Shown here in pieces: positions 1 through 64,000 of a DNA stretch of 64,000 nt (within the stretch, counting starts at the first letter, position 1; every line of letters starts with the position of its first letter). The notes under the pieces are model-generated. The model saw nothing but the letters and a program-made list of their open reading frames with translations, ran no database searches and was not told where the DNA came from. The DNA lies in assembly GCF_024199845.1 (NCBI RefSeq), contig NZ_JANADO010000001.1:1488001-1552000 (forward strand). Reading direction: 5' to 3'. This DNA is from Bradyrhizobium sp. CCGB12 (GTDB taxonomy: Bacteria > Pseudomonadota > Alphaproteobacteria > Rhizobiales > Xanthobacteraceae). A program made the translations under genes and the position numbers.

Positions 1-412
1 CCGCGATCACGCCGGCGCCGATCACGAACATCAGCGCGGCCCAGGCATAGCCCGCGACCGTGACATATTCAGGAACGGTCTCGACGACGATCGGCGGCAT
101 GTAGCGCAGCATCCAGCCGCGCTTGAGCATGATCGCGCCGATGGCGAAATGCGCGATCGCGGGTTTCGCCAGCATGAAGCGCGGATCATTGGTCAGCAGT
201 GTGATCGCGCCTAGTCCGATGACGAGCGCGAGGCTCGCATAGGTCATGTAGTTGAGCTGCTGCCCCTTGATGCGGGCATAGATCACCTGCGCGATCGCGC
301 CGGCAATCGCCACTGACGTCGCCAGGACGACGTTGTCGGTGGTGAGGTAGATGACCAGGAAGACGATGGCGGAGAGGAAGTCGGAGGCGAGGCGGGCGAA
401 TACGACTTTCAT
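1..412 (-). CDS. IspZ/YciB-family inner-membrane protein, C-terminus outside window
   Basis: The reading frame opens with ATG at 412 and runs off the left edge, so about 137 residues are visible. The product is almost wholly hydrophobic, with four or five likely membrane spans. A central NDPRFMLAKPAIAHF stretch followed by LKRGWMLRYMPP resembles the conserved loop of septation protein A (IspZ/YciB), an inner-membrane protein linked to cell-envelope integrity. It starts 12 bases after the stop of the upstream membrane-protein gene, so the two form an operon under the promoter and operator at 1019-1091. Family assignment is by remembered resemblance. Confidence 0.65.
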   Translation of the reverse strand, partial: MKVVFARLASDFLSAIVFLVIYLTTDNVVLATSVAIAGAIAQVIYARIKGQQLNYMTYASLALVIGLGAITLLTNDPRFMLAKPAIAHFAIGAIMLKRGWMLRYMPPIVVETVPEYVTVAGYAWAALMFVIGAGVIA

Positions 413-424
413 CGTCGATCCTGT

Positions 425-1000
425 TCAGCGGGCGTTTTGCAATACGCGGGCGGGCGTACCGTACTTCAACTGGCGATACTCGGGATACCATTTTGTGAAG
501 TAGATTGCGCTGTTGCGGGCGGCAAAGGCGACCGCAAGACTCGACCACAACGGCAGGCCGGGGAAGTAGAGCAAGACGATATTGGCCGCCATCATCAGCA
601 GCGCGGCCACGGTCCAGGCGCCGGTGATGATGTAATTGGCGGTGAGGAAGCCCGGCATCGCCGCGGTCTCGGCCGGGACTGATTCAACCGCATATTGCAG
701 CGTGAAAGGGCGGCGGACCAGCATCGAGCCGAGCGAGATGACGAAGACGCCGATATCGACCGACAGCTTGACGCCGAGCGTGCCCAGCGCCGGATCGATC
801 AATGCGAGATAGAGGCCGATTGCGGCGAACACGACTGCCGAGCCTGCGGCCAAAGTCTTGACCGAGCGGGCGCGCGCGACATCGATCGCGATGGTGGCGA
901 GGCAGATCGCGGAAGCTGCGAACACGCTGAACGTAGCTGACGTCACCAGCATCAGGAAGGTGAACGCGCCGTAGGGCGCCAGGATCAGGAAAATCGCCAT
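425..1000 (-). CDS. Integral membrane protein of unknown function
   Basis: A 191-residue protein with about five hydrophobic segments: near residues 5-35, 50-70, 75-95, 120-145 and 150-165. The C-terminus is short and basic. No catalytic motif is visible and I do not recognise a named family with certainty. It is the first gene of an operon with the IspZ/YciB-like gene. Its promoter carries the same palindromic operator as the carotenoid oxygenase gene, so it is probably controlled by the TetR-type regulator at 2953-3687. A role in membrane or envelope adaptation is inference from context only. Confidence 0.7.
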   Translation of the reverse strand: MAIFLILAPYGAFTFLMLVTSATFSVFAASAICLATIAIDVARARSVKTLAAGSAVVFAAIGLYLALIDPALGTLGVKLSVDIGVFVISLGSMLVRRPFTLQYAVESVPAETAAMPGFLTANYIITGAWTVAALLMMAANIVLLYFPGLPLWSSLAVAFAARNSAIYFTKWYPEYRQLKYGTPARVLQNAR

Positions 1001-1018
1001 GGTGAGCCTCGATCGATC

Positions 1019-1091
1019 TTATCTTTACGATGTAAAGATAAGTAATTGAGAGAGGGCGCCCGGTCAAGCGAAATCTTTACAATGTCAAAAT
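1019..1091 (-). promoter_or_regulatory. Promoter and TetR-type operator of the membrane-protein operon
   Basis: On the minus strand a -35 TTGACC (complement of 1062-1067) is followed 17 bases later by a -10 TACTTA (complement of 1039-1044). Immediately downstream is a perfect palindrome with 10-base arms, TTATCTTTAC-GAT-GTAAAGATAA, at 1019-1041. A second, half-conserved copy, ATCTTTAC-AAT-GTCAAAAT, lies at 1073-1091, just upstream of the -35. The same arrangement recurs upstream of the carotenoid oxygenase gene. Confidence 0.75.
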
Positions 1092-1340
1092 GACGTAGGC
1101 GGCTTCCAAAAATTGAAGCGTTGCAACGGCTCGGTCGATCATCTTGTCTGCAAAGTCCGCCCAGGGCAGGCGGGAGACGATCGGTAGGGCGGCGGAGACC
1201 GCAAGGCCGACGGAAAGCAGGATGCCGCCGCTGATTGTGGGCCCCCCGCCGTACCGCGATCGGCCCATCTGCGGTGTCAGCGCGGTGCAGGCCAGCACGA
1301 GGACGGCGAGGCAGTCTGTGGTGATCGAGGGCATGTGCAT
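1077..1340 (-). CDS. Small hydrophobic protein of unknown function
   Basis: An 87-residue reading frame starts at ATG 1338-1340 with GGAG six bases upstream. It has a hydrophobic N-terminal stretch (residues 8-20) and a second one near 38-55, so it could be a small membrane or exported protein. Its stop codon lies inside the upstream operator copy of the next promoter. No family is recognised. It may be real because of its ribosome-binding site and position between same-strand genes, but nothing else supports it. Confidence 0.35.
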   Translation of the reverse strand: MHMPSITTDCLAVLVLACTALTPQMGRSRYGGGPTISGGILLSVGLAVSAALPIVSRLPWADFADKMIDRAVATLQFLEAAYVILTL

Positions 1341-1357
1341 AGGAAACTCCTGTTTCC

Positions 1358-1439
1358 GTCATTCCTGGGCACGCGAAGCGTGAACTCTGAGGCGCAACTG
1401 CGCATCGTAGCTTGCGACTTCGTCGCGTCCCGGAATGAC
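1358..1439. repeat. Imperfect palindromic intergenic repeat (REP-like)
   Basis: The ends are inverted copies, GTCATTCC at 1358-1365 and GGAATGAC at 1432-1439, with further complementarity inside (GGGCACGCGAAG against CTTCGTCGCGTCCC). It sits directly downstream of the carotenoid oxygenase stop codon. This resembles the dispersed palindromes common between genes in Bradyrhizobium and relatives. Confidence 0.6.
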
Positions 1440-1448
1440 AAGCGGGCT

Positions 1449-2846
1449 CTACGCCGCCCCCACCCAATTGCCGTGAAAGCCGTCGGGCACGCGATGGCCG
1501 AGCTGCAGCAGGGCCACGGGCCCTGCTTCGACATCGGTGGCGTTGAACACGGCGAGGTCGCTGCGGTTCTCCCGGGCTCGCCAGACCACCGCGAGCAGCC
1601 AGCCGTCGCCCTCGGCGGCGTCTTTCGACCGCTCGACGAAAACAGGCTCGGAGATGGTGTCGCCGGCAGGGAGCAGATAATGGCCGAGCCGCCGGCCGTT
1701 GCCGTCGACATGGACGATGCCTGAGAGCGCGCCGAACATCGGCAGCCTCGGATTGGCGCAGGCGTACCAGCCGTGACGGCTCTTCAGCCCGGCGCGACGA
1801 TCGTCGATGCGAGGGAATTCGCCGGTGAGATCGTCGAGATAAGTCTGCTGGAAGCGATCGGTATTTCCCGCGAGATCGAACGTCCAGCGGCAGTGGCGGG
1901 CGCGCGATTTTTCCGGATCCGTCGGCCGGCCGTCGGGATGCGGGAACAGCGGCGCCTCCTCGAACTGCATGACGTCGGCGACGATGCGGCCATCGTCCTC
2001 CCAGGCGTTCATGATGTGGAAGACGTAGCAGGCTTCACCGCGAAACCAGACGATGTCCCTGGCGGTGCCGTTCCGCTTCATCACGCCGACATAGGCGCCT
2101 TTGTCCGGCTCCCAGGCATAGGGCGGCCGTCCGCTCATCGCGCGCTCCATGCTGCCTGTGATCGGGAGGATCGGGAACAGCACGTGGTTCGCGGTGACGA
2201 TGAAGTCGTGCACCATGCTGGCATAGGGCGCCTCGAAGCGCTCGAAGCGCGTCGCCTTGCCGGACGCATCGATCGATCCGTAGGAGAGGGCAGGCGACAG
2301 CGGTCCCGCCGCGTTGTAGCCAAAGAATACGAGCTCGCCGGTGACGGGATCGACCTTCGGATGCGCCGTGAAGCTGCCGGCGATGCGGCCCTCATAGTTG
2401 TGGTAGCCGCGCGTTGCCAGCGTGCCCGGCTCGATCTCGGTCGGCAGATGCGCTTCCTCCAGCGCGAGCAGCTTGCCGGCATGGAAGATGATGTTGGTGT
2501 TGGCGACGCCGCCGTCGGTGACATCGGCCGGTGCATCCGGCAGCTTGCGGCCGAAGCCGCCGAACAGGGCGCGGCCGGCGTCGTGCTCGGCCAGCCATTT
2601 CGGCGTGCGGACCCAGCGGTTGCGGTAGCTGGCGCGGCCGTTCTCGAGGTGGAAGGCGTGCAGCATGCCGTCGCCCACGAACCAGTGCGAGCCGGGCGAA
2701 GAGAACTGCGGATTGGGGCCGTTGCGATAGAGCGTGCCGTTCAGCTCACGCGGCAATTCACCGATGATCGTCAGGAATGGCGCGTCGGCCTCGAACGGAA
2801 TCGGCGCGATGTTGTTACGGCGCTCGGTGACGGCATCCTGCTGCAA
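1449..2846 (-). CDS. Carotenoid-cleavage-type oxygenase (RPE65/lignostilbene dioxygenase family)
   Basis: A 465-residue protein. Four histidines expected to hold the catalytic Fe(II) are visible at about H162 (FTAHPK), H213 (MVHDF), H277 (YVFHIMNA) and H458 (GFHGNW), and the length is normal for the family. These enzymes split a double bond of carotenoids, apocarotenoids or stilbenes with O2; the substrate cannot be told here. I take the TTG at 2844-2846 as the start: it has AGGAGG eight bases upstream, whereas the upstream extension would cover the -10 box and operator. Expression is probably controlled by the adjacent divergent TetR-type gene. Confidence 0.85.
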   Translation of the reverse strand: MQQDAVTERRNNIAPIPFEADAPFLTIIGELPRELNGTLYRNGPNPQFSSPGSHWFVGDGMLHAFHLENGRASYRNRWVRTPKWLAEHDAGRALFGGFGRKLPDAPADVTDGGVANTNIIFHAGKLLALEEAHLPTEIEPGTLATRGYHNYEGRIAGSFTAHPKVDPVTGELVFFGYNAAGPLSPALSYGSIDASGKATRFERFEAPYASMVHDFIVTANHVLFPILPITGSMERAMSGRPPYAWEPDKGAYVGVMKRNGTARDIVWFRGEACYVFHIMNAWEDDGRIVADVMQFEEAPLFPHPDGRPTDPEKSRARHCRWTFDLAGNTDRFQQTYLDDLTGEFPRIDDRRAGLKSRHGWYACANPRLPMFGALSGIVHVDGNGRRLGHYLLPAGDTISEPVFVERSKDAAEGDGWLLAVVWRARENRSDLAVFNATDVEAGPVALLQLGHRVPDGFHGNWVGAA

Positions 2847-2861
2847 CGGCGTATCCTCCTG

Positions 2862-2946
2862 ATCTTTACATCGTAAAGATGAGATAGTCCCGATTGCCGT
2901 TCCGGTCAAGCGAAATCTTTACACTGTCAATATTGCGTCCTATAGC
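2862..2946. promoter_or_regulatory. Divergent promoters with two operators between oxygenase and TetR genes
   Basis: Minus strand: -35 TTGACC (complement of 2904-2909), 17-base spacer, -10 TATCTC (complement of 2881-2886), then a perfect palindrome ATCTTTAC-ATC-GTAAAGAT at 2862-2880. Plus strand, for the regulator: -35 TTTACA at 2918-2923, 17-base spacer, -10 TATAGC at 2941-2946. The second operator copy ATCTTTAC-ACT-GTCAATAT (2915-2933) overlaps the regulator's -35, which suggests autoregulation. The layout closely copies that at 1019-1091. Confidence 0.75.
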
Positions 2947-2952
2947 TTGTCC

Positions 2953-3687
2953 ATGGGCAAGAGCGAAACCAGGACCGCGCACGGTGTGCGCGCTCCGAAG
3001 AAAACATCGGCGGTCTCGAGCGCATCCCAGCGTTCCACGCGGCGCCCGGCGGCTGCGAAGACCGAAACACCCTATCATCACGGCGCCCTGCGCGAGGCGC
3101 TACTCCAGGCCGCCGAACGGGTGCTGGAGCGTGACGGGCTTGGCGGCCTGACATTGCGCGCGGTGGCGCGCGAGGCGGGCGTCTCGCACGCCGCCCCCAC
3201 CCATCATTTCGGCGATCTCACCGGGCTTCTCAGCGAACTCGCCGCCGTCGGCTTCCGCCAGTTCAACGCCGCGATGGCCTCGTCCTCCGACGCCGCCACC
3301 ACGCCGCTCGAGTGCGCGCTGGCGCGGCCGAAAGCCTATGTCGCCTATGCGCAGGCTCATCCCGGCATGTACGGCATCATGTTCCGCAGCGAGCGGCTCG
3401 ATTATTCCAGACCCTCGCTGCACGAGGCGGCCGAAGCCTCCTTCGCCGGCCTTGCGAATGCCATCGGCGCGATGCGGCAGGAGCAGATCAGTGAAGATGC
3501 GCTGACGCTGAACCAGGGCGCCGCGATCGCACGCGCCTGGTCGATGGTGCACGGCTTCACCATGCTGCTGCTCGACGGCCGGCTGAAGGATATCTTGGAG
3601 CGGCTGCCCGAAGGGACGACCGCCGAACGGTTGTTCGAGGCGATGCTGATGGCACCCGTGGCGGGGAAGCTGCCGGATTGCCCCTGA
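2953..3687 (+). CDS. TetR/AcrR-family transcriptional regulator
   Basis: About 244 residues. After a basic, serine-rich N-terminal tail of roughly 35 residues comes a TetR-type helix-turn-helix region: HHGALREALLQAAERVL, then LTLRAVAREAGVSHAAPTHHF. The rest is a helical ligand-binding domain of the TetR C-terminal WHG type. The ATG at 2953 lies about seven bases after the putative -10, so a leaderless transcript is possible; a TTG six bases earlier is an alternative. It is divergent from the carotenoid oxygenase gene and probably represses that gene, itself and the operon at 425-1000. The ligand is unknown, perhaps an apocarotenoid or lipid. Confidence 0.85.
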   Translation: MGKSETRTAHGVRAPKKTSAVSSASQRSTRRPAAAKTETPYHHGALREALLQAAERVLERDGLGGLTLRAVAREAGVSHAAPTHHFGDLTGLLSELAAVGFRQFNAAMASSSDAATTPLECALARPKAYVAYAQAHPGMYGIMFRSERLDYSRPSLHEAAEASFAGLANAIGAMRQEQISEDALTLNQGAAIARAWSMVHGFTMLLLDGRLKDILERLPEGTTAERLFEAMLMAPVAGKLPDCP

Positions 3688-3730
3688 TCCGGCGAATGCA
3701 ACTGTTGCCATGGTGAGGCGTTGACGCCGC

Positions 3731-4351
3731 ATGGCAAAGGCATCCCGCTCTCCGTGGAAACGTCAGAACCCGCGCAAGCGCGCGGGCAAGGCGGCCAAGC
3801 ACCTCAGTCCCGCACAGAAGTCGGCCGCGAAGGCGCGCGCCCGCCGCGCCGGTCGCCGCTATCCCAACCTCGTGGACAACATGCGCATGGCAGCGAAAAA
3901 GACTTCGAAGTCCAAATCGTCGAAGACGAAGAAATCCGCGAAGAAGAAATCAACGAAAAAGACCCGAAAGCGGACCGCGAAGAAAACCACAAAGGCCTCG
4001 CGCAAACGCCGCGCATCGGTCCAGGAAAAGGATCCGCGTGGCGGCCTGACCGCCGCCGGCCGCAGGGCCTTTGCGCGCAAGCAGGGCGCTCACTTGCGAC
4101 CCGGTGTCACCAAGAAGGACTCCGACATGACGCCGCAGGAGATGCGGCGGAAGGGAAGCTGGGCCGTGCGCTTCTATGGCCGCGCGAAGCTGCCGCCGCT
4201 GGTCGATGCCAAGGGGCAGCCGACCCGGCACGCGCTGTCAGCACATGCCTGGGGCGAGCCCGTCCCGAAGACGGTGGCCGCAGCACGGCGTATTGCCGCG
4301 AAGGGTGAGCGGCTGCTGGCGCGCTACCACCGCGCCAAGGCGAAGACCTAG
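3731..4351 (+). CDS. Lysine-rich DUF6321-like protein with histone-H1-like linker
   Basis: A 206-residue, strongly basic protein in three parts. Residues 1-52 hold a short block (SPWKRQNPRKRAGKAAKHL, then AGRRYPNLVDNM). Residues 53-95 are an almost pure lysine/serine/alanine/threonine tract like a histone H1 tail. Residues 97-206 form a compact domain (GGLTAAGRRAFARKQGAHL, GSWAVRFYGRAKLPPLVD, HAWGEPVP) resembling DUF6321. The basic tract suggests nucleic-acid binding, but this is inference. The N-terminal block looks like a separate small family, so this could be a fusion. Confidence 0.7.
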   Translation: MAKASRSPWKRQNPRKRAGKAAKHLSPAQKSAAKARARRAGRRYPNLVDNMRMAAKKTSKSKSSKTKKSAKKKSTKKTRKRTAKKTTKASRKRRASVQEKDPRGGLTAAGRRAFARKQGAHLRPGVTKKDSDMTPQEMRRKGSWAVRFYGRAKLPPLVDAKGQPTRHALSAHAWGEPVPKTVAAARRIAAKGERLLARYHRAKAKT

Positions 4352-4360
4352 CGCGGGGAC

Positions 4361-4969
4361 TTACCGCATCGTCGCAAGCTCGACGGCGCGGCCGCGCGTG
4401 CCGATGATCTTCAACTCGTCTTTGCCACAAGTGAAGCCGCGGGCGAGATCGTCGGCTGCCTTGCGCGCGAGCTCATTGGCGGCGGGATTGGCGATCGCAT
4501 CGACATAGGCAACGTGGCAGACCGGGCCCGGCGGCAGACGGGTCACGACCAGCATGGCCTTGGTGTTCGGCCGCCCCTGCTTGTCGGGATCGCTGCCATC
4601 GGCGATGTGCCAACGCTGGATGATCGCAAACGGCTTGTTGCCCGAGCTGCGCCATTCGACGGTGGTCTCCGATGAATTGAACGGAGCGAACCAGACCTTG
4701 GCCGCCGGTTCCTCGGCCGCTTGCTTGCGATTGCGGCCGACCGAGACGATTTCGCGCAGATCGTCCTCGGCAATCAGGACCACGAGGCCGTTCTTGCCCG
4801 GACACACCCGCGTGGTGCTGCCGTCGAGCTCGCTGGGCTTGCCGATCCGGCGACAATCCTTCGGCGCGGTGGAGGTGTAGGTGCTGCCCATCGATTGGGC
4901 GGCGGCATGGCCGGCGCTCGAGCAGGTAAGCAGGAGGGCGAGGCCGATGCAGGCAATGCGGTTCATCAT
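4361..4969 (-). CDS. Secreted protein of unknown function
   Basis: About 202 residues. Taking the start at the MMNRI methionine pair gives a clear signal peptide: a basic start, the hydrophobic stretch IGLALLLTCSSAG, and a cleavage-type AAAQS. An upstream ATG would add 17 residues and bury the signal. The mature part contains four cysteines (DCRRIGKP, TRVCPGK, GPVCHVAY, FTCGKDEL) that could form two disulfides. No catalytic motif or named family is recognised. It is convergent with the lysine-rich gene and divergent from the SET gene. Confidence 0.65.
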   Translation of the reverse strand: MMNRIACIGLALLLTCSSAGHAAAQSMGSTYTSTAPKDCRRIGKPSELDGSTTRVCPGKNGLVVLIAEDDLREIVSVGRNRKQAAEEPAAKVWFAPFNSSETTVEWRSSGNKPFAIIQRWHIADGSDPDKQGRPNTKAMLVVTRLPPGPVCHVAYVDAIANPAANELARKAADDLARGFTCGKDELKIIGTRGRAVELATMR

Positions 4970-5125
4970 GAGGCCTTGAGGGGGCGGGAACTCTTCATCA
5001 GACGTCTTCATTGTGGGCAAGGTTCAAACAAAGGCGGGATAGACCTGACAGCGGAGCGGAATCGTTCTAGAAGGGCGGCTTCCGCCCGCGCTTACCGCGC
5101 TTCGTTCGCGTCATCTCATTCGATC

Positions 5126-5701
5126 ATGCCAGACATCGCTTCCAGCAAATCTTATCGCGTCGGCCGTTCCAAGACCGGACTTGGCCTCTTCGCAACCATG
5201 CCGATCAAGAAGGGGACGAGGATCATCCGCTATTTCGGGCCGATCCTGGACTCGCGGATTCCTGCGCATGACGAGATCGAGAACAAATATCTGTTCGAGC
5301 TCAACAACCGCTGGACCATCGACGGTTCGGTGCGCAAGAACCTCGCCCGCTACATCAACCATTCCTGCCGGCCCAACGCGGAATCCGACGTCCGTCCGCG
5401 CGAGCGCAAGGTCTTCATTCGCGCCATCAAAAACATCGAGCCGGGCGACGAGATCAACTACGACTACGGCACCGACTATTTCAAAGCCTATCTGAAGCCG
5501 ATCGGCTGCAAGTGCGCCTCCTGCGAGAAGAAGCGCAAGAAGCTGCGCGCCGAGGCGCGCGCCGAACGTGCCAAGGTGAAGGCGCGCGACGAGCGCAAAG
5601 CGACGAAAGCGGGCGCCAAGGATCTCAAGAACAAGGCCACCAAAAAGAAGAAGTTCAACGGTCACGCCGTCGCCAAGGCGAATGGCCGCGCGCGGGCCTA
5701 A
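5126..5701 (+). CDS. SET-domain protein-lysine methyltransferase
   Basis: A 191-residue protein from ATG 5126. SET motifs are complete: GLGLFA at 18-23 (SAM site), RYINHSCRPNA near 75-85, and GDEINYDYG at 107-115 (catalytic tyrosine region). A post-SET cysteine cluster, C128, C130 and C133, would complete a zinc site with C81. The last 55 residues are a lysine/alanine-rich tail. SET enzymes transfer methyl groups from S-adenosylmethionine to lysine side chains; the bacterial substrate is unknown. The lysine-rich DUF6321-like protein 0.8 kb away is an obvious candidate, by inference. An upstream in-frame extension overlaps the divergent gene and is rejected. Confidence 0.85.
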   Translation: MPDIASSKSYRVGRSKTGLGLFATMPIKKGTRIIRYFGPILDSRIPAHDEIENKYLFELNNRWTIDGSVRKNLARYINHSCRPNAESDVRPRERKVFIRAIKNIEPGDEINYDYGTDYFKAYLKPIGCKCASCEKKRKKLRAEARAERAKVKARDERKATKAGAKDLKNKATKKKKFNGHAVAKANGRARA

Positions 5702-5728
5702 GCTTGGGCCTTCGTCTCTGGAATGCTG

Positions 5729-5753
5729 GGTCGCCCGGCTAAGCCGGGCGACC
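5729..5753. repeat. Perfect 25-base palindrome (REP-like or terminator)
   Basis: Twelve-base arms GGTCGCCCGGCT and AGCCGGGCGACC flank a single A. It lies between the convergent SET gene and the 5778-6176 gene. There is no T-run, so it is more likely a dispersed palindrome than a classic terminator, though it could block transcription from both sides. Confidence 0.6.
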
Positions 5754-5777
5754 ACTGCGTGTGGTGAGCCGGTTGAA

Positions 5778-6176
5778 CTACGCCGCGACCACACTCCCGC
5801 TCTTCCGCAGTCCCACATACTGCAGCTCGGCGAACACGCCGGTCGCGATGGCCTGCGCCACGACCATGAGCTCGCCTGCGAGGTTCGGCGACACCGCGCC
5901 CGAAAGCAGCAGCGCGATGCTGCCGACTGTCCAGGCCGCATTGCCGATCACGACGAGCAGCACGAGCGCCCTGGAAACGGATGCGCGCGCGGCGAGCCAG
6001 CCGACCAGCGCGGTGTAGGCGATCAGGAACAGGCCGGTTTCACGCAGCAGCATTTCGGGCAGGCTGAACAGCGAGGCGAACGCGCCTGCGCCGAAGGTGA
6101 AACCGAGGGCGGCGACGCCGCTGAAGACGGCGTCGGCGAGCAGTGCACGGCGCAGGAAGGTGGATGCTTCGATCAT
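5778..6176 (-). CDS. Small four-helix membrane protein
   Basis: A 132-residue protein from ATG 6174-6176, with AAGGAG upstream. It has four hydrophobic segments (near 12-35, 45-65, 72-95 and 103-122) and ends in a short tail. No motif points to a function. It follows the 76-residue gene by 31 bases and shares its promoter, which contains a TTACC-N5-GGTAA operator also found in front of the XRE/MmyB-like regulator at 18334. It is therefore a likely member of that regulator's regulon. Confidence 0.7.
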   Translation of the reverse strand: MIEASTFLRRALLADAVFSGVAALGFTFGAGAFASLFSLPEMLLRETGLFLIAYTALVGWLAARASVSRALVLLVVIGNAAWTVGSIALLLSGAVSPNLAGELMVVAQAIATGVFAELQYVGLRKSGSVVAA

Positions 6177-6207
6177 CGTGGTTCTCCTTGGTTGAGGTCG
6201 GGGGACA

Positions 6208-6438
6208 TCACCGCAGGCCGCGCCACCGGGCGCGCAGCAGGCGGGCGAGGCGAAATGGGCAGAGGCTCCTGCCCACGCCGTGCTCGAAGGCGACGACCTG
6301 CGCGACGACATAGTCGCCGGTCGAATGCACGAGCGGTTCCGGCATGTTGAGGCTGCGCGCCAGCATCCGGGTTGCGAATGCCATCGCCCAGGGCAAGACG
6401 CGGTCTGCGATGGTCCGGTAGAGCAGCAGCGCGATCAT
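6208..6438 (-). CDS. Small basic protein of unknown function
   Basis: A 76-residue protein. I prefer the second ATG (6436-6438) because AGGAG lies seven bases before it, while the ATG at 6444 directly abuts that site. The N-terminus is mildly hydrophobic (MIALLLYRTIADRVLPWAMA) and the C-terminus arginine-rich. It is the first gene of the operon with the four-helix membrane protein. No family is recognised. Confidence 0.55.
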   Translation of the reverse strand: MIALLLYRTIADRVLPWAMAFATRMLARSLNMPEPLVHSTGDYVVAQVVAFEHGVGRSLCPFRLARLLRARWRGLR

Positions 6439-6486
6439 GGTCATCTCCTGTTGAGACCAAGATGCGCGCGTTCGCGCCTCGTTTCG

Positions 6487-6502
6487 ATTACCTCGCGGGT
6501 AA
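6487..6502. promoter_or_regulatory. Operator-like inverted repeat shared with the XRE/MmyB-like gene
   Basis: The sequence ATTACCTCGCGGGTAA contains arms TTACC and GGTAA around TCGCG. The 16 bases are identical to the core of the site at 18281-18301. It lies 49 bases upstream of the start at 6438, in the promoter region of the 6208-5778 operon. Confidence 0.65.
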
Positions 6503-6558
6503 AAGGGGCGGCTATGTTTTGCGGCGGAGGCCGTGTGCGGGAGATCAGAAGATTGGAT

Positions 6559-7146
6559 CTACCCGATGGCGCGCGGCAGCATGCCCTTTGCGGTGATTTC
6601 CGCTGAAAGCTCTTCGATGGACTTACGTTGTTCCATGGCGGTGCGGCGGATCAACGCAAAGGCGGCCGGCTCGGCGAGCGCGCGCGAATGCATGACCTGA
6701 AGGACGGCGGCCAGAACGACACGACGTGACCGAAGGCGTTGCTCGAGCTTGACGATCTGCTGCTTGAACTCGTTGGTGCGTTCGTTTCGTTCGAACGCCA
6801 TGACGAGCGCCGCGTAGATGCCGGCCGAACGCAACGGCTTGACGAGGAACGAGGCTGGATCGAGCTCGAACACCAGCTTCAGGCGGCTCGGCGTCTCGGT
6901 GCCGAGCAGGGCGATGACCGGACAGTGTCCCAGCAGCGCGCGCAGCGCCGGGTGTACCACTGGCAGGAAATCATCGTCGATCAGCATCAGATCCGGAGCG
7001 AAATTGATTGCGCCCGCGGGCTCCCATGCGATGCCGTCTATGCCCAGACGCTCGAACTGGCGTCGCACGATCGAGGCGTCGCGGTCGTCCTTGATGGCGA
7101 CGAGAGCCTTGCGTCCGCGCAGCGAAAATGAAGACGGCTTGCTCAT
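6559..7146 (-). CDS. amiR: AmiR-type ANTAR antitermination regulator
   Basis: A 195-residue protein. The first 120 residues form a pseudo-receiver domain without a normal phosphorylation pattern (LMLIDDDFLPVVHP is the nearest acidic cluster). A coiled-coil-like segment follows (NEFKQQIVKLEQRLRSRRVV), then a C-terminal ANTAR-like RNA-binding region (AFALIRRTAMEQRKSIEELS). In Pseudomonas, AmiR binds leader RNA and prevents termination unless held by AmiC. Its start overlaps the amiC-like stop by four bases, so the two are co-translated, as in known AmiC-AmiR pairs. The likely target is the leader of the divergent amidase operon. Confidence 0.8.
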   Translation of the reverse strand: MSKPSSFSLRGRKALVAIKDDRDASIVRRQFERLGIDGIAWEPAGAINFAPDLMLIDDDFLPVVHPALRALLGHCPVIALLGTETPSRLKLVFELDPASFLVKPLRSAGIYAALVMAFERNERTNEFKQQIVKLEQRLRSRRVVLAAVLQVMHSRALAEPAAFALIRRTAMEQRKSIEELSAEITAKGMLPRAIG

Positions 7147-8318
7147 TTTACAACTCGCAAATGCGGCGCATTCGGCGATGAGCTGCCCTTCGAGGTGTCC
7201 CTCGCGGGGCTGACGGCAACGTCGAGCTGCGTCAGGTAAGGATCCGGTTTAACGGGCGCATCAGCTTCCCAGAAAATGTCGAACTGTCCCGCCGCATTGG
7301 AGACCGCGAGCCGCGGCGTAAGGACGCAATGATTGTTGCTGCCGTCGATCCAGACCGGTCCCTGCGGTGAATTGTAGCGATAACCGGCCGCGGCGCGCCT
7401 GACCTCGCCGATATCGGACGTGCCGGCCCGCTGCAGCGCGCGTGCCAGCAGATGGACGGCGACATAGGCAGATTGTCCGTCGACGGAGGGGCTGCTGTCG
7501 TCGCCATGGCGTGCCTTCCAGCGCGCGACGAAGGCCCGGTTTTCCGGCAGGCGGATGCTTTCGAAATAAGCCGACGATGTGATGCAGCCCACCGAGGCCG
7601 GTCCGACGATCGCGAGCTCCGGCTCGCACAGACTGCAGCTCAACATGGGAATCTCGAGCCCTGCCGCCTTGGTGCCGGCGTGGAAGGCGCGGATGAAGTC
7701 GTAGCTGGAGCTCCCGACCAGCGTGTTGAACACGATCGGTGGCTTGCGACGGACAATCTCGTCGACGATGTGCTCGACGGCGCTTTCGCCGAGTTCGAGC
7801 AGTCGTTCGGCCAGGATGTGGCCGTCGGCCGCGCTGACCAATTCCCGCGTGACGCGATTGGTCTCCCATGTCCACACATAGTTGGAGCCGACGCAGAAGA
7901 TCTCGCGCGACAGATTGTCGAGCACGTAACGGACGAGCGGCAGGACGTTGTGATTGGGCGACGCGCCGACATAGATGACGTTGTCGGAGCACTCGAAGCC
8001 CTCGTAGCGCGCGGGATACCAGAGCAGGCGATCGGTCCGCTCGACGATCGGCAGGACCTGTTTGCGCGAAGCCGAGGTATAGCAGCCGATGATATGCGCG
8101 ACCCCGACGTTGCGGATGAGATCGTCGCAAGCCGTATGGTACTCAGAGATGATGCCGCGGGGATCGCGGATGTGAGCGGCGATCGAGAAATCGAATTCGG
8201 ACTGCTCGTTGATTTCGTCGACCGCCATGATGGCGCTCTTGAGGATCTCGCGACCCATGGCCTGATACGGCCCGGATTGCGAGCAGATGATGCCAACGGG
8301 AATGGACGGCTTTGTCAT
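7143..8318 (-). CDS. amiC: AmiC-like amide sensor, negative regulator of the amidase operon
   Basis: A 391-residue periplasmic-binding-fold protein (Peripla_BP_6 type) without a signal peptide: it starts MTKPSIPVGIICSQSGPYQ, as expected for the cytoplasmic sensor AmiC. Conserved blocks include GCYTSASRKQVLPIVE, LLWYPARYEGFECSDN and NHNVLPLVRYVL. AmiC binds short amides and then releases AmiR. It overlaps the amiR gene by four bases and is transcribed away from the amidase operon, whose solute-binding protein (11181-12422) belongs to the same superfamily. The actual ligand is unknown. Confidence 0.85.
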   Translation of the reverse strand: MTKPSIPVGIICSQSGPYQAMGREILKSAIMAVDEINEQSEFDFSIAAHIRDPRGIISEYHTACDDLIRNVGVAHIIGCYTSASRKQVLPIVERTDRLLWYPARYEGFECSDNVIYVGASPNHNVLPLVRYVLDNLSREIFCVGSNYVWTWETNRVTRELVSAADGHILAERLLELGESAVEHIVDEIVRRKPPIVFNTLVGSSSYDFIRAFHAGTKAAGLEIPMLSCSLCEPELAIVGPASVGCITSSAYFESIRLPENRAFVARWKARHGDDSSPSVDGQSAYVAVHLLARALQRAGTSDIGEVRRAAAGYRYNSPQGPVWIDGSNNHCVLTPRLAVSNAAGQFDIFWEADAPVKPDPYLTQLDVAVSPARDTSKGSSSPNAPHLRVVK

Positions 8319-8431
8319 TGACGACTTTCGGCACTGCGACGCGAGGATGAAATCATCATCGGCGATGACGGCGCAAGTGGCTTGCCGGTTTGCTGCGCAG
8401 CAGGCTCGCGAAATTTAGGCAGACAGCCTCG

Positions 8432-8461
8432 TTGACAATGCGATAGGCAGTTACATAGAAT
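8432..8461 (+). promoter_or_regulatory. Putative sigma-70 promoter of the amidase operon
   Basis: A -35 TTGACA at 8432-8437, an 18-base spacer and a -10 TAGAAT at 8456-8461. Transcription from here would give a leader of about 260 bases. Confidence 0.6.
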
Positions 8462-8587
8462 TTTCGACTACAGGGCTACCTGTCGGACTTCGCGTGCGAC
8501 GATCTGGCCGATGACGTCCAGCTCTCCACATCAAGTGCTTCGTTCGATTTCGGACCCTAAGCGATAGATCATAGCCGCGGCATTTGA

Positions 8588-8628
8588 GCCATTCGTCGCC
8601 TCATTCGGGAGGGACGGGTGGCTTTTTT
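8588..8628 (+). terminator. Intrinsic terminator inside the amidase leader (antitermination target)
   Basis: GCCATTCGTC (8588-8597) pairs with GACGGGTGGC (8613-8622), including two G-U pairs. An inner stem CCTC-GAGG closes the loop ATTCGG, and six T residues follow at 8623-8628. A terminator ahead of the first gene fits AmiR-type antitermination control. Confidence 0.7.
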
Positions 8629-8730
8629 CGTTTGCCGCCCAGGGAGGCTGGCGATGCGCCCGTATCGCCAGAATGGTGACGCATGCGCGAGCGCGGCGCA
8701 GCGTCACGTCGCGTGTGAGGATGAAGGACG

Positions 8731-10131
8731 ATGGCGGCAACAGATCTCCACTATCTCGGATTGGTCGATGTCGGACGGAAGATCCAGGCGAAGGAGCTGT
8801 CGCCGGTCGAAGTGACCAAGGCGATGCTCGGGCGGATCGAGAGCCTCGATGGCAAGCTCAAGAGCTTTGCGTATGTGATGGCGGACTCGGCGCTCGCGGA
8901 AGCCGCCGCGGCCGAGAAGGAGATCGCATCCGGCAAGATCAAAGGGCCGCTGCACGGCGTTCCGGTGGCGGTCAAGGATCTTTGCTGGGCCAAGGGCGCG
9001 CCGGCAGCGCATGGCATGACCATCCATCGCGATTTCCGTCCGACGGAGGACGCAACGGTGGTCGCGCGGCTCAAGGATGCCGGCGCAATCATTCTCGGCA
9101 AACTGCAGCAGACCGAGGGAGCCTACGCCGACCACCACCCGAAGATCGATCCGCCGAAGAACCCGTGGAATGCGGATCTCTGGTCCGGCGCATCCTCGAG
9201 CGGCTCCGGTGTCGCGACGGCGGCCGGCCTCTGTTTCGGGTCGCTCGGCACCGACACAGGCGGATCGATCCGCTTTCCGTCGGCAGCCAACGGCGTCACC
9301 GGGCTCAAGCCGACCTGGGGACGTGTCAGCCGCTACGGCGCGTTCGAGCTCGCAGCCACGCTGGATCACATTGGCCCGATGGCCCGGAGTGCGCTTGATT
9401 GCGGCGCCATCCTCGGCGTGATCGCAGGACAGGATCCCAAGGACACGACATCCGTGCCGCTGCCGGTGCCTGACTATCTTGCCGGTCTCTCCGGCGATCT
9501 GCGCGGCGTGACGATCGGGATCGACCGGCGCTGGACCAGCGAAGGTATCGATAACGATGCCACCAAGGCGCTGAGCGAAGGTCTGCGTGTGGCGGCCGAC
9601 CTCGGTGCGAAGATCAGGGAGATCACGTTCCCTGATCCCAAGGCAGTCATTGAGGATTGGTTCCCGCTCTGCGGCGTCGAGGTTGCCGTCGCGCATGAGG
9701 AGACCTATCCCGCGCGCAAGGATGAGTACGGTCCGGCGCTCGCGGGTCTGCTCGACCTTGGCCGGCAGCAGTCCGGCATGGACTACCAGAAGATCGTGCT
9801 ACGCCGCGAGGCGTTTCGCGGCGCGGTTCGCCTGCTGTTCGAGACAGTCGATCTCCTCGCAGTGCCGGCGCAGGCCTTCGCTGCGCCGACCCTCGCCAAG
9901 ATGGCGGCACTCGGCGAAGACGCGTCCCTCATCGCGGGATTGCTCCGCTTCACGTGCCCGTTCGACATGACGGGAAGCCCGACCGTGACGTTGCCCGGCG
10001 GCTTCGCGGCGAATGGCGGTCCGGTCGGCTTCCAGTTCGTCGGGCGTCATTTCGACGAAGCCAGCCTCGTTCGCGCCGGCGATGCATTCCAGCGCGTGAC
10101 CGATTGGCACAAGCGTCATCCCGGGATCTGA
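8731..10131 (+). CDS. Amidase, amidase-signature (AS) family
   Basis: A 466-residue amidase. The Ser-cisSer-Lys triad is visible: K82 (VAVKDL), S155 (SGASSSGSG) and nucleophile S179 (TDTGGSIRFP), with the usual 24-residue spacing between the serines. AS enzymes hydrolyse amides to acid plus ammonia in the cytoplasm. It is the first gene of the AmiC/AmiR-linked operon and is followed by formamidase and an ABC importer, so imported amides are the likely substrates. A second amidase of nearly equal length closes the operon (16816-18219) and has the triad at identical positions. Confidence 0.9.
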   Translation: MAATDLHYLGLVDVGRKIQAKELSPVEVTKAMLGRIESLDGKLKSFAYVMADSALAEAAAAEKEIASGKIKGPLHGVPVAVKDLCWAKGAPAAHGMTIHRDFRPTEDATVVARLKDAGAIILGKLQQTEGAYADHHPKIDPPKNPWNADLWSGASSSGSGVATAAGLCFGSLGTDTGGSIRFPSAANGVTGLKPTWGRVSRYGAFELAATLDHIGPMARSALDCGAILGVIAGQDPKDTTSVPLPVPDYLAGLSGDLRGVTIGIDRRWTSEGIDNDATKALSEGLRVAADLGAKIREITFPDPKAVIEDWFPLCGVEVAVAHEETYPARKDEYGPALAGLLDLGRQQSGMDYQKIVLRREAFRGAVRLLFETVDLLAVPAQAFAAPTLAKMAALGEDASLIAGLLRFTCPFDMTGSPTVTLPGGFAANGGPVGFQFVGRHFDEASLVRAGDAFQRVTDWHKRHPGI

Positions 10132-10147
10132 TTGAGGAGCCATTCGC

Positions 10148-11146
10148 ATGTCCGCAGAAGACTGGTTGAAGACATCAATCATGGCCAAGCGCGCGGTCGC
10201 AAAGGGCGCGACCGGCACGACCCATAGCCTGACGATCGAGCAGCAGGGCGGCTTCCACTACGTCTACGGTCCCTATGCCAAGCCAACCTTGTCGATCGAT
10301 CCGGGCGGGGTGGTCGTCGTCGAGACTGAAGATGCCTTTGGCGGCGTGCTCACGAAGGAGACCGACAGCCCGACCGCCAAACTGAACTTTCCCTACCTCA
10401 ATCCGCAATGCGGGCCGATCGCGGTCAAGGGCGCCAAGAAGGGCGATTGCCTTGCGGTCTACATCCGCGACGTCGAAACGCGGGGTGAACAGCCGGCCGG
10501 CACGACCTGCATCATTCCCGAGTTCGGCGGACTGGTCGGAACCGCTTCGACGGCACTGCTCAATCCGCCGCTGCCGGAACGCGTGAAGAAGCTGCATGTC
10601 GACCGGAACGGCGTGCGCTGGAACGACAAGATCACGCTGCCCTACGAGCCCTTCATCGGCACCATCGGCGTCTCGCCGGAGATCGAGGCGATCTCGTCGC
10701 TGCAGCCGGACTATCACGGCGGCAACATGGATCTTCCCGACGTCGCGCCCGGCGCGATCATCTATTTCCCGGTGCATACCGACGGCGGGATGCTCTACGT
10801 CGGCGACTGCCATGCGACGCAGGGCGATGGCGAGTTGTCCGGCGTTGCGATGGAGCAGCGCGCGACCGTCACGTTGCAGGTTGACCTGATCAAGAACTGG
10901 AGCTTTGCCTGGCCCCGGCTCGAGACCAAGGACTTCATCATGACGATCGGCAGCGCGCGTCCGCTCGAGGATGCGGCGCGCATCGCCTATCGCGAGCTCG
11001 TGCGATGGATGGCGGCCGATTACGGCTTCGACGAGATCGACGCCTATATGCTGCTCAGCCAGGCCGGCCGCATGCGCCTCGGCAACATGGTCGACCCCAA
11101 ATACACGATGGGGGCATCCATCCTGAAGAATTACCTCAAGCCATGA
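10148..11146 (+). CDS. Acetamidase/formamidase (FmdA/AmdA family)
   Basis: A 332-residue metal-type formamidase-family enzyme, unrelated in fold to the AS amidases. Family stretches include TLSIDPGGVVVVETEDAFGG, EPFIGTIGVSPE, YHGGNMDLPDVAPGA and VGDCHATQGDGELSG, the last carrying conserved Cys and His. It starts 16 bases after the amidase with a GAGGAG ribosome-binding site. It would release ammonia from formamide or other small amides delivered by the transporter downstream. Confidence 0.9.
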   Translation: MSAEDWLKTSIMAKRAVAKGATGTTHSLTIEQQGGFHYVYGPYAKPTLSIDPGGVVVVETEDAFGGVLTKETDSPTAKLNFPYLNPQCGPIAVKGAKKGDCLAVYIRDVETRGEQPAGTTCIIPEFGGLVGTASTALLNPPLPERVKKLHVDRNGVRWNDKITLPYEPFIGTIGVSPEIEAISSLQPDYHGGNMDLPDVAPGAIIYFPVHTDGGMLYVGDCHATQGDGELSGVAMEQRATVTLQVDLIKNWSFAWPRLETKDFIMTIGSARPLEDAARIAYRELVRWMAADYGFDEIDAYMLLSQAGRMRLGNMVDPKYTMGASILKNYLKP

Positions 11147-11180
11147 CATCCAGCCGCTTTCAACAACAGGGGATATCGCG

Positions 11181-12422
11181 ATGAATTCGGGACGCAAGCT
11201 CGGAATGGTTTTGCTCGGCGCCATGCTTGGAACAGCGACGGCGATCAGTGTTGCCCAGGCGGCCGAGCCGCCGTTGAAGGTAGGTCTGCTCGAGGACGTC
11301 TCCGGCGACCTCGCCTTCATGGGCATGCCGAAGCTGCACGGCTCGCAGCTGGCCGTCGAGGAGATCAACAAGAGCGGCGGCATCCTGGGGCGGCAGATCG
11401 AGCTGATCCACCTCGATCCGCAGGGCGACAATGCGCGCTATCAGGAATTCGGCCGGCGCCTGCTCAATCGCGACAAGGTCGACGTGCTGATCGGCGGCAT
11501 CACCTCGGCCTCGCGCGAAGCGCTGCGCCCGATCGTCGATCGCACCACGACGCCGTACTTCTACACCAACCAGTACGAAGGCGGCGTCTGCGACGCCAGC
11601 ATGATCAGCATGGGCGCGGTGCCCGAGCAGCAGTTCTCGACGCTGATTCCCTGGATGGTCGAGAAGTTCGGCAAGAAGGTCTATGTGATCGCGGCCGATT
11701 ACAATTTCGGTCAGATCTCGGCGGAGTGGAATCGCAAGATCATGAAGGATCTCGGCGGCGAGGTCGTGGGTGAGGAGTTCATTCCACTCGGCGTGTCCCA
11801 GTTCGCGCAGACCATCCAGAACATCCAGAAGGCAAAGCCGGACTGGCTGCTCACGATCAATGTCGGTGCTGCCCAGGATTCGTTCTTCGAGCAGGCGGCA
11901 GCCGCCAATCTCAACCTGCCGATGGGATCTTCGATCAAGGTCATGCTCGGGTTCGAGCACAAGCGGTTCAAGCCGCCGGCGCTCAACAACATGCACGCGA
12001 CCGCGAACTGGTTCGAGGAGATCGATACGCCCGAGGCCAACGAGTTCAAGAAGCGCTGGCACGCCAAATTCCCCGACGAGCTCTACATCAACGACATGGG
12101 CTACAACGCCTATAATGCGCTCTACATGTACAAGGCGCTGGTCGAGAAGGCGAAGTCGATCAAGCTCGAGGACATGCGGAAGGTGATCGCGACCGGCGAT
12201 GCTTGCATCGACGCTCCCGAAGGCAAGGTCTGCATCGATCCGAAGAGCCAGCACACCTCGCACCGCATGCGCCTGATCTCGGTCGGGCCGAAGCATGAGG
12301 TGAAGGTCGAGAAGGACTACGGCACGATCCAGCCATACTGGCTTGGTGAGATCGGCTGCGATCTCACCAAGAAGAACGACAAGGATCAGTACACGCCGAG
12401 CCATCTCCCGAAGAAGTCCTGA
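11181..12422 (+). CDS. ABC transporter substrate-binding protein, amide/urea type
   Basis: A 413-residue exported protein. The signal peptide covers about residues 1-27 (KLGMVLLGAMLGTATAI, cleavage after VAQAA). The mature part is a Peripla_BP_6 fold (VGLLEDVSGDLAFMG, EEINKSGGILGRQIEL, DRTTTPYFYTNQYEGG), the family of UrtA, FmdD and LivJ. Two cysteines near the C-terminus (GDACIDAPEG, GKVCIDP) are typical of the UrtA branch. It is the receptor of the transporter encoded by the next four genes. The operon suggests short amides rather than branched-chain amino acids. Confidence 0.9.
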   Translation: MNSGRKLGMVLLGAMLGTATAISVAQAAEPPLKVGLLEDVSGDLAFMGMPKLHGSQLAVEEINKSGGILGRQIELIHLDPQGDNARYQEFGRRLLNRDKVDVLIGGITSASREALRPIVDRTTTPYFYTNQYEGGVCDASMISMGAVPEQQFSTLIPWMVEKFGKKVYVIAADYNFGQISAEWNRKIMKDLGGEVVGEEFIPLGVSQFAQTIQNIQKAKPDWLLTINVGAAQDSFFEQAAAANLNLPMGSSIKVMLGFEHKRFKPPALNNMHATANWFEEIDTPEANEFKKRWHAKFPDELYINDMGYNAYNALYMYKALVEKAKSIKLEDMRKVIATGDACIDAPEGKVCIDPKSQHTSHRMRLISVGPKHEVKVEKDYGTIQPYWLGEIGCDLTKKNDKDQYTPSHLPKKS

Positions 12423-12509
12423 CGCGGGCACGGTTCTTGCTCGTGTCGAGCACGACGATAAAGCAAGCCGGCGCCGCGACGATGCGGCGCCGCCATCGAG
12501 GGGATCGAG

Positions 12510-13376
12510 ATGTCGGCTGAATTGTTCTCGTTGTTCTATCAGTTCGCCGACGTCTTCGCGTTCCTCATTCTTTCGGCCGCAGGTCTCGCCATCGTGTTCG
12601 GCATGATGGGCGTCATCAACATGGCGCATGGCGAGTTCATCATGTGCGGTGCCTATGTGACCGTCGGACTTGTGAATTTGGGCGTGCCGCTCGCGGTCGC
12701 CCAGATCCTCGCTGCGGTGACGGCGGGGCTCATCGGTGTCCTCGTCGAGTTCCTGGTGGTGCGGCGCTTCTACAAGCGGCCTCTGGATTCATTGCTCGCG
12801 ACCTGGGGGCTCAGCCTGATCGTGACGCAATCGATGCTCTTGATTGTCGGTTCCGCTGTGCGGGGCATCGGAACGCCCGAGGGAAGCTTTGTCATCGGCG
12901 GCTATACGTTCTCGACTTACCGCCTCGTGCTGTTCGGTTGCGCGGTGGCGGTGCTGGCCGGTCTCTACATCATCTTCATGAAGACGCGGTTCGGCGTAAT
13001 CGCCCGCGCGACGATGCAGAATGCGGCGATGGCGAGGGCGCTGGGCGCGCGCACCGGCCGCATCTATGCGATCAGCTTCGGGATCGGCACCGGCCTCGCC
13101 GGGCTCTGCGGGGCGCTCTACGCGCCGACCATGACGCTGATCCCGACCATGGGCGCGACCTTCGTGGTCGAAAGCTTCGTGACGGTGGTGATCGGCGGGG
13201 CAAACGTGCTGCTCGGAACGGCGCCGGCCGCCGTGTTCCTGGCGATGATCCGGATGGCGTTGAATGCGAGCTACGGTCAGATCATCGGACAGATCGGCAT
13301 GCTGGTGGCCGTCATCCTGATCATTCGCGTGCTGCCCGAGGGGCTCTCCAGCGTGCTGGTGCGCCGTGGGCGCTAA
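12510..13376 (+). CDS. ABC transporter permease, LivH/UrtB type
   Basis: A 288-residue permease with about eight membrane spans. The N-terminal MMGVINMAHGEFIMCGAYV is the family hallmark, and ARALGARTGRIYAISFGIG is the cytoplasmic coupling region. It pairs with the 13383-14462 permease to form the channel. An 87-base gap separates it from the binding-protein gene. Confidence 0.9.
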   Translation: MSAELFSLFYQFADVFAFLILSAAGLAIVFGMMGVINMAHGEFIMCGAYVTVGLVNLGVPLAVAQILAAVTAGLIGVLVEFLVVRRFYKRPLDSLLATWGLSLIVTQSMLLIVGSAVRGIGTPEGSFVIGGYTFSTYRLVLFGCAVAVLAGLYIIFMKTRFGVIARATMQNAAMARALGARTGRIYAISFGIGTGLAGLCGALYAPTMTLIPTMGATFVVESFVTVVIGGANVLLGTAPAAVFLAMIRMALNASYGQIIGQIGMLVAVILIIRVLPEGLSSVLVRRGR

Positions 13377-13382
13377 GGGAAA

Positions 13383-14462
13383 ATGTTGATGTTCAAGCTG
13401 CTGGAAGGCCCACAGACGCTCGGACGGGGCAGGTTGTTCTGGTCATGCTTCGTTGCGGTGCTCGCAGGGGCGCTGGCCTATCCGTTGTTCGCCGATTCCT
13501 ACGATGTCGGAAATTTTGCCTACTTCCTGATCTGGATCTTCATGGCGCTCGGCCTCTGCCTGATGTGGGGCTATGGCGGCATGCTGTCGTTCGGCCAGAC
13601 GCTTTTCTTCGGTATCGCCGGCTACGGCTACGGCGTGCTGGCGATCAACATGGGCGGCGGCACGGCGACGATCGCCGCGCTCGTGCTCGCCGTCGTCCTC
13701 GCGATGATCGCGGCTGGTGTCCTCGGCTACTTCATGATCTGGGGCGGGATCAACGGTATCTTCTTCGGCATCGTGACGCTGTCCGCGACGCTGGTGCTCG
13801 CCTTTTTCCTCGGCCAGACCGCAGGGCCGGAATGGCACATCGGCCCAGCGCGGCTGAACGGCTTCAACGGCATGAAAGGCATGGACCCGCTGACCGTGGG
13901 CGACTTCTATATCGAGGGGTCGGCGCTATATTACGTCATGGTCGCGCTGATCGTGATTGTCTATCTCGCGCTGCGCATGTTGGTGAATTCGGGCATCGGC
14001 AATGTCATCGTGGCGACGCGGGAAAACCCGCAGCGCGCCGAGATGCTGGGCTACGACGTCAGGAAATATCAGCTGCTGACCTTCGTGATCGGCAGCGGTC
14101 TCGCGGGCCTTAGCGGCGCTCTCTATACATCCTGGGGTCAGTTCATTACGCCGTCCAGCATCGGCCTGCCGGCTGCTGCAATGCCCATCGTGTGGGTGGC
14201 TTTCTCCGGGCGGAGCGATTTGACCGCGACCCTGGTCGGATCGTTCCTGCTGCTGTTTGGTTTCCAGACCATCACGGTTTACAGCCAGCAGGCCGCGCTG
14301 GTGCTGATGGGCGCGCTGCTCCTCGCCACGGTGATGCTGGCGCCGCAGGGCTTTGTGCTCGGCATCGGCAAGCTCGCCGCCGACTGGTGGCACGGGCGCC
14401 GCCGGCGCGACGACGGCGCCGTCATGGCGGAGGCTGGTCGCCTGCGGTCGGAAGAGTCCTGA
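13383..14462 (+). CDS. ABC transporter permease, LivM/UrtC type
   Basis: A 359-residue permease with about nine or ten membrane spans. LMWGYGGMLSFGQTLFFGIA and the later AEMLGYDVRKYQLLTFVIGS are typical of LivM/UrtC. It starts six bases after the stop of the other permease and ends two bases before the ATPase gene, so translation is tightly coupled. Confidence 0.9.
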   Translation: MLMFKLLEGPQTLGRGRLFWSCFVAVLAGALAYPLFADSYDVGNFAYFLIWIFMALGLCLMWGYGGMLSFGQTLFFGIAGYGYGVLAINMGGGTATIAALVLAVVLAMIAAGVLGYFMIWGGINGIFFGIVTLSATLVLAFFLGQTAGPEWHIGPARLNGFNGMKGMDPLTVGDFYIEGSALYYVMVALIVIVYLALRMLVNSGIGNVIVATRENPQRAEMLGYDVRKYQLLTFVIGSGLAGLSGALYTSWGQFITPSSIGLPAAAMPIVWVAFSGRSDLTATLVGSFLLLFGFQTITVYSQQAALVLMGALLLATVMLAPQGFVLGIGKLAADWWHGRRRRDDGAVMAEAGRLRSEES

Positions 14463-14464
14463 TC

Positions 14465-15184
14465 ATGGCGCTGGTCGAAGTCAAAAACGTATCGAAGCGC
14501 TTCGGCGGATTGACCGCCGTCTCCGGCGTCGATCTCACGGTCACCGCCGGAGAGGTCCATTGCCTGATCGGACCCAACGGCGCCGGCAAGAGCACGCTGT
14601 TCAAGCTGATCGTCGGCCTCTACCCGCCGACCCAGGGCAGCATCTTGTTCGATGCCGTCGACATCACGGCCGAGCGTCCCTACGCGCGCGTGCAGCGGGG
14701 CATGAGCATCAAGATGCAGGCTCCGAGCGTGTTCAAGGAGCTGCCGGTCCGGCAGAACATCCAGATCGCGCTTCAGGAGCGATTGTCCGGGGCGGAACGC
14801 ATCGCCGAGGAGGATCGCCTCTTGACGCTGCTCAACCTCGGGCCGGACAGCGAGAAGCTCGCCGGCGCGCTGTCGCATGGTCAGCAGCAATGGCTGGAGA
14901 TCGGAATGGCGCTGGCGCTGAAGCCGCAGCTCCTGCTGCTGGACGAGCCGACGGCCGGCATGTCGCCGGAAGAGACCTTCAAGACCGGCGAGCTGATCAA
15001 GTCGTTCAATGCTGAGGGAATGACGGTGCTTGTGGTCGAGCACGACATGGCCTTCGTACGCCAGGTCGCCCAGCGCGTCACGGTGCTGCATCTCGGCAAG
15101 ATTTTTGCGCGCGGCACTCTCGAAGGCATTCTGCAGGACGAGAAGGTCGCGGAAATCTATCTCGGTAAGACCCATGCTCACTAA
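14465..15184 (+). CDS. ABC transporter ATPase, LivG/UrtD type
   Basis: A 239-residue ATPase. Walker A is GPNGAGKST, the signature is LSHGQQQWLEIG and Walker B is LLLLDEPTAGM. The ATG at 14465 begins just after the preceding permease stop; an upstream in-frame extension would overlap that gene and is rejected. LSHGQQ in place of LSGGQ is usual in the UrtD branch. It works with the LivF-type ATPase downstream. Confidence 0.9.
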   Translation: MALVEVKNVSKRFGGLTAVSGVDLTVTAGEVHCLIGPNGAGKSTLFKLIVGLYPPTQGSILFDAVDITAERPYARVQRGMSIKMQAPSVFKELPVRQNIQIALQERLSGAERIAEEDRLLTLLNLGPDSEKLAGALSHGQQQWLEIGMALALKPQLLLLDEPTAGMSPEETFKTGELIKSFNAEGMTVLVVEHDMAFVRQVAQRVTVLHLGKIFARGTLEGILQDEKVAEIYLGKTHAH

Positions 15185-15899
15185 AGTTTCGCCTACTGAA
15201 CGGATTTTGGACGTTGCGGAATTATGGGCGGGATACGGCGCGACGCCGATCCTGCAGGGTGTCACCATGTCGGTCTCGCGCGGCGAGATCGTCGGCGTGA
15301 TCGGCCGCAACGGGGTCGGCAAGTCGACCCTGATGCGTTGCCTGATCGGCCTGCTGCAAACCTGGCGCGGAACGATCAGCTTCATGGGGCGCGACGTCAC
15401 CGCGCTCGAGGCCGACGCGAGGGCGAGGGCGGGCTTCGGCTACATCCCGCAGGGACGGGATGTCTTTCCGCAGATGACCGTTGAGGAAAACCTCCAGGTC
15501 GGCGAACTCATCGGCGGTCCCGATGGCAAGAAGCTGCCGGAGCTCGTCTATGAGTATTTTCCGCGGCTGAAGGAGCGCCGGCGGCAGGCCGCGGGCACTA
15601 TGTCCGGCGGCGAGCAACAGCAGCTCGCCATTGGCCGCGCGCTGATCGGCAATCCGTCCCTGATGATCCTGGACGAGCCGTCCGAGGGCATCCAGCCCTC
15701 GATCGTGCAGCACATCTGCGACGCGCTGAAATCGTTCCGGGACGAGCTCGGGACCACGATCATCTTCGTCGAGCAGAATCTCGACACGATCCTGGCGATC
15801 GCCGAGCGCTGCTACATCATGGAGAAGGGCAAGGTCACGCGATCGCTGGCAGGGCACGAGGTCAACGAGGACAATGTCCGGGAACAACTTTTGCTCTGA
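15174..15899 (+). CDS. ABC transporter ATPase, LivF/UrtE type
   Basis: A 241-residue ATPase that overlaps the previous gene by 11 bases. Walker A is GRNGVGKST, the Q-loop region GFGYIPQGRDVFPQMTVEEN, the signature MSGGEQQQLAIGRAL and Walker B LMILDEPSEGIQPS, all typical of LivF/UrtE. With the four preceding genes it completes a five-component amide or urea importer. Confidence 0.9.
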   Translation: MLTKVSPTERILDVAELWAGYGATPILQGVTMSVSRGEIVGVIGRNGVGKSTLMRCLIGLLQTWRGTISFMGRDVTALEADARARAGFGYIPQGRDVFPQMTVEENLQVGELIGGPDGKKLPELVYEYFPRLKERRRQAAGTMSGGEQQQLAIGRALIGNPSLMILDEPSEGIQPSIVQHICDALKSFRDELGTTIIFVEQNLDTILAIAERCYIMEKGKVTRSLAGHEVNEDNVREQLLL

Positions 15900-15962
15900 C
15901 CGGCCCTCTCGGTTGGTGGGGCATGACCTGATTAATAGACGGCAATAACGGAGGGAATGGAC

Positions 15963-16724
15963 ATGGATCTGGGACTCAAGGGAGCAAAGGTTCTCGTCAC
16001 CGGCAGCACCAAGGGCATCGGCAGGGCGATTGCCGATACGTTCGCGGCGGAAGGCGCCAATGTCGGCATCTGCGCGCGCAATCAGGCCGACGTCGACGGC
16101 GCGGTCGCCGCGATCAAGGCGAAAGGTGTCGCTGCGTTCGGCAGTTCGGTCGATGTCTCCAACGGCCCGGCGCTCAAGGCCTGGGTCGAGGACATGGCTG
16201 CGAAGCTTGGCGGCATCGACGTCGTCGTCGCCAATGTCAGCGCGTTGTCGATCGGTCAGGACGAGGAAAGCTGGGAGAAGGAGTTTTCCACCGACATGAT
16301 GGGGACGGTGCGGCTGGTCAGTGCGGCGATGCCGTATCTGGAGAAGAGCAAGGCTGCCGCGATCGTCACCATCTCCAGCGTGTCGGGACGCGAGGTCGAT
16401 TTCGCCAGCGGTCCCTACGGCACGTTCAAGGCCGCGATCATTCACTACACGCAAGGGCTCGCCTTCCAGCTCGCCGGCAAGGGTATCCGCGCCAACTCGG
16501 TGTCGCCGGGCAACACCTATTTCGAGGGCGGTGTCTGGAATCAGATCAAGGACGGTAATCCCGAACTGTACAAGACTGCGCTCGCGCTCAACCCGACCGG
16601 CCGCATGGGCACACCGCAGGAAATGGCGAACGGCGCGGTGTTCCTCGCCAGCAGGGCGGCGAGCTTCATTACGGGGACCAACCTCGTGATCGATGGCGCC
16701 CTCACGCGCGGGGTGCAGTTCTAG
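15963..16724 (+). CDS. Short-chain dehydrogenase/reductase (SDR)
   Basis: A 253-residue Rossmann-fold oxidoreductase. TGSTKGIG is the nucleotide-binding loop and SSVSGRE carries the catalytic serine. YGTFK is the Tyr-x3-Lys pair, and the usual NNAG is replaced by ANVSA. I chose the second ATG (15963) because GGAGG lies eight bases before it, whereas the first ATG (15957) is too close. Its substrate is unknown. Its place between the transporter and the second amidase suggests it acts on a compound linked to amide breakdown. Confidence 0.85.
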   Translation: MDLGLKGAKVLVTGSTKGIGRAIADTFAAEGANVGICARNQADVDGAVAAIKAKGVAAFGSSVDVSNGPALKAWVEDMAAKLGGIDVVVANVSALSIGQDEESWEKEFSTDMMGTVRLVSAAMPYLEKSKAAAIVTISSVSGREVDFASGPYGTFKAAIIHYTQGLAFQLAGKGIRANSVSPGNTYFEGGVWNQIKDGNPELYKTALALNPTGRMGTPQEMANGAVFLASRAASFITGTNLVIDGALTRGVQF

Positions 16725-16815
16725 GCGCGTCCTGAGCGCAACGTCATCACGAGACCGCGCCGTGTCTGCGGCGCCGGTGGGCGAAGCCGTCTTTCGACAA
16801 CAGCAGGGCTGTCAG

Positions 16816-18219
16816 ATGTCAGCAGATCCAATCCACTACAAGTCGATCATCGAACTCTCCGAGCTGTTCCGCCGCGGCGAGCTTCTGCCCTCGAAGGTGA
16901 CCGAGGCCATGCTGAGCCGGATCGCGAAGCTCGATGGCAGGTTTCACGGCTATGCCCTCGTGCTCGCCGAGCGCGCCATGGCACAGGCGAAACGCTGTGA
17001 CGCCGAGCTTGCCAGCGGCATTTGGCGCGGGCCGTTGCATGGCGTGCCGATCGGGCTAAAGGATCTCTGCTACACCACCTTCGCACCGACCGCGGGCGGC
17101 ACCACGATCCACGCCAAGTTCGTCCCGTCCTTCAATGCGACGATCGTGGACCGGCTCGAACTCGCCGGCGCCGTCACGCTCGGCAAGCTGAAGATGACCG
17201 AGGGCGCCTATACCAGCCATCATCCCGACGACCAGGCGCCGCTCAATCCCTGGGGCGTCGACTATTGGGTCGGCTCGTCGTCGAGCGGATCGGGCGTTGC
17301 GACCTCGGCGGGGCTCTGCTTCGGTTCGATCGGCAGCGACACCGGCGGTTCGATCCGGTTTCCGTCCGCGACGTGCGGGCTGACCGGCATCAAGCCGACC
17401 TGGGGACGCGTCAGCCGCCACGGCATCTTTCCGCTGGCGGACTCGCTCGATCACGTCGGGCCGATGTGCCGGAGCGCGGCGGATGCCGCAGCCATGCTCG
17501 GCGTCATCGCAGGCGCTGATGTCAACGATCCGACCGCCGTGCAGGCGCCGGTGCCGGACTATCTGGCCGGGATCGGCGAGGGCATTCGTGGCCTCAGGAT
17601 CGGCGTGGACCGCAGCTATACCCAGGACGGCATCGATCCTCAGGTGGTCGCGGCCTTGCTGGAGGCCGAACGGACGCTCACGGACCTCGGCGCTGACATC
17701 CGCGAGGTCAAGTTTCCGGCTTTCGAAAAACTCGTCAGCATGTGGATTCCGATGTGCTCGGTCGAGACCGCAGAGGCGCATCTCGAAACCTATCCGTCGC
17801 GCAAGTCGGAATATGGTCCCGATTTGGCGCAGTTGATCGAGCAGGGCAGGTCGATGAGCGGCGTCGATATCGCAGCGATCCATCATGAGCGGCTGAAGTT
17901 CTGCGGCAGCCTTGCCGCGCTGTTCGACGATGTCGATTTGCTCCTGATCCCGACCATGCCGGTGCCGATTCCGACGCTGACCAAGATGGGCGAATACGGT
18001 GCCGATCCAAACGTGCTGCTCAGCATCCTGCGTTTCACTGCGGTGTTCGACTTCTCGGGCAGCCCGACCATCACGCTGCCCAATGGCATGGCGTCGGATG
18101 GGTTGCCGCTCAGCATGCAGCTCGTCGGTCCGCATCTGTCCGAAGCCATGCTTGCGCGCGCCGGACATGCTTTTCAATCCGTGACGGATTGGCACACGCG
18201 GCGCGCTCCCATCGAATGA
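16816..18219 (+). CDS. Second amidase, amidase-signature (AS) family
   Basis: A 467-residue amidase whose triad K82, S155 and S179 falls at exactly the same positions as in the first amidase of the operon. Long blocks are shared (GPLHGVP, GLCFGS, SDTGGSIRFPSA, KPTWGRVSR). The two are clearly paralogs with different pocket residues, which suggests different amide specificities. The MSADPIHYKS start removes a poorly conserved upstream extension that would overlap the SDR gene. It is the last enzyme of the operon. Confidence 0.9.
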   Translation: MSADPIHYKSIIELSELFRRGELLPSKVTEAMLSRIAKLDGRFHGYALVLAERAMAQAKRCDAELASGIWRGPLHGVPIGLKDLCYTTFAPTAGGTTIHAKFVPSFNATIVDRLELAGAVTLGKLKMTEGAYTSHHPDDQAPLNPWGVDYWVGSSSSGSGVATSAGLCFGSIGSDTGGSIRFPSATCGLTGIKPTWGRVSRHGIFPLADSLDHVGPMCRSAADAAAMLGVIAGADVNDPTAVQAPVPDYLAGIGEGIRGLRIGVDRSYTQDGIDPQVVAALLEAERTLTDLGADIREVKFPAFEKLVSMWIPMCSVETAEAHLETYPSRKSEYGPDLAQLIEQGRSMSGVDIAAIHHERLKFCGSLAALFDDVDLLLIPTMPVPIPTLTKMGEYGADPNVLLSILRFTAVFDFSGSPTITLPNGMASDGLPLSMQLVGPHLSEAMLARAGHAFQSVTDWHTRRAPIE

Positions 18220-18280
18220 AGGCTCCCGCGGCTCCCGGGTTGCGCGCTCGGGAAGTTTTCAGGCGCTTAAGTACCAACAT

Positions 18281-18301
18281 CCATTACCTCGCGGGTAATG
18301 G
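18281..18301. promoter_or_regulatory. Operator-like perfect inverted repeat ahead of XRE/MmyB-like gene
   Basis: Arms CCATTACC and GGTAATGG flank TCGCG, ending 32 bases before the ATG at 18334. The 16-base core ATTACCTCGCGGGTAA also occurs at 6487-6502. The position suggests autoregulation by one of the two adjacent regulators. Confidence 0.7.
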
Positions 18302-18333
18302 AATGGCCGAAATCCGCATGCTAGTTTTCGGTC

Positions 18334-19155
18334 ATGAACGCACATGCAACCACCGCACGCACCGAAGGCAGCCAGCCGGTCCATATCGGCGACCATTTAC
18401 GCGAATGGCGGCAGCGCCGCCGCATGAGCCAGCTCGATCTCGCCGGCGAGGCGGAGATCTCGGCGCGGCATCTGAGCTTCGTCGAGACCGGCCGCGCCGC
18501 GCCCTCGCGCGACATGGTGCTCAGGCTCGCCGAACGTCTCGACGTGCCCTTGCGTGAACGCAACGTGCTGCTGGTCGCGGCAGGCTATGCGCCCGCGTTC
18601 CAGCAGCGTCCGCTGGAGGATCCTGCCTTGAAATCAGCCCGCCAGGCGATCGACCTTGTCCTCAAAGCACATGAGCCCAATCCGGCGCTGGCGGTGGACC
18701 GGCACTGGAACCTGGTCTCGGCCAACCGCATGGTGGCGCCGCTGCTCGACGGCATCCCGCACCATCTGCTCGGCCAGCCCTTCAACGTGCTCAGGCTCGC
18801 GTTCCATCCCGAGGCGCTGGCGCCACGCACGGTCAACCTTGCGGAATGGTGCGGGCATCTGCTCGAACGGTTGCACCGGCAATGCGAGGCCACGGCCGAT
18901 CCTGAGCTGATCAAGCTCTATAACGGTCTGAAGAGCTATCCCATCCCGGCGCGCGCGGCGCCGCTGTCGAGCGACAATGTCGCAATTCCCTTCAAGCTGC
19001 GCCACGGAGGAGAGATCCTGAGCTTCTTCTCCACCACCATGGTGTTCGGCACGCCCGTCGACATCACCCTGTCGGAGCTGGCGCTGGAAACCTTCTTTCC
19101 GGCGGACGAGCGCACTGCCGAACGGCTGAAGCAGATGGCGGCCGGTCTTTCGTAG
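18334..19155 (+). CDS. XRE-family regulator with MmyB-like ligand-binding domain (copy 1)
   Basis: A 273-residue protein. Residues 17-75 form a Cro/CI helix-turn-helix (REWRQRRRMSQLDLAGEAE, SARHLSFVETGRAAPSRDMV). The C-terminal part (AVDRHWNLVSANRMVAPLL, LRHGGEILSFFSTTMVFGTP, DITLSELALETFFPAD) is the MmyB-like domain, thought to bind a fatty acid or similar ligand. It follows the second amidase and precedes a paralog by 39 bases. A strong inverted repeat lies in its promoter. Confidence 0.85.
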   Translation: MNAHATTARTEGSQPVHIGDHLREWRQRRRMSQLDLAGEAEISARHLSFVETGRAAPSRDMVLRLAERLDVPLRERNVLLVAAGYAPAFQQRPLEDPALKSARQAIDLVLKAHEPNPALAVDRHWNLVSANRMVAPLLDGIPHHLLGQPFNVLRLAFHPEALAPRTVNLAEWCGHLLERLHRQCEATADPELIKLYNGLKSYPIPARAAPLSSDNVAIPFKLRHGGEILSFFSTTMVFGTPVDITLSELALETFFPADERTAERLKQMAAGLS

Positions 19156-19194
19156 CGCGTTTACAGCGCGCAGCGGCGCTCGCATAATCGGCAG

Positions 19195-20019
19195 ATGGAT
19201 ACACGCTCCTCGCGGCCGTTGCGGCCCGCCAACCCGGTCGGCGATCTCCTGCGCGCCTGGCGGATGCGCCGTGCGTTGAGCCAGGCGGAGCTGGCGTTCG
19301 AGGCCGGCATCTCGGTCAAGCATCTCAGCCATGTCGAGACGGGCAAGGCGGCGGCCAGCCGCGACATCCTGCTACAACTCGCCTCAGCCCTGGATCTGTC
19401 GCTGCGCGACCGCAACGCGCTGCTCGAGGCCGGCGGTTTCGCGCGGCAATATGGCGAGCGCGATCTCGCGGCACCGGAGCTTGCCGATGCGCGTCGCGCC
19501 ATTGACCTTCTGCTGCGGCGGCACGAGCCGTTCCCCGCGATCGTGACCGACCGGCGCTGGAACGTGAAAGAGGCCAATCGCGCGGCGTCACGCCTGATGA
19601 CCATGCTGCTCGGGCCCGAGCGCATGCAGCGCCCGCTCAACCACATGCGCATGTTCCTTGCGCCGAACGAGCTGAGGCCGTTCGTCGAGAACTGGCCGGG
19701 CGTGGCGGCGGCATTGTTGTCGCGGGCGCGCCATGAAGCCATGGCCGCGCCGCTCGATGAGGCCCTGCAATCGACCTGGCGCGAACTGATGCGCTTGCCG
19801 GAGCTCCCTGCGCCTCAGCTCGAGGACAACGCCGTGCCGGGCCCGCTCTGCGAGGTGCGCCTGCGCAGGGGCGATGTCGGCATCGGCCTGATCGGTACGG
19901 TTCTGACGCTGGGCACGCCACAGGACGTGACGCTCCAGGAGCTTCGCGTCGAGATGTTCATGCCTGTTGATGCCGCGTCCGAAGCCACCCTGACCGCACT
20001 TGCGGCTCAGGACGCCTGA
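19195..20019 (+). CDS. XRE-family regulator with MmyB-like ligand-binding domain (copy 2)
   Basis: A 274-residue paralog of the preceding gene with the same order: HTH (RAWRMRRALSQAELAFEAGI, KHLSHVETGKAAASRDI), then the MmyB-like domain (VTDRRWNVKEANRAASRLM, GTPQDVTLQELRVEMFMPVD). The pair probably arose by tandem duplication. Its 3' end overlaps the convergent thioesterase gene by 13 bases. The two may bind the same operator type with different ligands; this is inference. Confidence 0.85.
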   Translation: MDTRSSRPLRPANPVGDLLRAWRMRRALSQAELAFEAGISVKHLSHVETGKAAASRDILLQLASALDLSLRDRNALLEAGGFARQYGERDLAAPELADARRAIDLLLRRHEPFPAIVTDRRWNVKEANRAASRLMTMLLGPERMQRPLNHMRMFLAPNELRPFVENWPGVAAALLSRARHEAMAAPLDEALQSTWRELMRLPELPAPQLEDNAVPGPLCEVRLRRGDVGIGLIGTVLTLGTPQDVTLQELRVEMFMPVDAASEATLTALAAQDA

Positions 20020-20807
20020 GCCTGCACGGCGTCACGCCGTTCGAACGTCATCGACTGCATCACCTCGGCGAACGGGCCCTTGCGGTCGCTCAGCGTTGCC
20101 GTGGTAAGGCCCGCACCATTGGCGCCGACACGCGTGGCAGCGCGGATCAGGATCCATTCGCCCTCCGGGGGACGGAAGAAATAGAGGCTGATCTCGGGAT
20201 TGATGAAGGTCCAGCTGCGCATGTCGACGATCTGCGCGACGCCGCTGGCGAAGTCGGCGGCCTGCACGGCCTGGAGCATCGGCGTATTCGGCTCGCCCTC
20301 CACCAAGGCGGCATCGAGCCGCATCCAGGCGGCTGCGGGACCCGGCTTTTCCAGCGCGCCCTCGATCAGCCGCACCGACACGTTCTGGAAATAGCGGCTC
20401 CATTTCTGCGCGAAGGCCGGCGGTGGGCTGCCCGTTTCGGGCGCCTTGTCCGGCGTTGCGGGCCCGGCGAAGGGATCGGCCGGCGACTCTCCGCCCTGCG
20501 CCGTCAGCAGCGCTGTGCAACGGCCGATCTCGGTCTCGCCGTCCATCAGCCGCACCTGCACGGTCTTGGCCTTGCGGCCGTCGCGCAACCATTCCGTCGC
20601 GGTTCTGAAGGTGTGCAGGCCCGCCGGTCGCCAGAGGTCGAAGGTCAGGCGCCGCACCGCAAAGCCCGATTCGGTTGCGAGCCGCTCGACCTCACGGGCC
20701 ATCAGCGCGGTGGTGGCGCTTCCTTGCAACATATCCGGCGACCACGGACCGCCGGCATGCTCCGTGGCCCGGAAATGATGACCTTCCGGCCTGAATATGG
20801 CTGTCAT
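20007..20807 (-). CDS. Acyl-CoA thioesterase-like double-hotdog protein
   Basis: A 266-residue protein resembling TesB-like or 4HBT_3 thioesterases. The N-terminal half contains GPWSPDMLQGSATTALMARE and RRLTFDLWRPAGLHTFRT. The C-terminal half contains MRSWTFINPEISLYFFRPPE and GPFAEVMQSMTFERR, as in proteins with two fused hotdog domains. It would hydrolyse acyl-CoA thioesters in the cytoplasm. The gene is convergent with the second XRE regulator. Confidence 0.75.
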   Translation of the reverse strand: MTAIFRPEGHHFRATEHAGGPWSPDMLQGSATTALMAREVERLATESGFAVRRLTFDLWRPAGLHTFRTATEWLRDGRKAKTVQVRLMDGETEIGRCTALLTAQGGESPADPFAGPATPDKAPETGSPPPAFAQKWSRYFQNVSVRLIEGALEKPGPAAAWMRLDAALVEGEPNTPMLQAVQAADFASGVAQIVDMRSWTFINPEISLYFFRPPEGEWILIRAATRVGANGAGLTTATLSDRKGPFAEVMQSMTFERRDAVQAQAS

Positions 20808-20975
20808 TGCAGTCTCCCGCTGTTTCGATCGTGGCCGTGAGTATCGGGGCGGGTCCGGCCTCTCACAATAACCGCAGAGGTGAAGTCGTGAGCCATGCGG
20901 GACGGCGCCTTGCGCGGCCTCCCGTTCGGCTTATCTTCCGGCAGACCCGTAGACTGCCCGAAGGAGGCGCCGCCC

Positions 20976-21641
20976 ATGAGCACGTTGAAACCGCTCCAGA
21001 TCGACGTCGTCTCCGACGTGGTGTGCCCCTGGTGCTATATCGGCAAGCACCGCATCGAGAGCGCGCTGGCGCTCGTGCCCGACGTTCCGGTCAAGCTCAA
21101 TTTCCGGCCCTTCTTCCTCAATCCCTGGGTGCCGCGCGAGGGCATCAGCCGCGAGGCTTATCTCACCCAGAAGTTCGGCTCGGTCGAGGCCTACAAGGGC
21201 ATTGCCGGGCGCGTCGTTGCGGCCGCAGGAGAGGAGGGGCTCGTCTACAAGCCCGAGCTGGTCGCGCGTCAGCCCAACACGACCGACTGCCATCGCCTGA
21301 TCCTGTGGGCCGAGGCGATCGGCAAGGCGCCCGAGATGAAGCAGCGCCTGATGGAGCTCTATTTCCGCGACGGCGGCGACCTCACCGACGTCAATGTGCT
21401 GGTCCAGGCGGGGGCCGACATTGGCCTCGACGCCGATGACGTGCGCAAGCGCCTTGCCACCGACGAGGACGTCGCGCGCGTTTCGGCCGATGCGCAGGAG
21501 GCCGCCGAGAAGGGCATCTCGGGCGTGCCGACTTACGTGTTCGCGCAGAAATACGCCGTTTCCGGTGCACAGGATCCGAACCTGCTCGCCCGCGCCATCC
21601 GCCAGGTCTCGGCAGAGATCAACGCCGAGGCGGCGGAGTAG
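20976..21641 (+). CDS. DsbA-family oxidoreductase, FrnE-like
   Basis: A 221-residue cytoplasmic protein with a thioredoxin-like active site C17-P-W-C20 (VVCPWCYIG) near the N-terminus and the cis-proline loop GISGVPTYVF late in the sequence. This is the FrnE/2-hydroxychromene-2-carboxylate isomerase-related group. The chosen start (20976) has AAGGAGG upstream; the longer frame adds unconserved residues. It probably acts in thiol-disulfide exchange. Confidence 0.85.
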   Translation: MSTLKPLQIDVVSDVVCPWCYIGKHRIESALALVPDVPVKLNFRPFFLNPWVPREGISREAYLTQKFGSVEAYKGIAGRVVAAAGEEGLVYKPELVARQPNTTDCHRLILWAEAIGKAPEMKQRLMELYFRDGGDLTDVNVLVQAGADIGLDADDVRKRLATDEDVARVSADAQEAAEKGISGVPTYVFAQKYAVSGAQDPNLLARAIRQVSAEINAEAAE

Positions 21642-21646
21642 TCGGC

Positions 21647-22819
21647 TTATTTACGGAGCAGGCGAACGGCGCGGCGCGCCGCCGCGTAGGCGGCGCCGTG
21701 CGCCGCGAGCGCCCCGTGGATGAGCGCGACCACCGGATCGTTCCGCCGCAGCGGGACCAGCACGTCACCAATCGCGAAGCGTCCCCGCCAGATCGGATTG
21801 ATCATGGGGTGATCGGCGCTCGCCGTCGAATCCGCGCTGGCAATGGCCGGATCGGCGCAGAGATGGCGGGTGAGGTCGAGCGTGAGCTGTACGCCCGGCG
21901 AATATTTTGCAAAGCGCTGGTCAATGCCGAGCTTGAAGAAGAAGGCGCGATCCTGATGACGCAACACGATGCCGGCGGCGACCGGTGTCGTGCCGGCGCG
22001 AAGCGTGATGATCTCGACTTGCGCAGTTTCCGCCAGCGCCGCGACGGCACGGCGGATGAAGGTCGCGTCGCCCTCGTGCTGGATCAGCGCGGTGCCGCGC
22101 TTGCCCTTCCACCCGCTGGCCTCGAGCTGCAAGAACGTTTCGAGCGCCGGCCCGATCTCGCCGCGCTCTCGCGCGACCTCGAACGCGACGGGGCCGTTCT
22201 CTTCGAGCCGATGGCGCTGGCGGCGCAGCTCCTTCAGCTTCCTGGCGCCGAGCGCCTCGCGCAGCAGCCCATCGCCGTCTTGCGTCGCATCGAGGCTGGC
22301 GCGGATGTAGGAGCTGAGCACGCGTGGCTTCAGGCCGTCACGATTGAGAACCTGATTGAGAGCGGTCATTGCAGCGCCGTCGAGCGCGACGTCGTTCAGC
22401 ACGAGCGCGCGCGCACCAGCCGCGCGCGCCTGCTGCAACAGACGCGTGGCGGCCTCGATCGGAGCATCGCGATCGATCAGTGGGCTGCACAGCGTGCCAT
22501 AGGGATGCGCGCTCACCAGCGCGGGCAGAGGAATCTTCCAGGCGCGCCAGAGCGAGGTCGCGGGCATCAGCCCGATCAGCCGCGTCGAAGATCCGTCGAA
22601 TGCGGGAAGCGCCGAGGCATCCGTGCGGCCGCGGGCCGTTGCGCTGACGGCGAGCTCCCAGCCGGGCAGGTAATAGCCGTTCGGCTCGACTGCGCGTTGC
22701 GCGAGCGCGCCCCATTGGCCGGGATCGATGGCGGTGAGCGGAACGCGCGCGCGCGCGGCCGCGGCATCCTTTGCAGATGCCGGCTCGGTAATCGCCGCCT
22801 GATGCGCGATGTCGACCAC
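21647..22819 (-). CDS. GNAT-type N-acetyltransferase, CelD/BioF2-like
   Basis: A 390-residue protein resembling CelD/BcsL-type proteins with the Acetyltransf_6 (BioF2-like) domain: LKELRRQRHRLEENG, FLQLEASGWKGKRGTAL, FFKLGIDQRFAKYSPGVQL. Such enzymes are often linked to surface polysaccharide or cellulose modification, but no such genes are seen here. It is convergent with the FrnE-like gene (five bases apart). Confidence 0.7.
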   Translation of the reverse strand: MVDIAHQAAITEPASAKDAAAARARVPLTAIDPGQWGALAQRAVEPNGYYLPGWELAVSATARGRTDASALPAFDGSSTRLIGLMPATSLWRAWKIPLPALVSAHPYGTLCSPLIDRDAPIEAATRLLQQARAAGARALVLNDVALDGAAMTALNQVLNRDGLKPRVLSSYIRASLDATQDGDGLLREALGARKLKELRRQRHRLEENGPVAFEVARERGEIGPALETFLQLEASGWKGKRGTALIQHEGDATFIRRAVAALAETAQVEIITLRAGTTPVAAGIVLRHQDRAFFFKLGIDQRFAKYSPGVQLTLDLTRHLCADPAIASADSTASADHPMINPIWRGRFAIGDVLVPLRRNDPVVALIHGALAAHGAAYAAARRAVRLLRK

Positions 22820-22991
22820 GTCCCGTCGTCCCCGTGTTACGCGGCCATGCTTAGCGCAAAGATTGGAAAATACCGTTGGGACGCCGCGTCAATTCGAATG
22901 ATAATATTAACGTCTCGTTGAGCATCCGGCCGCCCGATCGCCGGTCGTATCGATGGATGCGCAGGGATTGCTCTGGACCTGGAGGATCACA

Positions 22992-23420
22992 ATGATCGCC
23001 ACGCCCTTCACGCCAATGGCATCGCTCCTGGGCGGAGCGCTGATCGGACTGTCCGCCGTGCTGCTGATGTGGGCGACGGGACGGATCGCTGGGGTCAGCG
23101 GTATCGCGGCGCGGCTGTTTCCGCCCTATGAGGACCGCGAATTCGCCGGCCGGATCGCCTTCGTCGCTGGCCTTATCGTGGCGCCCGTGCTGGTTCGGCT
23201 CGTCACCGGCAACCTGCCGGAGCAGACGATCCTGGCTGGGCCGGCCGTTTTGATCGTCGGTGGATTGCTCACCGGTTTCGGCGCGGTGTGGGGCAGCGGC
23301 TGCACGTCCGGCCATGGCGTCTGCGGGCTGTCGCGGCTCTCGATGCGTTCACTGGTGGCGACCATCACCTTCATGGTGACGGCGATGGTGACTGTCTTCT
23401 TGATGCGGCACTGGAGCTGA
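22992..23420 (+). CDS. YeeE/YedE-family transporter, first half
   Basis: A 142-residue membrane protein with about four spans and the hallmark GSGCTSGHGVCGLSRLS. The start at 22992 has GGAGG eight bases upstream. In this family (sulfur-compound uptake; also called PmpA/PmpB) the two halves may be fused or encoded side by side. Here the second half follows after five bases, so the two probably assemble together. Confidence 0.85.
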   Translation: MIATPFTPMASLLGGALIGLSAVLLMWATGRIAGVSGIAARLFPPYEDREFAGRIAFVAGLIVAPVLVRLVTGNLPEQTILAGPAVLIVGGLLTGFGAVWGSGCTSGHGVCGLSRLSMRSLVATITFMVTAMVTVFLMRHWS

Positions 23421-23425
23421 TCGCG

Positions 23426-23896
23426 ATGGCAATCTTCGTCCAATTCAGCATTGGCCTGATGTTCGGCCTCGGCCTCATCGTTTCCGGCATGTCGAATCCG
23501 GCAAAGGTCCTGAATTTCCTCGATGTCGGCGGCATCGCGAAAGGCACGTGGGACGCCAGCCTTGCTTTCGTGATGGCTGGCGCGGTCGCGGTCGCCTTCC
23601 TCGGCTTCAGCCGCGTCTTGAAGCTCGCACGACCGTTCTTCGCCGAACGCTTCTACGTTCCCACGCGAGCAGACATCGACCCAAGAATTGTCGTTGGTCC
23701 GGCGATCTTCGGCATCGGCTGGGGACTGGTGGGCTTCTGTCCGGGGCCGGCACTGACAGCGCTCGGATTTGGTTCGCGTTCCGCCTTCATTTACGTCGTG
23801 GCGATGTTTGCGGGCATGGTGGCTGCGCGGTTCGTCACGCACTTGCCTACGGCAAGGCGCGTCGTCACGCCGGCCGATCCGCTCGAAACCCAATAG
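23426..23896 (+). CDS. YeeE/YedE-family transporter, second half
   Basis: A 156-residue membrane protein with about four spans, an N-terminal [20 protein letters not shown] and the hallmark [14 protein letters not shown] carrying the cysteine equivalent to that of the first half. It is translationally linked to the 22992-23420 gene. Thiosulfate or another reduced-sulfur compound is the likely substrate by family. No regulator or sulfur enzyme is adjacent. Confidence 0.85.
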
Positions 23897-23950
23897 GAGT
23901 GGGACCGGGCGAGTTGTCACGTCCGGTCCCGCCCATTAACCCTTCATCGA

Positions 23951-24283
23951 TTACCAGCGATCGTCGCCGACGCCCACACCGACGCTGACGCCAGGCGCGC
24001 GTATGCCGACGCCGGCGCGCGGGCCGTCATCCCAGTCGCGACGATACGTCCGACGCTCGTAGTAGCGATCGCGCGGCATGGTCGCGTAGGAATCGCGCAC
24101 GATCACGCGCGAGCCGCCGCGGGTGCGATAGCAGTTGCCGGCATCGTCGCAGACGAGCCGCACTTGCTGGATGAGTTCGGGGTTGGTGTATTCGCTGGTC
24201 GAATAGATGTCGGCGGCCTTGGCGCCGGTTGCTGCGGCCAGCGCGCCGGCGCCTGCCAACAACGCAATCGTGAATATCCTCAT
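23951..24283 (-). CDS. Small secreted protein rich in Gly, Arg and Tyr
   Basis: A 110-residue protein. Starting at MRIFTIALLAGAG gives a clean signal peptide ending TGAKAADIY, with AGGAGG just upstream of two adjacent ATG codons. The mature part has two cysteines (LVCDDAGNCYRT), an RDRYYERRTYRRDW segment and a Gly/Val-rich end. I recognise the type as a common small periplasmic protein of Bradyrhizobium relatives, function unknown. Confidence 0.65.
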   Translation of the reverse strand: MRIFTIALLAGAGALAAATGAKAADIYSTSEYTNPELIQQVRLVCDDAGNCYRTRGGSRVIVRDSYATMPRDRYYERRTYRRDWDDGPRAGVGIRAPGVSVGVGVGDDRW

Positions 24284-24391
24284 CATGTCCTCCTCGAAAC
24301 TGCCCTCGGCGGTAACAAGAAGGGGAGGCGGTGATCGTTCCGGACGCAATGCTGGTTTTTCCCGGAACTTGGCGTTCGTCGAGGCGGGTTC

Positions 24392-24796
24392 CTAGATCGG
24401 CTCGTAAATCTCGGTCCCGCAGATGTCGTCGGCTTCCGCACGCCGGCGGTCGACGACCTTTCCACCTGAAATGGTCACGATGTAGGTCTGGGCGCCCAGC
24501 GACGTCCCGGTCGCGGAAGTGAGCTGGGCGCGGACGCAGGCCGTCCAGCCCGGTCCTCGCACCTCACGGTGGGGCGGGGCGACGTGCACCTCGCGCGGAT
24601 AGGACGTGTTGAGGAAGACCACGTCGATCTGCTCACGCACCACGCGCTTGACGTCGGGGGCCGGCTCGGGCGGCTGCTGCTCGGCTTCCTTCATGCGCAT
24701 GAACTCGGGCACCGGCGCGCGGCTGTCGGCAAAGCCGCAGGCACCGAGTGCGAGCGCGCCGGCGAGCAGCGCCGCATGAGCAATGAGCCGAAACAT
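24392..24796 (-). CDS. Small lipoprotein of unknown function
   Basis: A 134-residue protein from ATG 24794-24796. A signal with a lipobox (LALGAC) at residues 16-21 predicts lipid attachment at C21. The mature part includes two more cysteines (WTACVRAQL, DDICGTEIYEP) and ends near GGKVVDRRRAE. It belongs to the cluster of small exported proteins from 23.9 to 27.5 kb. Confidence 0.7.
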   Translation of the reverse strand: MFRLIAHAALLAGALALGACGFADSRAPVPEFMRMKEAEQQPPEPAPDVKRVVREQIDVVFLNTSYPREVHVAPPHREVRGPGWTACVRAQLTSATGTSLGAQTYIVTISGGKVVDRRRAEADDICGTEIYEPI

Positions 24797-24950
24797 CCGT
24801 GAAGGTTCCCCCTGCGGGCCAACAAATAGGCACGAATGCGATCCGGCGAAGTCCCGCCCGATCAAGATTTGCTGAAGTCTTGGACCCCGCGGCATTTGCT
24901 ATTAGGGGATCGCCGGCTAGCTTGTACCCCAGGCGAGGGGGATTGCATCA

Positions 24951-25181
24951 ATGAGGGTTTTGATCATAGCGGCCGCAGTGCTGGCGCTGGCGGCTGGATC
25001 GGCTGAGGCGCAGATGGGCGCCGGCAGCAAGCGGCATAGCAACGACGCCAAGGCGGACAACAAGCCCAAGGTCGACGACAAGGCCTACAAGGCCGCACTC
25101 GAGCGCATTCCCGAGCCCAAGGAAAAGTATGATCCGTGGGGCGGGGCTCGCCCGAGCGAGCCCGCCAAGAAATCGAAATAG
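24951..25181 (+). CDS. Small secreted protein with DPWGG motif (copy A)
   Basis: A 76-residue protein: signal peptide (1-20, ending GSAEAQ), then a lysine-rich mature part of about 56 residues. Residues 43-67 read DKAYK..LERIP..K..YDPWGG.R. The protein at 27159-27452 repeats this pattern, so the two are paralogs 2 kb apart. No function is known. The motif could bind a partner in the periplasm. Confidence 0.7.
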   Translation: MRVLIIAAAVLALAAGSAEAQMGAGSKRHSNDAKADNKPKVDDKAYKAALERIPEPKEKYDPWGGARPSEPAKKSK

Positions 25182-25483
25182 AACGAGGCGGGCGTTGCGG
25201 ATCCACCTGCGCGTTGCGGCCGCATTCGTGACGCTCGTGTCGTTGGCGGTGCCGCCATGCGAACACCAGCCGTGCCATACATCGCATCAAGCGAAGCGCC
25301 GACATTGTGGTCGCGCACCATCGATCGTCCCGGCGGACGATTTCTCACGGCGTCATCAGTGATCGCGCTCGCGATCGTCGTGCTTGCGATCGCAAGCCTG
25401 AGCTGGCGTCGCCGCCGTCGTCGTATCACGCAATCATAATCGTGTTGTGGATGCGATGCGAACGATCGTTCACATCGCGTCCG
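25182..25483. other. 302-base gap with one doubtful small frame
   Basis: A 60-codon frame at 25257-25439 would give a protein with one membrane span (SSVIALAIVVLAIASLSW) followed by six arginines. It has no clear ribosome-binding site, so I leave it as possible only. Nothing else is seen. Confidence 0.4.
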
Positions 25484-25726
25484 CTATTGCACGAAAGCGA
25501 GGCCGACGCGCCGGTCGCTGCGCCACACGGGGCGGCAATTCCGGACGAAATTGTCGCACGAAATCGACAGCTTGAAGCTCGGCGGCAGCGTTGCGGGGCC
25601 GTCGAGATCGATGGCCGCGCCATCGGCCGATAGATTTCGCACGGTGCATGCGATTCCGCTATTTTCAAAGGCGATCGTGCCGCCCTTGAAAACACGGTGA
25701 CGCTGTGCTGCACGCCTTTCAATCAT
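25484..25726 (-). CDS. Single-domain PilZ protein
   Basis: An 80-residue protein consisting only of a PilZ-like domain. The N-terminal ERRAAQRHRVFKGG supplies the arginine motif and VRNLSADGAAIDL the (D/N)xSxxG-like motif used to bind cyclic di-GMP. The C-terminus WRSDRRVGLAFVQ closes the barrel. Such small proteins act as c-di-GMP receptors or have lost binding. It stands alone, convergent with the preceding plus-strand genes. Confidence 0.75.
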   Translation of the reverse strand: MIERRAAQRHRVFKGGTIAFENSGIACTVRNLSADGAAIDLDGPATLPPSFKLSISCDNFVRNCRPVWRSDRRVGLAFVQ

Positions 25727-25908
25727 TTGCGTTCATCCACAATGAGCATTGTGAAATAGCGCATAGAAATTACGTCGAAATAAACTCAATACTGGCGCTA
25801 CTTGCACTGCGCTTCAGACTTCGTTTACGACGTTGACGCGGAGATTCTCTCCGCCGACTTTCCCCACAAGCCTTTCTTTTATGGCGTTACGCGCCGATGG
25901 AGATACTG

Positions 25909-26202
25909 ATGAAGACCACGCTTTCGCTTTTGTTCGCCGCAGCGCTCTCGCTATCGTCGATGCCCGCCCACGCCGTCAAGTGGGACCTCTCGACCATGAG
26001 CTGCAAGCAGTTCCTCGAGAGCGGCGAAGACAACATCCAGGTCGTGCTGACCTGGATGGACGGCTGGTACAAGGGCGACGAGGACAACGCGATCATCGAC
26101 ACCGACGTGTTCATCGAGAACGCCAAGAAGTTTGGTGCCTATTGCGGAAAGAATCCGACCGCAAGCATCGTCACCGCGGCCGACGACGTGCTCGGCAAGT
26201 AA
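25909..26202 (+). CDS. HdeA/HdeB-like periplasmic acid-stress protein
   Basis: A 97-residue protein with a signal peptide (TLSLLFAAALSLSSMPAHA) and a mature part with the HdeA pattern: a first cysteine in DLSTMSCKQFL, the stretch LTWMDGWYKGDED, and a second cysteine in FGAYCGKNP. HdeA-type chaperones protect periplasmic proteins at low pH. GGAG precedes the ATG at 25909. An intrinsic terminator follows at 26269-26312, so it is probably a single-gene unit. Confidence 0.75.
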   Translation: MKTTLSLLFAAALSLSSMPAHAVKWDLSTMSCKQFLESGEDNIQVVLTWMDGWYKGDEDNAIIDTDVFIENAKKFGAYCGKNPTASIVTAADDVLGK

Positions 26203-26268
26203 GCTGCGCAACGTCTGACGCGCGATAGAAATCGCGCGGTGGTATTCTGCTTTGATATGATCGCCATC

Positions 26269-26312
26269 GAGAGCCGCGGTGCGCTTTAGCGCTCATGCGG
26301 CTCTCTTCTTTT
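26269..26312 (+). terminator. Intrinsic terminator after the HdeA-like gene
   Basis: GAGAGCCGC (26269-26277) pairs with GCGGCTCTC (26297-26305), followed by TTCTTTTG. Confidence 0.75.
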
Positions 26313-26322
26313 GACGTGATGC

Positions 26323-26787
26323 TCAGCCCGGCAACATCGCGAACGCGCTCGACACCATCGCGACCGGCTTGTTGTCGGCGGCCGAGAGCAGCGTGACGCG
26401 GCCAAAGCTCATGGTGCGTCCGAGCCGCACCACGCGGGCGTCCGCCAGCACGTCCGAGGAGGTGGCCGCACGCATGAAATGCGTGGTCTGGTCGACGGTG
26501 GTCATCGGACGATAGCCGCGATTGGCGGCGAGGATCGCGATCACCATCGCGGTGTCGGCGAGCGCCATCAGCGCCTGGCCGCAGACCACGCCGCCGTTGC
26601 GGCACAGCCGCTCCGAGAACGGCATGCGCAAGAGCGCGCCCGGCTGCCAGTCCGGCGCATCCGCTGGCTGTGCGTGCTCGATGCGCTCGACCGAAAGGTC
26701 GAGATCCCGGACCCAGGGCGCAAAGACCTCGGCGAGGATGCGTCTGGCGTCAGTGATCCCGAACTCGGCGTCTGGCTGCGTTTGCAT
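26323..26787 (-). CDS. PaaI-family thioesterase (single hotdog)
   Basis: A 154-residue protein from ATG 26785-26787, with GGAGG upstream. The sequence contains a hotdog pattern: LCRNGGVVCGQALMALADTA, then RGYRPMTTVDQTTHFMRAAT and RTMSFGRVTLLSAADNKPVA. It is likely a cytoplasmic acyl-CoA or aryl-CoA thioesterase. The upstream in-frame extension is compositionally poor and is excluded. Confidence 0.75.
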   Translation of the reverse strand: MQTQPDAEFGITDARRILAEVFAPWVRDLDLSVERIEHAQPADAPDWQPGALLRMPFSERLCRNGGVVCGQALMALADTAMVIAILAANRGYRPMTTVDQTTHFMRAATSSDVLADARVVRLGRTMSFGRVTLLSAADNKPVAMVSSAFAMLPG

Positions 26788-26935
26788 TGCTGTCGTTCCC
26801 TCCATTGTTTCCGGATGTTTCACCGCATTCTGCGCGCATCGGCACAGCAAAGTCACCCGGTCTCGCGCGGGCCCCGTCGGCTTGAAAATGCCCGACTTCG
26901 CCCGATATGATGCCTCGCTTGGGTACGGGTGGGTG

Positions 26936-27067
26936 ATGCTGCGTCGATGTGTTCTGGCCTTTTGTCTGGCCGCGTTCGGCCTTGGGCTGAACGGGTGCAC
27001 CAAATGCGGCCCGATCTGGGACGACTGGCTGCATGCGCCGAAATCGTGCAGATCGGACCGGCTCTAG
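26936..27067 (+). CDS. Very small lipoprotein
   Basis: A 43-residue protein. MLRRCVLAFCLAAFGLGLNG is followed by a lipobox cysteine (LNGC), then KCGPIWDDWLHAPKSC and a basic end. I recall closely similar mini-lipoproteins in Bradyrhizobium. The mature peptide would be only about 23 residues with three cysteines. It lies upstream of the second DPWGG protein. Confidence 0.6.
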   Translation: MLRRCVLAFCLAAFGLGLNGCTKCGPIWDDWLHAPKSCRSDRL

Positions 27068-27158
27068 CGGCCATGCGGCCCTGAGCTTGCGTTTCGCCGC
27101 GACAAGGATGACAAGGCGCGGGCGATCCGTGCTTCCATGGATGATCAAGGAGTGGATG

Positions 27159-27452
27159 ATGAAGCTTTTCCGTTTGGCCGCGGTGCTGGCCGTGCTGGCG
27201 GGACCGGCCTATGCGCAGATGCCCAATATCAATCTGATGCAGGACGCCCCGAGCAAGTCCCCCGAGGAGAAGGCCGCGGAAGCCGAGCGTGACAAGGCCT
27301 ACAAGGAGACGCTGAAGAAAATTCCGGACTCCAAGGCGTCCAACGATCCCTGGGGCGGCATGCGCTCCGATCCGCCGAAACAGTCGGCGGCGCCGAAGGC
27401 CTCGGCCGCGACCAGCGCGCCGAAGAAGAAATCCGGCACGGCCGCCAATTGA
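27159..27452 (+). CDS. Small secreted protein with DPWGG motif (copy B)
   Basis: A 97-residue protein: signal peptide ending GPAYAQ, then a charged mature part. Residues 45-69 read DKAYK..LKKIP..K..NDPWGG.R, matching the protein at 24951-25181, and a Lys/Ala/Ser/Pro-rich tail follows. AAGGAG precedes two adjacent ATG codons; I use the second. Confidence 0.7.
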   Translation: MKLFRLAAVLAVLAGPAYAQMPNINLMQDAPSKSPEEKAAEAERDKAYKETLKKIPDSKASNDPWGGMRSDPPKQSAAPKASAATSAPKKKSGTAAN

Positions 27453-27556
27453 CCTTCCGCCGATCGGAGGCGGCTGACGCCTCCGGCCGGGACTCCTCGT
27501 TGCCCTGCTGGCCTCCTACATCTCGAAAAGAGCGTATGGCGTAGAGGAGGCGTGAC

Positions 27557-27811
27557 ATGGCCGATCGTCCGCGGGATCTTGCCGAGCGGATGGCGCGCCG
27601 GCGCAAGGCGGGCGGCAAGCCGGACCATGCGACCGGCGACGGCTATCTGCGCGAGACCTTCACGCTGCCGCGCGCGGCGGCGCGGGCGAGGGCGGAGGCC
27701 TTCTTCGCACGCTACCCCAAGGCCGGTTATATGAGCGCGGTCGAGACCTGGCGCGAATTGCCCGGCGGCGACATCGAATTCACCATGCGGCGGCTGCCCA
27801 GCGCGGACTGA
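27557..27811 (+). CDS. Small basic protein of unknown function
   Basis: An 84-residue arginine-rich, probably cytoplasmic protein (ARRRKAGGKPDHATGDGYL, then FTLPRAAARARAEAFFARYP). AGAGGAGG upstream supports the start. No named domain is recognised. The alanine/arginine-rich helix might contact nucleic acid, but there is no direct evidence. Confidence 0.6.
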   Translation: MADRPRDLAERMARRRKAGGKPDHATGDGYLRETFTLPRAAARARAEAFFARYPKAGYMSAVETWRELPGGDIEFTMRRLPSAD

Positions 27812-27871
27812 AGCGCGATGCGACCAGGATGAATCGTCATCGCGCGTTAGGCTATTGTTTGAGCGTGCGTC

Positions 27872-28105
27872 CTATTCGAGCGTTTCCGCGACGATGCGGA
27901 TCCGGAACACGGGCTCCTTGGCCTCGTCCAGCAGCTCCATGTGCCATTCGGAATTTTCCTGGAGCTTGCGGGCAATGCCGGCGGCCATGTCGGCGCAGAC
28001 GCTGGTCATCTCCCTCCAGGCCAAATCGCGGTCGGCAAACTCCGTCGCCTGGTCCGCGCAGCCGGAATAACGGCCGTTCCTGATTCGAAAGAAATAGAGC
28101 GGCAT
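27872..28105 (-). CDS. DUF6894-like small protein
   Basis: A 77-residue protein from ATG 28103-28105. The N-terminus MPLYFFRIRNGRYSGC resembles the DUF6894 consensus, in which MPRYFF... is followed by a charged turn. The family is widespread in rhizobia and has no known function. Confidence 0.6.
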   Translation of the reverse strand: MPLYFFRIRNGRYSGCADQATEFADRDLAWREMTSVCADMAAGIARKLQENSEWHMELLDEAKEPVFRIRIVAETLE

Positions 28106-28249
28106 GGCTGGCACCGATCACGCGTGATGGCCCCACCCCAAGGCCATGGGCGCGCAGTGCAATCCCAAACCATGTTCAGATCAATTCCGGGCGGCTACGG
28201 ACTACACCCCGTGGGGGCGCCGCGCTGATCTCACTCAGACCGGCCGGTC

Positions 28250-28291
28250 CAGGCCGTCTTGCTCAGGCCGTCTTGCTCAGGTCGTCTTGCG
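28250..28291. repeat. Three tandem 14-base repeats
   Basis: The unit CAGGCCGTCTTGCT occurs at 28250-28263 and 28264-28277, with a slightly altered copy (CAGGTCGTCTTGCG) at 28278-28291. The last copy forms the 3' end of the 28277-28465 gene. Confidence 0.8.
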
Positions 28292-28465
28292 CTCGATGGC
28301 CCTCAGCTCCCGGTCGATGCGCAGCTGCACCCGCCTGATCGCCAGCAAGTCGATCTTCGTCTCGGTCTTGCCGGACTTGATCTGCTCGCCGATGCGGAAC
28401 TGCCACTGCCAAATTCCGGGATCGGCCGTCTTGGCGACGGTGAACTCAATGCCCCTGTGATTCAT
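28277..28465 (-). CDS. Small conserved-type protein of unknown function
   Basis: A 62-residue protein from ATG 28463-28465, with GGGAG upstream. The pattern MNHRGIEFTV, GIWQWQFRIGEQIKSGKTET and a C-terminal helix DLLAIRRVQLRIDRELRAI resembles a small-protein type I recall as frequent in Bradyrhizobium. Function is unknown. Confidence 0.6.
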   Translation of the reverse strand: MNHRGIEFTVAKTADPGIWQWQFRIGEQIKSGKTETKIDLLAIRRVQLRIDRELRAIERKTT

Positions 28466-28608
28466 GGTCACGCTCCCACGATTCACCTTCCACGACATGC
28501 AACATGTTGGCGGCCACAATATTCCCCGGACAAAGTGAAATCCGTCGGTAAGCCTGGGATCGTTCACGAGGTCGGGAACTTCGTTCATGGTCGGAGAACC
28601 ACGGAGCA

Positions 28609-28842
28609 GTGCAGCATACGACGGCATGTGCCTTGCTCTGCTTGGTCTTCGGCGTCATCCAGTCCGGACTGACCTCGCTGATCGTGTCGGGCATCGCCAG
28701 CCTTCCCGCAGGCAGCTCTATGGTCTTCCTCGGGCATTGGATGGTGTCGTGGCTGATGGCATAGGCTGCGATACTGCCGATCGTGCGGGCAGGCATGAAA
28801 AAATCCCCGCCTGGGGAGAGCCAAGCGGGGAAGAAAGTTTGA
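28609..28842 (+). pseudogene. DUF2798-like membrane protein interrupted by an in-frame amber codon
   Basis: From a GTG at 28609 the frame reads CALLCLVFGVIQSGLTSLIV, then SGIASLPAGSS and FLGHWMVSWLMA, the first span and loop expected of DUF2798. A TAG follows at 28762-28764. The frame then continues AAILPIVRAGMKK, as the second span of the family would, to a TGA at 28840-28842. A single TGG-to-TAG change would explain it. If the stop is used, the product is a 51-residue protein with one and a half spans. Confidence 0.45.
28798..28831 (-). terminator. Minus-strand intrinsic terminator
   Basis: Read on the minus strand, TCCCCGC and GCGGGGA (28825-28831 and 28804-28810) form the stem, followed by six T (complement of 28798-28803). 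No clear minus-strand gene precedes it. Confidence 0.6.
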
Positions 28843-29247
28843 TTGGAGGCTGAGGTGCTGGGCTGCAACACCGTAGCCAGGCGACCCTAGCCGGTTCGGC
28901 TTACGACAGCCTGACAGGGACCACGCGAATCCGGGCGGGCGTCATGGCTGATCCGGGCCGCCGTTTCATGCTCGCAAACAAAAGACCCCGCTCCGAAGGA
29001 GCGGGGTCATGGGCTTGGTATGGAGGCCCGGTGTTGGTCCACCGAGCATGGCAAGATTAGGCGATCAGGCTTACACGCGCCTGACGCTGTCAGTGGAAGT
29101 CGCCGATCGCGAGGCCGCAGACTGGCCGCGCGCCCGTCCCAATTTCGACATCCGGCCGCACAACTGGCGACACATCGATCGGCAAGATTCAGCGCGGTCC
29201 GGCGCAGCCATGGGGGAAACGTGGCGCGGCGGCAACGGGGTGGCATC
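28843..29247. other. 405-base gap without a convincing gene
   Basis: It contains the hairpin at 28974-29008 and only short frames. A 22-codon minus-strand frame near 28910-28970 ends shortly before the 28.8 kb terminator but has no ribosome-binding site. I see no tRNA or known RNA; a small minus-strand RNA between the two terminators is possible. Confidence 0.4.
28974..29008 (-). terminator. Minus-strand hairpin terminator with 11-base stem
   Basis: GACCCCGCTCC (28984-28994) and GGAGCGGGGTC (28998-29008) form a perfect stem with a GAA loop. The minus strand continues TTTTGTTTGC. Confidence 0.65.
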
Positions 29248-29337
29248 ATGGATAACGTAGAGCGGTCATTCGCCGCCGCGACGGCGGCTGGCTTCGTCGT
29301 GCTGGTGATCAGCCTCGTGCTGCTGGCGCTGCTGTAG
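29248..29337 (+). CDS. Possible 29-residue membrane peptide
   Basis: ATG at 29248 opens MDNVERSFAAATAAGF followed by a hydrophobic stretch VVLVISLVLLALL and a stop. The charge pattern and single span look like a small membrane peptide, but the ribosome-binding site is weak and no relative is known to me. Confidence 0.35.
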   Translation: MDNVERSFAAATAAGFVVLVISLVLLALL

Positions 29338-29621
29338 GGGCGGGCACGGTGATGCCCCTGCCGCGCGAGGCACACCATGGCCGCGCCGCATCCTTCAAAA
29401 ATTGAAAAAACAACCCCATGCACAGTAGGCCGCCGGGGGATTTCGCTGTGCGGTCAATGGGTTAATTGAGGTGTCTGGATACCTTGACCGCGCTTGAGCC
29501 GCGTTCAGGCGTGCGGCTCCCTGAAAGCGTCGGGGGCGCGCGACTCGCCGACACCTTCGGCGTCTTCACGTCCCATCGCCGGCTCAGCTTCAGCCAGATC
29601 CGACAACCGTGGCGGCGGGCC

Positions 29622-29789
29622 TCAGTGGACCTTGATCTCGGCCAGGGGCAGCTGGAGCTCGGCGGCGCGCTCTTCGCGGTCCTTCCTGCGGAACTCATTT
29701 TCCCTGCGCTCGAACTTGCGCATCTCCTCCTGCGCGGCTTCCAGGAGGGGATTGCGCCTGATGACGTCGTGCTGTGTGTTTTCCGTCAT
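29622..29789 (-). CDS. 55-residue charged helical protein
   Basis: The frame from ATG 29787-29789 to TGA 29622-29624 reads MTENTQHDVIRRNPLLEAAQ, then EEMRKFERRENEFRRKDREE and RAAELQLPLAEIKVH. It is strongly charged and almost wholly helix- or coiled-coil-forming, unlike a chance frame in GC-rich DNA. The ribosome-binding site is modest (GGGGACC). Function is unknown. Confidence 0.55.
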   Translation of the reverse strand: MTENTQHDVIRRNPLLEAAQEEMRKFERRENEFRRKDREERAAELQLPLAEIKVH

Positions 29790-30062
29790 GACAGAGGTCC
29801 CCAGAGTTGCAGGCCTATCCCGACAGAAGGCCGCAGGCCGCGAAAGGTTCAGTGCCGTACAATTACGGAATTATGACGGCACTCGCGGCAGCGTCTTTGA
29901 TGTGCATCAGCTTCAAGAACGCAGCCGGATTCGACGCGGCGAGCCGGAGCGCTCCACATCATCGGGGCGTTCGCTGCAGGAGCCAGCTTCGTCAATTTCG
30001 AATTCATGACGGGAACCCCGCTGCCCCATTATGGTTAACGGTTTGGCAAAGGAGATTGTCCG

Positions 30063-30662
30063 ATGTCCCATGCCACCCCTTTGATCATCGCCGCGATCGT
30101 CGCGAGTTCATCTCTGCTCGTTCTTGCGCAGGCAGGCGGCGCGAATGCCCAGTCCGCGGCAGCAGGCACGGGGACGGGGGCGAGTAGCGCCGGCGTGTCG
30201 GCCCCTTCTGGAATGGGGACGGGTGCAGGCAATGCGGGTCCGTCAGCGCCCCCGGGAATGGGGACGAGAGACACCGGCCCCAGCGGAAATCTGGGTAACA
30301 GCCAGCCGACGAATCCGAACGTTCAGCCCGCCACACCGGTAAGGTCGCGATCTGCAGCCCAGGCCGCTCGAAATGCCGGGGCTGGCCGCGCTCAAAATGG
30401 TCTGCCGATTGGCGCGATTGGGTCCGGCACGAGCAATGAGGATCAGATGGCCGCTACGTCCACCCGCAGGAACGCCCCGCCGGCAGCGCAGGCGCAGGGA
30501 AACACCGTTGCAGGGAGCGGCTCCAGCCTTCCGGGCGAGGCAAGCCAGCCGCGGGCCGCACGAGCTGGCGACAAGGTGCTCGATGCCAAAGCGCAGGTCG
30601 AGCGACGAACGATCGTGGCGCCCAGGCGCGTTCCGCCTGTAAAACTGGGTCCTAGCCTCTGA
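30063..30662 (+). CDS. Secreted low-complexity Gly/Ala/Ser/Pro-rich protein
   Basis: A 199-residue protein with a strong AAAGGAG site and a signal peptide (PLIIAAIVASSSLLVLA, cleavage near GANAQS). Residues 35-75 contain imperfect repeats of SAGVSAPSGMGTGAG / NAGPSAPPGMGTRDT. The rest is low complexity with scattered arginines and no cysteine. It is probably a disordered periplasmic or surface protein. Function is unknown. Confidence 0.65.
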   Translation: MSHATPLIIAAIVASSSLLVLAQAGGANAQSAAAGTGTGASSAGVSAPSGMGTGAGNAGPSAPPGMGTRDTGPSGNLGNSQPTNPNVQPATPVRSRSAAQAARNAGAGRAQNGLPIGAIGSGTSNEDQMAATSTRRNAPPAAQAQGNTVAGSGSSLPGEASQPRAARAGDKVLDAKAQVERRTIVAPRRVPPVKLGPSL

Positions 30663-30770
30663 GCGAAGCGGCGAAGAGACAGGTTCAGCGCGATGGATCA
30701 CCGCGCCGCGCTTTGCGTTTCGGCAAGGGGCCAAATTAGGCCCGTGTCCCCAGACCTTCCAAATGAAAGA

Positions 30771-30790
30771 GGCCGCCAACCGAGGCGGCC
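30771..30790 (-). terminator. Terminator-like hairpin, near-copy of the one at 31199
   Basis: GGCCGCC and GGCGGCC flank AACCGA; the minus strand continues TCTTTCATTT. The 22 bases from 30769 to 30790 are identical to those at 31197-31218. Confidence 0.55.
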
Positions 30791-30943
30791 ATCGGCGGTC
30801 CATAAGGACCGTTCAAATCAACAGGCCCCCCGCGAGCAGATGAGGAGGCTGCGCGTTCACATAGGCTAAGGCGCGTCGCCGCGATCCGTGCTTGCATGAG
30901 GGTCGTGGTGCTCTTGCCAGCCCCGGAGTGCCGCGTTGGAAAT

Positions 30944-30979
30944 AAAAACGCCGCCCGCTTAAATGGAGCGCGGGCGGCG
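30944..30979 (-). terminator. Minus-strand intrinsic terminator
   Basis: A ten-base stem (30949-30958 with 30970-30979) is followed on the minus strand by TTTTTATTT (complement of 30940-30948). Confidence 0.6.
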
Positions 30980-31190
30980 GCTTTCCAGCCCCGGGTGGGA
31001 AATGCAAACCCCCGGTGACGATTAGTCTGAACCGACTAGGTTGAGGTTCAACCACAGAGGGAATTACACGCCCTTTTTTGGGGGCGATGGTTGGGCCAGC
31101 CTTAGTCCTATTGCCCCGGATCGCTTTCGCCGCGCGTTGCCGCTTTGACGAAACCCATTCGTCAGGCGGTTTGCAAGAGGCTGGTCGCTG

Positions 31191-31218
31191 AAAAAAGAGG
31201 CCGCCAACCGAGGCGGCC
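31191..31218 (-). terminator. Terminator of the 31219-31386 gene
   Basis: GGCCGCC/GGCGGCC stem (31199-31205 with 31212-31218) followed on the minus strand by CTTTTTT. It starts immediately after the TAA of the small gene. Confidence 0.75.
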
Positions 31219-31386
31219 TTACTCCTCTTCTTTCTTGGGCAGCGGGTGGAGTCTATTGCCAAGGAACGTGCTGGGAATCGGCAACTGCAGCAGTTCGAGC
31301 GAGTGCGCGCAAATCTGCCGAGTTCGCTCAATCTCTTCGGCGATCAGGGCGGTCTGAACACAAATTTTTCGAGAATAGTCCGACAC
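31219..31386 (-). CDS. 55-residue protein with its own terminator
   Basis: GTG at 31384-31386 has GGGAG about seven bases upstream, and TAA lies at 31219-31221. The product begins MSDYSRKICVQTALIAEEIE, then RTRQICAHSLELLQLP, and ends HPLPKKEEE. Composition is protein-like with a long amphipathic helix and two cysteines. A textbook terminator directly after the stop strongly supports an expressed gene. Function is unknown. Confidence 0.65.
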   Translation of the reverse strand: MSDYSRKICVQTALIAEEIERTRQICAHSLELLQLPIPSTFLGNRLHPLPKKEEE

Positions 31387-31598
31387 GGCGGTGCTCCCAT
31401 GTAGCAGGCGGGAGCGCTCTTGGTCTCTCAGCCACCGACGCCTATGGGCACAGCCGAAGCTGGTGATGCGCGTAAAACTACCGCGGGGCGCTTTGGTTCA
31501 GAAATGCACTTGGGACACTAGGTCCAACTTGGGCGCCGAACTGGTTCTTAGCGCGGATTAGTAAACTCAGTTCCGCGAATTAGGACACGCACTTACCA

Positions 31599-31645
31599 AT
31601 TCAACTTGGGACACTAGCGGTCAATACGGGCAGCATCCAAATCCC
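31599..31645 (+). repeat. Direct repeat upstream of recA, copy 1
   Basis: Begins ATTCAACTTGGGACACT and ends GCATCCAAATCC. It is about 85 percent identical by eye to copy 2 at 31919-31965, with one gap. Confidence 0.75.
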
Positions 31646-31748
31646 GGCGCAGGCCCGATTGGAACACCCCGCAATTTGAAATTAGGACAGGAACGTTTGC
31701 ACGTTTGCCAAGTTTTCCCGATGCCCTTCCCCAAGGGTGACCCCGATT

Positions 31749-31800
31749 GGCCCCAGCTCCCAATGCCCCCCGATATCCCCGCGAGCTGGGGCCATTTTTT
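31749..31800 (+). terminator. Plus-strand intrinsic terminator
   Basis: GGCCCCAGCTC (31749-31759) pairs perfectly with GAGCTGGGGCC (31783-31793), followed by ATTTTTT. No clear plus-strand gene precedes it. Confidence 0.7.
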
Positions 31801-31846
31801 CAGGGGAAGGGGTATTGAGTGTTGGTCGAACAAAGCGAGACGGGCA

Positions 31847-31876
31847 GGCCGCCACTGAGGCGGCCTCACGCTTTTC
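31847..31876 (+). terminator. Plus-strand terminator insulating recA
   Basis: GGCCGCC (31847-31853) and GGCGGCC (31859-31865) form the stem, followed by TCACGCTTTTC. It would stop transcripts before the recA promoter. Confidence 0.55.
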
Positions 31877-31918
31877 TCGAATGGGCTGCCAGCCCATCAG
31901 CGCTGCCGGATCTCCAAA

Positions 31919-31965
31919 ATTCAACTTGGGACACTGAGGGCCGAATACGGACAGCACCCAAATCC
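31919..31965 (+). repeat. Direct repeat upstream of recA, copy 2
   Basis: Begins ATTCAACTTGGGACACT and ends GCACCCAAATCC, six bases before the LexA box of recA. Confidence 0.75.
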
Positions 31966-31970
31966 GCAAA

Positions 31971-32006
31971 GAACATATTGCGAACCTAGAACAAATGGGG
32001 TACATT
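31971..32006 (+). promoter_or_regulatory. recA promoter overlapped by a LexA (SOS) box
   Basis: GAAC (31971-31974), seven bases, GAAC (31982-31985) is the alphaproteobacterial LexA site. It overlaps a -35 TTGCGA (31978-31983), which a 17-base spacer separates from a -10 TACATT (32001-32006). LexA bound here would block RNA polymerase. Confidence 0.8.
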
Positions 32007-32078
32007 ACTTTTATCGCCGCGCCGCCTCGCCAATCGTTTGTCCCTCACGCGAATCCTCGCCATAAGGAGCACGACCCA

Positions 32079-33167
<1,089 letters not shown>

Positions 33168-33196
33168 GACCTCACGCGAAAGATTTTCGCGAGGAG

Positions 33197-33248
33197 CGGG
33201 CGCTGAGGACGTTGAGTTGCCGACGTCGTCAGTGCCCGTTTCGTTTTT
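33197..33248 (+). terminator. Terminator after recA
   Basis: GGGCGCTGAGGACG and CGTCGTCAGTGCCC pair with two mismatches, followed by GTTTCGTTTTT. Confidence 0.7.
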
Positions 33249-33266
33249 GCGGCTGAGCGAACGCAG

Positions 33267-34268
33267 GTGATTGCGGTGAAGCGCTTGATTCTGACAACAG
33301 ATTCGTCCGCTGCCGGCGCCTTGCAACGCGCTGGGCTCGCCGATCTCGTCGTCGCCATCGAGCGCCGACTTGTGTGGGAGCCGTTGCCGTCCGAGGAGGA
33401 GCGGGAGGCATTCTTTGCGTCGCGCATGACGCAGCCTCACGGCCTTCATTGGCTGGACGATACGCCGTCATGGCGTCTCGAAGTGTCGAGATTGAAAGAC
33501 CGTGGACTGATCGAGCTGTTACGAGAATGTGATCTGGCGGAACTGTGGATCGGGCCCGAACCAAACGCGCAATTGGTTCTGCTTTGGCTGCTCGACCATT
33601 GCGGCAGCGAGAGCGCAGCAGTCTCCAAACTCGCGATACGTCAGATGGACATGGCCGTTGCTGGTGCCGAGCCGGAGCGGCTTGCCGAGCTGAACCTGCC
33701 GATCGTCAAGCCCACGCAAGAACACGTCGCGCTGGCCGCTCGCGCGTGGCGGGCCTATCGCGCGTCGACGCCGCAGGCCTGGTTCGACCTTCTCAAAGCG
33801 GATTTGAGCTCGCTTTCGCAGCTTGAACGGTGTGCCGTCGACCTCCTCGATGAGCTTCCGAGTGTTGCAACCGGTCTTGGAGCCACGGAAACGCGGATAC
33901 TGGAATTAGTTGCGCCGGGGGAGGTACCGCCCTTTGATGTCTTCCCGGGACATCAAAAGCGAAACAAACGTCGTGTGTTCGATTACTGGGAAGTGGGGGC
34001 TCTGCTTGATGGGCTGGCGCGATGTCCGGTGCCGGCGGTAAACGGGCTAGAGGAAGGGCCGTTCTCGCTCGATATGCATGATGATGCTCTCCGTCACGCG
34101 CGATACAAGCAGTCACGCTTATCGCTCACGGATCTTGGGAAGGCGGTGCTGGCAGGAGAAGATTTCCGCAGTCACAATCCGATCCGGCGCTGGTGGGGCG
34201 GCACGTTTCTGACGAGCGAACGGCTCTGGCGCTGGGATGCGGAGAGACGATTGTTGATTGCGCCCTAG
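33267..34268 (+). CDS. DUF1835-like protein of unknown function
   Basis: A 333-residue protein from GTG 33267 (a second GTG nine bases on is an alternative). An acidic motif ELWIGPEPNAQLVLLWLLDH lies near residue 91 and a conserved-looking end (NPIRRWWGGTFLTSERLWRW) near residue 310. I recall similar proteins annotated as DUF1835 or hypothetical in rhizobia. It is monocistronic, between recA and the convergent gcvP, with a palindromic repeat after it. Confidence 0.6.
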   Translation: MIAVKRLILTTDSSAAGALQRAGLADLVVAIERRLVWEPLPSEEEREAFFASRMTQPHGLHWLDDTPSWRLEVSRLKDRGLIELLRECDLAELWIGPEPNAQLVLLWLLDHCGSESAAVSKLAIRQMDMAVAGAEPERLAELNLPIVKPTQEHVALAARAWRAYRASTPQAWFDLLKADLSSLSQLERCAVDLLDELPSVATGLGATETRILELVAPGEVPPFDVFPGHQKRNKRRVFDYWEVGALLDGLARCPVPAVNGLEEGPFSLDMHDDALRHARYKQSRLSLTDLGKAVLAGEDFRSHNPIRRWWGGTFLTSERLWRWDAERRLLIAP

Positions 34269-34283
34269 ATGCGCGTTCAGTGC

Positions 34284-34375
34284 CGTAGGGTGGGCAAAGG
34301 CGCGTAAGCGCCGTGCCCACGATCTTTCACGTCATACAAAGGTCGTGGGCACGCTTGCGCTTTGCCCACCCTACG
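34284..34375. repeat. Palindromic intergenic repeat (REP-like, GTAGGGTGGGC family), copy 1
   Basis: The outer arms CGTAGGGTGGGCAAAG and CTTTGCCCACCCTACG are perfectly inverted. Inner arms CGTGCCCACGA and TCGTGGGCACG are also complementary. It lies between convergent genes. A related element is at 45367-45458. Confidence 0.85.
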
Positions 34376-34391
34376 AAACCTCCGTCGCTCC

Positions 34392-37259
34392 TTACTCCGC
34401 AGCTTCCGCGTAATCGCTGACCGGCGGGCACGAGCACACCAGGTTGCGGTCGCCATAGACGTTGTCGACGCGGCCCACCGGGCACCAGTATTTGTCGGTG
34501 CGTGAGGTGCCCGCGGGGAAGCAGCCTTCGCTGCGGGTGTAGGCGCGATTCCAATTGTCGTCGGCGATGTCGTGCACGGTGTGCGGGGCGTGGCGCAGCG
34601 GAGACCCTTCGATCTTGAAGCGGCCGGCCTCGACCTCGGCGATCTCCTTGCGGATCGCGATCATGGCGTCGCAGAAGCGGTCCAGCTCCGCCTTCGATTC
34701 CGATTCGGTCGGCTCGATCATCAGCGTGCCCGGCACCGGGAAGCTCATGGTCGGTGCATGGAAGCCGTAGTCGATCAGGCGTTTTGCGATGTCGTCCACA
34801 GTGACGCCGGATGTCGTCTTCAGCGGCCTGGGATCGACGATGCACTCGTGGGCGACGCGTCCCCTGGCGTTCTTGTAGAGCACCGGGAAGTGCGGATCGA
34901 GGCGCGCAGCGATGTAGTTGGCGTTGAGGATCGCGATCTCGGTGGCACGCTTCAACCCTTCGCCGCCCATCATCAAGATATAGATGTAGGAGATGGTCAG
35001 GATCGATGCCGAGCCGAATGGCGCGGCCGAGACAGGGCCCACCGGAGCGTCGCCCTTTGTCGCGGGATGACCCGGCAGGAACGGCGCAAGATGCGCCTTG
35101 ACGCCGATCGGACCCATGCCGGGGCCGCCGCCGCCATGCGGGATGCAGAAGGTCTTGTGCAAATTGAGATGGCTGACGTCGGCGCCGTAATCGCCGGGCC
35201 TGCTAAGGCCAACCTGCGCGTTGAGGTTGGCACCGTCGAGATACACCTGGCCGCCATGGCCGTGCACGATGTCGCAGATCTCGCGGATATGCTCCTCGAA
35301 TACGCCATGCGTCGAGGGATAGGTGATCATGACCGCGGCGAGATCGTTCGAGTGCTTCTCGGCCTTGGCGCGGAGATCATTGACGTCGACGTCGCCGTTC
35401 TTCTCGCAGGCGACCACCACGACGTCCATGCCGACCATCGCGGCCGAGGCCGGATTGGTGCCGTGGGCGGAGGAGGGGATCAGGCAGATCTTGCGGTGGC
35501 TCTGTCCGCGCGACGCATGATAGCCGCGGATCGCCAGGAGCCCGGCATATTCGCCCTGCGCGCCCGAGTTCGGCTGCAGCGAGATCGCGTCATAGCCGGT
35601 GATGTCGCACAGCCATTTCTCAAGGCGCGCGAACAGCGCGTGGTAACCGGCGGCCTGCTCGCGGGGCACGAACGGGTGCAGCGAGCCGAACTCCGGCCAG
35701 GTCAGCGGCATCATCTCGGTGGTCGCGTTCAGCTTCATGGTGCAGGAGCCGAGCGGGATCATCGCGCGGTCGAGCGCGAGGTCGCGATCGCTGAGCTTGC
35801 GCATGTAGCGCAGCATCTCGGTCTCCGAGCGATGCGCATGGAAGACGGGATGGGTGAGGAAAGGCGTTGCGCGCTTCAAGCCGTCCGGCAGGGCCTCGCG
35901 CGTCTTGGCGTCGATTTCGGCATAGGCAAGCGTGCCGCCGAACGCGCGCCAGACCGCTTCCACCGTCGCCGGCGTCGTGGTCTCGTCGAGCGCGATGCGC
36001 AAGCTGGTCTCGCTGATGCCGAGATTGATCTTCTCGGACGCCGCGCGCGCGACGATCTCGGCGCGCCTGGCGCCGGCATCCACGCTGAGCGTGTCGAAGA
36101 AGTTTTCGCAATTGGGCGCGAAGCCGAGCTTGCGCAGGCCCGCGGCGAGCACGGCGGTGCGGCGATGCACATTGCGCGCGATCTGCGCCAGCCCTTTGGG
36201 GCCGTGATAGACCGCATACATCGAGGCGATCACGGCGAGCAGCACCTGCGCGGTGCAGATGTTGGAGGTCGCCTTCTCGCGGCGGATGTGCTGCTCGCGG
36301 GTCTGGAGCGCGAGGCGATAGGCCGGCATCCCGCGGGAGTCGACGGAGAGGCCGACGATGCGGCCGGGCAGCGAACGCTTCAGCGCATCGCGCACCGCCA
36401 TATAGGCCGCGTGCGGGCCGCCATAGCCCATCGGCACGCCAAAGCGCTGCGCCGATCCGATCGCGATGTCGGCACCTAGCTCGCCGGGCGAGGCGATCAG
36501 GGTCAGCGCCAAGAGATCAGCGGCCATGATCGCGAGCGCGCCCTTGGCGTGCAGTGCAGCGATCGCGGGCCTGAGGTCGCGCAACGCGCCCGATGAGCCC
36601 GGATATTGCAAGAGCGCGCCAAGCACGTCGGTCTTGTCGAGATCGGTGAGGGGATCGCCGACGATCAGCTCCCAGCCCAGCGGCTCGGCGCGGGTGCGCA
36701 TCACAGCCAGCGTTTGCGGATGCACGTCCTTGTCGACGAAGAAGGCCTTTGCTTCGACCTTCGAGTGCCGCTCGGCGAGTGCCATGGCTTCAGCCGCCGC
36801 GGTCGCCTCATCCAGCAGCGAGGCGTTGGCGACGTCGAGCCCGGTGAGGTCGCAGATCATGGTCTGGAAGTTGAGCAGCGCCTCGAGGCGGCCCTGGCTG
36901 ATCTCGGGCTGGTAGGGCGTGTACGCCGTGTACCAAGCCGGGTTCTCCAGGATGTTGCGCTGGATCACCGCGGGCAGGATGGTGCCGGCATAGCCCTGGC
37001 CGATCAGCGAGGTGAAGACCTGGTTCTGGGCGGCAAGCTCGCCCATATGCGCGATCGCCTCGGTCTCGCTGAGCGGCCTGCCGAGATCGAGCGGGGCGGC
37101 CTGCCGGATCGAGGCGGGCAGCGTCTCCGCCATCAGCGCATCGACGCTTCTAGCGCTGACGGCCTCCAGCATCGCGGTGACATCGCGCGCGGAGGGGCCG
37201 ATATGGCGGCGAACGAAGCTGGCGGCGGCGTCGCCGTTGGATTTGCGGTGCGCGGTCAT
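34392..37259 (-). CDS. gcvP: Glycine dehydrogenase (decarboxylating), P protein
   Basis: A 955-residue single-chain P protein. The PLP-binding lysine is in [20 protein letters not shown] near residue 700; [20 protein letters not shown] is a typical N-terminal block. It decarboxylates glycine and passes the aminomethyl group to the lipoyl arm of GcvH. I use the ATG at 37257-37259 with GGAG seven bases upstream; earlier in-frame codons overlap the gcvH stop. It is the last gene of the gcvT-gcvH-gcvP operon. Confidence 0.97.
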
Positions 37260-37276
37260 CGCTTGCTCCATCGTCT

Positions 37277-37645
37277 TCAAGCCGTATGTGCCTTGTAGGC
37301 GGCTTCATCCATGAGGCCGCCGAGCTCGTTCTTGTCGGCCATCTTGATCTTGAAGAACCACGCCTTGCCTTGCGCGTCCGAGTTCACCAGAGCCGGCTCG
37401 GCGGCAAGCGCGTCGTTGGTCTCGAGCACTTCGCCCGTGACAGGGGCATAGACGTCGGACGCGGCTTTCACCGATTCAACCACGGCTGCGGCTTCCGCCT
37501 TCTTCAGCGTGCGGCCGACCTTGGGCAGTTCGACGAACACGACGTCGCCGAGTTGCTGTTGCGCGTAGTCGGTGATCCCGACGGTCGCGACGTCGCCCTC
37601 GATGGCGAGCCATTCATGGTCGGAGGTGTACAGCGTCGTGGTCAT
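37277..37645 (-). CDS. gcvH: Glycine cleavage system H protein
   Basis: A 122-residue lipoyl carrier. The lipoylated lysine is K60 in [19 protein letters not shown]. The N-terminus [20 protein letters not shown] is typical. It shuttles the aminomethyl group between the P, T and L proteins. It lies ten bases after gcvT and 17 bases before gcvP. Confidence 0.97.
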
Positions 37646-37655
37646 GGTCTCGTCC

Positions 37656-38801
37656 TCAGCGTTTGTAGGTGTTTTTCACGAAGGGCATGGCGGCGATGGT
37701 GAGCGGAAGGCGTTGTCCGCGCACCTCGGCGAAGAGACTTGTGCCGAGCGCGCTCTGGCTCGTCGGCACGTAACCCATTGCCACCGGCGCGTTCAGGCTC
37801 GGGCCGAAACCGCCCGAGGTGACCTTTCCGATCGGCTCGCCCGCGCTATCAGCAAACAGCAGCGCGCCCTCGCGTACCGGCGCGCGGCCCTGGGCGAGCA
37901 GGCCAACGCGGCGGCGCGATGCGCCGTTGTCGAAATGAGCAAGGATCTTTTCCGCACCGGGAAAGCCGCCGGCGCGCGCACCGCCGCTGCGGCGGCTCTT
38001 CTGCACCGACCATTCCAGCGCGGCTTCGACCGGCGTGGTTTCGGTGTCGATGTCGTGGCCGTAGAGGCAGAGCCCGGCCTCGAGTCGCAGGCTGTCGCGG
38101 GCTCCTAAGCCGATCGGCATCACGTCGGGGTTTTCGAGCAGCATCCTGGCCAGACGCTCGGCATCCCCTGCGGGAACGGAGATCTCGAAACCGTCTTCGC
38201 CGGTGTAGCCGGAGCGCGAGACGAAACACTTGATGCCGGCGACCTCATGCGGTCCAGCGTCCATGAATTTCATGGACGGCGCCTCTGCGCACAATTTCGC
38301 CAGCGCCGATTCCGCCTTCGGGCCCTGCAGCGCGATCAGCGCGCGGTCGGCAAGCTGCTCGATGACGCAGTCGGCGGAGAGATGCGCGCGCAGATGCGCC
38401 TCGTCCGCTTCCTTGCAGGCGGCGTTGACCACCAGGAACAGGTGATCGCCGAAATTGGCGACCATGAGGTCGTCGAGGATGCCGCCATCCGCATTGGTGA
38501 ACTGGGCGTAGCGCTGCCGCCCCTCGGCAATCGCCACGATATCCTGCAGCACCAGCCGTTCCAGCGCGCGGGCGGCGTCCTCGACCTTGCCCGATTTGGG
38601 CCGGAGCGCGAGCTGGCCCATGTGGGAGACGTCGAACAGGCCGGCTTGGCTGCGGGTATGGAGATGCTCTTTGAGGACGCCCGTAGGATATTGCACGGGC
38701 ATGTCATAACCCGCGAACGGCACCATCTTGCCGCCCAGGGATACATGCAGGGCGTGGAGCGGGGTACGTCGGAGGGAATCTCGGTCGTCGCGCGATCGCA
38801 T
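37656..38801 (-). CDS. gcvT: Glycine cleavage system T protein (aminomethyltransferase)
   Basis: A 381-residue tetrahydrofolate-dependent aminomethyltransferase. [11 protein letters not shown] carries the catalytic aspartate, [16 protein letters not shown] is the folate-site block, and the end is [12 protein letters not shown]...NTYKR. The start at [19 protein letters not shown] (38801) is preferred over a longer frame whose extra 35 residues would extend toward the riboswitch. First gene of the operon, with a glycine riboswitch upstream. Confidence 0.95.
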
Positions 38802-38860
38802 CACAGGGGCCCTCGGCGGTTCCCCAGGGACGATTCCCCGGGAGCAACCAGTCGAAGCCC

Positions 38861-39034
38861 CATCTGTCGCTGTGCCTGAGAGTATTATCCCGTCGGCGGG
38901 TGCCACCCGGGTTTCAAGCCCGTCGGCGCCTCTTTCCAGATGTCGTCAAAGCCACGCGGTCCTTTTGCCTGAGAGTTTCCGGGGCGGTTGCTCCTTCGGC
39001 GCCGGCTGCCTAAAGCCGGTCTCTCCCGACGTGG
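38861..39034 (-). ncRNA. Tandem glycine riboswitch
   Basis: Two glycine aptamers are readable on the minus strand. Aptamer I (39034-38952): P1 CCACG/CGTGG, GGGAGAGACC, then CTCTCAGGCAAAAGGACCG. Aptamer II (38942-38861): P1 CATCTG/CAGATG, GAAAGAGGCGCCGACGGG, then ACTCTCAGGCACAGCGACAG. Glycine binding in such RNAs switches on the cleavage operon. The gcvT start lies about 60 bases downstream. Confidence 0.95.
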
Positions 39035-39280
39035 CCGTACGATATACATGGGTACAGACCACATGGCGGCCAAGCCTGTCAACGCGGCGGCTTCGCCTTT
39101 CAACGGGGTTTGCAACCGGGTCCGCAACGGGGATTACGCGCCTGCGGCAACCCTCTGATCTGTCTGCACAGTTTCTGGACAGCGAAGCTGGCCTTGTCTA
39201 AAAGCGCTTTGGCCCGCAGATATCAGCCTTAACGTCCGGTTCTTACGGCGAGAAGCGCGGGTCCAAGCACACCCGATTGG

Positions 39281-41965
<2,685 letters not shown>

Positions 41966-41994
41966 GGCGCGATGTCCCCCGGACTGCTGAGCGC

Positions 41995-42495
41995 TCAGCC
42001 CTTCTTCAGGAACACATACTCGGCCGAGTAGGGCGCGCTCTTGAACGCGCCGGCCTTGTCGCAGGCGCCGTCGAGCTTGCCGCCGTGGGTGTTGATGCGC
42101 TGGACGGTGGTGACCGGCGTGAGCGCGCCGTTGCCGCGGTGTGAGGTGACCTCCAGCTTCAACCAGGGGATGTCGGCGGCCGTTGCGCCCGGTGCGTTAC
42201 CGATGGCCTTGCCGGCCACCGCGCTGCCGTCGGCGAGCTCCCAGTTCGGGCCGGCATAGTGGCGGCCGATGGTCTTGCCCTCGGACAGCAGCGTCGCGAT
42301 CGGCTCGCGAAAGGCCCAGGCGAGCTTGCCGTCGGTGCCTGCCTTGCACTCATAGACCTGCGCACCCTCGGCGTGGAGGCTGAGCACGACGGTTTCGCCC
42401 GGTGCGGCGATGGCCTCGGGCAGCGGTTCCGCGGCCCCGGCCGGCCCGATCAGGGCCGCGAGCAGCAGGGCAGGGGCAGCAAGCTTGATCGACAT
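41995..42495 (-). CDS. Secreted DUF3455-like protein
   Basis: A 166-residue protein with a signal peptide (KLAAPALLLAALIGPAGAAE). The mature part matches DUF3455: VVLSLHAEGAQVYECKAG, HYAGPNWELADGSAVAGKAI, then WLKLEVTSHRGNG and RINTHGGKLDGACDKAG. The family is found in bacteria and fungi with no assigned reaction. CGGAG precedes the chosen ATG. It lies 25 bases downstream of the icd terminator. Confidence 0.75.
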   Translation of the reverse strand: MSIKLAAPALLLAALIGPAGAAEPLPEAIAAPGETVVLSLHAEGAQVYECKAGTDGKLAWAFREPIATLLSEGKTIGRHYAGPNWELADGSAVAGKAIGNAPGATAADIPWLKLEVTSHRGNGALTPVTTVQRINTHGGKLDGACDKAGAFKSAPYSAEYVFLKKG

Positions 42496-42520
42496 GGTCG
42501 CATCTCCGCAAAAGGCTCTC

Positions 42521-42553
42521 AAAAAAAGCGGGCCGCGCTTGAAGGCGCGGCCC
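42521..42553 (-). terminator. Intrinsic terminator after icd
   Basis: On the minus strand GGGCCGCGC and GCGCGGCCC form a nine-base stem with a six-base loop, followed by GC and seven T. Confidence 0.85.
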
Positions 42554-42594
42554 GTGATGATGTCTGGCCCCAGCCGGGCTAAATTGCGGACGGC

Positions 42595-43809
42595 TTACGC
42601 CGCCAGCTCCTTGGTCAGGTTCTCCGCGACCTTGTCGAGGAAGCCGGTGGTCGAGAGCCAGCGCTGGTCGGCGCCGACCAGGAGCGCGAGGTCCTTGGTC
42701 ATGTAGCCAGCCTCGACGGTGTCGACGCAGACCTTCTCCAGCGTCGCGGCGAACTTGGCGAGCTCGGCATTGTTGTCGAGCTTGGCGCGGTGCGACAGGC
42801 CACGGGTCCAGGCGAAGATCGACGCGATCGAGTTGGTCGAGGTCTCCTTGCCCTTCTGGTGCTCGCGGTAGTGGCGGGTCACGGTGCCGTGGGCGGCTTC
42901 GGCTTCCACGGTCTTGCCATCCGGGGTGAGCAGCACCGAGGTCATCAGGCCGAGCGAGCCGTAGCCCTGCGCGACCGTGTCGGACTGCACGTCGCCGTCG
43001 TAGTTCTTGCAGGCCCAGACATAGCCGCCGGACCATTTCAGCGCCGAGGCCACCATGTCGTCGATCAGGCGGTGCTCGTAGGTCAGGCCCTTGGCGTCGA
43101 ATTCCTTCTTGAACTCCTTGTCGAAGATCTCCTGGAAGATGTCCTTGAAGCGGCCGTCATAGACCTTCAGAATCGTGTTCTTGGTCGACAGGTACACCGG
43201 GTAGCCGCGCAAGAGGCCGTAGTTGAAGGAGGCGCGGGCGAAGTCGATGATGGAATCGTCGAGATTGTACATTTCCATGGCGACGCCGGCGCCCGGAGCC
43301 TTGAACACTTCCTTCTCGATCACGGTGCCGTCCTCGCCGACGAACTTCAGCGAGAGGGTGCCCTTGCCCGGGAACTTGATGTCGGTGGCGCGGTACTGGT
43401 CGCCATAGGCGTGGCGGCCGATGATGATCGGCTTGGTCCAGCCGGGAACGAGGCGCGGCACGTTCTTGCAGATGATCGGCTCGCGGAAGATCACGCCGCC
43501 GAGGATGTTGCGGATGGTGCCGTTCGGCGACTTCCACATCTGCTTGAGGTTGAACTCCTTCACCCGGGCCTCGTCCGGGGTGATGGTGGCGCACTTGACG
43601 CCGACGCCGACCTTCTTGATCGCCTCGGCGGCGTCGATCGTGACCTGATCGTTGGTGTGGTCGCGGTATTCCATGCCCAGGTCGTAATAGAGCAGCTCGA
43701 CATCAAGGTACGGGTTGATCAGCTTGTCCTTGATGTACTGCCAGATGATCCGGGTCATCTCGTCGCCATCGAGTTCGACGACGGGATTGGATACCTTGAT
43801 TTTTGCCAT
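42595..43809 (-). CDS. icd: NADP-dependent isocitrate dehydrogenase
   Basis: A 404-residue enzyme of the eukaryotic-like homodimeric type: [20 protein letters not shown] at the start, [32 protein letters not shown] with the metal-binding aspartates, and [20 protein letters not shown]. It oxidises isocitrate to 2-oxoglutarate in the TCA cycle, producing NADPH. The MAKIKVSNP start is the family norm; the 14 residues upstream are excluded. Confidence 0.97.
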
Positions 43810-44146
43810 GATCGGGGAAGCCTCTTGGGAACGGCGCTTTTGGCGCGCCACGGGAATATCCGCCGCCTCTTAGCACCGCAGCGCGGCGGGCGAAAGCCAA
43901 GGGATTATGCACTTTTAGCTCATCCAGCTTGCCCGGATGGGGGGCAGGGAGGGTCTTGGTGCGGGGGCAGGCTTCAGGCTTCAGAAGAGATTCAAAAGTC
44001 GATTCTAACCCCGTTATTTCCCTTGAGAATTTTGCCAGGACAGGCAAACGACAGGCGAACGGGCAAGGCCGGCCGGCTGCGCCTTGAATCATTTCCTGAA
44101 GAGCGCCCTGGCAAGGCCTTGAGAGACAGTGTGAAAGCGAAACGAG
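43810..44146. other. Divergent intergenic region icd/trmJ
   Basis: A 337-base region with no gene seen. It must hold the promoters of both flanking genes, but I cannot place them with confidence. Confidence 0.5.
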
Positions 44147-45346
44147 ATGTCGGGGACTGACAAGAGCAAGGCGGGGCTTTCTCTCGACGGCCCCATCGTG
44201 ATCCTGGTCGAGCCGCAGCTCGGTGAGAACATCGGCATGGCCGCGCGGGCCATGGGCAATTTTGCGCTTGGCGCCTTGCGCATCGTCAACCCCCGCGACG
44301 GTTGGCCCAACATCGCCGCGCAGCGCGCGGCGGCCGGGGCTGACCACATTCTGGAACGGGTCGAATTGTTCGACACTGTCGAGCAGGCGGTCGCAGACCT
44401 CGATCTCCTGTTCGCCACCACAGCTCGCCCCCACGACCAGGCCAAGCCGGTGGTTGGACCGGAGGCCGCCGCCGCCGAGATCTCGGGGCACGTCGCGACC
44501 GGCGGCAAGGCCGGCATCCTGTTCGGCCGGGAGCGCTGGGGGCTGACCAATGAGGAGGTCGGGCTTTCCAACCGCATCATCACCTTCCCGGTCAACCCGG
44601 GCCTTGCCTCGTTGAACCTCGCCCAGGCCGTGCTGCTGGTCGGCTATGAATGGTTCAAGCTGATGACCTCGGGCGAGCTGCCACACGGCATGCCGGAGCG
44701 CTCCGAGCGTGCCTCGCAGCACCAGATGCAGGCCTTCTTCGACAACCTCGTGCGCGAGCTCGACAAGGTAGAATTCCTGCGTCCGGCCGAGAAGCGTGAC
44801 ACCATGCTGGTCAACCTGCGTAACATCTTCAGCCGGATGGAGCCGACCAAGCAGGACATGCACACCCTGCACGGGGTGGTGATGGCGATCGCCGAGGGGC
44901 GCAAGGGGCCGGCCAAGGGCGGCGTGCTCGACGGCGAGCAGGCGACGCGCCTGCGTGCGCTGCTGGCCGAGCACGGGCAGGGCGGCGGGGTGCCCGACAG
45001 CGGTTCGACCGTTCGGGGCCTTGCCCGCCTGCTCCGCCGCAACCCGACCGATGCCGAACGCCTGCTCTGGCATGCGCTGACCCGCGACCGCCGCTTTGCC
45101 GGAGGATTCAAGCGCCAGACCCCGGTCGGCCGCCACATACCGGACTTCGTCTCGTTCCCGCACCGGATCGCGATCGAGCTGGTGAACCCGGGCGAGGGCG
45201 AGGCGATTGCCGCCGACCGCTCGGCGAGGCGGGCGTGGCTCGAGGCGCGGGACTATCGGGTGCTCGACATTCGCGCGGCAGACGTGGAGCGCGATCTGGA
45301 AGCGGAGCTAGTGCGGCTGCAGGGGATGGTGGAGCAGGCGACGTAA
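44147..45346 (+). CDS. TrmJ-type tRNA 2'-O-methyltransferase fused to a DUF559-like domain
   Basis: A 399-residue fusion. Residues 14-255 are a SPOUT methyltransferase of the TrmJ/LasT type: ILVEPQLGENIGMAARAMGN, ILFGRERWGLTNEE and SLNLAQAVLLVGYEW, with the helical C-terminus expected for TrmJ, which methylates position 32 of tRNAs. Residues 287-395 resemble DUF559, a Vsr-like nuclease fold (LLRRNPTDAERLLWHALTRD, GFKRQTPVGRHIPDFVSFPH). The usual ELDGxxH is here IELVNPGEGEA, so the nuclease site looks degenerate. One continuous frame joins both parts. Confidence 0.85.
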   Translation: MSGTDKSKAGLSLDGPIVILVEPQLGENIGMAARAMGNFALGALRIVNPRDGWPNIAAQRAAAGADHILERVELFDTVEQAVADLDLLFATTARPHDQAKPVVGPEAAAAEISGHVATGGKAGILFGRERWGLTNEEVGLSNRIITFPVNPGLASLNLAQAVLLVGYEWFKLMTSGELPHGMPERSERASQHQMQAFFDNLVRELDKVEFLRPAEKRDTMLVNLRNIFSRMEPTKQDMHTLHGVVMAIAEGRKGPAKGGVLDGEQATRLRALLAEHGQGGGVPDSGSTVRGLARLLRRNPTDAERLLWHALTRDRRFAGGFKRQTPVGRHIPDFVSFPHRIAIELVNPGEGEAIAADRSARRAWLEARDYRVLDIRAADVERDLEAELVRLQGMVEQAT

Positions 45347-45366
45347 GACTCGTCACGCACAGCTCT

Positions 45367-45458
45367 CGTAGGGTGGGCAGAGCGAAGCGTGCCCACCAAT
45401 CTCGATCAACGAGGCCGAAGTCGTGGGCATGGCGCTGCGCGCCTTTGCCCACCCTACG
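45367..45458. repeat. Palindromic intergenic repeat (GTAGGGTGGGC family), copy 2
   Basis: Arms CGTAGGGTGGGCAGAG and CCTTTGCCCACCCTACG at the ends, with inner CGTGCCCACCA against TCGTGGGCA. It is the same family as 34284-34375 with a different centre. It follows the TrmJ fusion gene. Confidence 0.8.
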
Positions 45459-45542
45459 AATTGCGAATTCCATCTGCAACCAAGGGCTGTGCAGACGCGC
45501 AATCGGTTGCTATGAAGTCCCCGGAATTGAAATGGGGACTGC

Positions 45543-47225
45543 ATGTTTGGAATGGTGGGCCGCGCGCTGATTTGCGCGGCAGCAGGCATCGGCGTTTTGG
45601 CGCTGACGACCTCGCTCGAAATATCAGGCGCCCGCGCTGAAATGCCCTTGACCGCCAAGTGCAACGCGGTCGGAAATTTCAGCGTTGATGACCGCATCGC
45701 TGGCTGCACCGCTATTATCGAGTCGGCAACTGGCATCCAGCACGGAGCGGTCATGGCGCGCTTCCGCCGCGCAATGTTCTACCGCCAAAAGGGCGAGATC
45801 GACCTTGCCATCGCGGACTACGCCCAAATCATCGAACGCGATCCGGGCAATCTGAACGCCCGTATCGCGAGGGCTTCTTCATTCCTCCAAAAGCAAGAGC
45901 CCGAGGCCGCGCTGCCAGATTACGGCAAGGTGATCGAGCTCGATCCGAAGAATACCTATGCATATGTGGGACGCGCTCACGTCTATTCGGCGAGACGCGA
46001 CTTCGTCCGGGCCATCGCCGACTATGATCAGGCCCTCCTGATCCATCCAGAAAATGTCATAGCATACGTCGAACGAGGCCTCATTTACATCCGCAAGGGG
46101 GAGCCGGATCGGGCCATGGCCGACTGTGATCGGGCGGTCGAGATCAGCCCCCAAACCGGCGGTGGCCAGTTGTGTCGTGGACGGGTTTATTTCGCCAAGG
46201 GCAACAGAGCGCGTGCTTTGGCCGAACTCGATCAAACAATGCAGATCAGGCCAAAGAACGAAAATTTCTATTACTTTCGGGCCGAATCCTTTTCTCAGCT
46301 GGGCGAACTCGACCGCGCTGTCTCCGACTATGACCGGGTCGTCGAGCTGACCCCGCGAAGCCCGTCGGTCTACTTCTGGCGCGCTGTCGCCTATTCGCGA
46401 AAGGGTGATTACGACCGCGCCATTGCCGACTGCACCAAGGCAATGCAGTTGGCACATGAGGATCGAATGATCCCCAGCGATCGCAAGGCCCCGACCCAGG
46501 GGCAGGATGGTGATCCCGTTTCTGCGTCCGTCGATAGCGAGGCCATTGGACTTGCTTCGAGCGATGGTCCTCCCCTGCGTGTCCGGGGAGAAGCCTACTA
46601 CGCGAAAGGGGACCTTGACCGCGCCATTGCAGACTATGACGAGGCGATCCGCTTTAATCCCAAGGACAAGTATGCCATCGGACTCCGCGCCAACGCCTAC
46701 AGGGCGAAGGGGGACTTCGACCGCTCGCTTGCGGACTACGATCAACTCGTGCAGCTCGATCCCAAGGATGCGCGCGTCTACTTTCATCGTGCGAGAGTCT
46801 ATTGGCAGAGCGCTTCATTCGCCAAATCGTTGGCGGACCTGGATCAGGCGATCCAGCTCAATCCAAAGGATGCCTATCCGGTCGTATGGCGCGAAATTGT
46901 TGCAAAGCGCAGTGACCAACCGAGCCGGCTGAGCGAGGCCGCAACGCAGCTGGACGCGACGAAATGGCCCGCGCCGATTGTCAATCTGTTCCTTGGCACG
47001 ATGACGCCGGAGCAAGTGCTCAGCGCTGCCGAGGACCTCGACCCGGTGAAGAGCAAGGGGCAAGTCTGCGAGGCGAATTTCTATAGTGCAGAGCGCGCGC
47101 TGCAGAGCGGCTCCACGGACGAGGCGTTGAAGCGGTTCGAGCTGGCGGCAGCCGCTTGCCCGAAGACCTTTATCGAGAAACCAGCCGCTGATTTTGAGCT
47201 CGGCGCGCTGCGAGCAAGCCGCTGA
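45543..47225 (+). CDS. Exported TPR-repeat protein
   Basis: A 560-residue protein with an N-terminal hydrophobic signal (ALICAAAGIGVLALTTSLE). About nine tetratricopeptide repeats follow with the classic pattern (KGEIDLAIADYAQIIERDPG, ADYDQALLIHPENVIAYVER, KGDLDRAIADYDEAIRFNPK, KGDFDRSLADYDQLVQLDPK). The last 120 residues are non-TPR with three cysteines. It probably scaffolds proteins in the periplasm. It is alone in its transcription unit. Confidence 0.8.
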   Translation: MFGMVGRALICAAAGIGVLALTTSLEISGARAEMPLTAKCNAVGNFSVDDRIAGCTAIIESATGIQHGAVMARFRRAMFYRQKGEIDLAIADYAQIIERDPGNLNARIARASSFLQKQEPEAALPDYGKVIELDPKNTYAYVGRAHVYSARRDFVRAIADYDQALLIHPENVIAYVERGLIYIRKGEPDRAMADCDRAVEISPQTGGGQLCRGRVYFAKGNRARALAELDQTMQIRPKNENFYYFRAESFSQLGELDRAVSDYDRVVELTPRSPSVYFWRAVAYSRKGDYDRAIADCTKAMQLAHEDRMIPSDRKAPTQGQDGDPVSASVDSEAIGLASSDGPPLRVRGEAYYAKGDLDRAIADYDEAIRFNPKDKYAIGLRANAYRAKGDFDRSLADYDQLVQLDPKDARVYFHRARVYWQSASFAKSLADLDQAIQLNPKDAYPVVWREIVAKRSDQPSRLSEAATQLDATKWPAPIVNLFLGTMTPEQVLSAAEDLDPVKSKGQVCEANFYSAERALQSGSTDEALKRFELAAAACPKTFIEKPAADFELGALRASR

Positions 47226-47683
47226 TTGAACGGGCGCCGCTTCGCAGCTTCCGTGGATGTAGGGGGCAATTCGACTTGTCCGCCGTAGCTCGAAGGGCGA
47301 AGGCGGAATGTCTTGCGGTCGGCGGTCATTCGTTGAGACATTTGCAAAGAGCTGCGGCGCCTTCCATCGAGCCCGCACTTGATGTCGTGCTGCCAATTGA
47401 GATGGACCGCTTCTGTCCGGACGAAGTCGGCTATGACGCACTGCCGACGTTGCAGAGAGTGGCGCAGACGTCGGCTTTGAGGCCACTTCCCGACATGAGC
47501 TTCGCGTTCGGCGACATTTGATGAATCGCGCTGAAGCATAACCACGAATATTGTGCGGGCGTGTACTAACGTGGTCCGAAGCTAAGCTGCGCTAAGAACA
47601 ACAACAGTTGCCATATCCTCTCGCGAATGGAAGCGAAGCACTGCCCTCCGACGGCTTCGTCCCTTCCAACAAAGCCCACTTGA
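47226..47683. other. 458-base gap with a dispersed-repeat remnant
   Basis: No convincing gene. An imperfect inverted repeat at 47279-47307 (TCCGCC ... GGCGGA around TAGCTCGAAGGGCGAA) resembles a short repeat I recall as frequent in Bradyrhizobium. The rest shows no structure I can name. Confidence 0.45.
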
Positions 47684-48385
47684 TCAACTTCGTTGAACGG
47701 CGGCTGCCGCCTTGCGGATGACTTCGATCACGAGGTCTGGCTGGGAAAGCATTGGCACGTGGCTACTTGCCACCTCTGTGACCGTCGCGCCCATGCGCTT
47801 CGAGACCCAGCGCTGCAAGTCGGGGTGCACGGTATGGTCTCCAGTCGCCAGAATGTACCAGCTTGGCTTCGATCTCCATGCGACCTTATCAGCGCTAAGA
47901 TTCTGCTGCAGGAACAGATCGGCGACGGGCGCATAATGGGTGGCCCATACGAGTTTCTGATCAGCGTCCGAAAGGTCGCCAGCAAAGAACTCGGTGCCGT
48001 TCGGCAGCATCCAGGCACGTCCGTCTGCGACTTCGACGCGCGAGAAGATGTCAGAAGGAAATTTGTTGAGCTGGTCTTGCACGGTTTCGCCTGCATCGGG
48101 GGCCACCGCTGCGATATAGACGAGGCCAACCACGCGCTCATCGGTGCCGGCGCCGGTGATGGTCGCTCCGCCATAGGAATGGCCGACGAGGAGAACTGGG
48201 CTGCCAACGCGATTGAGCGTACGCTTCACTGTGGCAAGGTCTTCTTCATAGGAATCCAAACCATATTGGACGGCAATGACCTCATGACCATCGGCCTGCA
48301 ATGCAGGAATGACTTTGCTGAAGCACGAGCCGTCAGCCCAGATACCGTGACAAAACACGATTGTTAGCTTCGATGCAGTGGACAT
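47684..48385 (-). CDS. Alpha/beta hydrolase (paralog 1)
   Basis: A 233-residue hydrolase. The nucleophile is S70 in LLVGHSYGGATITG, the acid is likely the Asp of LATGDHTVHPDLQRW, and the histidine is in ASSHVPMLSQPDLVIEVI. The oxyanion region is FCHGIWADGSCFSK. The ATG at 48385 with AAGGAG just upstream is used. It follows its paralog (48514-49218) on the same strand and may be co-transcribed. The substrate is unknown, perhaps an ester. Confidence 0.8.
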   Translation of the reverse strand: MSTASKLTIVFCHGIWADGSCFSKVIPALQADGHEVIAVQYGLDSYEEDLATVKRTLNRVGSPVLLVGHSYGGATITGAGTDERVVGLVYIAAVAPDAGETVQDQLNKFPSDIFSRVEVADGRAWMLPNGTEFFAGDLSDADQKLVWATHYAPVADLFLQQNLSADKVAWRSKPSWYILATGDHTVHPDLQRWVSKRMGATVTEVASSHVPMLSQPDLVIEVIRKAAAAVQRS

Positions 48386-48513
48386 GGGCACTCCTTAACC
48401 GTCATGATTGCAGCTCGAATTCTGTCGAAGAACCCACCCAGGTCTTTCGAAATCACCCGAATCGAAGAAGGGAGACGCCTTGAATGGCGTCTCCTTGGCG
48501 AGGGAACTGTGAT

Positions 48514-49218
48514 TTATTTCGACTGACCGCCTTCGACAGTCGCAGCAGCCTTGCGAATGACGTCGATGACGAGGTCAGGCTGGGAAAGCATGGTGACATG
48601 GCTGCTGTCGGTCTCGACCGTCGTCGCATTCATGCGCTTCGACAGAAAGCGCTGAAGATCGGGATGCACAGTCTGGTCCTTCCGGGCGAGGATGTACCAG
48701 CTCGGCTTGGACTTCCAGGCGACTTCATCGAGATTTTGCTGCTCGAGCAGATCGGCGGCGGGCGGGTAGTGGGTCGCCCACACCAGTTTCTGCTCCTGTT
48801 CGGAAAGATCTCCGGCAAAGTACTTGACGCCTTCGGGCTTGATCCAAATGCGTCCCCCCGCAACCTCGATCTGGGAAAATATTTCCGTCGGATAATTGTT
48901 GAGCTCGCTCTGTACGGTCTCATGAACATCCGGAACGACTGCGGCGATATAAACCAGACCAGCGACGCGCTCGTCGGTACCCGCTCCCGTAATGGTAGCG
49001 CCTCCGTAGGAGTGACCGACGAGGATTGCGGGGCTATTGACCCGCCCCAGCGTGCGCTTCACGGTCGCTACATCATCCGCATAATTATTGAGCCCGTATT
49101 GGACGGCGATCACTTCGTGCCCATCGGCTTGCAGAGTGGGGATCACCTTGCTGAAGCACGAACCGTCGGCCCAGAGACCATGGCAGAAAACGATGGCAAG
49201 CTTGGTATTGGTAGACAT
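48514..49218 (-). CDS. Alpha/beta hydrolase (paralog 2)
   Basis: A 234-residue hydrolase very similar to the neighbour at 47684-48385, with the nucleophile also at S70 (LVGHSYGGATITGAGTDERV) and the histidine in SSHVTMLSQPDLVIDVI. Divergence is concentrated in the cap region (NNYPTEIFSQIEVAGGRIWI versus NKFPSDIFSRVEVADGRAWM). It is divergent from a LysR gene, the usual layout for a regulated target. Confidence 0.8.
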   Translation of the reverse strand: MSTNTKLAIVFCHGLWADGSCFSKVIPTLQADGHEVIAVQYGLNNYADDVATVKRTLGRVNSPAILVGHSYGGATITGAGTDERVAGLVYIAAVVPDVHETVQSELNNYPTEIFSQIEVAGGRIWIKPEGVKYFAGDLSEQEQKLVWATHYPPAADLLEQQNLDEVAWKSKPSWYILARKDQTVHPDLQRFLSKRMNATTVETDSSHVTMLSQPDLVIDVIRKAAATVEGGQSK

Positions 49219-49325
49219 TGCTCTTGTCCATTTTTGGTTGAAGCGGCACGAACGTAGATGCCGCTTTTGCCAAGGACCAAGACCTTGTAGGCTCCGAGCT
49301 ATGCTTTGAAGATATACGAGGGTGA

Positions 49326-50249
49326 ATGGAACTTCGTCATTTGCGCTATTTTATCGCGGTCGCAGAGGAAGGCAGCTTTTTGACCGCTGCTCAGCGGCGA
49401 CTGAATACCTCGCAGCCGTCGCTGAGCCGACAAATCCGCGATCTGGAATTCGAAGTCGGCGTTCAGTTATTGGATCGCCAGGCGCGCGGCGTGACGCTGA
49501 CCGCCGCCGGAAGAGTATTTCTTGATCACGCACGGCTGGCACTGTTGCAGGTTGAGGCGGCAACGGAGGGGGCCCGGCAGACGGCGCAACCGCAAAGGCC
49601 CGCCCTTTCGATGGGATTTCTCGTCGGGTTGGAGGTCATGTGGCTCCCTCAGCTTCTGCGCATCCTCCGCGAGGAATCACCCGATGTTGAAGTCACGCTC
49701 AGCACGCAGTCTTCACCGGAACTTGCGCTCGCACTGATGCGGGGAAAGTTGGATATAGCTTTCCTTCGTCCCGAGAAGGACAACGAGGGCGTCGTCTTCA
49801 AGATGTTGGCGAAGGAGCCCCTGATCGCCGTGCTGCCGGCCGAACATCATCTGGCATCTCGCAAGAAGATTCGTCCCCAAGATCTCGCCCGCGAGATCTA
49901 TGTCAGCTCGGCAAGAACTTCTCCGGTCTTGCAAGAGGTCATACAGAACTACGCATCTCGGGTCGGTATCACTCTCAAGGCAAAGTACGAAGGCGAAAAC
50001 ATATCATCGGCCATGTCACTCGTGGCTTCCACGGGCGGAATTAGCCTCGTTCCGCTCTATGCGCAGAACATGCTGGCACCCAACGTCGTCGCTAGAGCGC
50101 TCGAGGGCGGCACTCCAACGGTCGATCTGGCACTGGGATACAATCGCGCAAACCCGTCACCCTTGCTCGGTCGGCTTTTGTCTCGCGCGGATGAATTGGT
50201 CGCAAGTGTTCAGAACCAAAGCATTATACGTTATGTTGAAGCTCAATAG
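49326..50249 (+). CDS. LysR-family transcriptional regulator
   Basis: A 307-residue LysR protein. The winged HTH is at the N-terminus (MELRHLRYFIAVAEEGSFLT, RRLNTSQPSLSRQIRDLE), followed by the effector-binding domain (MGFLVGLEVMWLPQLLRILR, AMSLVASTGGISLVPLYAQN). It is transcribed away from the duplicated hydrolases, separated by 107 bases that must contain the shared operator. The inducer is unknown. Confidence 0.85.
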   Translation: MELRHLRYFIAVAEEGSFLTAAQRRLNTSQPSLSRQIRDLEFEVGVQLLDRQARGVTLTAAGRVFLDHARLALLQVEAATEGARQTAQPQRPALSMGFLVGLEVMWLPQLLRILREESPDVEVTLSTQSSPELALALMRGKLDIAFLRPEKDNEGVVFKMLAKEPLIAVLPAEHHLASRKKIRPQDLAREIYVSSARTSPVLQEVIQNYASRVGITLKAKYEGENISSAMSLVASTGGISLVPLYAQNMLAPNVVARALEGGTPTVDLALGYNRANPSPLLGRLLSRADELVASVQNQSIIRYVEAQ

Positions 50250-50527
50250 CTGGCGGTGTCAGACGTCCGCTTTGGGTCTTGGCTGTGTGAAAACGCGAAG
50301 ACGCTCAATCGCGATAGAAGAAGTCATTCGTCCAAGACCGTTTTAGTCGCTCAACGCGCAAGCGGATTCAACCTAGAGATCGAACTGAAAAATATCATTC
50401 TTCGAGTTTCGATTTTTCGGCATGACTCTACGTCCGCTTTGTCCCGATAGCGACCAAGTTGGTGGCGGTAACGCCATATGTCGCGATGGGCCAAATCCAG
50501 ACACAAGCTCGGCTTGGCCCCATCCGA
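50250..50527. other. Gap with a dispersed-repeat fragment
   Basis: The stretch from about 50255, with GTCCGCTTTGGG at 50265-50276 and a following GGCTGTGTGAAAACGCGAAG, matches a sequence I recall as scattered between Bradyrhizobium genes. The short frame across it looks like a fragment, not a gene. Confidence 0.45.
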
Positions 50528-51547
50528 CTAATTCAGTGTGAATAGACCAAGCGCGGCGCGAACATCGCGCAAAGTGGCATCAGTTATCTCCCGCGCTCGC
50601 GCAGTGCCACGCTTAACGACTTGCAGCACATAGTCGGGATCCCGCGCGAGGGCGCGGCGACGGTCTCGGATTGGCGCGAGAAGTGCCTGCAGCACGTCAT
50701 CCAGACGTTTCTTGACAATGCTGTCGCCCAAACCGCCGCGGACATAGCGTGCCTTCAAATCCTCAACCGTGATGTGATCTTCGTCGAACGCATCCAAGTA
50801 CGTAAAGACCACGTTGCCTTCGACGCAACCCGGATCGGACGCCTTTAGATGGTTTGGATCAGTGAACATACGCCGGACAGCCTCACGTATTTCATCGGCC
50901 GTTGCTGATAGCTGAATAGTATTGCCCTGCGACTTGCTCATTTTGGCTTTGCCGTCGATGCCGGGAAGACGTCCGACGCGAGGAATAAGCGCGTGGGCTT
51001 CTGGCAGCACGTCAACACCAGCTTGGCGATTGATGCGGCGAACAACCTCATTGGTTTGCTCAATCAATGGAGCTTGATCTTCTCCAACCGGGACAATCGT
51101 CGCTTTGAAGCCGGTTATGTCTGCGGCCTGGGCGACGGGATAGCAGAGAAAGCCTGCAGGAATATCTCTGCCGAAGCCTCGCGCCTGAATTTCGTCCTTG
51201 ATGGTTGGGTTGCGCTCAAGCCGCGCCACCGTGACAAAGTTCATGTACAGCAGGGTCAAATCGGCCAATGCCGGAAGATGCGATTGAAGACAGATCGTGC
51301 TCTGGTTCGGATCGATGCCGACAGCGAGGTAGTCCGTCGCAATCTCAATGACATTGTCACGCACCCGACCGGGATTGTGCGCGTTGTCGGTGAGTGCCTG
51401 GGTATCCGCCAACAGCAGGTACTGCCGGTGGGTTGTCTGTAGGGCGACGCGGTTCTTCAACGAACCGACGTAGTGCCCTAAGTGCAACGGTCCGGTTGTT
51501 CTGTCGCCGGTCAGGATAACAGGGAGGGTGGCTGACGAATCTTGCAT
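50528..51547 (-). CDS. trpS: Tryptophanyl-tRNA synthetase, Firmicutes-like type
   Basis: A 339-residue class I synthetase. The HIGH-like motif is in TTGPLHLGHYVGSLKNRVAL and the KMSKS motif in LPGIDGKAKMSKSQGNTIQL. The opening LTGDRTTGPLHLGHYVGSL and blocks such as CLQSHLPALADLTLLYMNFV and CYPVAQAADITGFKATIVPV resemble TrpRS of Gram-positive bacteria more than the usual alphaproteobacterial enzyme. In this accessory region it is likely an extra copy acquired by transfer. GGAG precedes the ATG. Confidence 0.85.
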   Translation of the reverse strand: MQDSSATLPVILTGDRTTGPLHLGHYVGSLKNRVALQTTHRQYLLLADTQALTDNAHNPGRVRDNVIEIATDYLAVGIDPNQSTICLQSHLPALADLTLLYMNFVTVARLERNPTIKDEIQARGFGRDIPAGFLCYPVAQAADITGFKATIVPVGEDQAPLIEQTNEVVRRINRQAGVDVLPEAHALIPRVGRLPGIDGKAKMSKSQGNTIQLSATADEIREAVRRMFTDPNHLKASDPGCVEGNVVFTYLDAFDEDHITVEDLKARYVRGGLGDSIVKKRLDDVLQALLAPIRDRRRALARDPDYVLQVVKRGTARAREITDATLRDVRAALGLFTLN

Positions 51548-51848
51548 CGCGGTTCTCCAGATAGGAGCCGCCGTTCAATCGGACTGTTGGTGCAGGCAAC
51601 CTCGCAAGCCGATAAAACGGCGGCGACGGTTGGGTGAATGACAACGCCGTGCCGCTCCTAAGTGGAGCGCCACCACAAGTTCGCGAACGGGATCACGACG
51701 ACAGTCATGCGGCCGATATTGACGAAACTTCAGAGGAAAGCAAGCCGGCTGAGTGAACGAGCAAAGGTCCGGTTATGGGCCCAACTGCCGACACCGACCA
51801 TCCCGTTTTGGGGACGATCGCCACGGCTCTGTTGCAATGTGCACGCCG
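51548..51848. other. 301-base gap upstream of trpS
   Basis: No gene seen. I checked for a Trp-rich leader peptide or a T-box specifier arrangement and found neither by eye. Confidence 0.4.
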
Positions 51849-52715
51849 TCAACGAGCCAAGAGGGGAACGCGGAGAACCTTGAAGCCCTTGATTTCAGGG
51901 AATGCCTCTGCCGCGTCGGGGGAAACTAGCTTTACAATTGCGGCTTGTGCGTCTCCGCTGATAAGTCGATCTAGCGAGGCGCCGTCGCCAACCGAAAGCT
52001 GAGCGTCCGTAGCACCGCCGGCCTCCAATGCGGAGCGGATATCCTGTTCAACCGCGGACTGCGCCTTGTCGAGGGCAACATTTTGGCCCTTGAGCGCGGC
52101 GACCGATTTTACATCCGGTCGGGCGAGCAGCAGCGCGACCAAAGGTATCGAGACATTGGCATCGCCAGCCTTGGTCTCATCCGCGCGATCATCGCCCGGC
52201 GTCTTCGGCGGTTCGGCGTTCGTGATTTGCTCGGCGATCGCCAACGCCGCCACGATCAACTCCTGAGCAGACCTCTCTTTGGGAGGATTGCTGACCTCCA
52301 AGGTAGGCGGAGCATTTCCGGTTTCGCCAACAGGCGGAGACATTGGAGTTGTGACGAGCCACGCCGGAGGGCTTCTCGGCCTTGGAGGAGGCAGCGGTTT
52401 CGGAGTCGCGGCGAGCGAGGACCGAAAATCACCGGCACTCTTCCGAGACGACGCATCGACCGAGGTCGGCTCAACGCGCTTCGAAATGCGTTTGCGGGGA
52501 GCTTCCATCGACGCCTTGAAGGATACGTTCGCGGCCCCCTTGGCAGAAGCCTGGCTCGCCTTAAGCGTCCGCTGGCTCCACGCCATATAGGACTGGCATG
52601 GACGGTTGCACGGCAGCCCATCGATGTAAGTGGTGCCGGGAGGATCCAGTGGGCGAGCGAATGACCCTCCAACAAAGCCAACACTTAAAAAGGCGGCAAT
52701 TGCCCATCGTTTCAT
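51849..52715 (-). CDS. Exported protein with a binding-protein-like C-terminus
   Basis: A 288-residue protein from ATG 52713-52715, with AGGAG upstream. The signal peptide is followed by ARPLDPPGTTYIDGLPCNRP and a Ser/Pro/Lys-rich linker of about 130 residues. The C-terminal 100 residues (RPDVKSVAALKGQNVALDKA, ALEAGGATDAQLSVGDGASL) resemble part of a TAXI- or NMT1-type solute-binding fold. It is probably a truncated or recombined binding protein used as a periplasmic sensor. Function is unknown. Confidence 0.6.
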   Translation of the reverse strand: MKRWAIAAFLSVGFVGGSFARPLDPPGTTYIDGLPCNRPCQSYMAWSQRTLKASQASAKGAANVSFKASMEAPRKRISKRVEPTSVDASSRKSAGDFRSSLAATPKPLPPPRPRSPPAWLVTTPMSPPVGETGNAPPTLEVSNPPKERSAQELIVAALAIAEQITNAEPPKTPGDDRADETKAGDANVSIPLVALLLARPDVKSVAALKGQNVALDKAQSAVEQDIRSALEAGGATDAQLSVGDGASLDRLISGDAQAAIVKLVSPDAAEAFPEIKGFKVLRVPLLAR

Positions 52716-53181
52716 TGAAATTACTCCTGTTACACAATTGTTTGCCGTCCTTGCCGGTGCGCTTTTCAGTTGGCTCATTTTGAGCGAACTGCTCACGCGC
52801 GCAGCGGATGATATGTCGTCTTCGATCGTTGCCGAGCGCGAAATAAAATCAGTGGCCGATGTACGGACCGAGATGAATTAACAGAGACGTTGACTTCCAA
52901 TTCCGACCAAATAACGGCCTGACGCCAACAATCGCCAATCGGCGTCTCCACATATCGGTGCCCACCGCCGCGCGGGAACGCGGTCGAGTTCACGCGAAGG
53001 AACCTGATGCAATCTACCGACTGCTACCTGTAATCCCAACGTCGGCATGGGGTCAAAAGATACTCTTGGCAGCTCGCCCGACCAAGGCCGGCTTATCTCC
53101 CGGAAGCGGACATCCTGTCGTACCAAGCGAAGGTCAGCAGCGGCCACTTCCGGGCTCATGTGCACAACAAGAAAAAGAAAG
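52716..53181. other. 466-base gap
   Basis: A plus-strand frame at 52738-52881 from a TTG would give a 47-residue peptide with one membrane span (LAGALFSWLILSELL) and a charged tail ending VRTEMN; it lacks a ribosome-binding site. The second half contains another GTCCGCTTCCGGG remnant on the minus strand (53099-53111). Confidence 0.4.
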
Positions 53182-54159
53182 CTATTCGATCACCCGATCC
53201 GCGCGAACGAGCAAGGAGGGTGGCACGGTGAGCCCGAGCGCTTTGGCAGTCTTCATATTGATGATGAGTTCGAATTTGGTCGGCTGTTGTACCGGCAGGT
53301 CGGAAGGTTCGGCGCCTTTGAGGATCTTATCGACGTAGCCAACGGCACGGCGGAAGAGATCGGCTATATCGGGCCCGTAGACCGATAATCCGCCGTTGGC
53401 ATAATGCTGAAACAGATAGTTTGCCGGCAGATGGTAGCGGGCCGCGAGCGCGATCACTCGCTGAGCCTCGACGTAAGTGAGAGGATCGCCAACATCAACT
53501 ATGCCATCGGCGTGCTGGGCGGCGGCCGCGGCAAAGGCAACGTCGAGTTCCTCAGTGGTGGCCGCCTCAACTGCCGGCAGGGCTACGCCCAGCTTCCGAG
53601 CTGTGCGCGGTGCGTAGTCGGCTAGTATCGGCTTCCATGGGTTGTGCGGATTAACCAGCAGCGCAATTTTCGATGCGTTTGGAATTAGTTCCCGGAGGAC
53701 TTCGATCCGTTTCCCGAGGAAATCGTCCGGTACGGCGGTCGTAAGTCCCGTTATGTTGCCACCCGGTCGCGACAGGCTTTGCACGAGGCCGATCCCCTCG
53801 GGATCGCCTACGGCCACGAATACAATCGGAATGGTGCCAGTTGCCGATTTCAGGGCGACGGCCGCTTGCGGTCCGGCGGCGATGATCACTTCGGGACCGA
53901 GAGCGATCACCTCGGCGACGGATGCTGCCAATCGATCCTGGGGGTAGGTAAAGCGGGACTCGATCATCAGGCTTCTTCCGGCCATCCAGCCGTAGCTTCG
54001 CAGCCCATCAACGAACGCTCGCTCGGCTTGATTGAGGGCCTGGCCGCTCCCATCACCAATAGCAAGAAATCCGAGCCGATGGTGCTTCCCCTGCGCCCAT
54101 GAATGTCTTGGCGAAAGGAGCAGCGCCGCAGTACCAGCTATGAACTCCCGCCGCTTCAT
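53182..54159 (-). CDS. ABC substrate-binding protein, ABC_sub_bind (DUF534) type, copy 1
   Basis: A 325-residue exported protein that begins MKRREFIAGTAALLLSPRHS, a twin-arginine-like signal. The mature part shows the family pattern: FVDGLRSYGWMAGRSLMIES, GTIPIVFVAVGDPEGIGLVQ, SLSRPGGNITGLTTAV and the end LPVQQPTKFELIINMKTAKA. No permease or ATPase gene is nearby. Such orphan copies are numerous in Bradyrhizobium. TGAGG precedes the chosen start. Confidence 0.85.
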   Translation of the reverse strand: MKRREFIAGTAALLLSPRHSWAQGKHHRLGFLAIGDGSGQALNQAERAFVDGLRSYGWMAGRSLMIESRFTYPQDRLAASVAEVIALGPEVIIAAGPQAAVALKSATGTIPIVFVAVGDPEGIGLVQSLSRPGGNITGLTTAVPDDFLGKRIEVLRELIPNASKIALLVNPHNPWKPILADYAPRTARKLGVALPAVEAATTEELDVAFAAAAAQHADGIVDVGDPLTYVEAQRVIALAARYHLPANYLFQHYANGGLSVYGPDIADLFRRAVGYVDKILKGAEPSDLPVQQPTKFELIINMKTAKALGLTVPPSLLVRADRVIE

Positions 54160-54413
54160 TCGATCCTCATCGAAGCTTGAGGACGATGGGAGTAGAATAT
54201 CACGATCCAAAGCATCGCGCGACATGCGATGCTGCGTTCGCAAAGGCCGCGTATTGAGGACGGCTATGGTCACATGCGAGCGTCGCGGCCATGTTCGTCC
54301 TTGGTCCCTTCGCACCCCACAAGCCAACGTCAGGACGCGGAAACAGAGGGGGTGCTCTGCCCGCAAGCCGACATTGGTCAGATGGAGGATGGTTCGCCCG
54401 AGACAGAAGGTGT

Positions 54414-54854
54414 CTAATCGTCCCGTTGCACCAACTCGAAGGTGATACCCTCGGGACCCTCGAACAGCCGCAGCTTTCGCCCGATGTAGTCCATCTCGTC
54501 GCTCAACATGACGACGCCGTTGGCGACGAGGTGCGCGGTGGTTGCCTCGATGCCGTCGACGCGGAACGCAAGGTGATTGAATCCCAGCTTTCGCAGATTC
54601 GTCGGGTGCGCCCCGGGATCGGTCCCCGAGAGCGGGTCGAACTCAAGCAGCTGGATCTCGAAACGTGGATTCGATCCTTCGAGCACGAGGGTTATGTGCC
54701 GCGCTTTCATGCGCGGCATACCCATGTACTGGGCGGGAATGCCGCCGTCGATCGCTGCGACATGATCCTTTCTGAAACCAAGGAGCGCGAAGAACTCAAT
54801 CGCCGCGCCGGCGTCGGCCACTGCGATCGTAACGTGATCAGGATTGAGTATCAT
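54414..54854 (-). CDS. VOC-superfamily (glyoxalase/bleomycin-resistance fold) protein
   Basis: A 146-residue metal-dependent-fold protein: DHVTIAVADAGAAIEFFALL, then LRKLGFNHLAFRVDGIEATT and GPEGITFELVQRDD, with His and Glu at positions where VOC enzymes bind metal. The reaction is not predictable. It is on the same strand between two binding-protein genes and may be co-transcribed with the upstream one (51-base gap). Confidence 0.75.
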   Translation of the reverse strand: MILNPDHVTIAVADAGAAIEFFALLGFRKDHVAAIDGGIPAQYMGMPRMKARHITLVLEGSNPRFEIQLLEFDPLSGTDPGAHPTNLRKLGFNHLAFRVDGIEATTAHLVANGVVMLSDEMDYIGRKLRLFEGPEGITFELVQRDD

Positions 54855-54904
54855 CTCATCACCCCTATCATCAAAGCAGCGCGCTCGATCGCGCCGGCCT
54901 GCGC

Positions 54905-55852
54905 TCATTCAATCACCTCGTCGGCGCGTAACAGGAATGACTCCGGTACTTTCAGACCGAGTGCCCTGGCCGTCCTCAGATTGATGACGAGGTCGAACTT
55001 GGTCGGCTGTTGGACCGGCAAGTCGGCGGGCTTCGCTCCGCGCAAAATCCTGTCGACAAAGGTAGCGGCAAGCCGCCATATGTGGGTTTCGTTCACGCCG
55101 TAGGACATCAGCCCACCCGCATCGACGAACTCTCGGTATTCAAACATCGTTGGAATTCGCGCGGTCAGCGCCTGGGTGGCAATGGCGAAGGTGAGTGGGA
55201 CGCCAACGGCATAGAGTGCTTCCGCACGGTCCCCGAGGTCCTCGAAGGCCGAAGCAACGTCCGCCGCGCGCCGGATTTCCAGTATGGTCGCCTCGAGGCC
55301 GAGCGCGGAGGCCGCCGCCTGCACCTCATCCATCCTGCTTTGGAAACCGGGGCTATTGGCATTGACCATAACGGACAAGCGGCGGAAGCCTGGGACAACC
55401 TCGCGCAACAGATCGAGGCGCTTGCCGGCAAGACTGATCGGATTGAGTGCCAGGCCGGTCGCATTGCCATCCGGTCTGGCCAAACTTGCGACGAGGTCGC
55501 TGCCAACAGGGTCGCCAGAAATGGAGACAATCGGGATGAGCGATGTCACACGCTTTACCGCGAGGGTCGGAGATCCCCCCACCGTGACGATGACGTCCAC
55601 CTTGAGCCGGACGAACTCGATCGCAATTTCGGTGGAGCGTTCGGTATGTCCCTCCGCAGAGCGATACTCGATCGCAACGGTCCGCCCCGCGATCCAACCG
55701 AGGTCGCGCAACTGATTCTCGAAATCCGGGGCCGACCAAGCCGGGCCTAAGAATCCGATGATGGGTAGCTTTCTCGTCTGCTCCGCCCGCGCCGTGCTCG
55801 GGCCCATAGCCGCCGCGACGCTGACGAGCGTGATGAACTCGCGCCGCCTCAT
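54905..55852 (-). CDS. ABC substrate-binding protein, ABC_sub_bind (DUF534) type, copy 2
   Basis: A 315-residue protein starting MRRREFITLVSVAAAMGPST, a twin-arginine-like signal. The mature part (LRDLGWIAGRTVAIEYRSAE, SLIPIVSISGDPVGSDLVAS, LARPDGNATGLALNPISLAG, PVQQPTKFDLVINLRTARAL) parallels the copy at 53182-54159, though the two have diverged considerably. No transporter partner is adjacent. Confidence 0.85.
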   Translation of the reverse strand: MRRREFITLVSVAAAMGPSTARAEQTRKLPIIGFLGPAWSAPDFENQLRDLGWIAGRTVAIEYRSAEGHTERSTEIAIEFVRLKVDVIVTVGGSPTLAVKRVTSLIPIVSISGDPVGSDLVASLARPDGNATGLALNPISLAGKRLDLLREVVPGFRRLSVMVNANSPGFQSRMDEVQAAASALGLEATILEIRRAADVASAFEDLGDRAEALYAVGVPLTFAIATQALTARIPTMFEYREFVDAGGLMSYGVNETHIWRLAATFVDRILRGAKPADLPVQQPTKFDLVINLRTARALGLKVPESFLLRADEVIE

Positions 55853-56110
55853 TGTGTTACTCGTGTGAAGCGCCCGATTGAGGGGTAAAGCCTAGCATCT
55901 TGCAGCCGCGAGCCGAGCGAGAAAAGGGCTAGCCACCCCTGCGACGCAATGTCCGCTTCGGGACCAGAGGCCACCATCGCGCACCATGCAGAGATTGGTC
56001 CGTTAGGGGCCCCACAAGCAGACATGCCTGAATTGCGACGCGCAGGTCGGTTGAAAAGACCAACTTGCACGTGTCGAAGAGCGTTATTCAGCTCTTTGGG
56101 AGTTATTGAC

Positions 56111-56398
56111 TCATGCTTTCCTGTCTAAGCTCGCTTTTAATATGTCCAGCCCAACCTTACTCAGGCGCATGCGGATGGTTGCGGGTACAGCCGTCGTGAC
56201 GGCTGTCTGTGGCTCGTCCTCTATCAATTCGTTCGCGAGCAGTTTCCAGAGTATGCGCGGCGAGACGCCATTGCGCTCGCACTTCCAGGCGCTACCGTTC
56301 GGCCCATAAGTGCGAAACACTTTCTGGTCATTGGTCGCGATCATCGCACGACGAACCGCAGGCGTGAGGTTGAATCTCTTGTGCTCTGACTGACTCAT
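56111..56398 (-). CDS. Small protein of unknown function
   Basis: About 95 residues from the methionine of MSQSEHKRFNLTPAVRRAMI. It is a basic helical protein with MIATNDQKVFRTYGPNGSAW and a C-terminal KVGLDILKASLDRKA. The ribosome-binding site is weak, so the start is uncertain. No family is recognised. The longer frame upstream overlaps the next gene and is excluded. Confidence 0.5.
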   Translation of the reverse strand: MSQSEHKRFNLTPAVRRAMIATNDQKVFRTYGPNGSAWKCERNGVSPRILWKLLANELIEDEPQTAVTTAVPATIRMRLSKVGLDILKASLDRKA

Positions 56399-56523
56399 CA
56401 GACAAACAAGAAGGGAGATGTCAGTTGGCTTGTGTTGATTTAAATCAAAACGACCGCTTCGGGTTACTAGCGGCGGCGTGAAGCTGCACTGGCCGACGTC
56501 CGGCCTAACGAGATGCGCCCTTC

Positions 56524-57276
56524 TCACCCGCGTCCGAGCTGCACCTCGCGTTCCACTGAAATCCAAGTCGTCCTTGCCACGGCCAGCAACCTGCCGGCTT
56601 CATTATGTAAAGCGGCATCGGCCGTGTGCTTGCGGCCGTCGCGGCCGGTGGGCCAGGCCGTGATGATGCAGGGGTCGCCGGGGCGCGGGCGGGCCTCGAT
56701 GCGGGCCGACATCCGGCCCAGCAACAGCGGCGTCTTGTCGAAGCTCTTGCTCTCTGGATTGCAATTGCAGGCAAAGCCGGTGGGACAATCGAGCGCGGAC
56801 CACAGGAATTCGGGGGCGACCAGGCCATCCTCGGCGGCGAGGTTCGAATCCGGCGTCCAACTCGCCGCGAGAGCGGGAGTCTGTGCATGACGGCTGAGCG
56901 GCCCGGCGAAGATGCGCAGGCCGTCGCCTTGCGCCCGTGCGGGGCCGCACACGAAACAGTGCGGCAGCGGATGCTCGTGCGGCTCGAACAGCGCCAGCAA
57001 TTCGGCCGCGCGTGCTTCCGGCAAGCTGGCATTCTCCACCCGCGCAAGCTCGACGCTGGCCGCGCGCCCCGTCGCCACGACCTTGGTGCCATCGCGAAGC
57101 TCCCAGGTGCCGTTGTCCGTTGCGGCCGCATCGAGCGGCGTGTCCAGGGGAGGCGGCGCGCGCAACGTCACCTCGGCGCCGCCGGGAATGTGCTGGGCGA
57201 GGCGGCCGCAGACATAGCCGCCGTTGCCGGAGTTCGGAGGACCGCGAAAGCGGTTGTCGATGATGATCTGTGTCAT
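56524..57276 (-). CDS. Hotdog-fold, thioesterase-like protein
   Basis: A 250-residue protein. The N-terminal RFRGPPNSGNGGYVCGRLAQ resembles a hotdog helix region, and FEPHEHPLPHCFVCGPARAQ contains a CxxC that might bind metal. The second half (GLVAPEFLWSALDCPTGFAC, GRMSARIEARPRPGDPCIIT) fits a second hotdog unit. The start at 57276 drops a basic extension. It lies 28 bases downstream of the oxidoreductase gene, so the genes may be co-transcribed. Confidence 0.55.
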   Translation of the reverse strand: MTQIIIDNRFRGPPNSGNGGYVCGRLAQHIPGGAEVTLRAPPPLDTPLDAAATDNGTWELRDGTKVVATGRAASVELARVENASLPEARAAELLALFEPHEHPLPHCFVCGPARAQGDGLRIFAGPLSRHAQTPALAASWTPDSNLAAEDGLVAPEFLWSALDCPTGFACNCNPESKSFDKTPLLLGRMSARIEARPRPGDPCIITAWPTGRDGRKHTADAALHNEAGRLLAVARTTWISVEREVQLGRG

Positions 57277-57304
57277 CGGTTTCTCTCTTCGTCGTTGCTG
57301 CACC

Positions 57305-58282
57305 TTACGTGATCTTGAGGACAATTCTGCCCTGAACCGTCCGGTTGGCCACGGCGCGCATGGCTATGGTGACCTCCTCCATGGGTAGGACGCGATCGAT
57401 GTGCGGGCGGATGCTTCCTGCGGCCAGCAGTTGCATCAGCATATCATTCATGCACGCGGCTTCGATGGGGAATTTCTCTGCCCAGGCGCCGGAAAAGACG
57501 CCGATGATGGAATAGTTCTTCAACAGCGGTAGATTCATCGGGAGCGATGGAATCTCGCCGCTTGTGAAGCCGATCGGCATCAAGCGTCCGCCCCACTTCA
57601 TCACCCGGGCCATCTGCTCGAAAATCGGTCCGCCGACATTGTCGAAGCCGACATCGATGCCGTCTCCGCAGGTGATCGATTTGATCTGTATGCGCAGATC
57701 ATCGCTGCGATAATTGATGACATCGCTGGCCCCGTAATCGCGCACCAGGATGGCCTTGTCATCAGAGCCGATGCCGGCGACGACGCGAAGACCCAGATGG
57801 CGGCCGAGATCGACAGCGGCAAGTCCGACTCCGCCGGCGGCGCCCGTGACAAGCACGGTTTCGCCCCGTTGTGCCCGTGCCCTCTCGACCAGCGCGTACC
57901 AGGCCGTGCCATAATTGTGCAGGACCGTCGCGGCTGTTTCGAACGCGATGCCGTCCGGCACCCGTACGCTCTTCGATTCCTTGGCGATCATCTGTTCGGC
58001 GTAGCCGCCCGTCCAGGCGTTGCACGCCGCGCGATCGCCCGGCCGGAATGTCGTGACTTTGTCGCCAACTGCGACGACGATTCCGGCCGCTTCTGTGCCG
58101 GGCACGAAGGGCGTCGGTGGCCGCATCTGGTAGAGCCCCGAGACCAGCAGTTGGTCCATGAAGCTCACGGACGCTGCGTGGACGTCGATGAGAATCTCGT
58201 CGGCGGCTGGCCTCGGCTCATCGATCTCGCCGACGCGGAGATCACCCGGCCCGGTGAATGAACTGCATAGAACTGCTTTCAT
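57305..58282 (-). CDS. Quinone oxidoreductase-like MDR enzyme
   Basis: A 325-residue zinc-free medium-chain reductase. The Rossmann motif is TVLVTGAAGGVGLAAVDLGR near 140, the substrate region PPTPFVPGTEAAGIVVAVGD, and FDNVGGPIFEQMARVMKWGG is typical of NADPH:quinone reductases. The ATG at 58280-58282 overlaps the stop of the MddA-like gene by four bases, so the two are translationally coupled. A long in-frame extension upstream is antisense-like and excluded. The substrate is unknown. Confidence 0.85.
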   Translation of the reverse strand: MKAVLCSSFTGPGDLRVGEIDEPRPAADEILIDVHAASVSFMDQLLVSGLYQMRPPTPFVPGTEAAGIVVAVGDKVTTFRPGDRAACNAWTGGYAEQMIAKESKSVRVPDGIAFETAATVLHNYGTAWYALVERARAQRGETVLVTGAAGGVGLAAVDLGRHLGLRVVAGIGSDDKAILVRDYGASDVINYRSDDLRIQIKSITCGDGIDVGFDNVGGPIFEQMARVMKWGGRLMPIGFTSGEIPSLPMNLPLLKNYSIIGVFSGAWAEKFPIEAACMNDMLMQLLAAGSIRPHIDRVLPMEEVTIAMRAVANRTVQGRIVLKIT

Positions 58283-59070
58283 CGTGACTCTCCAACAATA
58301 CCCGGCGACTGACGATCGTCCGCTCGGCGGCGACCGAAAATGCGCGGCACCAGCATGGGAACGCGCTGGCGATACTCCTGATAGGTCGCCCCGAATTCGG
58401 CGATCAGGTCGCGCTCCTCGAACTGCAATGCGATCAGGATGTAGACCGTGTTGGCGATCGCGAACAGCAGATGACCTGCAGTCATCTCGGGCGTCGCCCA
58501 GAAGGCCAGCAGAAATCCCAGCATGAGCGGATGCCGCACGATCTTGTAGAGCAGCGGCGTCCTGAAGGATTGACCAGGCATTTCGACGCCGCGCAGCGCG
58601 ACAAAAGCCTGGCGCAGACCGAACAGGTCGAAATGGTCGATCATGCAGGTCGAGGCAAACGCGATCACCCAGCCGAGGCAATGGATGCCGGTCAGCAACC
58701 AGGCTGTAATTCCGCTGGCCTGCCAGATCGGTGTCGGGATCGGACGCCACTGCCAGAACAGCAGCAGCAGGATCAGGCTGGAGAGCAGCACATAGGTGCT
58801 GCGCTGGCAGGCCGCGGGAAGCAGTTTTGTCCACCACCGTTTGAAGGATGGCCGCGCCATGACGCTGTGCTGGATGGCGAACAGGCCGAGCAGCAGCAGG
58901 TTGACGACGATGGCCTCGCCGAAATTCGAGGAGCTGCCGACGTCGATCGACTTGTCGATCGATTTGGGCACGACATAATTGCCGACGAAACCGAGCGCGT
59001 AGAGGAATGACACGGTGAATATGGCATAGCTCACGAGGGCGTAGAGCAGGATTGCGAGGCGCGCGATCAT
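58279..59070 (-). CDS. MddA-like methanethiol S-methyltransferase (membrane)
   Basis: A 263-residue integral membrane protein with about six spans. Its opening (MIARLAILLYALVSYAIFTV, GFVGNYVVPKSID), GLFAIQHSVMARPSFKRWW, YVLLSSLILLLLFWQWRPIP and RHPLMLGFLLAFWATPE match what I remember of MddA, which methylates methanethiol with S-adenosylmethionine to give dimethyl sulfide. Relatives include NnrU and isoprenylcysteine methyltransferases, so the substrate needs proof. First gene of an operon with the quinone oxidoreductase. Confidence 0.75.
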   Translation of the reverse strand: MIARLAILLYALVSYAIFTVSFLYALGFVGNYVVPKSIDKSIDVGSSSNFGEAIVVNLLLLGLFAIQHSVMARPSFKRWWTKLLPAACQRSTYVLLSSLILLLLFWQWRPIPTPIWQASGITAWLLTGIHCLGWVIAFASTCMIDHFDLFGLRQAFVALRGVEMPGQSFRTPLLYKIVRHPLMLGFLLAFWATPEMTAGHLLFAIANTVYILIALQFEERDLIAEFGATYQEYRQRVPMLVPRIFGRRRADDRQSPGIVGESR

Positions 59071-59218
59071 GGTTTTTCCTGTTGTGCTTGATGCAACGGT
59101 GCCGCATGCAGGAGTCTGAGCCGCTCGCTGGCGGGTGGGCTCGATCTGGCCCGACCGTTACCGCTGGACCGTCCCCTGCGCGTCCCCCGGGGACGCCGGC
59201 CGGGGAAAGAGGGTTTCC

Positions 59219-60779
59219 ATGACGGCTTTCTCGCTGGGGACGTTCGGGTTCCCCGAGGTCCATGCTGACGACCGCCCGATCAAGCTGGCCTTACGCAAGG
59301 GGCTTGCGCTGCTGACCTATCTCGCGGAAGCCAGGAGCGCCGTTGCGCGGGACGTGATTGCCACCCTGCTGTGGCCCGAGACGTCTTCCGAAACGGCCCG
59401 GGCGCGATTGCGGCGCCTGCTTCATCGCATCGAGCTTGCGCTTGGCCAGGAGGTTTTCGAGACCGACCGTGCCAGCGTGCGATGGTCTCCGACTGTCGGG
59501 CTGAGGATCGATACCCATCTGTTCGAGAGTGCCTGCGATCGCGGCGCGTTCGTCGAAGCCTGTCAGATCTATCGGGCCGACTTCCTGGCGGGCTTCGCTC
59601 TGGACGATTGTCCGGAATTCGAAGATTGGGTTTTCTTTCGCCGCGAGGCGCTGCGAGGACGGCTGATGCACGCGCTGGAGCGTCTCGTGCAGGACAAGAA
59701 TGCCGACGGCGACCATTTTGCGGCGACTGCGTTTGCAGGACGTCTGGTCGAGCTCGATCCGCTCAGCGAAGTCTACGGCCGGCATCTGATCCGCAGCCTG
59801 CTGCTATCAGGCGATCGAAGCGCGGCAGAACGGCACCATGCGGCGCTGACGCAGCGGCTGCGGGACGAGCTTGGCGTCACGCCGGAAGCCGAGACCGAGG
59901 CGCTGATGAGTCCGGCTGCAACGCCGGGCGCCGTCCCGATGACACGCTACGTGAAGGGCGCCGGCGTGCACCTGGCGTATCAGACCTACGGGCACGGGCC
60001 ACTCGATATCCTGGTCATGCCTGGCTTCGTGTCGCATGTGGAGCGCGCCTGGGAGCATCCCGCGAGCCGCGCGTTTCTGGCGTCATTGATGCAGCTTGGG
60101 CGCCTGATCGTTTTCGATCGTCGCGGCATCGGGCTGTCCGACCGGGTCGGATCGGCGCCCGGCATCGATGTCACCGCGGAGGATATCGGCACCGTGCTGC
60201 GGGCGACGAACTCACGTCGCGTCGTGCTGTTTGGCGCGTCCGAATGCGGGCCGGCCTGCGTCAAATTTGCGGTCGATGATAGCAGCCGCGTGGCTGGCCT
60301 CATCCTGTTCGGCGCATTGGCCAAGGGCTGCTGGTCACAGGACTATCCGCACTAGCCAGTATGACGCCTGGAGCAAGCATCTCATCGCGCAATGGGGCGG
60401 TCCTGTCGGGATCGAAGTCTTCGGGCCGAGCCTTGCGGATGATCCCCAGGCCCGCGCATGGTGGGCCGGGCTGTTGCGCGCGGCGTCCAGTCCCGGCGGC
60501 ATCTCGGCCGTGTTAGAGGCGTTTCGCGACGCCGACGTGCGGCATCTTCTGCCTCAGATTGCAGTACCGACGCTGGTGCTGCACCGTCGTGACGACAAGG
60601 CCGTGCGTATCGCGGCCGGCCGCGATATCGCGAGCCGGATCACTGGCGCGCAATTCGTCGAACTCGACGGCCATGATCATTGGTTCTTTGCAGGCGATCA
60701 GCAGCCCGTGATCGAGGCGATCAGGCGATTCATGGAGACTTTGCCGTCACGGGGCGAGGGGGCCGATATGAAGCGCTAG
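59219..60779 (+). pseudogene. BTAD-domain/alpha-beta hydrolase gene with a frameshift
   Basis: The first frame (59219-60355) encodes an OmpR-like and bacterial transcriptional activator (BTAD) region (residues 1-220: LGTFGFPEVHADDRPIKLAL, RLVELDPLSEVYGRHLIRSL). An alpha/beta hydrolase domain follows with nucleophile motif LFGASECGPACVKF, stopping early at SQDYPH. The remaining hydrolase part (SQYDAWSKHLIAQWGG to LPSRGEGADMKR, with the acid and FVELDGHDHWFFAG histidine) is in another frame ending at 60779. The shift lies near 60345-60360 and corresponds to one extra base or two missing. It is divergent from the MddA-like operon and may have been its regulator. Confidence 0.75.
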
Positions 60780-60852
60780 CCTCATTCATTGGCACGTTTC
60801 GTGCCTCCCAAAGCGGCAGGCCCGACACGTGCCTCACCAAGGGAGACCTGAC

Positions 60853-61341
60853 ATGAAACGCGAAGACCTCACCGAAAAGCTGCTCGACATCAAGCGCGAG
60901 AAGGGCTGGAGCTGGAAACATATCTGCGAGACGATCGGCGGCTATTCCGAGGTGCTGATCGTTGGCGCGATCCTCGGCCAGATGAAGCTGACGAAGCCGC
61001 AGGCTGCCAATGCCGGCGAGCTGTTCGGCCTGTCGAAGGCGGAAGTTGCGATGCTCAACGAAGTACCGATGCGCGGCACGGGCACACCGATGCCGCCGAC
61101 CGATCCCTTGATCTACCGCTTCTACGAGATGGTGATGGTGAACGGCCCGGCCTGGAAGGCGCTGATCGAAGAGGAGTTCGGCGACGGCATCATGTCGGCG
61201 ATCGACTTCGACATGGGTATCGACCGCGTCGCCAATCCGAAGGGCGATCGCGTTAAGATCACCATGAGCGGCAAGTTCTTGCCGTACAAATATTACGGCG
61301 CCAGCGGCAACGTGCCGGAGTACGGCTTCAGGGAGGAGTGA
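60853..61341 (+). CDS. cynS: Cyanate hydratase (cyanase)
   Basis: A 162-residue cyanase. The catalytic residues R89 and E92 (YRFYEMVMVNGPAWKALIEE) and S115 (DGIMSAIDFDM) are present with the family spacing. It converts cyanate and bicarbonate to ammonia and CO2. GGAG precedes the ATG at 60853. No cynT or transporter gene is adjacent. The 3' end overlaps the convergent lyase gene by 14 bases. Confidence 0.95.
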   Translation: MKREDLTEKLLDIKREKGWSWKHICETIGGYSEVLIVGAILGQMKLTKPQAANAGELFGLSKAEVAMLNEVPMRGTGTPMPPTDPLIYRFYEMVMVNGPAWKALIEEEFGDGIMSAIDFDMGIDRVANPKGDRVKITMSGKFLPYKYYGASGNVPEYGFREE

Positions 61342-62155
61342 TCGCGGCGAAGGCGGCGCGCAACTCAGCGACCGGAGCCATGTCCCGAACATAGGTGAAG
61401 GATCCCAGGTCCTTCATCTCGCGCGCGCAGTTCAGGAACGCGGCGAGCGCGTAGCGCGACATGGCCCCGCCGACGCTGATGCGCTTGACGCCGGCGGCGG
61501 ACAATTGCCCGACCGTCAGCGTCGGGTCGGCAAAGCCCATCACGTGATTGAACGGCTTGCCGAGCGAGGCGACGACGGTCCGGATCGTGGCGAGATCGTA
61601 CAGGCCGGGCGCATACAGCACATCGGCGCCCGCGGCCTCGAACGCCTGCAAGCGGCGAATCGTGTCGTCGATGTCCTGGCGGCCGTGCAGGAAGTTCTCG
61701 GCTCGCGCGGTGAGCGTGAACGGAATGGGCAGCGCGCGCGCCGTTTCGACGGCGGCCTGGACCCGCTCGACGGCATGGGAAAAGTCGTAGATCGGGCGAT
61801 CGCGGTCGCCGCTGAAATCCTCAATCGAGCCCCCGACGGCGCCGGCCTCGGCGGCACGCCGAATTGCCTGGGCGGCACGCTTCGGTTCGTCGGCGCCGCA
61901 ATTCTCGAGGTCGATGCTAACAGGCAGGTCGGTGGCTTCGACGATCGCGCGCGCGTTGGCGAGGATGACATCGAGACTGACGCCGCCGCTGCCGAGCATG
62001 TTGGCCACCCCGAGGCTCGTGGTCGCCAGGGCCTCGAAGCCCATCGCCGCGAGCAGCTTCGCCGTACCGGCATCCCATGGATTGGGAATGATGAAGGCTC
62101 CGGGCCGCTCGTGCAGCGCGCGAAATGCCGTCGCCTTGTCCAATTGGCTCGTCAT
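61328..62155 (-). CDS. Isocitrate lyase/PEP mutase-family protein
   Basis: A 275-residue TIM-barrel protein of the PEP mutase/isocitrate lyase superfamily: IIPNPWDAGTAKLLAAMGF, VSIDLENCGADEPKRAAQAI, GAVGGSIEDFSGDRDRPIYD with the metal-binding acidic pair, and FTLTARAENFLHG. The lyase cysteine motif KKCGH of isocitrate lyase is absent, so it is more likely an oxaloacetate- or 2-methylisocitrate-type enzyme. A LysR gene is divergent from it and probably controls it. Confidence 0.8.
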   Translation of the reverse strand: MTSQLDKATAFRALHERPGAFIIPNPWDAGTAKLLAAMGFEALATTSLGVANMLGSGGVSLDVILANARAIVEATDLPVSIDLENCGADEPKRAAQAIRRAAEAGAVGGSIEDFSGDRDRPIYDFSHAVERVQAAVETARALPIPFTLTARAENFLHGRQDIDDTIRRLQAFEAAGADVLYAPGLYDLATIRTVVASLGKPFNHVMGFADPTLTVGQLSAAGVKRISVGGAMSRYALAAFLNCAREMKDLGSFTYVRDMAPVAELRAAFAAITPP

Positions 62156-62222
62156 GGCTCGTCTCCGTGTTGTTCGTTCTGGCAGGCTTTAGGACCATTT
62201 TCGTCATCCGCCAAATTTGTTA

Positions 62223-62235
62223 TTCTTTGAAAGAA
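62223..62235. promoter_or_regulatory. Putative LysR operator
   Basis: TTCTTTGAAAGAA is a perfect 13-base palindrome with the T-N11-A form of LysR sites. It lies between the divergent lyase and LysR genes. Confidence 0.7.
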
Positions 62236-62260
62236 CATCAGTTTTTTGCATGAGGTCGAG

Positions 62261-63232
62261 ATGGACAGCGACGCCCTCAACACCTTTCTGACCATTCATC
62301 GCAGGGGCGGGATCTCGAATGCCGCGAAATTCCTGCACCGTTCGCAGCCGGCGATTTCGCGCCGGATCGCCCTGCTGGAGCAGGAGCTCGGCGTGCCCTT
62401 GTTCGAGCGCGTGGCCGGCCGCACCCGGCTCAGCGATGCCGGACGCGTGCTGATCCCCTATGCCGAGCGCGCGGTTGCCGCGGCGCAGGACGCCGAACAG
62501 GCGATACGCGCGTTGACCAAGCAGAATTCGGGGCCGGTCTCGCTGGCCGTGACCGGCACGCTTGCCGATGGTCGCCTGTCGAGCATCATGAAGCGGTTTG
62601 GCAGGGAAAATCCCGCCGTCACGCTGGCGTTGCGGACGGCGACCAGCGCGGAGGTCAGCGATCTCATCCGGCGCGGCGAGGCCACGATCGGCCTGCGCTA
62701 CAACACCGATCGCGCCGGCGATCTCGCTTGCGAGCTGGTGCTGAGCGAGGCGTTGCAGGTCGTTTGTGCGCCGGACCATCCTCTGGCCGGAAAGCGCGTG
62801 AAGCGTCTCGCAGAGCTTCGCGGCGAACGCTGGATCGCATTCCCGGAGACGCGCGGGCGTCGCGAGATCGCCGCGGCTCATGTGTTCGCGCTGTTTCTCA
62901 CGCAGGGTCTCGGCGAAGTGGAGTGGACGGCCGTGGACAGCCTCACCGCGCAGAAGCGGCTCGTGGAATCGGGCTTTGGCCTTGCACTCCTGGCGCGAAG
63001 CCACGTGGCCGAGGAGCTGCGTGCGGCCTCGATCATGACGATCACCGTGGGCGATCTTGCCGCGGACCAGGACACCGTCCTCGTCACGCGTCGCGGCGGC
63101 TTTCTCAGCGCTGCCGCCGAGCGCCTGCTCGAGACCATCCGCCGCAACTATGCCGGACTGGACGTCTCGGCCAAGCGGGCCAGAAAGAGAGCGCCGGCGC
63201 GCAAGGGTATTGCGCGCCGGCGCCTTGGTTGA
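62261..63232 (+). CDS. LysR-family transcriptional regulator
   Basis: A 323-residue LysR protein: HTH in LNTFLTIHRRGGISNAAKFL and HRSQPAISRRIALLEQELGV, effector domain after residue 85 (GPVSLAVTGTLADGRLSSIM, ESGFGLALLARSHVAEEL). The C-terminus is unusually basic (AKRARKRAPARKGIARRRLG). The ATG at 62261 is preferred over an upstream TTG, as GAGG precedes it. It probably regulates the divergent PEP-mutase-family gene. Confidence 0.85.
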   Translation: MDSDALNTFLTIHRRGGISNAAKFLHRSQPAISRRIALLEQELGVPLFERVAGRTRLSDAGRVLIPYAERAVAAAQDAEQAIRALTKQNSGPVSLAVTGTLADGRLSSIMKRFGRENPAVTLALRTATSAEVSDLIRRGEATIGLRYNTDRAGDLACELVLSEALQVVCAPDHPLAGKRVKRLAELRGERWIAFPETRGRREIAAAHVFALFLTQGLGEVEWTAVDSLTAQKRLVESGFGLALLARSHVAEELRAASIMTITVGDLAADQDTVLVTRRGGFLSAAAERLLETIRRNYAGLDVSAKRARKRAPARKGIARRRLG

Positions 63233-63237
63233 ATCAA

Positions 63238-63561
63238 TTATTTCCCGGCCTTCACCTCGGCGGCGGCCACGGCGATGAGCTCGCTCATCTTGGCGCGAAT
63301 CGCCTGTTCGGTGATGGCGACGTTCTTGGCGGCGAAATCGGCCGTCAGCTTGCGCAGGACGTCGGCATCGCCGGCTTCCTCAAAATCGGCCGCGACCACC
63401 TCCTTGGCATAGGCCATGGCGGCCTCGCCCGTGATTCCGAGCTTCTCCGCCGCCCACAGGCCGAGTAGCCGGTTGCGACGGGCTTCTGCCTTGAATTTCT
63501 GCTCCTCGTCGAGGGCGAACTTCTTCTCGAAACCTTCCTGGCGCTTGTCGAACTCGCTCAT
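63238..63561 (-). CDS. ATPase inhibitor zeta subunit (DUF1476)
   Basis: A 107-residue protein with the family opening MSEFDKRQEGFEKKFALDEE, then EARRNRLLGLWAAEKLGITG, as in the zeta subunit that inhibits reverse rotation of the alphaproteobacterial F1Fo-ATP synthase. The protein is helical. It is convergent with the LysR gene (five bases between stops), and purC is divergent on its other side. Confidence 0.85.
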   Translation of the reverse strand: MSEFDKRQEGFEKKFALDEEQKFKAEARRNRLLGLWAAEKLGITGEAAMAYAKEVVAADFEEAGDADVLRKLTADFAAKNVAITEQAIRAKMSELIAVAAAEVKAGK

Positions 63562-63868
63562 GCCGTGTTCCAAATCCCTTTTGATGCGGGCACCTTACGT
63601 TGCGGCGTCCCGGGCTCGTGCCTACATAGATAGCAGGAAAGGGCAAAACAACGGGCCGTTAAGCCGCAGGCAAGACGGTATAAGTTGGCGCCGGACGGCC
63701 GGATCGATTGTGCTTGGACGGCCAATCGGATAGGTTGCCTGGAGGCTTGGTTCCCGTTCTGTTTCCGCGGGTTCCCAGCCGTTCACGGCAGCTCCGCTGT
63801 GGGTTCGTAATCCTAGTCAACCGGAGCACACCAATTTCATGGATTTCAACAAAACACGGTACATCCCC

Positions 63869-64000
63869 ATGAGCCGTCGGCGTCGCATTTATGAAGGCAA
63901 GGCAAAGGTTCTCTATGAAGGCCCGGAACCCGGCACTCTGATCCAGCACTTCAAGGACGACGCCACCGCGTTCAACGCGAAAAAGCATCAGGTGATCGAG
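63869..64000 (+). CDS. purC: SAICAR synthetase (PurC), N-terminal part
   Basis: From ATG 63869 the frame reads [20 protein letters not shown], then [20 protein letters not shown], and runs off the right edge. This is the start of phosphoribosylaminoimidazole-succinocarboxamide synthase, the ATP-dependent step joining CAIR and aspartate in purine synthesis. An upstream ATG at 63839 would add ten residues and has GGAG at a longer distance; either could be the start. Confidence 0.95.

Follow-up and report, generated by a model that had tools for sequence, protein, structure and literature searches.

A TetR-family regulator of Bradyrhizobium sp. CCGB12 very probably acts as a local, self-regulated repressor with paired operators at each promoter under its control. 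We analyzed 64,000 nucleotides of contig NZ_JANADO010000001.1 (positions 1,488,001 to 1,552,000, hereafter the window), and the conclusion draws on sequence comparisons within the window, across the genus and in more distant relatives.

Promoters and operators in the window

The relevant features of the window are as follows.

2..412, minus strand: YciB/IspA-like membrane protein, 191 aa, running off the window (whole gene at L041:7837-8412)
425..1000, minus strand: MemA, 191-aa membrane protein, weakly VC0807-like
1021-1091, minus strand: promoter P_mem
1021-1039, no strand: O1 of P_mem, perfect 8-3-8 palindrome, 19 bp
1039-1044, minus strand: -10 of P_mem, TACTTA, overlapping O1 by 1 nt
1062-1067, minus strand: -35 of P_mem, TTGACC
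1073-1091, no strand: O2 of P_mem, two-mismatch copy of the 19-bp palindrome
1077..1340, minus strand: P87, ORF of 87 aa containing hydrophobic segments, follows the oxygenase as second ORF; the stop codon falls within O2 of P_mem
1449..2846, minus strand: RPE65/carotenoid-oxygenase-family gene, 465 aa, TTG start at 2846 after AGGAGG
2862-2933, minus strand: promoter P_cco
2862-2880, no strand: O1 of P_cco, perfect 8-3-8 palindrome abutting the -10
2881-2886, minus strand: -10 of P_cco, TATCTC, after a 17-nt spacer
2904-2909, minus strand: -35 of P_cco, TTGACC, 5 nt from O2
2915-2933, no strand: O2 of P_cco, two-mismatch copy of the palindrome, including the tetR -35
2918-2923, plus strand: -35 of tetR, TTTACA
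2941-2946, plus strand: -10 of tetR, TATAGC, after a 17-nt spacer, with the ATG (2953) 6 nt further on
2953..3687, plus strand: tetR, 244 aa, with TetR_N (PF00440) and TetR_C_33 (PF13305) domains

The preliminary description reported two near-identical promoters, and every element of them was confirmed to the base: the link GGTCAAGCGAA is identical in both (1062-1072 in P_mem, 2904-2914 in P_cco), a 17-base spacer follows the TTGACC -35 in each, and the palindrome lies at the -10. The upstream elements had been read as half-operators; their sequence stands, but they are whole operators with one degenerate half carrying two mismatches. The tetR promoter with the upstream operator over its -35 was found as described, TTTACA lying inside O2. 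The -10 elements on the minus strand are both weak. No promoter was scored at P_mem, P_cco or tetR by a strict scan for the sigma70 consensus, in which position 6 of the -10 had to be T. A study of B. japonicum USDA 110 gives the promoter consensus as TTG-N(16-18)-TATA (PMC4842269).

The operators are rare. Within three mismatches the window holds four matches, against 0.02 expected from shuffles, and the proposed scan of the whole 9.43-Mb genome for the 19-base palindrome returned only four sites with up to two mismatches, all at P_mem and P_cco. Six more sites appear at three mismatches, about the level of the reversed control (5 in all).

P_mem resembles a duplicate of the divergent promoter that has kept O2 and the link but lost the tetR-side -10; O2 is retained there despite the absence of a divergent gene. 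Two further observations concern the adjoining sequence. The last codons and stop of P87 (ILTL-stop) are encoded within O2 of P_mem, and an intergenic inverted repeat, GTCATTCC...GGAATGAC, seen by eye between the oxygenase gene and P87 (window 1358-1440), has a similar counterpart in L259.

The initiation codon of tetR lies 4-8 nt past the predicted -10 in 63 of the 64 tetR-side promoters examined, so the tetR mRNA is likely leaderless, with a predicted start at ATG 2953. Leaderless mRNAs have been reported from B. japonicum USDA 110, with 320 start sites 0-10 nt 5' of start codons (PMC4842269).

Promoter conservation and the proposed mechanism

We recovered 108 operator pairs from 66 of 75 fetched loci, 105 of them with an assigned gene. 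Operator columns mostly approach 2 bits in these 105 promoters, and flanks outside the promoter elements mostly stay below 0.5. Because the rows were picked by palindrome similarity, the operator conservation is partly selected for; linker, -35 and -10 played no part in the choice. A TA pair stands 17 nt past the -35 in 92 of the 105, and O1 begins 5-8 nt after the first -10 base in 102.

These alignments bear on whether the second promoter is under regulation at all. P_mem and P_cco have 37 of 53 bases in common and look like duplicates, as they would if the sites had persisted merely through recent promoter duplication and had no regulatory function at P_mem. We regard this as extremely unlikely, since across several genera both operators are near invariant, whereas the spacers and what was once the tetR-side -10 have diverged.

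The position of O2 raises a different question, as its conservation beside the -35 could also be compatible with activation. TetR might then activate P_cco and P_mem from O2 and repress tetR, with O1 tuning the output. By script, 100 of 105 promoters have O2 5 nt from the -35, a count that rises to 102 once two TTGACTTGAC rows are read by eye, and the arrangement extends to P_mem, where no divergent gene needs O2. O1, however, is the better palindrome and sits where bound protein would repress, over the -10 and start region, and most TetR proteins of this kind are repressors; such a dual mode is thus improbable.

We therefore favor a repressor, inferring that the protein binds these sites, represses transcription instead of activating it and responds to an inducing ligand. 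A TetR dimer would bind the 19-bp palindrome. Since O1 covers the -10 end and the start point, TetR bound there should keep the promoter from opening. O2 would lie at about -60 to -42, adjoining the -35; between the divergent tetR and oxygenase genes it also covers the tetR -35, which would provide autorepression. A ligand, probably hydrophobic and possibly the substrate or product of the oxygenase, would bind TetR and release control, so that three units would open together: tetR, the oxygenase gene together with P87, and the membrane operon of MemA and the YciB-like protein.

Distribution and link to the neighboring TetR

An operator site with at most one mismatch occurs in 142 of 146 genus genomes, with none in the reversed control. 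The full architecture (O2 end, linker, TTGAC and O1, zero mismatches) was found in 179 of 195 genus genomes and its reversed pattern in 0 of 195; some of the 16 assemblies without it are incomplete. Copies number at most two per genus genome, except in two genomes with three, and one further genome has two copies on separate contigs. The preliminary description would have counted a palindrome near many unrelated genes without the regulator against its proposal; no such scatter was seen, the genus normally having the architecture at two promoters or fewer.

Some sites lie elsewhere. In two Bradyrhizobium genomes a third operator pair precedes an M20 amidohydrolase gene (L052:5582-5653 in G128, L275/L277 in G078); the two genes are 89% identical, and the genome of the window has an M20 amidohydrolase gene without operators. 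At L263:5550-6019 (G170) a lone one-mismatch operator, maybe a chance occurrence, stands about 47 bp 5' of a small putative membrane-protein ORF away from the TetR locus.

The small regulon proposed earlier, comprising tetR, the oxygenase and the membrane operon, is supported by the family-wide comparison. Among 198 family genomes, with a TetR orthologue defined by at least 188 bits (the next match being a 171-bit paralogue in a genome already counted), 41 of the 49 genomes that have the orthologue carry the exact architecture, against 0 of the 149 that lack it (Fisher p 9e-35, a value that ignores kinship and is inflated by it, although the direction is plain). One of the 149 (G218) has a possible split orthologue (140 and 115 bits) and lacks the architecture. 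Eight orthologue-bearing genomes lack the exact pattern (G329, G231, G166, G283, G189, G187, G303 and G255); degenerate operator pairs 53-54 bp apart are present in the first three, and imperfect or shifted pairs in G283 and G189. In G237, from another genus, a second architecture copy lies about 13.6 kb from the tetR copy, upstream of a 37%-identical MemA, which makes this genome the best single case for operators following an unlinked membrane gene. The regulon is well supported because the architecture tracks the TetR orthologue and recurs at this unlinked MemA. In L264, the oxygenase (5402-6799) and MemA (from 10766) stand about 4 kb apart with other genes in between, and both promoters have both operators.

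Outside the family, 13 of 332 genomes of the order have a site with at most one mismatch. A related TetR gene stands beside the site in nine of them; the other four are at background level, since the reversed control matches in 5 of 332.

The palindrome might instead belong to another regulator or to several TetR paralogues, the neighboring TetR being a bystander, given that the genome encodes another TetR with 37% identity to that of the window. Against this stand the absence of the architecture from all family genomes without the orthologue, the TetR genes beside sites outside the family, and the 12.5 kb around the paralogue, in which no operator was found at up to four mismatches; we consider a bystander role very improbable. 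The assigned TetR scores above cut-off for both domains (PF00440, 36.4 bits; PF13305, 51.9 bits), and its recognition region, GVSHAAPxHHF, is identical across the family TetRs aligned (15 rows). A literature search, with most subscription papers outside its scope, yielded no article about this TetR, about its operator or about the gene combination.

Gene content of related loci

The best 80 named loci of the TetR search comprise 78 from Bradyrhizobium, one from a Bradyrhizobiaceae MAG and one labelled Frankia. All four genes (tetR, oxygenase, MemA and YciB-like, each at 60 bits or more) are present in 72 of these 80; seven lack MemA and one lacks the oxygenase. On a tree of 67 TetR rows, of which 48 have the oxygenase and 19 lack it in the fetched stretch, its presence must have changed at least four times, three of them by well-supported branches, and in many relatives without the oxygenase tetR is directly divergent from MemA. 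The oxygenase thus comes and goes within the family and MemA can be lost, so that by this comparison both are dispensable. L127, L128, L136, L137 and L139 carry a different oxygenase (37-39%), divergent from a different TetR (31-32%) and situated within a few kb of the MemA-YciB operon; no window-type oxygenase was found in these stretches.

The oxygenase and P87

The gene described as a carotenoid-type oxygenase is a member of the RPE65 family (PF03055, 451.6 bits), the only one found in the genome, but its scores stay under the curated cut-off in each of the three sub-families that it matched. Among these, neither 8'-apo-carotenoid 13,14-cleaving dioxygenase (NF052295, 310.9 of 675 bits) nor lignostilbene dioxygenase (NF053778, 419.8 of 800 bits) can be assigned. 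Its TTG start is inferred, close relatives mostly having GTG at the same place. The four iron-binding His are kept in 50, 50, 50 and 49 of 50 orthologues, one row having Tyr, and the second-shell Glu is kept as well.

Substrate-binding positions were mapped from alignments with solved relatives; we take the positions compared to be those of Tyr101, Lys134 and Glu135 of LsdA, with their LsdA roles. The Tyr is replaced by Phe and the Lys by Glu in 50 of 50 orthologues, and a lignostilbene dioxygenase defined by the Lys and Tyr that hold the substrate 4-hydroxyl is likewise rejected. According to a study that included a fungal homologue, these two residues hold the 4-hydroxyl of the stilbene substrate; in the fungal enzyme, Lys-to-Ala lowered product formation about twentyfold at 1 h, and Tyr-to-Phe retained about half of it (PMC12308385). 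Given both the replacements and the Lys-to-Ala effect, a 4-hydroxystilbene is an unlikely substrate.

The P87 frame stays open in 18 loci, where its sequence is similar and the differences by codon position number 3475/2318/4337; being open throughout, and with differences highest at the third position, it is probably a real small protein.

Membrane proteins

MemA is predicted to be helical, from a poor model (pLDDT 63.9), and could not be placed in the VC0807 subfamily (NF041646, 21.2 of 65 bits). For its neighbor, the earlier IspZ/YciB-like assignment holds at the level of the broad family, the part in the window scoring 55.6 bits for PF04279 over a cut-off of 28.7, but not for the septation equivalog (NF001325), for which it reaches 57.2 of 180 bits with the 137 aa in the window and 54.7 as the whole protein. 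An IspA-family member scoring 200 bits is encoded elsewhere in the genome, at 7.20 Mb, and the protein of the window reads as a divergent second copy. A model of its orthologue (pLDDT 89.7) has six longer helices and gave no significant match to solved folds.

Downstream genes for a 98-aa protein, an SH3-domain protein and a DUF3616 protein may belong to the same operon. Near the regulon, an ORF at window 5127-5701, by eye SET-domain-like with a basic tail, stays nearby in many relatives.

Related modules in the order

The nine loci outside the family with a TetR gene beside the site (L250-L258) have other partners. The divergent gene is ABA4-like (PF14108) in the three that were scanned (L250, L255 and L258); L251, L252, L253 and L256 resemble these by eye, and in L254 the gene encodes a short-chain dehydrogenase. 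No window-type oxygenase was found in these nine 10-12-kb stretches. The recognition residues differ from those of the family (SPAAP in L254-L257) beside similar sites, an observation that counts against the favored model.

A further gene combination, similar in kind to that of the window, is present at L143:4703-7600. There a paralogous TetR (48%) has an altered operator pair, spaced 52 bp apart, and is divergent from the gene of a DUF6790 membrane protein, behind which comes an RPE65-family oxygenase that weakly matches a Tat signal. The recognition helix of this TetR has KNHF for THHF and its operator ATATTTAC for ATCTTTAC; the two changes are paired also in L140, making two cases only.

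Implications and comparison with known systems

There is nothing unusual in the regulatory mechanism proposed here: it would be a typical autoregulated TetR switch whose paired-operator promoter is well conserved. More interesting is the puzzling pairing of small membrane proteins with an oxygenase that cleaves alkenes. One speculative and rather unlikely reading is that a single operator-TetR lineage across the Hyphomicrobiales controls small multi-pass membrane proteins, and that these enzymatically convert or else carry a lipophilic polyene or alkene, which the oxygenase cleaves and TetR senses. The membrane partners are VC0807/YciB-like, ABA4-like and DUF6790 proteins, with an RPE65-type oxygenase in two settings and a short-chain dehydrogenase in one genome. 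The reading would fit the role of plant ABA4, which acts in carotenoid (neoxanthin) metabolism. If true, the oxygenase would cleave a polyene or alkene to aldehydes, and TetR would sense the same compound. A genus-wide regulon with a defined operator would offer one reporter for seeking both the TetR ligand and the oxygenase substrate, and linking two poorly known families of membrane proteins to an enzyme of oxidative cleavage gives a testable hint to their role.

Compared with YciB/IspZ septation protein A (PF04279), the YciB-like protein shares the family match but scores far under the equivalog cut-off. The best solved sequence relatives of the oxygenase are lignostilbene alpha,beta-dioxygenases (LsdA 6ojr; 6xm6; 5j53; E ~1e-94 to 1e-96), with which it has the four His ligands and the second-shell Glu in common; it differs from them in falling below the NCBIfam cut-off and in having Phe for Tyr and Glu for Lys.

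The TetR - ABA4-like modules of other Hyphomicrobiales families (L250, L255 and L258) resemble the window in their related TetR (38, 45 and 40%), similar operators and divergent small membrane-protein gene. They differ in having PF14108 as partner, no oxygenase found in the 10-12-kb stretches, and an operator spacing of 33, 35 or ~52 bp; in L250 and L258 the ABA4-like gene is followed by an unclassified 260-281-aa protein, unlike in the window. The broader class of autoregulated local TetR repressors with a divergent target (PDB relative 3on2, E 1.4e-23) has the same TetR_N and TetR_C_33 domains and, as here, a palindromic operator over divergent promoters and a small regulon. Unlike that class in general, the system described here places a pair of operators at each promoter in a fixed frame, the second promoter included.
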